Of a stretch of 34,268 nt of DNA, positions 1 to 34,268 are shown piece after piece. The stretch lies in NCBI GenBank assembly GCA_040754395.1, contig JBFMCL010000031.1, forward strand, positions 1 through 34,268. Reading direction: 5' to 3'. Source of the stretch: Nitrospirota bacterium. GTDB lineage: Bacteria > Nitrospirota > Thermodesulfovibrionia > Thermodesulfovibrionales > SM23-35. Under the pieces are notes generated by a model. It saw only the letters and a program-made list of their open reading frames with translations, searched no databases and had not been told where the DNA came from. Position 1 is the first letter of the stretch. Each line of letters begins with the position of its first letter. Both the position numbers and the translations under genes were made by a program.

Positions 1-26
1 GAGAATATCGTGTATACTCTGTTCAT
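1..26 (-). CDS. 5' end of a gene leaving the window, possibly an IS4-type transposase
   Basis: An ATG at 26-24 (minus strand) is preceded by AAGGAGGAA (41-33) at ideal spacing, so a gene clearly starts here. Only MNRVYTIF can be read before the sequence ends. IS4-family transposases with a DUF4372-type N-terminus often begin with a short run resembling xTVFSQ. That resemblance, with the repeat-like motif at 112-125, suggests a transposase, but eight residues cannot prove it. Confidence 0.4.
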
Positions 27-125
27 GGTCTGTTCCTCCTTGCTGGTATAGGGTTTGGTCACCACTATTTTCCAACAAGTATAAAGAACAGACCGATATT
101 TATAAATATTTACCGGACACTAATG
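1..125 (-). mobile_element. Probable left-edge insertion-sequence end (5' end, partial)
   Basis: On the minus strand the motif CATTAGTGTCCGGT (positions 125-112) matches 13 of 14 bases of CATTACTGTCCGGT at 34146-34159, next to the right edge. Inward from it lie an AT-rich stretch and, about 85 bases on, a strong ribosome binding site and start codon running off the edge. This looks like the terminal inverted repeat and promoter region of an insertion sequence. The element boundary and any target duplication cannot be fixed, and no transposase body is visible. Confidence 0.4.
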
Positions 126-164
126 ACATAATATGAATAATTGGATACTATACGAAGAGCATGC

Positions 165-476
165 TTATTTGTGATATGGTTCAACACGTAGATTGCTCTT
201 TACCGACTTCACACCACTTACTTCTGTAGATATGTCAATGATTCTTTTTTCTGCGTCCCTGTCCGGAACAACACCTGTAAGTGTGACATTTCCCCTGAAC
301 GAGTCAACATTGATCTTGAGGTAATTAAGGGACGGTTCTCTGACAATATGGGCATTGATAGTTGTCGTAATGGAAGCATCGTCTACTATCTCACCGGCTG
401 TTCTCCCTGTCAGGGATGCACATCCTGTGGTGCACATAATGAAAACCGCAAGAAATATGCACAGTAATCGTCTCAA
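165..476 (-). CDS. BON-domain lipoprotein
   Basis: Small exported lipoprotein of about 103 residues. It starts with two arginines, a hydrophobic stretch and a lipobox ending CTTGC, so the mature protein should be lipid-anchored. The rest is one BON domain (SITTTINAHI through SGVKSVKSNL), the alpha/beta fold of OsmY-like proteins thought to bind membranes or phospholipids. I chose the TTG at 476 because CAGGAG lies six bases upstream and the signal peptide then has normal length. A GTG at 515 would add 13 residues without a good ribosome binding site. It is divergent from the gapN-like gene. The partner and exact role are unknown. Confidence 0.8.
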   Translation of the reverse strand: MRRLLCIFLAVFIMCTTGCASLTGRTAGEIVDDASITTTINAHIVREPSLNYLKINVDSFRGNVTLTGVVPDRDAEKRIIDISTEVSGVKSVKSNLRVEPYHK

Positions 477-573
477 GATACGCTCCTGTAGAATTCTTGT
501 ATTTAATGATTTCACGATTCGTTCAACTTGTCAAGATCAGGGTGGTTACATATATAGCATGAAAGCTGCACTC

Positions 574-602
574 TTGTGCAAATCCGCTTTCTGTAATAGA
601 AT
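574..602 (+). promoter_or_regulatory. Candidate sigma70 promoter for the gapN-like gene
   Basis: TTGTGC (574-579), a 17-base spacer and TAGAAT (597-602) lie about 45 bases before the chosen start at 647. Spacing is ideal and the -10 box is close to consensus. Inferred by eye only. Confidence 0.45.
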
Positions 603-646
603 ACTACTTTCTTTTTTGCGCATATTCCGTGCACGGAAGAATAATA

Positions 647-2296
647 ATGAAGATGTATTGGAGTATTCCAGTGACGCTCGATGAACGAATAGAAACGATA
701 TTTCCTAAGATTGAAGATGTTCCGGAGAAATTCTTCCTGAAATCATCTGTAAGTCAGAAAGAGTATCTGATCAACGGAGAATTGCGCGTATGGGAGGGTA
801 AGACGCAGGAAGTTCTCTCGCCGATATCATTGGTGACATCATCTGGCCTATCGAAAATAACGCTAGGCAGTTATCCTATTTTGACAGAAAATGAGTCAGC
901 AGAGGCACTTGAGGCTGCAAAAATAGCGTATAACAACGGAAGAGGACTCTGGCCTGCGCTGCCCGTCTATGACCGCATAAATTATATGGAAGGTTTCCTG
1001 AAACGGATGAAGAGTAGCAAAAAGGAGATAGTTGCCCTGCTGATGTGGGAAATAGGAAAACCGTTCCATGAGGCAGAAAGGGAGTTTGACAGGACGGTTG
1101 ACTATATTACGAATAGCGTCGAAGCGATGAAATTCCTTAACAGAACGTCCTCACAGTTTGTCATCGAGAAGGGAATCATCGGTCAGATACGGAGAGCCCC
1201 GCTCGGTGTAGTGCTCTGCATGGGGCCGTTCAATTATCCGCTGAATGAAAGCTTTACAACACTCATACCAGCGCTGCTCACGGGAAATACTGTTATCTTC
1301 AAACCGCCGAAAATTGGGGTGCTCCTGCATTATCATCTGCTGAAGGCATTCAGAGATTCCTTTCCCCCCGGAGTGGTAAATACCGTGTACGGAGAAGGCA
1401 GCCAGGTCATAACACCGCTCATTGTTTCGGGAGAAATTGACATGCTTGCTTATATCGGATCGAGCAGAGTGGCAGATATCCTGAAAAGCGGACATCCGAG
1501 ACCGCACAGATTCCGTGCTGTTCTCGGTCTTGAAGCGAAGAATCCCGCGATTATTCTGCCGGATGCCGATCTTGACATAACCATACCCGAATGCATTGAA
1601 GGCAGCCTTTCCTTTAACGGTCAGAGATGCACAGCGCTGAAGATATTATTTGTTCATCATGACATTGCAGGACGGTTTCTCGATAAATTTTCGGAAGCCA
1701 TCGGGAATGTCAGCATCGGCATGCCATGGCATGAAAACGTGATGATTACACCCCTTCCCGTAACCGGCAAAACAGAATATCTTTCGAGACTCATAACGGA
1801 TGCAAGGGCATACGGCGCACAGATACTGAATCCATGCGGAGGAAAGGTCAACCATACATTCATGTATCCCGCTCTTGTATTTCCTGTAAACAAACATATG
1901 AGGCTGTACAGTGAAGAGCAGTTTGGCCCTGTTGTTCCTGTTGTTCCTTATGATGACATCGAAGTTCCCATACATTATATCGTTGAATCAAGCTATGCTC
2001 AGCAGGTAAGCATATTCGGCAATAATCAGGACACTATCGGAAGACTTCTTGACGTACTGGTTAACCAGGTATGCAGGGTAAATATCAACAGCAAATGCCA
2101 GCGCGGTCCGGACATTTTTCCGTTTGCAGGAAGAAAGGACTCGGGAGAAGGAACTCTGTCCGTATCCGATGCCCTTCGTGCATTCTCGGTTCGGACGATT
2201 GTTGCTGCAACGGAAACAGCAAAAAACAAAACAATATTTCAGCGAATCGTAAGAGAACGAAGATCCAATTTTCTCTCGACGGACGTTATCCCGTAA
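647..2296 (+). CDS. gapN: NADP-dependent non-phosphorylating glyceraldehyde-3-phosphate dehydrogenase-like aldehyde dehydrogenase
   Basis: Aldehyde dehydrogenase superfamily member of 549 residues. Its pattern best fits GapN, which oxidises glyceraldehyde 3-phosphate directly to 3-phosphoglycerate with NADP. Visible hallmarks are the MGPFNYPLNE segment, the catalytic-glutamate motif LGLEAKNP, the nucleophile motif FNGQRCTA, and EEQFGPVVPV late in the protein. An N-terminal extension of roughly 60 residues before the standard core (including KEYLINGELRVW) occurs in longer GapN-like proteins. Start 647 is preferred because GGAAGA sits seven bases upstream; a GTG at 629 is also in frame. The gene is alone on its strand and converges on the TolC-like gene with a 22-base gap. 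Substrate specificity is inferred from motifs; another aldehyde is possible. Confidence 0.8.
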   Translation: MKMYWSIPVTLDERIETIFPKIEDVPEKFFLKSSVSQKEYLINGELRVWEGKTQEVLSPISLVTSSGLSKITLGSYPILTENESAEALEAAKIAYNNGRGLWPALPVYDRINYMEGFLKRMKSSKKEIVALLMWEIGKPFHEAEREFDRTVDYITNSVEAMKFLNRTSSQFVIEKGIIGQIRRAPLGVVLCMGPFNYPLNESFTTLIPALLTGNTVIFKPPKIGVLLHYHLLKAFRDSFPPGVVNTVYGEGSQVITPLIVSGEIDMLAYIGSSRVADILKSGHPRPHRFRAVLGLEAKNPAIILPDADLDITIPECIEGSLSFNGQRCTALKILFVHHDIAGRFLDKFSEAIGNVSIGMPWHENVMITPLPVTGKTEYLSRLITDARAYGAQILNPCGGKVNHTFMYPALVFPVNKHMRLYSEEQFGPVVPVVPYDDIEVPIHYIVESSYAQQVSIFGNNQDTIGRLLDVLVNQVCRVNINSKCQRGPDIFPFAGRKDSGEGTLSVSDALRAFSVRTIVAATETAKNKTIFQRIVRERRSNFLSTDVIP

Positions 2297-2318
2297 GTAC
2301 ACGATACCATTGGGTTAC

Positions 2319-3614
2319 TTAGAGATTTCCGGTAACATACTTCAGTCTCAGGGCTGCCAATACGGCATCATAGACGGCATTATAGAAGTTGCTGTAGCTT
2401 TTGATGCGGAGAGATTCGGCATCAAGAACTTCGGTATTGATACCGACACCTTCACGATATCGGTCTTTCACCACTCTCAGGTTTTCTTCTGACTGTTTCA
2501 TGGCATCACGGCTTACCTCAATACGCCTGTGGGTTACATCGATCTCCAGGCATGCCTGCCTGACCCACAGGCTGATCATCGAAGCTGTGTTTGCACGAAG
2601 GTTTTTCAGTGCTTCTGCCTTCTGCAGCAGGTGCCCTGAATTATATCGCGATATTCCACCGTCGAAAATATTCCATGTGAGGCCGAACGTGGCCGACCAG
2701 ACATCTTCATACAGTTGGTATTTATTCTGCTGATAGCTGTAGGTGCTGGAAACGGCAATCTGTGGTCCGGAGGAAGCGCGTATTCCTGACGCCTGATGCT
2801 GTAATGCCCTGACCTGTTCGTCAAGAGATGAAAGTTCGGGACGGTTCTGCAGGGCCTTCGAAGTCATTTCATTGATATCCGGGTTGAAATGCTCTGCAGA
2901 AAGGTCCTCAAGGGTGACCCGATGGTCGAGGGAGCGGTCCATAAGCCTGTTATAAGAAGCATAGGCAATATCGAGAGTGTTAAGCGTCTGTATCAGCCTC
3001 TGGCGGGCGTCTGCAAGTGCAACCTGCGAAGCAAGAAGGTCGTTTTTTGTCACTACACCCTGATCATAAAAGTTGGCAACATCCTTTGCATGGGATTCGA
3101 GGCTCCCGACGTTTCCCTCTGCCACTGCAACAAGGCTTTTTGCCCTTAACACGTTCACATACGCCTCAGCGACATCAAGCTTCACATCAAGAGAAGTCTT
3201 TGTTTCATCATGTACCGAAGTATTCAAAACGGCTGCGGCAGTATCGATCCCGCTGGTGATACGGCCGCTCGAGAAAAGAGGAACTGTAATGGAAACACTG
3301 AAGGAAAGGCTTTTATCTTCAGCGGTATGGATTTCCAGAGGGGTGCTGCCCGGAACATGAAACAGTGCCCCGGGGTCATTGTTCAGTATAGAATATCCGC
3401 TTTCCAGTGAGAGAGAGGGCAGGCGAACGGCAAGGGCTGATGAGAGATTCAGCCGGTTTGCTTCAGTATAATTACGGCTTGCGATTATGCGCTTGTCCGC
3501 AGAGAGAGCGGTTTTCCATGCTTCTTCGAGCGTCTCTGCAGCTGAAAAACCGGAGTATATCCAGAAAAAACATATTGCAGCAATAAAAGATCTGAACAGT
3601 GACCGTTTGAACAT
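2319..3614 (-). CDS. TolC-family outer membrane efflux protein
   Basis: 431 residues with an N-terminal signal peptide (hydrophobic stretch ending near SGFSAAE). The body shows the two-repeat helical pattern of the TolC/OEP family, for example LDVAEAYVNVLRAKSLVAVA in the first repeat and LWVRQACLEIDVTHRRIEVS in the second, each followed by YDQGVVTKNDLL or YREGVGINTEVL. Such proteins trimerise into an outer-membrane barrel with a periplasmic helical tunnel for efflux pumps or type I secretion. No inner-membrane pump or membrane-fusion gene lies beside it, so its partner is elsewhere. AAAGG lies about eight bases before the ATG. The upstream region carries a good -10 box and a palindrome, suggesting repressor control. 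Confidence 0.88.
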   Translation of the reverse strand: MFKRSLFRSFIAAICFFWIYSGFSAAETLEEAWKTALSADKRIIASRNYTEANRLNLSSALAVRLPSLSLESGYSILNNDPGALFHVPGSTPLEIHTAEDKSLSFSVSITVPLFSSGRITSGIDTAAAVLNTSVHDETKTSLDVKLDVAEAYVNVLRAKSLVAVAEGNVGSLESHAKDVANFYDQGVVTKNDLLASQVALADARQRLIQTLNTLDIAYASYNRLMDRSLDHRVTLEDLSAEHFNPDINEMTSKALQNRPELSSLDEQVRALQHQASGIRASSGPQIAVSSTYSYQQNKYQLYEDVWSATFGLTWNIFDGGISRYNSGHLLQKAEALKNLRANTASMISLWVRQACLEIDVTHRRIEVSRDAMKQSEENLRVVKDRYREGVGINTEVLDAESLRIKSYSNFYNAVYDAVLAALRLKYVTGNL

Positions 3615-3655
3615 GATGTAGACCTTTCGGTTTCATGATATGGAATGAGACGCAG

Positions 3656-3692
3656 CAGTGAATGCGTATTCACTGTTACGTTCACTATTATA
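3656..3692 (-). promoter_or_regulatory. Promoter with palindromic operator upstream of the TolC-like gene
   Basis: On the minus strand a perfect TATAAT -10 box lies at 3692-3687, although no good -35 box is seen. Just downstream, where transcription would start, is a perfect inverted repeat, CAGTGAAT-N4-ATTCACTG (3656-3675). A further half-site-like GTGAACGTAAC lies between the two (3685-3675). This layout is typical of a TetR-type operator on an efflux gene. The regulator is not in the window. Confidence 0.55.
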
Positions 3693-3813
3693 CTTGATTT
3701 TCAGTATGCATGTTCGGACTCAAAATCATTGAATTCCGGGCAATGAATTGATTCCTGCTGCTTCAACAAATTATATGTGATGTTTGAAGGAAATCGTTGA
3801 ATAATACGTGTTA

Positions 3814-5607
3814 TCAAAATTTGCCGAGGTTTTTCGCCAGTGCGGTCGTTTCCTGCAACAGATTTTCAACTTCAGCAATCCCTCTCCCCCAGAACCTTTC
3901 ATCAGAAATATCTATACCGATATTCATGAAGATGTTCCTCGGAGAATCAGACAGGCCTGCTGAAAGAAATTCCTTTATCTTTGATATGAATGAGGGAATT
4001 TCCTTCACAGAGTTCTGGAGTGATTTGGATATCAGGAGTCCGCTTGCGTAAGAATAGACATAGAAGAAGCTCCTGATATGTCCCCAGTATACCCACCAGT
4101 TTTCTGAACCGGGAGACTGTTCAACGGCATCCCCCATGTATGCGGCCATATTTTTCTGAAAAAGCTTTCCTATTTCTTCCTTTGAAAGGTATCCTTTCGC
4201 TCTGAATTCTGCATGCAGTTCATGTTCGAAACAGTAGCAGGCGATCTGTCTGAATATCGTTGATACTTCGTCATTAAGTCTCATCATCATGACCGATAGT
4301 CTCAGTTCATCATCCGCATTTCGCAGCATCTCCTGAAGCACGAAATCTTCCATGAATGTGCTTGCCACTTCTGCTGTTGAAATCGGCGTTCCAAAGTTCA
4401 GCGCATTCTGACTGGCTCTGGTCAATTCATTATTTATTCCGTGACCCATTTCATGTGCAAGGGTGAGAACATCATTCAGTCTGCCGGTATGGTTCAGGAG
4501 AATATATGTAGGGTGAGATATGAGGTGATGAGCACAGAACGCTCCGCTTGTCTTGCCCTTTCTCGGATAGACATCGAAATGACCGTTCTGTATGAACCTC
4601 TCAAGGATATCCGCAAATGATATGTCGAGCTTTCTGAACACCGAAAGGAGCAGCCTGAGGGATTCCCGGTAAGAATATCTCCTGCTGATATTCCCGTATT
4701 CCACATTCCTTTCATGATATTGCAGCTTTCTGACATTAAGAAGACGTGCCTTCAGTGAGTAATATCTCGAAGAGATGTCGAAATTATCGGATACAGTTCT
4801 GACAAGGGCATCTACGATATCACTTTCAATATCATCGCTCATATGTCTGGAGAGATCGGGGCGAGAAAAGCCCCGAAGATCGTCATCTACTTTCTTGTTA
4901 GCAAGGATAGCGTTTATTTCTGCCTCAGCAACATCAGCATGACGCTCAAGGATGTCGTTGAATGCCCGTGCTGCCGAATTCCTGGTTTTCTTGTCGCTGC
5001 TGTTCATAAGGCTGATCAATTCGGAAAAAGTCCTGCGGCTTTTGCTGCCGCTTTCGGTGACTATCTCCCGTTCTTCCTTCACAAGAAAACCTGATGTCAT
5101 CTTGACCCAATTTGAGTATGAGGAAGGTGTTTTAAGGTTCATAATCTTTTCTTCGGATTCGCTCAGAAGATATCTGGACTCTGCGAAAATGCGTTCAAGG
5201 AAATGCCTGTATGGCCTGAGGCGTGGATGTCGGAGGAATTTCTTCTGGGAACGTTCAGGAATCCCGGCTAGCCGGAGATGGAAGAACTGTATATCGTTTT
5301 CGATCTTTTTACTGTTCTGCTCGATAATATTGAAGCGTGCCTTGAGCTTCGGATCATTCTGATCCTGGGAAGTTCGAAGCCAGAAATAGTACCCCTCGTC
5401 ACCATCTGCTCCGTATAATCTTCTCCATCTTTCATATTCATCGAGCGCCTGGTGCAGTATCAAAGGGGACCTGAGATAATCAGAACGGGCTTTCCATTTA
5501 TTTATGAATGCATAGCTTCTTCTTTTTACCGTTTTTCTCTTTGCTCCTATTGAAGGATCGTCGTCACCGTCAAAGAGATGGGTAAGATTCCAGGCGACAT
5601 GTTTCAT
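3814..5607 (-). CDS. M3-family zinc oligoendopeptidase (PepF-like)
   Basis: 597-residue cytoplasmic metallopeptidase with no signal peptide. The zinc site HEMGH is at residues 385-389 (H385, E386, H389), and the third ligand is likely E413 in STAEVAS, matching clan MA family M3 (oligoendopeptidase F). The C-terminal region HELHAEFRAKG and the YVYSYASGLLISKSL segment also fit M3 helices. It would cleave short peptides, probably for peptide recycling. The ATG at 5607 has only a weak GGAG ten bases upstream. A strong terminator separates it from the OmpA-type gene upstream, so it is probably transcribed alone. It may also read through into the TolC-like gene 199 bases downstream. Confidence 0.9.
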   Translation of the reverse strand: MKHVAWNLTHLFDGDDDPSIGAKRKTVKRRSYAFINKWKARSDYLRSPLILHQALDEYERWRRLYGADGDEGYYFWLRTSQDQNDPKLKARFNIIEQNSKKIENDIQFFHLRLAGIPERSQKKFLRHPRLRPYRHFLERIFAESRYLLSESEEKIMNLKTPSSYSNWVKMTSGFLVKEEREIVTESGSKSRRTFSELISLMNSSDKKTRNSAARAFNDILERHADVAEAEINAILANKKVDDDLRGFSRPDLSRHMSDDIESDIVDALVRTVSDNFDISSRYYSLKARLLNVRKLQYHERNVEYGNISRRYSYRESLRLLLSVFRKLDISFADILERFIQNGHFDVYPRKGKTSGAFCAHHLISHPTYILLNHTGRLNDVLTLAHEMGHGINNELTRASQNALNFGTPISTAEVASTFMEDFVLQEMLRNADDELRLSVMMMRLNDEVSTIFRQIACYCFEHELHAEFRAKGYLSKEEIGKLFQKNMAAYMGDAVEQSPGSENWWVYWGHIRSFFYVYSYASGLLISKSLQNSVKEIPSFISKIKEFLSAGLSDSPRNIFMNIGIDISDERFWGRGIAEVENLLQETTALAKNLGKF

Positions 5608-5667
5608 AGTTGATATGCTCCGAGGGTAATATTATGAATGTAAAAACTGATCAAAAAACATGAAAAG

Positions 5668-5711
5668 AACACAAAAAACTCCCCGCTTTGAGGCGGGGAG
5701 TTTTTTGTGTT
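5668..5711 (-). terminator. Strong rho-independent terminator after the OmpA-domain gene
   Basis: A perfect 19-bp stem (5668-5686 with 5693-5711) encloses the six-base loop TTTGAG. The GC-rich core is CTCCCCGC/GCGGGGAG, flanked by runs of six A and six T, so it could work in both directions. It follows the OmpA-domain gene (stop at 5725) and precedes the M3 peptidase start. Confidence 0.9.
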
Positions 5712-5724
5712 ATGACAGGTGATG

Positions 5725-6396
5725 CTAATCACCCATAATAAGGATCTCAACCCTTCTGTTTTTCGCTCTGCCTGAGCGCGTCTTGTTTGACGCAACAGGT
5801 TGAGTCTCTCCGTAACCGATTGTACTTATTTTTGAACCGTCAAATCCTCCTTTCTCGATAAGATATTTCATTGTGGCATCTGCTCTTCTCTCTGAAAGCC
5901 CCTGGTTATATTTTTCAGTTCCGGTGGAATCGGTATGGCCTTCCAGTTTTATTCTGGCACCCGGATACTTTTTAATGAAATCAATCGCTTTTTTCAGCTG
6001 AGCCATATCGGATTTTCTTATGACCGCCTTGTCAAAGTCAAAATTAATCGTCAGGGTAAACCTGTCGATAACCCTCTCTGCCTTGGCAGGACAAAGGGCA
6101 TTTGCTTTTTTGGTAGCGTCCTTGGCCATTGCAATAGCCTCTTTTGTCCGGCATGCCCAGAATGTTTCATATGCGCTGTCCTTCTTGTTTTTTGCGTCAG
6201 CAAATTCAACAGGGCACTGTTTGTCCTTTCCGGCCTTCTGCGCAGTATCAACAGCCCTCTCAGCCGCAGGCAATTCATTTGGATAATACCAGATTCCCTT
6301 CTTCGGGGCAAACTCCATTCCCGCACAACCAGTCAGGAACAGTAATGATAAAACAGAGATCACGACAAATAGTCTTTTCAAGGGGATTGTTGTCAC
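5725..6396 (-). CDS. OmpA/Pal-domain lipoprotein
   Basis: 223 residues. The signal peptide ends in the lipobox LTGC, giving a lipid-anchored periplasmic protein. The middle (about 35-120) is lysine- and alanine-rich and helical. The last 105 residues are an OmpA-like peptidoglycan-binding domain: FDFDKAVIR, then GHTDSTGTEKYNQGLSERRA and IGYGETQPVASN, ending with GRAKNRRVEI. It probably ties the outer membrane to peptidoglycan, as Pal does. No Tol genes are adjacent, so the Pal name is not justified. The GTG start at 6396 is supported by AAGGAGGTG five bases upstream. The gene ends in a strong hairpin terminator and diverges from the PPC-domain gene. Confidence 0.9.
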   Translation of the reverse strand: MTTIPLKRLFVVISVLSLLFLTGCAGMEFAPKKGIWYYPNELPAAERAVDTAQKAGKDKQCPVEFADAKNKKDSAYETFWACRTKEAIAMAKDATKKANALCPAKAERVIDRFTLTINFDFDKAVIRKSDMAQLKKAIDFIKKYPGARIKLEGHTDSTGTEKYNQGLSERRADATMKYLIEKGGFDGSKISTIGYGETQPVASNKTRSGRAKNRRVEILIMGD

Positions 6397-6618
6397 GTTT
6401 ACACCTCCTTGTGGAAAAATTAGTATATCGGAAAAATCAACATGCTAACCTCAGATGCTGGACCATATATCACCCCCTTTTTGGATTGAAATTATATAAG
6501 AAAATACATCCTTGAACTGCTATTTCGAAAATTATATCATATCTCTTACTGAATTTTAACAATGTCGAGAGTTTTTTTGATTTGAGTACCATGAAAAAAT
6601 CATTCAAAGGAGGTGAGC

Positions 6619-7053
6619 ATGAAATACCAGATTGGCACAGCGGGAAGGATAATCGTTGCGAGGTTCGAGGACAAGGAAGATATTCTTGATACTCTCATAA
6701 ACATCGCAAAAAAGGAGAATGTAAGGAGTGCGGTGTTGTATCTCCTTGGTGGTATAAAACAGGGAAGGATTGTGGTTGGTCCGGAAGAAGAAACGATGCC
6801 GCCAAAACCGGTATGGAAGAATATTGAGGAAAGCCATGAGGTCGTCGGGATTGGCACGATTTTCTGGCAGGACAACGAACCGAAGATACATTTTCACGGG
6901 GCATTTGGAAAAAAGGAAATGGTAAAGGTTGGCTGCCTGAGGGGGACGTCCGAAACCTTTCTCGTGCTTGAAGCCTTTATCGTAGAGATTAAGGGCATCG
7001 ATGCAAAAAGGGAACTTGATCCTGTTTCCGGATTGTCTCTTTTGAAACTGTAG
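6619..7053 (+). CDS. PPC/DUF296-domain protein
   Basis: 144-residue single-domain protein of the PPC (DUF296) family, named for plant and prokaryote conserved DNA-binding proteins. The typical pattern is seen: RIIVARFEDKEDI near the start, AVLYLLGGIKQGRI, SHEVVGIGTIF, then the histidine-rich IHFHGAFGKK, which usually forms a metal site, and ETFLVLEAFI near the end. Bacterial members form trimers; their function is poorly defined and DNA binding is not certain. The start at 6619 is set by AAAGGAGG at 6606-6613; a GTG at 6613 lies inside that site. It sits six bases before the L,D-transpeptidase gene and is probably cotranscribed with it. Confidence 0.85.
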   Translation: MKYQIGTAGRIIVARFEDKEDILDTLINIAKKENVRSAVLYLLGGIKQGRIVVGPEEETMPPKPVWKNIEESHEVVGIGTIFWQDNEPKIHFHGAFGKKEMVKVGCLRGTSETFLVLEAFIVEIKGIDAKRELDPVSGLSLLKL

Positions 7054-7059
7054 CCCAGC

Positions 7060-7917
7060 ATGAAAACAATACGCTTGCTCCTCCTTCTCCTTGTTGTTAT
7101 ACCGTCTCTCGCGGAAGCGGATATGGTAATCGGCGGAGAAATTGTTTACAAGGTGGTGAAAGGTGACACGATTGAACATATAGGGGCAAAATTAGGGGTA
7201 AACTGGAGAAGCATTGTTAAAAATAACGGAATAGATATAAGAAAACCTCTCAGGATAGGGCAGGAAATACGGGCTGACAACAGGAAGATAGTACCAAGAA
7301 AAATCGATAATGGCATCATCATAAACATTCCTGACAAGACCTTATACTATTTTATAGAAGGTGAACTTGTACATTCTTTTCCGGTTGGCCTGGGCAAACC
7401 TGCATGGATGACTCCTGAAGGAAAATTTACCATAGTATTAAAACAGAAAAACCCGACATGGTATGTCCCGAAGTCGATACAGCGTGAGATGGAAATGAAA
7501 GGAGATGTTGTAAAGGATATTGTGCCTCCAGGGCCGAATAATCCTTTGGGCAGGTATTCTGTGAAGACATCATTGCCCGGAATCCTCATTCATGAGACGA
7601 TATGGCCGACATCTGTGTATCAGTACAGAAGTCACGGTTGCATACGCGTTTTGCCGTCTGATATGGAAGAATTTTTTAATAGGGTTGAGATAAGCACATC
7701 AGGTGAGATACTATATAATACAGTTAAGGTTGCTGTTTCCAATGACGAGAGGATACTGCTTGAGGTGAACAGAGATATATACAGAAAAATTGTCAGCCTG
7801 GATGCTGAAGCAAAGCAAATGATCATCAACGCAGGACTCGAAGAAAAGGTTGACTGGCAGAAGGTGGATATGGTGGTAAGAGAAAAATCGGGTATTCCGG
7901 AAGATATAACCTTATGA
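7060..7917 (+). CDS. L,D-transpeptidase (YkuD) with LysM domain
   Basis: 285 residues with a signal peptide (hydrophobic run ending near SLAEA). A LysM peptidoglycan-binding motif follows (about 29-72: YKVVKGDTIEHIGAKLGV). The YkuD catalytic domain comes next (about 85-220), with the active-site motif SHGCIRV, putting the nucleophile at C194 and its histidine at H192. Such enzymes form 3-3 crosslinks in peptidoglycan or attach lipoproteins to it. A C-terminal tail of about 65 residues follows the domain. No ribosome binding site is visible; translation is probably coupled to the gene upstream. The end overlaps the next gene by four bases. Confidence 0.93.
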   Translation: MKTIRLLLLLLVVIPSLAEADMVIGGEIVYKVVKGDTIEHIGAKLGVNWRSIVKNNGIDIRKPLRIGQEIRADNRKIVPRKIDNGIIINIPDKTLYYFIEGELVHSFPVGLGKPAWMTPEGKFTIVLKQKNPTWYVPKSIQREMEMKGDVVKDIVPPGPNNPLGRYSVKTSLPGILIHETIWPTSVYQYRSHGCIRVLPSDMEEFFNRVEISTSGEILYNTVKVAVSNDERILLEVNRDIYRKIVSLDAEAKQMIINAGLEEKVDWQKVDMVVREKSGIPEDITL

Positions 7918-8513
7918 TAACGAGAAGGAAATTTTTCAGAGCATTGTTTGCCGGTTCGGCAATGCTCTGTTGCAGCGATGTTTTTGCTTCAAAGAACGCT
8001 CTCGAAGAAGTCGCCTCGCTTATGCTCGGCAAAAAACCCGGTGCCGCTGAACGCAGCGTATCAAGAAAATTTCCCGATGAAAAAAAGCTGAGCATGCAGA
8101 ATATTCATACGGGAGAAAGTCTTAATATCCAGTATTATTCAGACGGTGTCTATGATCTTGAAGCCATTGGCAGGATAAATTATTTTCTCAGATGCCATTA
8201 CACAGATGAAGTAAAGGAAATCGACATTGGTCTTTTAGACCTCCTCTGTTGCATAAAAGACAAAATAGGTCATGACAAAACAATACAGATAATATCAGGG
8301 TACCGCTCGGACATTTATAATCATTTCCTGATAAGCCAGGGACGGAATGTAAGCAAGAACAGTCTTCACCTGCAGGGCATGGCTATCGACTTTACCCTGG
8401 AAGGGATACACACCAGTACCATTTCACAAATCGCAAAATCATTCGAAGCAGGAGGTGTGGGGCAATATCCTGAATTTGTCCATATCGACGTGGGCAGGGT
8501 AAGATACTGGTAA
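7914..8513 (+). CDS. DUF882 / YcbK (MepK)-like murein endopeptidase, Tat-exported
   Basis: 199 residues. The N-terminus TRRKFFRAL is a twin-arginine motif followed by a hydrophobic stretch, implying Tat export. The C-terminal domain matches the DUF882/peptidase M15A group: SGYRSDIYNHFL, then HLQGMAIDF (zinc ligands H152 and D159) and FVHIDVG (H190). In E. coli the relative MepK cuts peptidoglycan crosslinks, including 3-3 bonds made by L,D-transpeptidases. The ATG overlaps the stop of the L,D-transpeptidase gene (ATGATAA), so the two are translationally coupled. The exact bond cleaved here is inferred. Confidence 0.87.
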   Translation: MITRRKFFRALFAGSAMLCCSDVFASKNALEEVASLMLGKKPGAAERSVSRKFPDEKKLSMQNIHTGESLNIQYYSDGVYDLEAIGRINYFLRCHYTDEVKEIDIGLLDLLCCIKDKIGHDKTIQIISGYRSDIYNHFLISQGRNVSKNSLHLQGMAIDFTLEGIHTSTISQIAKSFEAGGVGQYPEFVHIDVGRVRYW

Positions 8514-8518
8514 AGAAT

Positions 8519-8758
8519 TCAAGCCTTTCTTATAAACCATTCTTTCGTTTCTTCATTCAAGTATATGCTGTGCTGGAAGCCGTCACTTCCGAGGACCTTG
8601 AAGCAGCGCTTTCGTATCCTGTCATGGACACCTTCCTCGATCCACATGTCGGTAATACGTGTCACTTCAATTCGCTCATTGTTCAGAAAAAAAGCGCGGG
8701 GAGTTTCCGCATCGCGACGGCCTGCATACGCGATTACCTCAATTCTGCTTTCGTCCAT
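8519..8758 (-). CDS. Small protein of unknown function
   Basis: 79 residues, not recognised with certainty. It is soluble and charged, with no signal peptide or membrane segment. It is rich in beta-like stretches (RIEVIAYAG, AFFLNNERIEV, HSIYLNEETKEWFIRKA) and could be a small OB- or SH3-like domain. AAAGGTG precedes the ATG. It lies 27 bases after the M28 peptidase gene on the same strand and is probably cotranscribed. It converges with the MepK-like gene five bases away. The clean ribosome binding site and lack of a competing frame make it likely real. Confidence 0.7.
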   Translation of the reverse strand: MDESRIEVIAYAGRRDAETPRAFFLNNERIEVTRITDMWIEEGVHDRIRKRCFKVLGSDGFQHSIYLNEETKEWFIRKA

Positions 8759-8785
8759 TGCAGTACACCTTTTGCGATTAGATAA

Positions 8786-9697
8786 TCATGTGCGATCTGG
8801 CATATCATTTCTCAGCATGAAACTGATCACCGCTTTCGTCACATTGGACAAGAAATCGAAATCAAGCGTATCAGACCGGTCGTGCGAAGTGTGGTAATGC
8901 GGGTTTCTGAACATCGCGGTATCAGTCAACATGAGAGCAGGATACCCGTAATCCCAGAAAGATGCATGATCGCTGAAGCGGCTTTCAGGGACAATGCGTC
9001 CGGAAAGAGGAACTTTATATGGGACGATAGGCAGATCGGGAACGAATTCTCGCGATATGCCGCAAAAATCACGCATTATCATTTTTGATTTGCTGTTCGC
9101 TATAACTCCGAGAAAATTTGCCGTTTTTGGCACGGGAATTCTTACAAACAAAGGAACAAACTGGCTGCCTTCTGTTTCATCAGTATACCCGACCGATTCA
9201 AGGATCAGGATAGCCCTGTACCTTATTTTTGATTTACGTGCCTGGCGGGCGAAATGATCGCTTCCAATGAGGAATTGTATGGTCTGCAGCTGGGGTTCTT
9301 CAAGGGAAAATGCGACAAACTGTATGCTATTGTTTAGCGTAAGATTAAAAATAACATTTGCTGCTTCGAGCAATACCGCTACACCGCTTGCATTGTCATC
9401 CGCGCCGGGACTGCCCCAGGCAGCGTCATAATGTGCACCTATAAGGGTGAGAGCCGATTGTTCGTCAATACCTTGATGAAAAGCGACGATATTACGGTAA
9501 GACCTGCCATGAAAAATGAACTGCTGATTTTCTACTTTCAGGTTCAGTGAACGCAGCGTATCTTCAATGAATACTGCTTTTTTCTCGAGGGAATGGTAAT
9601 TTTCCGAGCCATGACGCAATCCTTCGATTTTTTTCACATACCATTGAAGTCTTTCCCTGCTGACATTCATTAATATCTGGGGAATCGTATTATTCAT
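8786..9697 (-). CDS. M28-family zinc aminopeptidase
   Basis: About 303 residues. Family M28 metal-binding motifs appear in order: GAHYDA, the bridging aspartate in GADDNASG, the catalytic glutamate pair in FSLEEPQ, a later acidic residue in RFSDHASFWDYG, and the final histidine in HYHTSHDRSDTLD. These co-catalytic zinc enzymes remove N-terminal residues from peptides. No clear signal peptide is seen, so it is probably cytoplasmic. I chose the ATG at 9697. An in-frame GTG at 9754 adds 19 residues without a ribosome binding site, and an ATG at 9670 is also possible. Confidence 0.87.
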   Translation of the reverse strand: MNNTIPQILMNVSRERLQWYVKKIEGLRHGSENYHSLEKKAVFIEDTLRSLNLKVENQQFIFHGRSYRNIVAFHQGIDEQSALTLIGAHYDAAWGSPGADDNASGVAVLLEAANVIFNLTLNNSIQFVAFSLEEPQLQTIQFLIGSDHFARQARKSKIRYRAILILESVGYTDETEGSQFVPLFVRIPVPKTANFLGVIANSKSKMIMRDFCGISREFVPDLPIVPYKVPLSGRIVPESRFSDHASFWDYGYPALMLTDTAMFRNPHYHTSHDRSDTLDFDFLSNVTKAVISFMLRNDMPDRT

Positions 9698-9824
9698 AAT
9701 AACATTTTGATATCCTGAAGTATAACAAATGAACGTACCGATTAATTCTATCACTTTAGCTCTATGAAATCATCACTTAACAAGGGAAAATGACTGTTGA
9801 CAATTAGCATTAGCTTTATTCTAA

Positions 9825-10352
9825 AATACAATTGACCCTTGTGTCCGTTCTCAAATGCTGTCAGGGGAAGTGTTTGTTGCACATCATGCCGTCCCGCTGA
9901 TTGCAAAAGGTCAGGTAAAAAGTGTCCTCGAAGTATTCCACCGTTCGCAGCTTTTCCCTGATCCGGAATGGCTGGAATTTTTTGAGGTTCTTGCTGCTCA
10001 GGGCGCCATAGCGATCGATAATGCCTCCGAAGAGTTTCAGATAATGTGCAAGCACCCCGTCTATGCCTATAACATGCTGTCTCAGATATTCTTTCTGCGT
10101 CAGGCTCTGAATATTCCTTACTGCCACCATGAGAGATGGGATGGCACCGGATATCCAAGAGGGCTGCGGGGTGAGCATATACCGCTTGAGGCCCGAATAT
10201 TCGCGGTAGTCGATGTGTGGGATGCACTCAGGTCTGACCGCCCGTACCGTAAAGCGTGGTCAAATGAAAAGGCACAGGGATATATCAATGAGAACAGGGG
10301 AAAACACTTTGACCCTGTTGTCGTCGATGCGTTCCTGAAGATGATTGCGTAG
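9825..10352 (+). pseudogene. Remnant of a GAF-HD-GYP phosphodiesterase gene
   Basis: The open stretch holds two joined pieces. The first (to about 10020) is the end of a GAF domain: HHAVPLIAKGQVKSVLEVFHR through AAQGAIAIDNA. The second begins at once with EEFQIMCKHPVYAYNMLS and gives the second half of an HD-GYP domain, including HHERWDGTGYPRGL and VVDVWDALRSDRPYRKAW. The part normally between them, with the HDIGK metal site, is missing, as is the whole N-terminus. GAF-like homology extends upstream of the first ATG (9855) back to a stop at 9822. It cannot hydrolyse cyclic-di-GMP. The frame is still open, so a short protein from the ATG at 9855 is possible. Confidence 0.75.
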
Positions 10353-10436
10353 GAGTTTTTTCCCTCGAAGGATACTTTTTCAGGCTAACCCTTATTTTTC
10401 TTGAAATCTTCAAAAAAATCTGTTATCCAATAGACT

Positions 10437-11744
10437 ATGGCAAAAAAAGTATACCTGAAGGATTCGGAAACATTAAAAGTACTCAAAAAAAAAGTTGATG
10501 CCCTCAAAATACTTTCTGAGATATCCGCAATAATATCTTCCACATTTGATCTCGATGAACTCCTGACCATCGTCATGGAGAAGGCCAAAGGTGTCATGAA
10601 CGCTGAAGCCTGTTCGATTCTTCTGTACAACAAGGAGACAAAAAAACTCGAGTTTGAAGTAGCCCTATGCCGGGAAAAAGCAACGTCAGAAATATTGAAG
10701 AAAAAAATCACGCTTGACCTCGGCCAGGGGATTGCGGGATGGGTTGCAGAAAAAAGAGAGATTCTTATTATCGGAGACGTGAGAAAGGACAGGAGGTTCT
10801 TTCAGGAAGCTGACAACATAACAGGATTCGTAACGAAGAGCATCATCGCTGCACCCCTTATAGGCAGGAGAGGTCTCATAGGAGTTGCAGAAATCATCAA
10901 CCCGAAAAAAAAGGAGTATGACCTCGAAGTATTGCAGATACTCATCAGGCATTTTGCAATCGCGATAGAGAATGCGTTTTTTTACAAAGATGCCATTGAA
11001 AGGGAAAGGCTGAAACAGGAACTCGAGATTGCGTCATCATTGCAGAAAAGCTTTCTCCCTGACTCTCCGTCTTTCTCAAAAGCACTTATCACGGTTTCTG
11101 CTGTGAACATCCCTGCAAAACAGGTTGGAGGAGACCTTTACGATTACCTTGACCTTTCAGGACACAGAATGGGGGTATTTATCGGTGATGTCTCGGGGAA
11201 AGGAGTAACCGCTGCACTGTTTATGGCAAAGATAATAAGTGACTTCCGGTATGCTGCCGGCGCAGAAAAAACTCCTGATGCGGTGATGAACCGCCTGAAT
11301 CTCCTGTTTTCACGGGCACCCCGAGGAATGTTTCTGACCGCAACGTATCTGATTATTGATGCGTTTGCTGGCATACTTGATATTTCGGTGGCGGGACACC
11401 CTCCATGCCTGTGGATTACCGGAAATAACGTTGAGGCGTTATCTGTCGATTCAGGTCCCCCTTTAGGAATCATTCCTGAAAAATACCTTTCTGAACGTGT
11501 TACCCTCTCAAGGGGTGACAGGATTATTCTGCTTACCGACGGGGTCTTTGAGGCAAGGAATAAAAAGGGACACATGATCGGATTTGGTAACCTTGTGAAG
11601 TTTGTGAAAGATCATGTGCGTGAGGGTCATCTTCCCCAAAAAATTGCTGATTATGTCAGAGATTTTTCGAAGTCTGTTGAAATATCCGATGACCTGACTA
11701 TTGTAGAGGTTGGGTATGGGTATGAAGGAGCACAGCATGGATAA
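10437..11744 (+). CDS. GAF-domain PP2C (RsbU/SpoIIE-type) serine phosphatase
   Basis: 435 residues, apparently cytoplasmic. A GAF sensor domain occupies about 25-185 (LTIVMEKAKGVMNAEACSIL, GQGIAGWVAEKREILII). A short helical linker (ELEIASSLQKSFLP) leads into the SpoIIE/PPM phosphatase domain. Metal-binding motifs are intact: VGGDLYD, GDVSGKGVTAALFMA, AGHPP, LLTDGVFEARN and ISDDLTI. In partner-switching systems such enzymes dephosphorylate an RsbV-type STAS protein in response to a signal sensed by the GAF domain. The anti-sigma-like kinase and STAS genes follow directly. No good ribosome binding site is visible at the ATG. Confidence 0.92.
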   Translation: MAKKVYLKDSETLKVLKKKVDALKILSEISAIISSTFDLDELLTIVMEKAKGVMNAEACSILLYNKETKKLEFEVALCREKATSEILKKKITLDLGQGIAGWVAEKREILIIGDVRKDRRFFQEADNITGFVTKSIIAAPLIGRRGLIGVAEIINPKKKEYDLEVLQILIRHFAIAIENAFFYKDAIERERLKQELEIASSLQKSFLPDSPSFSKALITVSAVNIPAKQVGGDLYDYLDLSGHRMGVFIGDVSGKGVTAALFMAKIISDFRYAAGAEKTPDAVMNRLNLLFSRAPRGMFLTATYLIIDAFAGILDISVAGHPPCLWITGNNVEALSVDSGPPLGIIPEKYLSERVTLSRGDRIILLTDGVFEARNKKGHMIGFGNLVKFVKDHVREGHLPQKIADYVRDFSKSVEISDDLTIVEVGYGYEGAQHG

Positions 11745-11765
11745 CGCCTATGAATGCAGGATGAT

Positions 11766-12185
11766 ATGATGAGAGATTCCGCGGTCATTACCGTGCCGTC
11801 ACATCCCAGATACCTTGCAGTAATCAGAGCTGTGACAGGAAAAATGGGAGAATTATGCGGGATTGATGAAAATACCACCGAGGACATAAAACTCGCTGTG
11901 GATGAGGCATGCACAAATGTTATCAAGCATGCATACAGGGGGGACGTTTCAAGAAAGATTGTTATAAAATACAGAATAACCCGGAAGGCATTCAGGGTTG
12001 CCATAGAGGATAACGGGGTCAGAGCGCACGAGGACGTATTAAAAGGCAGGAACCTGAATACCATACGGCCCGGAGGACTCGGCATACATCTGATAAAAAG
12101 AGTTTTTGATGTCCTTGCGTTCGACGAAAAGAAAAAGATCGGCAACCGTCTGATTCTTGTGAAATACCTGAAAGGGGAAAAATGA
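11766..12185 (+). CDS. RsbW-type serine kinase / anti-sigma-factor-like ATPase
   Basis: About 139 residues of the HATPase_c fold. The N-box IKLAVDEACTNVIKHAY holds the catalytic glutamate and metal-binding asparagine, EDNGV is the G1 box and GGLGIHLIK the G2 box. RsbW-type proteins phosphorylate an STAS partner and may sequester a sigma factor or other target. Possible starts are ATG at 11754, 11766 and 11769; I prefer 11766 because AGGA lies just upstream. It follows the phosphatase gene closely and overlaps the STAS gene by four bases. No sigma factor gene is nearby, so the controlled target may be something else. Confidence 0.88.
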   Translation: MMRDSAVITVPSHPRYLAVIRAVTGKMGELCGIDENTTEDIKLAVDEACTNVIKHAYRGDVSRKIVIKYRITRKAFRVAIEDNGVRAHEDVLKGRNLNTIRPGGLGIHLIKRVFDVLAFDEKKKIGNRLILVKYLKGEK

Positions 12186-12511
12186 ACATTCATATCGGAG
12201 ACTGCAGGGGTGGAAAAGTGGTCGCAATATCTGGAGAAATAGATATGTATTCGTCGCCTGAACTCAGGGAACAGATGATGAACCTCATCGGTCAGAGAAT
12301 ATCAAATATGCTTATTGATTTCAGGCAGGTATCGTACATAGACAGTTCAGGCATTGCCACCTTTGTTGAGGGACTTAAATCCATGAAGAATTACGGCGGC
12401 AGACTCCGGTTTTTCGGGATACCTCAGGGGATTATGGAGATATTCAGTTTTTCGAAGCTGGACAGGGTTTTTGAGATATACGGGAATATTGACGATGCCA
12501 TCAATAGCTGA
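12182..12511 (+). CDS. STAS-domain anti-anti-sigma factor (RsbV-like), possible MlaB-like subunit
   Basis: 109 residues, one STAS domain. The phospho-acceptor motif is VSYIDSSGIATF; by analogy with SpoIIAA the modified residue is the second serine, S56. The start overlaps the kinase stop (ATGA). The end overlaps the mlaE start by 17 bases, so the protein is made together with both the kinase and the permease. In E. coli the small STAS protein MlaB binds the MlaF ATPase and is needed for MlaFEDB activity. This protein could therefore act as an anti-anti-sigma factor, as an MlaB-like subunit, or both. The first role is what the motif suggests; the second is inferred from position. Confidence 0.9.
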   Translation: MNIHIGDCRGGKVVAISGEIDMYSSPELREQMMNLIGQRISNMLIDFRQVSYIDSSGIATFVEGLKSMKNYGGRLRFFGIPQGIMEIFSFSKLDRVFEIYGNIDDAINS

Positions 12512-13301
12512 AACCCTGTGCAGCTTTGCCGGCAAAAAAGCAAAACCCTTTCTTAAGGAAGTCCACGATGCATCGAAGATCATTAACGATATTTTTTACT
12601 GGGCGGTTATTTCTCCTCTCAGGGGAAGGCCCGTCCGATTCCGTGCGGCCGTATCGGAGATGGTAAAGGCAGGATACAACTCTGTGCCCATAGTTGCCGT
12701 AATTTCATTGTTTATCGGAATAATCCTTGCGTTTCAGTCAGCCTACCAGCTGAAAAAGGTAGGAGCGCTGATCTATGTCGCCAATCTTATAGGGGTATCA
12801 ATAACGAGAGAACTCGGACCTATAATCACGGCCATTATCGTATCAGGCAGGAGTGGTTCGGCTTTTGCTGCGGAGATCGGATCCATGAAAGCGGCTGAAG
12901 AAATCGATGCGCTTATCAGCATGGGTATAAATCCTGTCAGATTCATTGTCGTCCCGAAGCTCATCGCGCTCATGATAATGGTTCCTGCCCTCACAATTTT
13001 TTCCGATATCATCGGTATGCTCGGAGGGTTCATTCTTTCTGTCTCGGTTCTGGAAATACATCCTGCAAGTTATTTCCAGCAAACTGTCAATGCACTGCTA
13101 GTAAAGGATGTAATGACCGGACTGGTCAAAGCATGGGCGTTTGGCATACTGATTACTATTGTCGGATCATACCAGGGATTCAAGGTGACCGGAGGGGCAG
13201 AGGAGGTCGGAAGGAGGACAACAGCAGCAGTTGTTGCGTCCATTTTTCTGGTAATCGTATTTGACCTGTTTTTTACGGCACTTTTTTATTATTTCACATA
13301 A
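12495..13301 (+). CDS. mlaE: MlaE-type lipid ABC transporter permease (system 1)
   Basis: 268 residues with about five or six membrane segments. It carries the MlaE/YrbE signature: FIGIILAFQSAYQLKKVGA, TRELGPIITAIIVSGRSGSAFAAEIGSM split around LISMGINPVRFIVVPK, and a conserved GSYQGFKVTGGAEEVGRRTTAAVV near the end. MlaE forms the inner-membrane channel of MCE systems that move phospholipids across the envelope. The ATG at 12495 is preferred over an in-frame TTG at 12471; it overlaps the STAS gene by 17 bases. It is followed by mlaF, mlaD and a lipoprotein gene. Confidence 0.92.
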   Translation: MPSIAETLCSFAGKKAKPFLKEVHDASKIINDIFYWAVISPLRGRPVRFRAAVSEMVKAGYNSVPIVAVISLFIGIILAFQSAYQLKKVGALIYVANLIGVSITRELGPIITAIIVSGRSGSAFAAEIGSMKAAEEIDALISMGINPVRFIVVPKLIALMIMVPALTIFSDIIGMLGGFILSVSVLEIHPASYFQQTVNALLVKDVMTGLVKAWAFGILITIVGSYQGFKVTGGAEEVGRRTTAAVVASIFLVIVFDLFFTALFYYFT

Positions 13302-13347
13302 CGGCATCGTTTTTTTCCGATGATGTGCTGACACATGCAGGAGTAAG

Positions 13348-14133
13348 ATGGAAAATGCAATAGAAGTGACCAAGCTTTCTTCCTATTATGGAGAGCGGGA
13401 GATCCTGAAAAGAATCTCCTTTGTCATACCGAAAAACATGACGACGGTCATACTCGGGGGAAGCGGATGCGGCAAAAGCACACTCCTTAAGCACCTGATC
13501 GGTCTGCTGAAACCTGCCAGCGGGAGTATTCTCATACAGGGAACAGACATTACGCAGCTGGATGAAGAATCAATGAATGAGGTGCGGAAGAAAATGGGAA
13601 TACTGTTTCAGGGTGCGGCACTGCTCAATTCCCTCAATTTGCTGGACAATATCGCGCTTCCCGTGAGGGAGCATACCAGGATTAAAGAATCAACCATAGG
13701 GATTATGGTTCGCATGAAGCTGGATCTCGTCGGTCTGTCGGGTTTTGAAGGGTTCTATCCTTCTCAGTTGTCGGGAGGGATGAAAAAAAGGGCAGGACTG
13801 GCAAGGGCAATCGCACTTGATCCTGAACTGCTGTTTTTTGATGAGCCGTCTGCAGGGCTGGATCCTATCACCGCGGCAGGGCTTGATGACCTTATCGTAA
13901 GTCTTAAGAATGTGTTTAAAATGACTATAGTCGTAGTCACTCATGAACTGCCAAGTGTATTCACGATCGCAGATTATGTTATCATGCTGGATGCCGGAGA
14001 AGTGATATTTTCAGGATCTCTCGATGAGCTGAAGATGTCGGATCACCCCAGGATAAGAATGTTTCTCGAGAGAAAACCGGAGACCGGCACATATGTTCCA
14101 GAAGACTATTTCAACATCATTGCAGGCGAATAA
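13348..14133 (+). CDS. mlaF: MlaF-type ABC transporter ATPase (system 1)
   Basis: 261 residues. It has Walker A GGSGCGKST (37-45), Q-loop near GILFQGAAL, ABC signature LSGGMKKRAGLARAIA (from 141), Walker B plus glutamate in LLFFDEPSAGLDP (from 161) and the switch histidine in VVTHELPS. The LSGGMKKR wording and the GAALLNSLNLLDNI stretch are typical of MlaF. It powers MlaE-MlaD lipid transport from the cytoplasmic side. AGGAG lies six to ten bases before the ATG. The C-terminal tail (RKPETGTYVPEDYFNIIAGE) may contact the complex. Confidence 0.93.
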   Translation: MENAIEVTKLSSYYGEREILKRISFVIPKNMTTVILGGSGCGKSTLLKHLIGLLKPASGSILIQGTDITQLDEESMNEVRKKMGILFQGAALLNSLNLLDNIALPVREHTRIKESTIGIMVRMKLDLVGLSGFEGFYPSQLSGGMKKRAGLARAIALDPELLFFDEPSAGLDPITAAGLDDLIVSLKNVFKMTIVVVTHELPSVFTIADYVIMLDAGEVIFSGSLDELKMSDHPRIRMFLERKPETGTYVPEDYFNIIAGE

Positions 14134-14138
14134 CCCAC

Positions 14139-15089
14139 TTGTTCACCTGCTTTGCAGGAAAAAAGCATGATGCCAATGCAAAAGGCAGCGCATTGAAAGA
14201 AGAAATCAAGGCCGGAATAGTAATCATATCGTCTCTTCTGATACTCAGCGGAATCATTATTATGATTGGCGGAGGACAGTTCTTTGAGAAATCCGACGTT
14301 TACTATGTGAAGGTAATGAACGCAGCCGGGCTTGAAACCGGTGCGCAGGTCAGGCTGGGGGGAGTCAGGGTTGGCAGGGTATTAAAAATTACGGCACCCG
14401 ATCAGCCCGGGGAAGCGGTATCCATACAGATCGGTCTGAAACCCGGCACGGTACTGTACAAAGGAACCAGGGCGCTGATATCTCAGGTTGGGTTTGTCGG
14501 TGACATATACCTTCTTCTCGCTGTTGAAAACACAGAAAACGAAAAGATCTCGGTCGGTGAAGTCATTCCTTCTGAAGAAAAGGTCCAGTTCGATGTACTC
14601 ATGGCAAGAATCGACAGCCTTTCCCATTCAGTTGATGCTCTGATAAAGGATGTGGACAAAATCTTCAGTGACAAGAATCTGAAAGGCATCGAGACTCTCA
14701 TCGGCAACACAAATACCGCAATAGTTTCAGGATCGACAAACCTCGATAAGGTTGCTGCAAGCCTCAAGACAACAACCGACAAACTTGCAAGCGTGCTGGG
14801 CGAAATAGAGGAAATTGTGAAAGTCAATAAAGGCGATGTTTCCGGATTGATCAGAAAAGCCAGAGAAGATGTCGAGAAAGCTGGCGAGATGATCAGGAGC
14901 TTTGAATCAACGGCAAAGTCTGTGGATAAGACCTCGAAATCACTTGACCGTGTTATCGATTACCAGTCAAGGAATATCGAAAATCTCATCAATACGATGA
15001 CAAGCACTACAGAAGAACTGCAGGAACTTCTCCGGGAAATAAAGCACAAGCCATGGAGCATCATTTACAAGGAAAAAAGAGGTGAGTGA
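14139..15089 (+). CDS. mlaD: MlaD-type MCE-domain protein (system 1)
   Basis: Up to 316 residues. One N-terminal membrane helix (about 26-46) is followed by an MCE domain (YYVKVMNAAGLETGAQVRLGGVRVGRV, then VGFVGDIYLLL). A long helical region of about 150 residues carries repeated D/K-rich stretches (TTDKLASVLGEIEEIVKVN, SVDKTSKSLDRVIDY). The MCE domains form a hexameric lipid-binding ring in the periplasm, and the helical tail may extend it into a tunnel. The only starts are rare codons: TTG 14139, five bases after mlaF, or TTG 14193, which has AAAAGG upstream and begins LKEEIKAGIVI, a usual start for this family. No barrel is seen at the C-terminus. Confidence 0.88.
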   Translation: MFTCFAGKKHDANAKGSALKEEIKAGIVIISSLLILSGIIIMIGGGQFFEKSDVYYVKVMNAAGLETGAQVRLGGVRVGRVLKITAPDQPGEAVSIQIGLKPGTVLYKGTRALISQVGFVGDIYLLLAVENTENEKISVGEVIPSEEKVQFDVLMARIDSLSHSVDALIKDVDKIFSDKNLKGIETLIGNTNTAIVSGSTNLDKVAASLKTTTDKLASVLGEIEEIVKVNKGDVSGLIRKAREDVEKAGEMIRSFESTAKSVDKTSKSLDRVIDYQSRNIENLINTMTSTTEELQELLREIKHKPWSIIYKEKRGE

Positions 15090-15090
15090 G

Positions 15091-15696
15091 ATGCAGCGAT
15101 TTTTTGTTGTCATTTTGTCAGTCTTCCTGATTGCAGCGTGTACCATGCCGGTTACGAAAATTTACAGTATATATGTCGATACTTCAGCAAAAAAAGAGAG
15201 AGTGAAAGAGAGGGGATTCACATCGAATCCACCTGCGGAACGATCCGTTGCAATTTTAGTCGATGTCCCGAGGTATCTCTCCCAGCCATACATCGCCTAT
15301 CGCACGTCACCTTATCAGCTTGAAATTTCGCGGTACTCAAAATGGGAGGCTCCACCGGGTGACATGGTAAGGGAATTATTCAGGGAAAAGCTTTTCCTGT
15401 CAGGATATTTTCATGAAGTGAGAGCTTCCAGCGTGGTTCCGGAAGGGTTTTATGCACTTGAGATAAAAATGAAAAAGTTCGAACGGTTTGATGATGCTGA
15501 CGGATCATTCGGAGACCTTCTGTTAGAAATAAAAATGACCTCTCCGGACAACAGGGAGATATACTATGGAACCATGGCAGGACATGTTCGTCTCGCTGAC
15601 AAGTCATTTCTGAGCCTTGCCATGGGATTAAGCAAAGCGCTTTCTGATTCCATTGATGGGGTAATCGATGATATTGCCGGTGTTTTGAGTAACTGA
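15091..15696 (+). CDS. ABC-type transport auxiliary lipoprotein (PqiC/DUF330-like)
   Basis: 202 residues with a signal peptide and the lipobox IAAC. The body resembles the ABC_trans_aux (PqiC-type) family: YSIYVDTS, SVAILVDVPRYLSQPYIAYRTSPYQLEISRYSKWEAPPGDMVRELFREKLF and a C-terminal helix ending in DDIAGVLSN. Such lipoproteins sit at the outer membrane and receive or dock MCE protein tunnels. The start at 15091 is set by AGAGGTGAG eight bases upstream and lies one base after the mlaD stop. It is the last gene of the operon and converges with alaS. No clear intrinsic terminator is seen between them. Confidence 0.85.
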   Translation: MQRFFVVILSVFLIAACTMPVTKIYSIYVDTSAKKERVKERGFTSNPPAERSVAILVDVPRYLSQPYIAYRTSPYQLEISRYSKWEAPPGDMVRELFREKLFLSGYFHEVRASSVVPEGFYALEIKMKKFERFDDADGSFGDLLLEIKMTSPDNREIYYGTMAGHVRLADKSFLSLAMGLSKALSDSIDGVIDDIAGVLSN

Positions 15697-15752
15697 CTGA
15701 GGGTATTTAACGACAATGATGTCTGCCGCAGGAATGCGGGGAACCCGTATTC

Positions 15753-18392
15753 TTATGATGCAGACGATTCCTTCACAATAGCATGCAATGACGCCAGTGC
15801 TTCTTCGAACTTGTCCAGATCTCTGGTCCCTCCCTGAGCCATTTCGGGCTTGCCTCCGCCTCTTCCTCCTGCAATTCTGGACATATCCTTCATAATTGTG
15901 CCTGCATCATATTTTCCAGCAAGGTCTTTTGTTACCATGCAAACGAATGATGCCTGACTGTCAGCGACAGATGCAACAATGATAATCCCGGATTGCAGAC
16001 GGTCTCTGACAGTATCAGCAAGCATGCGAAGTTCGTTCTGCGTGAGCCCATCCTGGCGTATCCTGACGATTTTTACGCCGTTGTGAATGCTGGCATTTTG
16101 CAGTGCAGAATTCACTGCATCCCTTGAAGAACCTGCCCCTGTTTTCAGCTTCTGAATTTCCTTTTCCATCAATTTTGTGTCACTGAGGAGTTTGTCTATC
16201 CTTTCCAGAGGACTGTCCGTTTTTAGCATGGCTTTCATGGTTTCGATGTCACGTTTTCTCTCCCTCAGATAAACGAAGGCTGGCTTGCCGGTGAGCGCCT
16301 CAATGCGTCGTATGCCCGACGCGACGCTTCCCTCAGAAAGGATTACAAACAGACCGATTTCTCCCGTAGATCTGCAATGGGTGCCGCCACAGAGTTCCGC
16401 GCTGACACCGGGCACTCTGATCACACGGACTTTTTCTCCGTATTTTTCCCCGAACAGTGCAATGACCCCGGACTTGAGTGCATCGCTGATTTCCTGGATT
16501 TCTGTCTCAACCTGAATATTCTCGAGTATCCTTTTATTGACAATGTCTTCAATCGTTTCAATATCTCTATGAGCAATCTGATGGAAATGGGAGAAGTCAA
16601 AACGCAGTCTTTCCGGTGATACATAGGAACCCGCCTGTTTCACATGGTCTCCAACGACGCTGCGGAGGGCGGCGTGAAGAATGTGGGTTGCGGTATGGTT
16701 GCGTGCGGTGGCATATCTTTTCTCACTGTCAACTGCACATCTCACCGTATCCCAGACTCTGAGGCGCCCGGTTTCCACTTTCACGATTTGGACGTGAAGA
16801 CCCATTTCTCTTTTTGTATTCAGGACAGCAGCACGGGAATCTTTGCTTGTCAGGATTCCGACATCTCCGGTCTGTCCGCCTGACTCTCCATAGAATGGTG
16901 TCCTGTCGAGTAGCACTTCTGCAACATCACCTGCAGACACCTCTCTGATTATCTTTCCATCCCTGAGGATTGCCTTAACCGTTGACTCCATTTCCAGAGT
17001 ATCATGCCCCTCAAAGGCTGTTGCGCCAATTTCGGACTGAAGTTCCCGGTAAATGGAGGCCACAGCCTCATCCTCGCCAACCCATGAAGCCCTTGCCCTT
17101 TCTTTCTGCAGATCCATTTCCTGATGGAAGCCATATTCATCAATAGTCAATTCTTTATCCATCGCAATGTCTCTGGCAAGATCAAGAGGAAACCCAAAGG
17201 TGTCATAGAGCCTGAAAAGTTCGTCCCCCGGGATAATGGTACTGCCGGATTTTATCACGGAATTCATGATGTCATCGAGCATTCTCATTCCCTGTTCGAG
17301 CGTACGGGAGAAACGTTCTTCCTCAAACAGGACAAGTTTTGCAGCTCGCTCCCTCTCATGAATGAGTTCCGGATACACGTTGCCCATAGTATCTGCAACA
17401 GCATCTATGAGACGGTACAAAAAAGCACCCTCTACTCCGAGCAATTTGGCATGGCGCGATGCCCTTCGCATAATCCGTCTCAATACATACCCTCTGCCTT
17501 CATTGGATGGGATCAGGCCCTCGGAAAGAAGGAATGCCGTTGCACGAATATGGTCAGCGATAACCTTCATGGAAGTGTCGCTTGCAGTTTCCTGCCCGTA
17601 TTTGACACCCGATAATGCTTCAATGGCTGATATCACGGGTGAAAAGACGTCTGTATCGAAATTCGTCTTTTTTCTTTGCAAAACAGACGTTATTCTTTCG
17701 AGTCCCATTCCTGTATCGATGCTTGGCTTGGGAAGCGGAACAAGTGAGCCGTTATCGTCACGGTTAAACTGCATGAATACGAGGTTCCACAATTCGAGGT
17801 ATCTGTCACAGTCGCACCCGACTCCGCAATCGGGTTTTCCGCACCCAAGCGCTTCGCCCTGATCAATGATTATCTCCGAACAAGGTCCGCATGGTCCGGT
17901 ATCGCCCATTTGCCAGAAGTTGTCCTTTGCGCCTAAACGCACTATTTTTTCTTCAGCTATCCCGGTAACCTCTGACCAGAGCCTGGCAGCTTCATCATCT
18001 TCTTCAAAGACTGATACGTAAAGTTTTTCCTTCGGTAATCCGAACCAGTCCGTCAGAAGTTCCCATGCAAAGATCATAGCTTCCCTCTTGAAATAATCAC
18101 CAAAGGAGAAATTGCCGAGCATCTCGAAGAAAGTGTGATGTCTTGCGGTATGACCGACGTTTTCAATGTCACTGTGTTTCCCGCCTGCCCTCATGCATTT
18201 CTGACATGATACGGCCCTGGTATAATCCCTGTGCTCTTCTCCGAGAAAAACCGATTTAAACTGGACCATCCCTGCATTGACAAAAAGAAGAGTAGGGTCA
18301 TGCCGGGGGATGAGCGGAGAACTGGGGATAAGCCTGTGGTTTTGTGATTGAAAGTAATCCCAAAAAGCCTTTCTTATTTCTGAACTATTCAT
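15753..18392 (-). CDS. alaS: Alanyl-tRNA synthetase
   Basis: 879 residues, full length for the family. The catalytic domain opens with RKAFWDYFQSQNH and continues with SSPLIPRHDPTLLFVNAGMV. The editing domain carries the zinc motifs NHTATHILH (HxxxH) and CGGTHC (CxxxH). The C-terminal C-Ala domain holds GGRGGGKPEMAQGG. It charges tRNA-Ala and clears mischarged serine or glycine. It is the last gene of a minus-strand cluster, 35 bases after a small lipoprotein gene; recA-recX-alaS order is common in bacteria. There is no obvious ribosome binding site at the ATG. Confidence 0.98.
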   Translation of the reverse strand: MNSSEIRKAFWDYFQSQNHRLIPSSPLIPRHDPTLLFVNAGMVQFKSVFLGEEHRDYTRAVSCQKCMRAGGKHSDIENVGHTARHHTFFEMLGNFSFGDYFKREAMIFAWELLTDWFGLPKEKLYVSVFEEDDEAARLWSEVTGIAEEKIVRLGAKDNFWQMGDTGPCGPCSEIIIDQGEALGCGKPDCGVGCDCDRYLELWNLVFMQFNRDDNGSLVPLPKPSIDTGMGLERITSVLQRKKTNFDTDVFSPVISAIEALSGVKYGQETASDTSMKVIADHIRATAFLLSEGLIPSNEGRGYVLRRIMRRASRHAKLLGVEGAFLYRLIDAVADTMGNVYPELIHERERAAKLVLFEEERFSRTLEQGMRMLDDIMNSVIKSGSTIIPGDELFRLYDTFGFPLDLARDIAMDKELTIDEYGFHQEMDLQKERARASWVGEDEAVASIYRELQSEIGATAFEGHDTLEMESTVKAILRDGKIIREVSAGDVAEVLLDRTPFYGESGGQTGDVGILTSKDSRAAVLNTKREMGLHVQIVKVETGRLRVWDTVRCAVDSEKRYATARNHTATHILHAALRSVVGDHVKQAGSYVSPERLRFDFSHFHQIAHRDIETIEDIVNKRILENIQVETEIQEISDALKSGVIALFGEKYGEKVRVIRVPGVSAELCGGTHCRSTGEIGLFVILSEGSVASGIRRIEALTGKPAFVYLRERKRDIETMKAMLKTDSPLERIDKLLSDTKLMEKEIQKLKTGAGSSRDAVNSALQNASIHNGVKIVRIRQDGLTQNELRMLADTVRDRLQSGIIIVASVADSQASFVCMVTKDLAGKYDAGTIMKDMSRIAGGRGGGKPEMAQGGTRDLDKFEEALASLHAIVKESSAS

Positions 18393-18427
18393 TTGCTTAC
18401 AGCAATTCCATTTTATTCCTGCATCGG

Positions 18428-18748
18428 TTACTTGATATACAGCAGTTTTCCGTCATAAAAGAAAAGAAGCTTTGTCCCAATTACCCCGAGAGTTCCCATC
18501 TGCGTATAAATCCATTCTTCTCTTGTTTTCTCTTCAAAGGAGTCAAGGAACTTAATGGTATCGGGAGATCCCCATGCATAGCGTACCTGTTCCTTGGACA
18601 TTCCCAGATTGATCTCTCCCTTCCGTATATGGTCCTGTATGTTCTGCGGATAGTTCCTAATCTCTTCTTCTGTGTAGCGGACGGCCTGTGTGCACGCAAG
18701 CTGCGCGGACAGCAACAAAACAAGAATTGCAAAAAGCATTTTTTTCAT
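18428..18748 (-). CDS. Small BamE/SmpA-like lipoprotein
   Basis: 106 residues with a signal peptide and a lipobox ending LAC. The stretch IRKGEINLGMSKEQVRYAWGSPDTI is the hallmark of the SmpA/OmlA (BamE) fold, in which a helix precedes a turn with GxP. A beta-rich end follows (EEWIYTQMG, KLLFFYDGKLLYI). It may take part in outer-membrane assembly or simply share the fold. BamE itself has a different context, so the gene name is withheld. The ATG overlaps the recX stop by four bases, which fixes both. Confidence 0.8.
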   Translation of the reverse strand: MKKMLFAILVLLLSAQLACTQAVRYTEEEIRNYPQNIQDHIRKGEINLGMSKEQVRYAWGSPDTIKFLDSFEEKTREEWIYTQMGTLGVIGTKLLFFYDGKLLYIK

Positions 18749-19218
18749 GACTTTTCCTCCTCGAAGGCAATGTCTTTAAAAACCTGTACTATTGTATCTG
18801 AAGAATATCCCCTTCTCAACAGAAAGTTATACAGACGACGTTTTGCGGTCATTTCTGAACAGCCCCTGAGGACCCTGAGTCTCTTATGAACCAGCCTGCG
18901 GGCATTGTCAAAATCGCTGTGGTTATCTTCATGAAATACACGGTCAACGATATCGCGCCTGATTCCCCTCCTCAGAAGATATTGTCTTGCCCCGTTCCTG
19001 CTCAGCATCCTCGAACTCAGGGCATCGGTCTTGAGTGTTTCTGCAAGAACCAGATCATCGATAAACCCTTTTCCGATAAGGTACTTCATTGTGGAAGAGA
19101 CAACAGAGATTGGAAACCCTCTTTTTTCAAGCCGTTCCTGCATTTCCTGTGCACTCCTTCCCCTGTAGCCAAGCAATTTCAACGCGTACTGTCTTGCCTT
19201 ATTTTGAGAATCTTTCAA
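18745..19218 (-). CDS. recX: Regulatory protein RecX
   Basis: 157 residues of three-helix repeats typical of RecX: ALKLLGYRGRSAQEMQERLEKRGF, LIGKGFIDDLVLAETLKTD, QYLLRRGIRRDIVDRVF and KRRLYNFLLRRGYSSDTIVQVF. RecX binds RecA filaments and limits their growth. The start is a TTG at 19218 inside the end of pilT (20-base overlap), with AAGG further upstream. A later start would cut into the first repeat. It is separated from recA by pilT rather than adjacent to it. Confidence 0.92.
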   Translation of the reverse strand: MKDSQNKARQYALKLLGYRGRSAQEMQERLEKRGFPISVVSSTMKYLIGKGFIDDLVLAETLKTDALSSRMLSRNGARQYLLRRGIRRDIVDRVFHEDNHSDFDNARRLVHKRLRVLRGCSEMTAKRRLYNFLLRRGYSSDTIVQVFKDIAFEEEKS

Positions 19219-20371
19219 TTTTCATCTTGCCCTTATCTTCCTTTTCGGGAGTCATGACAGGCCTGATAGCGATCTGCTCTTCAAGGGTAAGCTCACTCGT
19301 TGAATGTATGCCTTTTACCTTAAGTACAAAGTCATCTGGTTTTGTGGCCCTTCTCAACGCCTCTTCATAGGTTATCAATCCCTGCTTGTAAAGAACGATA
19401 AGAGACTGGTCAAATGTCTGCATCCCGTAATGGAGAGTCCCCTGTTCGATCACATCCGGAATAATCTTTGTTTTATCCGGGTCAAGAATGCAGTCTTTGA
19501 TAGTGGTTGTTGCGATAAGGACTTCTACAGCCGGAACCCTTCCTTTTCCGTCGGCCATCGGCATAAGTCTCATGGAAATGATGCCTTTCAGTACTGAAGA
19601 GAGCTGCATTCGTACCTGTTTATGCTGATAGGGAGGAAATACCGCAATAATCCTGTTAATCGTTTCTGCCGCATCTATTGTATGGAGCGTACTGAGCACC
19701 AGATGGCCTGTTTCTGCCGCAACGAGAGAGGTCTGTATTGTCTCGAAGTCACGCATTTCACCCACAAGTATAATGTCCGGATCCTGTCTCAGTGCCTGAC
19801 GCAGCGCCTTGCTGAATGATTCCGTATCGCTGCCTATTTCTCTCTGATTGACTATGCTCTTCTTGTCCCTGTGAAGGTATTCAATGGGATCTTCGATCGT
19901 CATGATATGTTCGGTGCGGTTGCCGTTTATGAGATCAATCATCGCCGCGAGAGTTGTTGACTTTCCACTTCCGGTAGTTCCCGTAACAAGGACAAGACCC
20001 CTCTGTTCCATCGCAATTTTTTTAATTACTTCGGGAAGATGCAGTTCATCGATAGTCGGAATTCTCATGGGAATGACCCTGAAAACAAGACCCACTGTGC
20101 CCCTCTGCATAAAGATATTGCATCTGAACCTCCCGAGACCAGGCACGCTGTAAGCCAGGTCGATATCATTTTTTCTCTTGAATACCTCTGTCTGCCCAGG
20201 GGTCATGACCGATAATGCAATCTTCATTGCGTCCTCATGACTCAGCTTTTTTTCTGTGGTGAGCGGTGTGAGTTCTCCGTATATCCTCAGAATAGGCGGA
20301 GAGCCAACTTTGATATGAACGTCTGATGCACGAAGAGAGGTTGCATGTCGCAAAAGTTCATTGATATCCAT
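19199..20371 (-). CDS. pilT: Type IV pilus retraction ATPase PilT
   Basis: 390 residues. The N-terminal PAS-like domain begins MDINELLRHATSLRASDVHIKVG. Walker A is GTTGSGKST (131-139), followed by the Asp-box TIEDPIEYLH, Walker B IILVGEMRDFETI and the His-box STLHTIDAAETINRII. The C-terminal region holds AIRPVMTPEKE. The extension beyond the usual PilT of about 345 residues is lysine-rich. PilT depolymerises type IV pili for twitching and DNA uptake. AAGGAGG lies before the ATG. The gene starts two bases after the recA stop and overlaps recX. Confidence 0.95.
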   Translation of the reverse strand: MDINELLRHATSLRASDVHIKVGSPPILRIYGELTPLTTEKKLSHEDAMKIALSVMTPGQTEVFKRKNDIDLAYSVPGLGRFRCNIFMQRGTVGLVFRVIPMRIPTIDELHLPEVIKKIAMEQRGLVLVTGTTGSGKSTTLAAMIDLINGNRTEHIMTIEDPIEYLHRDKKSIVNQREIGSDTESFSKALRQALRQDPDIILVGEMRDFETIQTSLVAAETGHLVLSTLHTIDAAETINRIIAVFPPYQHKQVRMQLSSVLKGIISMRLMPMADGKGRVPAVEVLIATTTIKDCILDPDKTKIIPDVIEQGTLHYGMQTFDQSLIVLYKQGLITYEEALRRATKPDDFVLKVKGIHSTSELTLEEQIAIRPVMTPEKEDKGKMKIERFSK

Positions 20372-20373
20372 AG

Positions 20374-21372
20374 CTACCTCCTTAAATTGAATGCCTCAAT
20401 GATCTTGTTTTCTATCTCATTGCAGACTTCAAGATTATTTCTAAGAAATTCCTTGGAATTTTCTCTTCCCTGGCCGATTTTATTGCTTACATAACTGTAC
20501 CAGGAGCCTGATTTCTCTATTATTCCCTTCTCGACACCGAGATCGACTATTTCTCCAACCCTTGAAATTCCCTCATTGAAATAGATATCGAATTCAGCCT
20601 GCTTGAAAGGAGGAGCAACCTTGTTCTTTACCACTTTTACCCTCACACGGCCGCCTATCGTCTCCTGATTTTCCTTGATATTTTCTATTCTCCTGATATC
20701 GAGCCTCATTGAGGAATAGAATTTCAGCGCGTTTCCGCCTGTTGTTGTTTCAGGGCTTCCGAACATGACCCCGATCTTCATTCGTATCTGGTTTATGAAT
20801 ATTACAGTTGTGAGAGACTTTGATATCGCTGCGGTCAGTTTTCTCAACGCCTGACTCATAAGTCTTGCCTGAAGTCCCGGCAGTGAATCTCCCATATCTC
20901 CCTCTATCTCGGCCTTTGGAACGAGCGCGGCAACTGAATCGATCGCAATCACATCCAGAGCTCCGCTTCTGACAAGGACCTCAGCGACTTCGAGTGCTTG
21001 TTCCCCGGTATCGGGCTGCGAGATGAGAAGGTCTTCTATTCTGACCCCGAGCTTCTGGGCATAGCTCACATCAAGTGCATGCTCTGCATCAATAAACGCT
21101 GCAGATCCTCCGGCTGCCTGAGCCTGTGCAATGGCACCCAAGGCAAGTGTTGTTTTTCCTGAAGATTCAGGCCCGAATATTTCTACAACCCTTCCTCTCG
21201 GAAAACCTCCGATGCCTGTTGCGATATCGAGGGCAAGGGACCCTGTGGGGATTACCTGAATGCCCTCGGCAATCCCTTCAGCCCCGAGCTTCATGATTGA
21301 GCCTTTGCCGAAACTCTTTTCGATCTGGGAAATAGCCATCTCGATTGCCCTGGTCTTATCTTTATTCGTCAT
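20374..21372 (-). CDS. recA: Recombinase RecA
   Basis: 332 residues. It carries Walker [10 protein letters not shown] (from 67), Walker B region [12 protein letters not shown], loop L2 region [30 protein letters not shown], and the C-terminal domain with [16 protein letters not shown]. It catalyses strand exchange and, where LexA exists, its self-cleavage. The C-terminal acidic tail of E. coli RecA is missing, as in many other bacteria. GGAGGAG precedes the ATG. No convincing SOS box was found in the 48-base gap upstream. Confidence 0.99.
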
Positions 21373-21420
21373 ATCTCCTCCGTTTTGTCTGCAACCCGTA
21401 TTGACGAGCGGTTAGTAGTT

Positions 21421-21996
21421 TTATAAATGGTTACTCATTCCGAGACTGATATCAGCAAGAGAACTGTATTCAGCTCCTTTTGGTTTCAACTCACTTTTCA
21501 TAAGTATAACGCTTTCCACGGAAAATGTACCGAATTCCTTATTGCGGTAATTGTCAAGTTCGCTCAGAACATTGATGATGCCCCTCTGTGCACGAACCCT
21601 TCCGAGCGTCAAATGCGGCGTATATTCCCTGCCCTCTCTCTTATAACCGATAAGTGACATACAGTGATCAATGTCATTGACGAGCCTTTTCAGTATTTCC
21701 GTATCTTCAATGCCGGTCCATATTACCCTGGGATATCTTTTATTCGGGAACGCTCCTGTACTGTGTATTTTAATACAAAAGGGATTATATGTTGAAACAA
21801 TGCTTTTAAGGGATTCTTTTATCCGGGGGAGAAGAATATCAGGGGTAGTGCCGAGAAACTTGAGTGTGAGGTGGAGGTTTGCAGGGAGTACCCACTTGAC
21901 GTCAGCGTCATGCTTTTTCAGCACCTCAAGGAACGCTCCTATCTCTTTTCTTACCTGTTCCGGAATTCCTATTGCAATAAAACACCGCAAATTCAT
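21421..21996 (-). CDS. thpR: RNA 2',3'-cyclic phosphodiesterase (2H family, ThpR)
   Basis: 191 residues with both catalytic HxTx motifs of the 2H phosphoesterase fold: HLTLKFLG (H42) and HLTLGRVR (H128). ThpR, formerly called 2'-5' RNA ligase, opens 2',3'-cyclic phosphates on RNA. It sits between pgpA and recA; in many genomes a cinA gene also lies in this string, but none is present here. Eleven bases separate it from pgpA and 48 from recA. The ribosome binding site is weak. Confidence 0.92.
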   Translation of the reverse strand: MNLRCFIAIGIPEQVRKEIGAFLEVLKKHDADVKWVLPANLHLTLKFLGTTPDILLPRIKESLKSIVSTYNPFCIKIHSTGAFPNKRYPRVIWTGIEDTEILKRLVNDIDHCMSLIGYKREGREYTPHLTLGRVRAQRGIINVLSELDNYRNKEFGTFSVESVILMKSELKPKGAEYSSLADISLGMSNHL

Positions 21997-22007
21997 TTCA
22001 AGGTGTA

Positions 22008-22454
22008 TCAGAAAAGCATTTTCCAGGTCTGCAAAACAGCATTCGCATACAAGGCAGCCAATGCATCATCTGCCATGATGCCAACCCCGCCCCGGAAGAA
22101 GGATTCAAGCCGTTTTATAGGAAACGGTTTTAGTATATCGAAAACTCTGAATAAAAAAAAAGCTGAAACAGCGTAGTGCATGCTAAATGGAATGAAAAGG
22201 ACTGCCAGAAGGAACCCGCAGAATTCGTCAATTACGATATGTCTGCTGTCCTTCTGATTTAGGGCATGTTCAGCGCGATGTGACGTAAGGATGCCAAGTG
22301 GAATTATTACTGATAAAACGAAGATATGCAGGGTAACAGAAGGTCTGATAAGAACATAGAAAAGAAAGGCTGCGAAGGTCCCGAAAGTGCCGGGAGCAAA
22401 GGGGATATACCCAATAAAACCGAGAGTGGCAATATATTTGCAAACGGTATTCAT
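22008..22454 (-). CDS. pgpA: Phosphatidylglycerophosphatase A
   Basis: 148 residues, a small membrane enzyme with about four hydrophobic stretches. Family marks are GYIPFAPGTFGT near the start, IVIDEFCGFL in the middle, FRVFDILKPFPIKRLE, and GGVGIMADDALAALYAN at the end. It removes the phosphate from phosphatidylglycerophosphate to give phosphatidylglycerol. AGGA lies six bases before the ATG. It probably shares a transcript with thpR and recA. Confidence 0.94.
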   Translation of the reverse strand: MNTVCKYIATLGFIGYIPFAPGTFGTFAAFLFYVLIRPSVTLHIFVLSVIIPLGILTSHRAEHALNQKDSRHIVIDEFCGFLLAVLFIPFSMHYAVSAFFLFRVFDILKPFPIKRLESFFRGGVGIMADDALAALYANAVLQTWKMLF

Positions 22455-22485
22455 GAAATCCTGACGGGAGACTAGTCTGTCACAA

Positions 22486-22905
22486 TTATTCCTGAATTAT
22501 TGTGTACGAAAATTTTATTTTGGCAGTTCCTTCAAGCGTTGCTTTTACGGAACAGTATTTATTCATGGACAATTCGACTGCCCGTTTGACCGCTTCTTCA
22601 GATATATTTCTTCCCCTTACTGCAAATTCCAGGGTTATGTCGGTAAATTTTTTGGGATAATCTTCAGCTTTTTCCCCCTTTACAGCAATTTCGATTCCTG
22701 TCACATCCTGTTTCTTTTTTTTCAGAATGGAAATCACATCCATGCCGGAGCACCCGCCTATGCCAAGCAGAAGAAGCTCCATCGGCCTTGGACCGGAATT
22801 CTGTCCACCTACGGTGGGGTCTCCATCCATTACAAGAGCATGTCCTGACGAAGAAGTTCCTACAAACTGAAGACCTTCTACATAGTTTATTCTTGCCTTT
22901 AACAT
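22486..22905 (-). CDS. OsmC/Ohr-family protein
   Basis: 139 residues. Both conserved cysteines are present: C52 in LGIGGCSGMDV and C118 in NKYCSVKAT. Together with the GPRPMELLL segment these mark the OsmC family (YhfA-like branch). Members reduce organic hydroperoxides with the cysteine pair; the physiological substrate of this branch is unclear. GGAGG lies just before the ATG. It precedes pgpA by 31 bases and diverges from mobA across a 267-base AT-rich gap. Confidence 0.9.
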   Translation of the reverse strand: MLKARINYVEGLQFVGTSSSGHALVMDGDPTVGGQNSGPRPMELLLLGIGGCSGMDVISILKKKKQDVTGIEIAVKGEKAEDYPKKFTDITLEFAVRGRNISEEAVKRAVELSMNKYCSVKATLEGTAKIKFSYTIIQE

Positions 22906-23102
22906 TTTACCCTCCTAATGCATTTATGATCAGATACTAAAAGAATAGCCTGGTACGTGTGCGTATTTCAGGTCACGTACAAACATCATAATACATCCAG
23001 CAGTTTTGCGTACGACAGGTAACAGTGGATGGAGTTACTTTATTCCAGATGCACACATTTGTCAAGCAAACCTGTTGTTTAAAAAGAATAAATTGTTTTT
23101 TA

Positions 23103-23131
23103 TTGAAAGTATTATTTTAATTAACTATTAT
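23103..23131 (+). promoter_or_regulatory. Candidate sigma70 promoter for the mobA-tatA-alr-mla operon
   Basis: TTGAAA (23103-23108), a 17-base spacer and TATTAT (23126-23131) lie in an AT-rich divergent intergenic region, about 40 bases before the mobA start. Judged by eye only. Confidence 0.55.
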
Positions 23132-23172
23132 AAATATAACAGATAAAAGAATATTTCCACAGGTATGAGAAA

Positions 23173-23760
23173 ATGGATGCGGTCATTTTAGCCGGAGGAG
23201 AAAATACACGGATACCTGTCATTAAGGGATTCCTTGAAATAAACAGCAGAAAGATCATCGAATCGAATGTTGAATGCATGAGGAAGGTCTTTGATCGGGT
23301 CATTATCAGTACCAATACACCGGAGCTTTTTTTTTATCTCGGAACACCAATGATAGGAGATGTCCTTCCGCATCGCGGGCCAATGACAGGAATCTTTTCT
23401 GTATTATCTGTTCCCGATGTCTCCGAGGTATTCATTTCAGCATGTGACATGCCTTATATTAATGTTATACTGGTACAATATATGAAAGAGAAATGGTCTC
23501 GCGGATGGGATGCAGCAGTCCCTGTTTTCGAGAGAAAACCGCAGCCGCTTTTCGCCATATATTCGAAAAAGATCGCGGAAAGAATGGAAGAAAAAATACG
23601 AAAAAACAGAAAATGCCTTAAAAGATTCCTCTCGGAAATTAATGTGCTCTATTTCAAGGAGGAAGATGTAAGAAATCTGGATCCCGAAGGACGTTCATTT
23701 GTTAATATTAATACCATGGAAGATTTCCATAGAGAGGGGGGTAAGACATGTTTGGTTTAG
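23173..23760 (+). CDS. mobA: MobA-like nucleotidyltransferase (molybdenum cofactor guanylyltransferase)
   Basis: 195 residues of the MobA/GT-A fold. It starts with the nucleotide-binding loop LAGGENTRIPVIKGFLEI, continues with GPMTGIFSVLS and the metal-binding motif ISACDMPYI, and ends with FVNINTMED. MobA attaches GMP to molybdopterin to make the cofactor of many exported enzymes. The classical GxDK part of the first loop is altered to VIKG, so a related sugar or MoCo nucleotidyltransferase cannot be excluded. It overlaps tatA by 13 bases, which fits a role in Tat-exported molybdoenzymes. Confidence 0.82.
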   Translation: MDAVILAGGENTRIPVIKGFLEINSRKIIESNVECMRKVFDRVIISTNTPELFFYLGTPMIGDVLPHRGPMTGIFSVLSVPDVSEVFISACDMPYINVILVQYMKEKWSRGWDAAVPVFERKPQPLFAIYSKKIAERMEEKIRKNRKCLKRFLSEINVLYFKEEDVRNLDPEGRSFVNINTMEDFHREGGKTCLV

Positions 23761-23960
23761 GCACGCAGGAGCTGATCATCGTTCTGATAATCATTGTTGT
23801 TCTTTTCGGCGCTACAAGGCTTCCGCAGATAGGTAGCGGTATCGGACAGGCGATCAAGAATTTCAAGAAGAGCGTTAGTGAAGGTGAAGAGATCGATGTA
23901 ACACCCGAAAAAGACAATAAACAGGAAACGAAAAAAGAAAAAATAAAAGAAGGTGACTAG
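23748..23960 (+). CDS. tatA: Sec-independent translocase subunit TatA
   Basis: 70 residues. A short N-terminal membrane helix is followed by the FGATRLPQIGSGIGQAIKNFKKS hinge and amphipathic helix, seen here as VLFGATRLPQ then GSGIGQAIKNFK. A charged lysine/glutamate tail follows. TatA polymerises to form the pore for folded proteins with twin-arginine signals. GAGAGGGGGGTAAGAC lies before the ATG. It starts within the end of mobA and its end overlaps alr by eight bases. TatC is not in the window. Confidence 0.94.
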   Translation: MFGLGTQELIIVLIIIVVLFGATRLPQIGSGIGQAIKNFKKSVSEGEEIDVTPEKDNKQETKKEKIKEGD

Positions 23961-25089
23961 AGGCCCTATCGCAGAGGTTGATCTGTCTGCTATAGCGCAT
24001 AACCTTCAAGCAATACGAAAAATTGTAAAAAACCGGCCTGTTATCGCCGTTGTCAAGGCTGACGCGTATGGACACGGCGCGGTAGAAGTTTCAAAAAGAC
24101 TGCTCAAAGAAGGAGTCACTTGCCTTGCTGTAGCATTTACCGGAGAAGCGAGAGAATTGAGGGATGCGGGTATCAGCATTCCGGTGATAGTGCTGTTCGA
24201 CAGGAATGATATAAACGCGTTCTTTGAATTTCATCTGATACCGGTTATTTCTGATGTAGAGACTGCGCTGTCTCTGTCAAATGAGGCAAAAAGAAGAAAC
24301 ACGGCCATAAATGTCCATATAAAAATCGATACCGGCATGGGAAGGCTCGGATTACACGGGAAGAAAGTCACTGAAAATATTTTGAATATCGCGTCAATGC
24401 CGGGCATTCAGGTTGAGGGATTGCTGAGCCATTTCTCTGAAGCTGATCTTGCTGACAGATCATTTGCAGACCAGCAGATTACCCTTTTCAGGCAGGTGCT
24501 CGAGTCTGTATCCAGAAAAATAAAAGGAAAAATATGTGCACATATAGCCAACAGCGCGGCAGTCATGACCCTGGAAGAGTCACATTTCGACGCAGTCAGG
24601 CCCGGCCTAATGCTTTACGGCTATTCTCCTTTAAAGGCTTATAGATTCGGTTCACCAGAAAACCTTCCTCACGTATCAGAACTTTTTCCTGCGTTGGTTG
24701 TGAAGGCAAAAATACTCTCTATAAGAAATGTACCCTCTGGAACCCCGATAAGCTACGGAAGGACTTTTGTGACGAAAAGGCAGAGCAGGATAGGGGTTGT
24801 TTCAATAGGCTATGCTGACGGATACAGCAGGCTTTTTTCTAATAATGCAGAAATGCTTGTTCTCGGAAAAAAGGCGCCGGTCGCCGGAAGGGTCTGCATG
24901 GATCTCACCATGATCGATCTTACGGATATACCGGAGGCACAGGAAAACGATGATGCTGTTATCATCGGACGGCAGGGAAGCCAGTCAATCACCGCGGATG
25001 AACTTGCCGAAAAAGCCAATACTATATCCTATGAAATTCTTACGTCTCTGGGAAGCCGTTCCCGTAAAGTCCATGCTGAGAATCATTGA
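23953..25089 (+). CDS. alr: Alanine racemase
   Basis: 378 residues. The PLP lysine is K35 in VVKADAYGHGA, and the second catalytic residue is the tyrosine in ISYGRTF. DTGMGRLGL, GLLSHFSEAD and GYADGYSR also match the family. It interconverts L- and D-alanine for peptidoglycan. The start is a GTG inside the tatA end; the conserved opening PIAEVDLSAIAHN supports it. The end overlaps the second mlaE by 17 bases. Confidence 0.96.
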   Translation: MTRGPIAEVDLSAIAHNLQAIRKIVKNRPVIAVVKADAYGHGAVEVSKRLLKEGVTCLAVAFTGEARELRDAGISIPVIVLFDRNDINAFFEFHLIPVISDVETALSLSNEAKRRNTAINVHIKIDTGMGRLGLHGKKVTENILNIASMPGIQVEGLLSHFSEADLADRSFADQQITLFRQVLESVSRKIKGKICAHIANSAAVMTLEESHFDAVRPGLMLYGYSPLKAYRFGSPENLPHVSELFPALVVKAKILSIRNVPSGTPISYGRTFVTKRQSRIGVVSIGYADGYSRLFSNNAEMLVLGKKAPVAGRVCMDLTMIDLTDIPEAQENDDAVIIGRQGSQSITADELAEKANTISYEILTSLGSRSRKVHAENH

Positions 25090-25846
25090 ACTCATAGGAA
25101 GCACTGTAATACGTTTTGCCGAAGAACTTGGAAAGATCCTGATCCTTCTTTTCTTGTCCCTGCAACAGCTTTTCCTGCCACCCTATGAGGTAAGGAATAC
25201 CTTCAAGCAGATGCTCGAAATCGGGGTGCGTTCCCTGCCAGTCGTACTCATAACCGCAATATTTACCGGTATGGTCTTTGCCCTCCAGACGTTTACCGGG
25301 TTCAAAAGATTCGGTGCCGAAGCGGTTGTTGGTACTGTTGTTGCTCTTTCCATGACAAGGGAACTGGGACCGGTTCTCACAGGCCTTATTGTCGCCGGAA
25401 GGGCAGGCGCCGCCATGGCTGCAGAATTGGGCACCATGAGAGTCACGGAACAGATTGATGCACTCGAGACACTCGCGACAAATCCGATTAAGTACCTGAT
25501 AATTCCGAGGTTCATTGCAGGGATTCTGATGATGCCTGCGCTTGCTGCAGTTGCAGACATTACCGGTATAATAGGCGGTTATTTTGTTACGGTAGGATTG
25601 TTTGATACGAGCTCGATAGTCTACTGGAAAAGAACGTGGGATTATCTGGAAGTCAGTGATATCCTTAACGGCATGATAAAGGCAGGTTTTTTTGGAGCCA
25701 GCATCTCACTGATAAGCTGTTACAAGGGATTCTATACAAGAGGAGGCGCCGAGGGTGTCGGGAAGGCAACGACAGGCGCAGTTGTATTGTCGTCAATGAC
25801 AATACTCATATCCGACTATTTTCTGTCAGCATGGTTATTCAATTAA
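25073..25846 (+). CDS. mlaE: MlaE-type lipid ABC transporter permease (system 2)
   Basis: 257 residues from the ATG at 25073, beginning MLRIIELIGSTVIRF. Family marks are FTGMVFALQTFTGFKRFGAE, TRELGPVLTGLIVAGRAGAAMAAELGTM (read in two pieces), EQIDALETLATNPIKYLIIPR and SCYKGFYTRGGAEGVGKATT. It is a paralogue of the permease at 12495-13301. In-frame starts at 25031 and upstream would overlap alr much further and are less likely. It forms the inner-membrane core with the next two genes. The ribosome binding site is weak, so coupling to alr is probable. Confidence 0.92.
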   Translation: MLRIIELIGSTVIRFAEELGKILILLFLSLQQLFLPPYEVRNTFKQMLEIGVRSLPVVLITAIFTGMVFALQTFTGFKRFGAEAVVGTVVALSMTRELGPVLTGLIVAGRAGAAMAAELGTMRVTEQIDALETLATNPIKYLIIPRFIAGILMMPALAAVADITGIIGGYFVTVGLFDTSSIVYWKRTWDYLEVSDILNGMIKAGFFGASISLISCYKGFYTRGGAEGVGKATTGAVVLSSMTILISDYFLSAWLFN

Positions 25847-25888
25847 GGGCAGAATGCATACCAGAACCATAAAGGGAAAAAGCGGGCA

Positions 25889-26668
25889 ATGATCGAGATC
25901 GTGAATCTCCACAAGGCGTTCGGGAACAAACACGTGCTCAATGGTGTCGACCTGAAGATAGAAACCGGCGAAAGTATAGTAGTCATCGGAGGGAGCGGTT
26001 CCGGAAAAAGCGTTCTCCTTAAACACATCATTGGTATCCTGAAACCTGATGAAGGGCAGGTGTTCATAGACGGGGTTGATATAACAGATCTCAAGGAGAA
26101 TGAACTCTATGAAGTAAGAAAAAAATTTGGTATGCTTTTTCAGATGGCAGCCCTGTTTGATTCGCTTACTGTATGGGAAAATGTGGGATTTGCGCTTATT
26201 AGGCAGAAAAAAATGCATTTGCGCGAGATAAGGGAGATTGTAGCAGAAAAGCTACGCTCTGTCGGACTCTCCGGTGTTGAAGACCTGATGCCGTCAGAGC
26301 TGTCCGGAGGCATGAAAAAAAGGGTTGGTCTTGCAAGGGCAATAGCGAACGAACCGGAAATACTTCTCTATGATGAACCTACTACCGGACTGGACCCTAT
26401 CATGGCAGATGCCATAAATGATCTTATTGTCAAAATGAGAAAGAATCTCGCAGTGACATCTGTTGCAATAACTCATGATATGTACAGCGCATACAAAATT
26501 GCCGACAGAATCGCCATGCTGTACGAGGGGAGAATTATTCAGGTTGGCACTCCTGATGAGATAAAGGAAACTGAAAACCCGATAGTCAGGCAGTTCATAA
26601 CCGGAAGCGCTTCGGGGCCGATTAAGATAGAAGGAGTCCATTATGAAAAAGATTTCAACAGAACTTAA
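25889..26668 (+). CDS. mlaF: MlaF-type ABC transporter ATPase (system 2)
   Basis: 259 residues. Walker A is GGSGSGKS (34-41), the Q-loop region GMLFQMAALFDSLTV, the signature LSGGMKKRVGLARAIA (from 138), Walker B ILLYDEPTTGLDP and the switch histidine in AITHDMYSAYKI. It follows mlaE by 42 bases and overlaps mlaD by 26 bases, so the three form a tightly coupled set. It is a paralogue of the ATPase at 13348-14133 and drives the same type of lipid transport. Confidence 0.93.
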   Translation: MIEIVNLHKAFGNKHVLNGVDLKIETGESIVVIGGSGSGKSVLLKHIIGILKPDEGQVFIDGVDITDLKENELYEVRKKFGMLFQMAALFDSLTVWENVGFALIRQKKMHLREIREIVAEKLRSVGLSGVEDLMPSELSGGMKKRVGLARAIANEPEILLYDEPTTGLDPIMADAINDLIVKMRKNLAVTSVAITHDMYSAYKIADRIAMLYEGRIIQVGTPDEIKETENPIVRQFITGSASGPIKIEGVHYEKDFNRT

Positions 26669-28130
26669 AGTCGGATTATTTGCTATTTTTGTCGTGGCGA
26701 TACTGGCATTTATGACTTTCAAGATAGGTGACATCGACTGGATGAAAAAAGAAGGGTATGTCGTAAATGTCTACTTCAAGAATATTGCGGGACTTGATGA
26801 GAAAACCAAGGTTAAGGTTGCGGGTGTAAATGCAGGAGTCATCGAGAAAATAGAACTTGACAAGGGCAAAGCCAAACTGACCGTCAGGATGGACAGTGAT
26901 GTCAATCTTTACAGCGATGCAAGCGCTTCAATTAAGGCAGCAGGGCTTCTGGGAGATAAATATCTCGAGATTAAAACCGGAACTCAAAAACCCTTGCTGA
27001 CAAACGGAGATACGCTGAATAATGTCATCGAGATCGTAGACCTCGACGATCTGACGCGCAATCTAACCGCTGTCTCGGAAAATATCAATACACTCGCCCA
27101 GTCGCTGAATGAGTCTTTTGCTACCGAGGAAGGAAAGGATGCAATAAAGCAAGCCGTCCTCAATCTGAAAGATATCACTGTCAGCATGAAGGAAACGATC
27201 GCGGTGAATGATCAGAAGCTGAGAACAACGCTCGACAATATCAACAATCTTGCCTCATCAGTCAATGATCTCGTGGAGAAGAACAGTGAAAAAGTTACGT
27301 CTGCTGTCAGCAATATAAAGGATTTCTCGGAAACGCTGAAAGAAGATGGCCCACAGTTCGTCGAAAGCCTGAATAAAGCTGCAAATGACCTCAGGGCGAT
27401 GGTCGAGGAAAATCGTCCTACAATAAAGAGCGCTACAGATTCCATCGACAATATCGCAAAAAAGATAGAAAAAGGCGAAGGGTCTCTTGGAAAACTGATT
27501 AAGGATGACCGCCTGTACGAATCAATAAACAAGGCTGCGGAAGGGATAGACAGAACGATTGGTGCGGTTGAGCGTTTCAGGACATTTATTACCTTCCAGT
27601 CTGAGTATCTCACGAAACCAAAGGAAGGAAAAGGATATTTTTATCTCACGCTTCAGCCAAAGCCTGACAAGTACTATATCCTTGGTGTCGTAACAGACCC
27701 TATTGGCAAGGTTACCTCAAAAGAGATCGTGCGTGTTGAGGACGGGGTAACAACACGAATTGAACAGGAAAAGACGGAGAAGAAGATCGAATTCACTGCG
27801 CAATTTGCCAAGAGGTTCGATGACCTTGCGCTGAGGATAGGCATGACAGAGAACACTTTCGGGGCTGGAGCAGATTATTTCTTCATGAATGACAAAGGGA
27901 AAATTGTCGCAGACATCTGGGATTTCTCAAACGATGAGGACGGGGCAAAAAATCCCCATGTCAGAATCGGGGTTGACTACTTCTTTTTCAAGAACCTGTT
28001 TCTGACAGCCGGAGCGGATAATATTTTCAACAAGAAATGGCGGGGAGGGTATGCAGGTGTTGGTGTGAGGTTCGAGGATGAGGACATTAAATATCTTTTC
28101 GGGACGCTGCCGAGCATTTCTGCAAAGTAA
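26643..28130 (+). CDS. mlaD: Long MlaD: MCE domain fused to a beta-barrel-like C-terminal region (system 2)
   Basis: 495 residues, far longer than E. coli MlaD (about 180). Order of parts: membrane helix (about 8-27); MCE domain (about 36-115, YFKNIAGLDEKTKVKVAGVNAG and AAGLLGDKYLEI); a helical coiled-coil-like region (about 130-310); and a final 180 residues of alternating aromatic/polar strands, such as GYFYLTLQPKPDKYYILGVV, VRIGVDYFFFKNLFLTAGAD and GGYAGVGVRF. The last part looks like an outer-membrane barrel. A fused MlaD-barrel spanning the envelope has been reported in the diderm Firmicute Veillonella; the match here is inferred from strand pattern. AAGGAG lies six bases before the ATG. 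Confidence 0.88.
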   Translation: MKKISTELKVGLFAIFVVAILAFMTFKIGDIDWMKKEGYVVNVYFKNIAGLDEKTKVKVAGVNAGVIEKIELDKGKAKLTVRMDSDVNLYSDASASIKAAGLLGDKYLEIKTGTQKPLLTNGDTLNNVIEIVDLDDLTRNLTAVSENINTLAQSLNESFATEEGKDAIKQAVLNLKDITVSMKETIAVNDQKLRTTLDNINNLASSVNDLVEKNSEKVTSAVSNIKDFSETLKEDGPQFVESLNKAANDLRAMVEENRPTIKSATDSIDNIAKKIEKGEGSLGKLIKDDRLYESINKAAEGIDRTIGAVERFRTFITFQSEYLTKPKEGKGYFYLTLQPKPDKYYILGVVTDPIGKVTSKEIVRVEDGVTTRIEQEKTEKKIEFTAQFAKRFDDLALRIGMTENTFGAGADYFFMNDKGKIVADIWDFSNDEDGAKNPHVRIGVDYFFFKNLFLTAGADNIFNKKWRGGYAGVGVRFEDEDIKYLFGTLPSISAK

Positions 28131-28201
28131 CAACAAATGCTGAGTGCGACTGCAACACGTGCGCGCCGGCGATAAACCAGAAAGAGAAAGGAGGTGAACC
28201 C

Positions 28202-28594
28202 TTGAAGATTCCGTTCATGAAACAGATTTCCTGGTATCTTGTTGTCGCAATGGTTGTCATCGCGATTGCCCCAAGGGTGGAAGCGGGGCTTGCGCCTTCA
28301 GAGATAATAGCTCTTTCAAAAGCGGATCGCGCTGCTGACCTTGAAAAGATTCAGAAGATCCTTGAGGTTAAGGCCGTGAGTCAGAGACTGATGCAGTACG
28401 GGCTTACACACGAGGAGATTCAGTTAAGACTTTCACAGCTCAGCGACCAGCAGATTCATCAGATAGCCCTCCAGCTGGATGACCTGAAGGTTGGACAGGA
28501 TGATGCCCTTGGTCTTATCATCGCTCTTCTTGTCATTACGATATTGGTGATTATTATTCTGAAACTCACGGGTCATAAGGTCATCATTACGTAA
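28202..28594 (+). CDS. PA2779-family (DUF6627-like) small membrane protein
   Basis: 130 residues with a signal peptide or N-terminal membrane helix, a helical charged middle (IIALSKADRAADLEKIQKIL, RLMQYGLTHEEIQLRLSQLS) and a C-terminal hydrophobic segment (LGLIIALLVITILVIIILKL). This matches proteins annotated as PA2779 family, whose function is unknown. The start is a TTG at 28202 set by AAAGGAGGTGA ending five bases upstream; an ATG at 28217 is less well placed. It follows mlaD by 71 bases and precedes a PA2778-type peptidase, the usual partner. Confidence 0.82.
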   Translation: MKIPFMKQISWYLVVAMVVIAIAPRVEAGLAPSEIIALSKADRAADLEKIQKILEVKAVSQRLMQYGLTHEEIQLRLSQLSDQQIHQIALQLDDLKVGQDDALGLIIALLVITILVIIILKLTGHKVIIT

Positions 28595-28619
28595 CGGCTG
28601 TCTTTAAGTAGCTTTTTAG

Positions 28620-28656
28620 TGCCCTCACCATCCCTACTGAGAGGGTGGTGAGGGCA
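28620..28656 (+). terminator. Long hairpin after the PA2779-like gene (possible terminator or attenuator)
   Basis: TGCCCTCACCA pairs with TGGTGAGGGCA (28620-28630 with 28646-28656), and a bulged T is followed by CCCT/AGGG around a six-base loop. The stem has about 15 pairs. No T-run follows, so it is not a textbook intrinsic terminator. It could pause transcription, stabilise the upstream mRNA or partly insulate the peptidase gene. Confidence 0.45.
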
Positions 28657-28899
28657 ATTCCATGCAGCCATTGCTATCATGGTGATCTTCAGACACAGGT
28701 ATACTCCATTGCATATATGAATACATTACCCGGACCTTGCGATAAGTGTCTCAAACGTTTAGCGAGCAAGTCACTGCAGGAAACTGAGAGGTACACAGCA
28801 ATCACCTGCGGGAAGACGGGATTGCTACGTTACGCACGCAGTGACAGTTCCTGTCGCTGGATCTGGCAGATCATGTGCCTATTAATGCCTGCCTTTTGT
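28657..28899 (+). other. 243-base leader before the C39-like peptidase, content unclear
   Basis: A reading frame in phase with the peptidase is open through this stretch from 28645. Its residues are rich in cysteine and arginine, match no domain I know, and begin inside the hairpin. I regard it as non-coding leader, but an unusual N-terminal extension is possible. No convincing promoter or RNA element was recognised. Confidence 0.4.
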
Positions 28900-29433
28900 A
28901 TGAAGACGTATGCGCTGTACGTTACCTCAGCACTGTTTTTCGCCTGCGTTTCTGTTGCCGGAATTCCCCAAAATGATTCCATGCACATAATAGAAAACAT
29001 GCCTTTTCATCCTCAGGAATCATATCAGTGCGGTCCCGCAGCACTTTCCATGGTCCTGAACTACTGGGGAATTGCAGTCTCTCCTGAAGAAATAGCAAAA
29101 GAAATCTTCAGTGAAACTGCACGAGGAACTCTGAATATTGACATGCTTCTTTTTTCCCAAAGGAAAGGAATGTTTGCAGTCCAGTACAGGGGGAGCATTG
29201 ATGATCTGAAAAAAAACATACGGTCCGGATATCCTGTTGTCGTTCTGGTGGATTACGGCTTTTCCCTCTATAAAAAACATCATTACATGGTTGTTTACGG
29301 ATATGGTGAGAATGGATTGATAATAAATTCAGGAAGAAGCGAGAAGCGGTATATGAAGCAGGAAACTTTTTTGAATCTTTGGGAAAAAGCAGAATACTGG
29401 ACACTCCTCGTCATACCGGAAGAAGGCCGATGA
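28900..29433 (+). CDS. PA2778-family C39-like cysteine peptidase
   Basis: About 177 residues if started at the ATG at 28900, which gives a normal signal peptide (MKTYALYVTSALFFACVSVAG). The papain-like C39 pattern is clear: the nucleophile motif YQCGPAALSMVLNYWG (C44), the histidine in KKHHYMVVYGYG (H127 or H128) and an asparagine in GLIINSG. The PA2778 proteins I know of join this domain to TPR repeats; here the TPR part is the next gene. Alternative starts are ATG 28885, 28873 or 28645, none with a good ribosome binding site. It is exported, probably periplasmic. The substrate is unknown. Confidence 0.8.
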   Translation: MKTYALYVTSALFFACVSVAGIPQNDSMHIIENMPFHPQESYQCGPAALSMVLNYWGIAVSPEEIAKEIFSETARGTLNIDMLLFSQRKGMFAVQYRGSIDDLKKNIRSGYPVVVLVDYGFSLYKKHHYMVVYGYGENGLIINSGRSEKRYMKQETFLNLWEKAEYWTLLVIPEEGR

Positions 29434-29897
29434 GAATGTTCCTCGTACGATTTCTCCGGCTGTTTTTTCTGATTTTTTTTGGGCTCTGGATAATAAGCGC
29501 CTGTGCCCTTCCCAGAATAGTCGTGCTGGATGATCCGCTGAGCCCTGAGGAGCGTCTGAACCTTGGCGTTACATATGAACACAAAGGAGAACTCGAGAAT
29601 GCCTTAAAAGAATATGAGACTGCTTCAAGAAAACTACCCGTTGCATACCTTTATATGGGAAATATCTATTTCATGAAGCATGATTACGAACAGGCGGAAA
29701 AATACTACAAAAAGGCGATTACGAAGATACCCGGGATCGCCGATTCTTATAATAATCTTGCCTGGCTCTATTATGTCAAAAGGGAACGCCTCGATGAAGC
29801 TGAAAGACTTTCTTTGAAGGCGATTGAAATGAACCCTTCAAAAAAAGATATATATCAAGATACCTTGGAAAAAATACGCGCGGCACGGGCACAATGA
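29430..29897 (+). CDS. TPR-repeat lipoprotein
   Basis: 155 residues from the ATG at 29430, which overlaps the peptidase stop (ATGA). The signal peptide ends in the lipobox IISAC (C25). About three tetratricopeptide repeats follow: ERLNLGVTYEHKGELENALKEYETA, AYLYMGNIYFMKHDYEQAEKYYKKA and SYNNLAWLYYVKRERLDEAERLSLKA (each shown is longer than the core repeat). TPRs bind partner proteins. The close coupling suggests it works with the C39-like peptidase. Its end overlaps rlmN by four bases. Confidence 0.87.
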   Translation: MRMFLVRFLRLFFLIFFGLWIISACALPRIVVLDDPLSPEERLNLGVTYEHKGELENALKEYETASRKLPVAYLYMGNIYFMKHDYEQAEKYYKKAITKIPGIADSYNNLAWLYYVKRERLDEAERLSLKAIEMNPSKKDIYQDTLEKIRAARAQ

Positions 29898-30964
29898 TAT
29901 CTCAGAAGATGAACCTGAAGTCTCTTTCCAGAGAATCCCTGCACGCTTTTTTTGAAAATCAGGGTCTGCCGAAATATCGTGCTGCGCAACTCATCCATTG
30001 GATGTATGACAAACATGCGACAAATATCGATATGATCTCCGAATTCCCAAAGGAACTCAGAAGCCGGCTGAATGATATAGCCTATATAAGCACCCTGAAA
30101 TTGCTCGAAAGACAACAATCATCAGACGGCGCAAAAAAGTTTCTCTTTGAACTTGAAGACGGACATACAATTGAGGCTGTCTATATCCCTGAAGAAGACC
30201 GTGCTACCTTATGTGTATCCTCACAGGCAGGCTGTGCGATGGGATGCCGGTTTTGCCTGACCGGAATGCTCGGTCTGTCCAGGGATCTGCAGGCTTGTGA
30301 GATTGTTGACCAGATTATTGCCGTAAACAGGCTTGTCTTTCCCGGGAAGGTGAACAACCTTGTTTTTATGGGAATGGGTGAGCCGCTTGCAAATTTCGTT
30401 CAGGTGGTTGATGCATTATGGAAAATCGTCGATTTTATGGGTATTTCCAAAAGAAGGATTACTGTTTCAACCGCTGGCATAGTACCGAAGATTCCACTTT
30501 TTCGTACACATGCTCCTGAAGTGAATCTCGCAGTATCGCTCAATGCTGCAAATGATCAATCAAGAAGTGAATTAATGCCCGTCAATAAAAAATATCCGAT
30601 GATTTCACTTATCGAAGCATGCAGAAAATACCCGCTGGGGAGAGGAAGAAAAATCACGTTTGAGTACGTGCTTATTGATGGGAAGAACAGTTCGCCGGAA
30701 GATGCCCTGAAGCTGGGCAGACTGCTCAGAGGTATTCGGTGCAAGGTGAATCTCATTCCGCTGAATCCTTTTCCAGGGAGTGACCTGAAGCCTCCTGCTG
30801 ATGAAGGAATCCTCACTTTTCAGGATATTCTTGTGAAAAACGGTATAATGACCTTCATAAGGCGGAGCAGGGGAAGGGATATCCTTGCTGCGTGTGGTCA
30901 GCTGAAGGCAGGTCATACCGAGAAAAAAAAGGGCGGGATACGCATCCTCCCGCCCACACCGTAA
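29894..30964 (+). CDS. rlmN: Dual-specificity 23S rRNA/tRNA (adenine-C2) methyltransferase RlmN
   Basis: 356 residues, a radical SAM enzyme. The cluster motif CAMGCRFC (C114, C118, C121) uses CxxxCxxC spacing. The second cysteine used for methyl transfer is in ILAACGQL near the end, as in E. coli RlmN. GEPLANF, RRITVSTAGIVPKI and VNLIPLNPFPG also fit. It methylates A2503 of 23S rRNA and A37 of some tRNAs. The start overlaps the TPR gene stop. The last 14 codons contain a terminator for the opposite strand. Confidence 0.97.
   Translation: MISQKMNLKSLSRESLHAFFENQGLPKYRAAQLIHWMYDKHATNIDMISEFPKELRSRLNDIAYISTLKLLERQQSSDGAKKFLFELEDGHTIEAVYIPEEDRATLCVSSQAGCAMGCRFCLTGMLGLSRDLQACEIVDQIIAVNRLVFPGKVNNLVFMGMGEPLANFVQVVDALWKIVDFMGISKRRITVSTAGIVPKIPLFRTHAPEVNLAVSLNAANDQSRSELMPVNKKYPMISLIEACRKYPLGRGRKITFEYVLIDGKNSSPEDALKLGRLLRGIRCKVNLIPLNPFPGSDLKPPADEGILTFQDILVKNGIMTFIRRSRGRDILAACGQLKAGHTEKKKGGIRILPPTP
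30923..30955 (-). terminator. Intrinsic terminator for the carbonic anhydrase gene, inside the rlmN end
   Basis: On the minus strand GGGCGGGA (30955-30948) pairs with TCCCGCCC (30938-30931) across a nine-base loop, followed by eight T (30930-30923). It lies 19 bases after the carbonic anhydrase stop, entirely within the last codons of rlmN on the plus strand. Confidence 0.85.
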
Positions 30965-30973
30965 CAGAATCCT

Positions 30974-31765
30974 TTATTGCGATTCCAGCACAAAACGTTT
31001 GTTGACCGGAAGTACAGGCCTGTTATTGCCGAATCCCATGAGTGTCTTAAATTTCTCTATCTGTGCTTCAGATACCTCAATAGGTGTTTTCAAGACAGTC
31101 CAATTGACCCCTTCGCTGCAGGGAGGAGTTGTCAGTGAGCCGAAATAGTGATAGTTTTTCATATCTTTTGGCAGGAGACCGGAGGCATTCACAGAGATTC
31201 CTTCGACCACATTCTCCTTGTTTACCTCAGAAGGCAGATTATCCCAGAGAACCTGGATTATTTTGTTCGCGTTCCCTTTTTTCATGAGAAGGCCGACAAC
31301 AGCCAGCTCATCACGGTCATTTTTATGTACCAGGTGCATCTCCATGTCATAAAAAGCACCCTTCACTGTGTGTTCACTCGGGGCATGGAAATGGAACTGG
31401 AGAAGCTGATACTGCTGACCATCAATGGTCACAAAGCTTCCGGGTTCATAGTTGACCTGAATGGCATGTCCGTTATTGATGATCTTGAGAGGGCTTTCTT
31501 TGTATGCAACTTCAATTTTATCCAGTTTTGTCTTGTAGGTCTTGTCGATATCGATTGGCGACTGTGACATCCCGGTGCCGCAGAGTGCAAACTCCGGTTT
31601 CAGTTTGCCCCAGTTTGCCGGTGCCCCTTCTCCCGAGTACCCCCAGTGAATTTCATGCTTGACTTCCTGGACAGGTTTTTCTGCAGGCTTTTCAGCGGGT
31701 TTACACCCAAAAACAACAATCAGCAGTAATAAAGAACATATGATGCAAAGAATCTTTCTTGCCAT
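30974..31765 (-). CDS. Alpha-type carbonic anhydrase, lipoprotein
   Basis: 263 residues with a signal peptide and lipobox VFGC (C21), followed by a repeat of proline-alanine-glutamate-lysine as a tether. The alpha-carbonic anhydrase domain is complete: SQSPIDI, the zinc histidines H125 and H127 in QFHFHAPSEH and H144 in EMHLVHK, and the TTPPCSEGVNW loop. C62 and the cysteine in TPPC could form the usual disulfide. It hydrates CO2 in the periplasm. AAGGAGGAAG precedes the ATG. A 228-base gap upstream separates it from the P-loop gene, and a terminator follows it. Confidence 0.95.
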   Translation of the reverse strand: MARKILCIICSLLLLIVVFGCKPAEKPAEKPVQEVKHEIHWGYSGEGAPANWGKLKPEFALCGTGMSQSPIDIDKTYKTKLDKIEVAYKESPLKIINNGHAIQVNYEPGSFVTIDGQQYQLLQFHFHAPSEHTVKGAFYDMEMHLVHKNDRDELAVVGLLMKKGNANKIIQVLWDNLPSEVNKENVVEGISVNASGLLPKDMKNYHYFGSLTTPPCSEGVNWTVLKTPIEVSEAQIEKFKTLMGFGNNRPVLPVNKRFVLESQ

Positions 31766-31786
31766 TTCTTCCTCCTTAGAAAAAAA

Positions 31787-31864
31787 TCAAACATGAAGGC
31801 GAAGATATTTCTTCCCCTTCCTCATCACCCTCCATGCATGCCATTCCCCAAAAATGTCTTTCAC
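31787..31864 (-). CDS. Possible 25-residue leader ORF before the carbonic anhydrase gene
   Basis: In the 228-base gap a strong AAAAAGGAGGTGA site has no annotated gene behind it. Reading from the GTG at 31864 (overlapping that site) gives MKDIFGEWHAWRVMRKGKKY and five more residues, ending at 31787, 21 bases before the carbonic anhydrase start. An ATT at 31855 would have better spacing but is a rare start. The peptide is basic and unlike anything I know. It may instead be unused leader RNA. Confidence 0.25.
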   Translation of the reverse strand: MKDIFGEWHAWRVMRKGKKYLRLHV

Positions 31865-31993
31865 CTCCTTTTTGCAATGAATTTCCGACAAAGCTTCTTT
31901 TCACAGTCATACGGAAAACCGTTTGCTGAAAGGTGTCATTTCCATGGCAATCATTTTAGCTGATTTCAAATATTTTTTTCAGCAAAACTGCCA

Positions 31994-32848
31994 TTACAGA
32001 TAATCAGGATGCATGATATCACCGAATATAATCCGGTTTATTTTTCTTGATGATCCGATAGGTGACCTGAACGTAACTGCATCATCGGAAACGTCATCGA
32101 GAATTCCCAGTGCTATTGTGTCGTCATCATGGTTGAGACCGATCAGTGTTCCCTCCCTGAACAGGGAAACGTTCCGCGCAGGCATGCTGTTGTACAGTAA
32201 AACCGCCTCATTCCTGTAAATGAGAAAGTCAGATAACAGAGATTCACGGAAATACGTTTCAAACTTGTTCTTCCGGTACAGGCTGCGAGTCACAGCATTT
32301 CGCACCTTTGCAGCAGATGATGCCTTGATTCTGTGGACAATGGCACCCTCTGTCTGTTCGATGAGATGTTCGATTTCTTCCCCTCTCTGAACAGCGATGA
32401 GATGCATAGGCCTGACGGCTTTCATCTTGCCGATTTTCAGCGATTCGCCGGCGAGACCGCTCACAAGACCAGTGGTATCGATAAGGGTGATGCCTGAAGG
32501 CTGTTTGCATATTTCAGACATCTTCCTGACCCCCCCGATCATCAGAGGGATAGATTTTGCTGGATTCAGTGTTCCGACAAATATCATTTTGTCGTGGGTA
32601 AAATTATCGAGATCTCCTTCATTGGCAAACTCTTTCTTGCAGATCGTTCCCGGAATACCGAGTGACGACTGCCCGATATCTGCATCAATAAGACATGCGG
32701 AAGTGCGGGCAGAGACCATTCTTTTCAGAAGATAGCGTATGAGAGTAGATTTGCCGGAATCGGTTGCCCCGATGACAATCGCATTTCCCCTGTGCTGCAG
32801 AAGACTCTGAACGGTGATATCCCATTCGGGTTCGGTTATGATTTCCAT
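31994..32848 (-). CDS. Clp1/Grc3 (NOL9)-like P-loop polynucleotide-kinase-type protein
   Basis: 284 residues, no signal peptide. Walker A is GATDSGKST (27-35). DADIGQSSLGIPGT (from 55) is characteristic of the Clp1/Grc3 RNA 5'-hydroxyl-kinase P-loop domain, and TLIDTTGLVSG resembles a Walker B region. The last 90 residues are a separate beta-rich domain (LLYNSMPARNVSLFREGTLIGL). Eukaryotic and archaeal relatives phosphorylate RNA 5' ends. Whether this bacterial form does so is not known; it could be a GTPase or ATPase of other function. No ribosome binding site is seen. It diverges from the ferritin-like gene. Confidence 0.78.
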   Translation of the reverse strand: MEIITEPEWDITVQSLLQHRGNAIVIGATDSGKSTLIRYLLKRMVSARTSACLIDADIGQSSLGIPGTICKKEFANEGDLDNFTHDKMIFVGTLNPAKSIPLMIGGVRKMSEICKQPSGITLIDTTGLVSGLAGESLKIGKMKAVRPMHLIAVQRGEEIEHLIEQTEGAIVHRIKASSAAKVRNAVTRSLYRKNKFETYFRESLLSDFLIYRNEAVLLYNSMPARNVSLFREGTLIGLNHDDDTIALGILDDVSDDAVTFRSPIGSSRKINRIIFGDIMHPDYL

Positions 32849-32864
32849 GATTTATTTTTAGTAC

Positions 32865-32893
32865 TTGACCGTTACCGTGTATTGAAATATTAT
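32865..32893 (+). promoter_or_regulatory. Sigma70-type promoter for the ferritin-like gene
   Basis: TTGACC (32865-32870), a 17-base spacer and TATTAT (32888-32893) lie in the 96-base divergent region, giving a leader of about 45 bases. Both boxes are close to consensus. Confidence 0.65.
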
Positions 32894-32944
32894 TATAATC
32901 ATCCAAGAGTTTTTTGATAATACGATGCAGAGGAGGAGAAGAGT

Positions 32945-33802
32945 ATGAAGAAAAGCGAATTAATTGAAATGCTGAAGAAAGACCTCGCAGATGAGCATGC
33001 GGCCATTATACGCTACCTTGTACACGGATGGCTTGAGGGAGAGGATACGCCTATCGGAGCAAGCCTGATATCCAGATCCAGAGAAGAGATGTGGCATATG
33101 CACTGGCTGGGGATGATAATCTGCAAACTGGGCGGAGAACCCGACTTCAAGCCGGCTCCTTACCCATACGATCCCACGAACAGGGCGACTATTTTCAAAT
33201 CCTATGTTGCATATGAGGAAAAGCTGGTTCCTCATTACAACGGTCAGGCTGGGCGGGTCGACGATCCCCACATCAAGAGAGTCTTGCAGCGCGAGGCATG
33301 GGAATCCGCGTATCATGCAAAGAAATTTCAGCGTATACTGAACAAACTGACTCCCGTGCAGGCTAAAGGAGTTCCGGGTGGAGAAAAAGAACTTCCGGAC
33401 GGACTCCTCAATCTCCTGCAGAAGGAAGTAAGCGGCAAATACAATGAAATGCTGCAGCATATCCGCTATTCATGGACTTTCCAGAAAAAGGGACTTATGG
33501 CCTGGAACCTCATGGATCAGGCGATGGAGAAGATGAAACAGGTAGCGCATTTTGCAGAAGACATCGGCGCAAACGGCATTGATGTGAAATTCAAGCCAGG
33601 CAAGCTGGATCTGACTATGGCTGTCAATAAAGCGCTTATAAAGGCCTCAGATGATGCAAAAAAAGCTTACAGGCGACACGTAAAGCTCATGAAAGACAGT
33701 GAAATACAGAAACACGGGGGGATGGCTGTCAATCTCGATCTCACTGTCCGGCAGGAACAGTTCCAGGCAGAGGAGCTGTCGGACACCGTGACGGGAACGT
33801 AA
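32945..33802 (+). CDS. Ferritin-like (bacterioferritin-type) protein with a second helical half
   Basis: 285 residues. The first half is a ferritin-like four-helix domain: LADEHAAIIRYLVHGWLEG, then SREEMWHMHWLGMIICKLGGEP (ExxH), EEKLVPHYNGQ and REAWESAYHAKKF (ExxxH). The second half, from LQKEVSGKYNEMLQHIRYSW through KMKQVAHFAEDIGANGI, looks like a related helical unit with a reduced ligand set. Such proteins bind a di-iron centre for iron storage or peroxide defence, but the function of this long form is unknown. GGAGGAG lies before the ATG and a good promoter precedes it. It stands alone on its strand. Confidence 0.82.
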   Translation: MKKSELIEMLKKDLADEHAAIIRYLVHGWLEGEDTPIGASLISRSREEMWHMHWLGMIICKLGGEPDFKPAPYPYDPTNRATIFKSYVAYEEKLVPHYNGQAGRVDDPHIKRVLQREAWESAYHAKKFQRILNKLTPVQAKGVPGGEKELPDGLLNLLQKEVSGKYNEMLQHIRYSWTFQKKGLMAWNLMDQAMEKMKQVAHFAEDIGANGIDVKFKPGKLDLTMAVNKALIKASDDAKKAYRRHVKLMKDSEIQKHGGMAVNLDLTVRQEQFQAEELSDTVTGT

Positions 33803-34145
33803 CAGCAACAGCGGGGGATGAAGGTTTAGCGAAAATGATTTCCATACCTTCTTTCTTTTGTCAGATGAAAAGTTATTCCCAGAACTGAGTTGCTCTCGAA
33901 TATACCGTCAGTTATTTTACCGGTAACGGAAAAACATTCCTGTATGCTGCGAAACTATTGCATTTATCGATGCCGTAAAACTGTAGGTATAAGGCTCCCT
34001 GTTTAGGAAACCTTCTCCCATGTCATGGTATTCAAGCTCCACACGTTCAAATCCAAACAGCGGTTGGGGTTGGAATGTGCCAGAGGTTCAAAGATAAGCC
34101 CCTGTACCAGGAAGACATTCAGTCAAAAATTTTATTAAAGTATAC
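33803..34145. other. 343-base stretch with no recognised gene
   Basis: No convincing reading frame, RNA gene or terminator with a T-run was found. A 10-base palindrome TTACCGGTAA lies near 33918. It separates the ferritin-like gene from the probable insertion-sequence end. Confidence 0.5.
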
Positions 34146-34268
34146 CATTACTGTCCGGTTAAAATAGAGCCCCTTGGATAGGAGTGTCCTCGCTTATTTT
34201 TAATCTATCAGGCTTTAATGTAAGGATATCTATGATAGCCTTTCTTTCGAAAAGCATTTCTCGTATAA
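34146..34268 (-). mobile_element. Probable right-edge insertion-sequence end (3' end, partial)
   Basis: The motif CATTACTGTCCGGT (34146-34159) nearly matches the left-edge motif and overlaps the stop of a minus-strand reading frame that enters from the right. This is the usual layout of a transposase gene ending inside its terminal repeat. With the left-edge element the orientation is the same (both transcribed on the minus strand). Confidence 0.4.
34159..34268 (-). CDS. 3' end of a gene entering from the right edge, possibly a transposase
   Basis: The minus strand is open from the edge to a TAA at 34161-34159, giving about 35 residues that end KPDRLKISEDTPIQGALF. No domain can be named from so little. 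The adjacent repeat-like motif suggests a transposase C-terminus. A chance open frame of this length is possible. Confidence 0.4.
   Translation of the reverse strand, partial: IREMLFERKAIIDILTLKPDRLKISEDTPIQGALF

Follow-up and report, generated by a model that had tools for sequence, protein, structure and literature searches.

Switches of the RsbU/RsbV/RsbW type, which act by phosphorylation, normally control gene transcription. In the uncultured Nitrospirota bacterium studied here, such a switch is encoded in an operon whose remaining genes encode an envelope lipid transporter. The locus lies in a window of 34,268 nucleotides, that is, the whole stretch of DNA analysed; this window makes up an entire contig of a genome of 2.98 Mb (99.96% complete).

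Organization of the operon

The operon comprises seven genes between positions 10437 and 15696, all on the + strand and all confirmed by Pfam. A first, sequence-only reading had described a phosphatase, kinase and STAS trio running into mlaE, mlaF, mlaD and a lipoprotein gene, and its coordinates were right. The first gene (10437-11744) encodes U, an RsbU-like GAF-SpoIIE(PP2C) serine phosphatase of 435 aa (Pfam SpoIIE, E 6.7e-43; GAF, E 3.8e-15). Nine bases further starts the gene of W, an RsbW/SpoIIAB-type serine kinase of 143 aa (11754-12185; HATPase_c_2, E 5.2e-25), which overlaps by 4 bases (12182-12185) that of an RsbV/MlaB-like STAS protein of 109 aa (12182-12511; Pfam STAS, E 1.2e-19). 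The STAS gene in turn overlaps mlaE by 17 bases, from the MlaE ATG at 12495 to the STAS stop at 12511. Both overlaps had been read correctly, and the 17-base one is present in most of 50 orthologous loci. The MlaE permease (12495-13301, 268 aa) is recognized by Pfam MlaE (E 7.6e-78) and by TIGR00056 over its cut-off; as an alternative start, the list of open reading frames offers a TTG at 12471. After 46 bases comes the gene of the MlaF ATPase (13348-14133, 261 aa; Pfam ABC_tran), and 5 bases later that of a MlaD/MCE protein with a long helical C-terminus, similar to those of Mpc and Veillonella (14139-15089, 316 aa; PF02470, E 8e-11; TIGR00996, E 2.8e-19). The latter overlaps by 8 bases the last gene (15082-15696), which encodes an ABC_trans_aux (PqiC/MpcA-like) outer-membrane lipoprotein of 204 aa (PF03886, E 1.5e-8) with a lipobox-like LIAAC in its translation. 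A MlaE permease, a MlaF ATPase and an MCE-domain MlaD encoded in one operon define a Mla/MCE transporter. Downstream, alaS lies on the opposite strand. Promoter and terminator scans gave sites no more numerous than in shuffled sequence.

The phosphatase and the kinase

All three parts of an RsbU/V/W-type partner switch are present, and judging by their sequences the catalytic residues and the phosphosite are intact. U consists of a GAF domain (38-177), a helical linker (163-206) and a PP2C domain (242-424). Its metal-site motifs GGD (232-233), GD (250-251), DG (368-369) and DD (418-419) are at least 97% conserved, as is each of the PP2C motif residues D233, D251, D368, D418 and D419. The AF2 model (pLDDT 84.6) predicts a long helix connecting the two domains. 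The U profile best matches the GAF domains of cyclic-nucleotide phosphodiesterases, of CyaB and of an HD-GYP protein, a resemblance that we take as a lead only towards the signal. The best PDB match of W is RsbW (6m36_A, E 7e-14), and seven residues of W, E51, N55, D86, G88, G107, G108 and G110, show no variation among 63 sequences. The switch is single-copy: U is the sole SpoIIE match of the genome, the operon STAS protein its sole PF01740 match and W its only full-domain HATPase_c_2 match. The other HATPase_c_2 matches are weak, and almost all of them fall in long open frames such as histidine kinases typically have.

The STAS protein and its putative phosphosite

The putative phosphoacceptor is S55 (codon 12344-12346), the first Ser of D54-S55-S56-G57. 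It was assigned because it aligns both with the position occupied by Ala in the SpoIIAA chain of 1tid and 1til and by Ser in 1th8, and with Thr52 of E. coli MlaB; the protein of 1tid and 1til is the S58A mutant. The phosphoacceptor had earlier been placed at S56, one residue too far. Across 66 aligned sequences D54, S55, S56, A59, T60 and E63 do not vary, and A59, T60 and E63 are found in 81/81 members of the operon STAS family. Of 40 STAS proteins taken from the same class but outside this family, 40/40 have S55, one has A59 and one E63, and T60 is absent from their common residues. A single predicted helix (55-69) carries S55 and, after it, A59, T60 and E63. Such a surface would suit a second, dedicated partner in addition to the kinase; it could instead be a lineage signature. 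Four genomes of one genus encode STAS-MlaE without U, W or MlaF adjacent; all four retain DSSG, so the motif does not go missing along with the adjacent kinase, but these genomes hold other RsbW-like proteins. Together with the 40/40 count, this means that conservation of the Ser alone is no proof of phosphorylation. The idea that a phosphosite is lacking in kinase-less MlaB was rejected: E. coli MlaB has a Thr and P. aeruginosa MlaB a Ser at this position, so the presence of the site does not discriminate kinase-less MlaB.

AF2 confidently predicts that the STAS protein adopts the fold of its family (pLDDT 95.5). Its closest solved structure is RsbV in complex with RsbW (6m36, TM 0.84-0.86), with TM1442 and SpoIIAA also among the closest, and P. 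aeruginosa MlaB (7ch8) ranks lower (TM 0.69-0.76). The NCBIfam MlaB model NF033618 gives the protein 21.0 bits for a cut-off of 90. Since RsbV and SpoIIAA are the nearest folds and the MlaB model stays below its cut-off, we call it an RsbV-like protein in the position, and probably in the role, of MlaB. That its sequence and fold are nearer to RsbV than to MlaB is a point against a switch acting on the transporter.

Conservation of the switch-transporter linkage

Conserved adjacency of the trio with mlaE had been named beforehand as a check. W was used to search 200 genomes of the same class. The result was bimodal, with about 50 close orthologues (E about 2e-29 or better) followed by unrelated weak matches. 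The order U-W-STAS was found in 50/50 of the orthologue loci and was followed by MlaE in 49/50, the exception, L053, being the same contig as L150 below. Scanning the STAS alignment against the GTDB species genomes gave 315 relatives. The best 80 of these 315 loci were examined; having been picked by STAS similarity, they inform on the spread of the operon but not on its frequency. In 79 of the 80 the kinase gene is found just before STAS, the remaining locus, L175, beginning near a contig end. MlaE follows STAS in 78; L171 stops at a contig edge, and in the L150 genome U-W-STAS are present with MlaE and MlaF not adjoining, a case that counts against a switch acting on the transporter. These best 80 loci carry at least eight phylum labels (Nitrospirota, KSB1, Nitrospinota, Calditrichota, Glassbacteria, Omnitrophota, Abyssobacteria and Tectomicrobia), with Bacteroidetes and Deltaproteobacteria as further MAG labels. 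Of all the loci in this study, nearly every one comes from a metagenome assembly. The protein distance matrices of U, W, STAS, MlaE and MlaF correlate (Mantel r 0.83-0.94), as they should for genes that are passed on as one unit. An arrangement unique to the source genome, which would have spoken against the proposal, is thus clearly contradicted, both in the class and across phyla. That the genes adjoin by chance or hitch-hiking, with nothing linking their functions, is hardly credible in view of the order kept in 49/50 class loci and in many phyla, and of the 17-base overlap found in most.

The MlaF tail and the probable link between STAS and the transporter

In E. coli, the C-terminal tail of MlaF grips MlaB, with MlaB Thr52 central in the interface; the phosphomimetic T52E weakens MlaF binding, and without MlaB, MlaF detaches from the complex (PMC7367683). 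With T52A, the complex stays bound and its ATPase activity is abolished (PMC5016091). The C-terminal end of the MlaF of the window, YVPEDYFNIIAGE, resembles this MlaB handshake and aligns with the E. coli extension (Tyr261/Leu265/Leu266; PMC7367683). A tail motif, Tyr-x2-3-[ILV] within the last 20 residues, was found in 65/69 distinct operon MlaFs across phyla and in 1/19 MlaFs from same-class operons without STAS, a set that includes both other MlaFs of the source genome; this count is descriptive, since the motif was defined after inspection of the tails. As in MlaB-type systems, the STAS protein is thus encoded with a MlaF whose C-terminal extension appears, from its sequence, to be of the MlaB-contacting type. 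Besides, a STAS domain is placed in the transporter by fusions of STAS and MlaE described in the literature, for example MpcE of Brucella (PMC12436622). The MlaF tail, the translational coupling to mlaE and these fusions support the STAS protein as a transporter subunit, and they lend weight to the proposal of the sequence-only reading that the switch may control phospholipid transport.

Proposed mechanism

We propose, with a probability of roughly two in three, that the STAS protein doubles as RsbV and MlaB and that the kinase/phosphatase module switches Mla-type phospholipid transport via S55. The operon would then encode an MCE/Mla-type phospholipid transporter, made of a Mpc-like MlaE-F-D and a PqiC-like lipoprotein, together with a partner-switching module of its own that has the cytoplasmic STAS subunit as substrate. 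In its unphosphorylated form, STAS would sit on the MlaF dimer in a MlaB-like manner, gripped by the MlaF C-terminal extension, with the ATPase competent and transport on. The RsbW-type kinase would phosphorylate Ser55, at the centre of the MlaF interface, and in its ADP state it may also hold unphosphorylated STAS. When the kinase dominates, phospho-STAS would be released, MlaF left without its partner and transport turned off. Once its GAF domain is signalled, the GAF-PP2C phosphatase would strip the phosphate and transport would restart. Phosphorylation of one small transporter subunit thus probably gives the cell an on/off control of lipid transport. We infer the STAS-MlaF contact, the phosphorylation of Ser55 and the direction of the switch, the last (phospho-STAS being the off state) by analogy with E. 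coli MlaB T52E and with SpoIIAA/RsbV.

Alternative explanations

A classical partner switch would have a sigma factor as its target. The kinase would sequester a sigma encoded elsewhere, for instance an RpoD-like one, with the transporter as sensor and the sigma as output; the module within the mla operon would report the envelope-lipid state to transcription, and STAS would be shared by MlaF and the kinase. The kinase and STAS protein are indeed nearest in sequence to RsbW and RsbV, and six sigma-70 region-2 proteins occur in the genome, five of them RpoD-like and the sixth a short ECF-like frame. The earlier statement that no sigma gene is present stands for the window and, as far as RpoD-like genes go, for related loci, but not for the genome, where all six lie outside the window. 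The five RpoD-like proteins score 115-144 bits against a SigBFG cut-off of 234.35, so that no SigB/F/G-type sigma over the cut-off, such as a SigB/SigF regulatory module would have in its operon or genome, was found in either. When the five were used as queries (E 1e-4) against 131 operon loci totalling 1.37 Mb, no RpoD-like sigma gene was detected, a search that sigmas of other types would escape. A sigma target in the genome had been suggested as something to look for; the search gave no SigB/F/G-type sigma and no second kinase or STAS protein. These sub-cut-off scores and the empty 131 loci leave no obvious SigB/F-type target, and the operon is tied to MlaE in multiple phyla. The kinase may bind an RpoD-like sigma, but we hold a sigma output to be unlikely.

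The STAS protein might otherwise be a constitutive, MlaB-like structural subunit with Ser55 as a structural hydroxyl, the kinase and phosphatase being inherited along with it but hitting another target or mainly tuning assembly. E. coli MlaB functions without a known kinase, and its Thr52 may be a structural hydroxyl, in keeping with a T52A protein that remains bound with a dead ATPase (PMC5016091, PMC7367683). The four genomes with STAS-MlaE and DSSG but neither U nor W adjacent, and the universal S55 of the other STAS proteins examined, point the same way. This explanation, however, does not account for a U-W linkage that is tight, ancient and catalytically intact, and the genome's single STAS match pairs with its single RsbW-type kinase. 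We regard it as quite improbable, and a switch acting on the transporter through S55 remains our preferred reading.

Significance and comparison with known systems

Papers on E. coli Mla name as open questions the regulation of Mla transport and a possible phosphorylation of MlaB, and they put forward phosphoregulation of MlaB as a hypothesis only (PMC7367683, PMC5016091). In the literature searched, no MlaB kinase is named and no partner switch inside an ABC lipid transporter or Mla operon, RsbW with mlaE included, is described. Both halves are known; their combination in one operon, kept in several phyla, was not found in that literature. If our proposal is true, partner switching would gain an ABC transporter as output, envelope lipid flow could come under fast post-translational control and a reason would be at hand for the STAS subunit of Mla complexes. 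Because kinase, phosphatase, substrate and transporter form one linked single-copy set, the hypothesis is directly testable. A broader idea, which we consider possible but doubtful, is that partner switching by Ser phosphorylation directly gates MCE-type lipid transporters across many phyla and is the older arrangement, from which the MlaB of proteobacteria, with its essential Thr52, would descend after loss of the kinase and phosphatase.

Among known transporters, the operon resembles the Brucella Mpc system (MpcE-F-D-A), a chimeric Mla-Pqi transporter, in its MlaE, MlaF and PqiC-like lipoprotein, in the lack of MlaC in the operon and in its long MlaD (331 aa in Brucella, 316 aa here; PMC12436622). 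In Brucella, STAS enters the complex as the MpcE fusion, whereas here it is RsbV-like and has a gene of its own, which follows those of the phosphatase and the kinase and shares 17 bases with mlaE. Veillonella MlaEFD shares the MlaEFD core, the elongated MlaD and the lack of MlaC, but it has no STAS/MlaB counterpart and its MlaF tail is reported to be shorter (PMC10665443). E. coli MlaFEDB likewise combines a STAS protein with MlaE, MlaF and MlaD, a MlaF C-terminal extension and a hydroxyl at the phosphosite position (PMC7367683, PMC5016091). Its operon contains no kinase or phosphatase gene, and none is known, whereas both are present here; MlaB and MlaC lie at its end, and the STAS protein studied here is nearer to RsbV. 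On the side of signalling, Vibrio SypA/SypE and Bordetella BtrU/V/W also rely on a STAS phospho-switch whose output is not a cognate SigB, but a review of them describes no ABC transporter output and does not mention MlaB (PMC8256260). The nearest folds and sequences are those of the B. subtilis modules RsbU/RsbV/RsbW and SpoIIE/SpoIIAA/SpoIIAB, which share the PP2C phosphatase, the HATPase_c_2 kinase and a phosphorylatable STAS protein. The present operon differs from them in having no sigma gene, in the invariant A59-T60-E63 beside the phosphosite and in its output, which is likely an ABC transporter.

Other mla-type genes and sigma factors in the genome

Besides the operon at window 10437-15696, the genome carries a second mla-type operon, located at window 23953-28130 on the plus strand, in which an alanine racemase gene is followed by MlaE2, MlaF2 and an MlaD of 495 aa, without a STAS gene. 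A third MlaE-MlaF pair was found on contig C27 (4219-6158 of locus L104, minus strand), and its MlaE is encoded by a long open frame of 389 aa. Neither MlaF2 nor the MlaF of the third pair possesses the C-terminal extension resembling that by which E. coli MlaF contacts MlaB. Five RpoD-like sigma factors were detected, on contigs C22, C1, C32, C39 and C6 (L188-L192), an unusually high number for a genome of about 3 Mb.

Variation of the operon and its surroundings

Upstream of the operon, the remnant of a sensor gene was identified (window 9855-10352, plus strand) by comparison with L108 and L109, loci of same-family relatives. There the gene is still whole, with an open frame that spans about 885 codons and encodes both a GAF and an HD domain. 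Since only two separate pieces are kept in the window, both from the C-terminal part, this gene is degraded there.

The operon itself varies among relatives. G061 lacks MlaE and MlaF at this locus (L150/L053, one contig): next to the phosphatase (U, broken), kinase and STAS genes come part of MlaD and then the lipoprotein gene. We take this to be a deletion or rearrangement of the operon. Four genomes of one genus (G032, G022, G163 and G042; L195-L198) retain STAS-MlaE alone, with the DSSG motif of the putative phosphoacceptor serine intact, and in L195 a transposase gene and a DUF262-like gene, assigned by eye, lie upstream. In Candidatus Magnetocorallium (G092, L084/L157), the opposite strand encodes a further kinase, divergent from the first, and a further STAS about 4 kb from the operon, possibly an additional partner-switch layer.

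The GAF domain of the phosphatase

Among solved structures, the best matches to the GAF domain of U (residues 38-177; gene at window 10437-11744) were those of cyclic-nucleotide phosphodiesterases and CyaB, a likeness that gives a hint as to the signal it may perceive.
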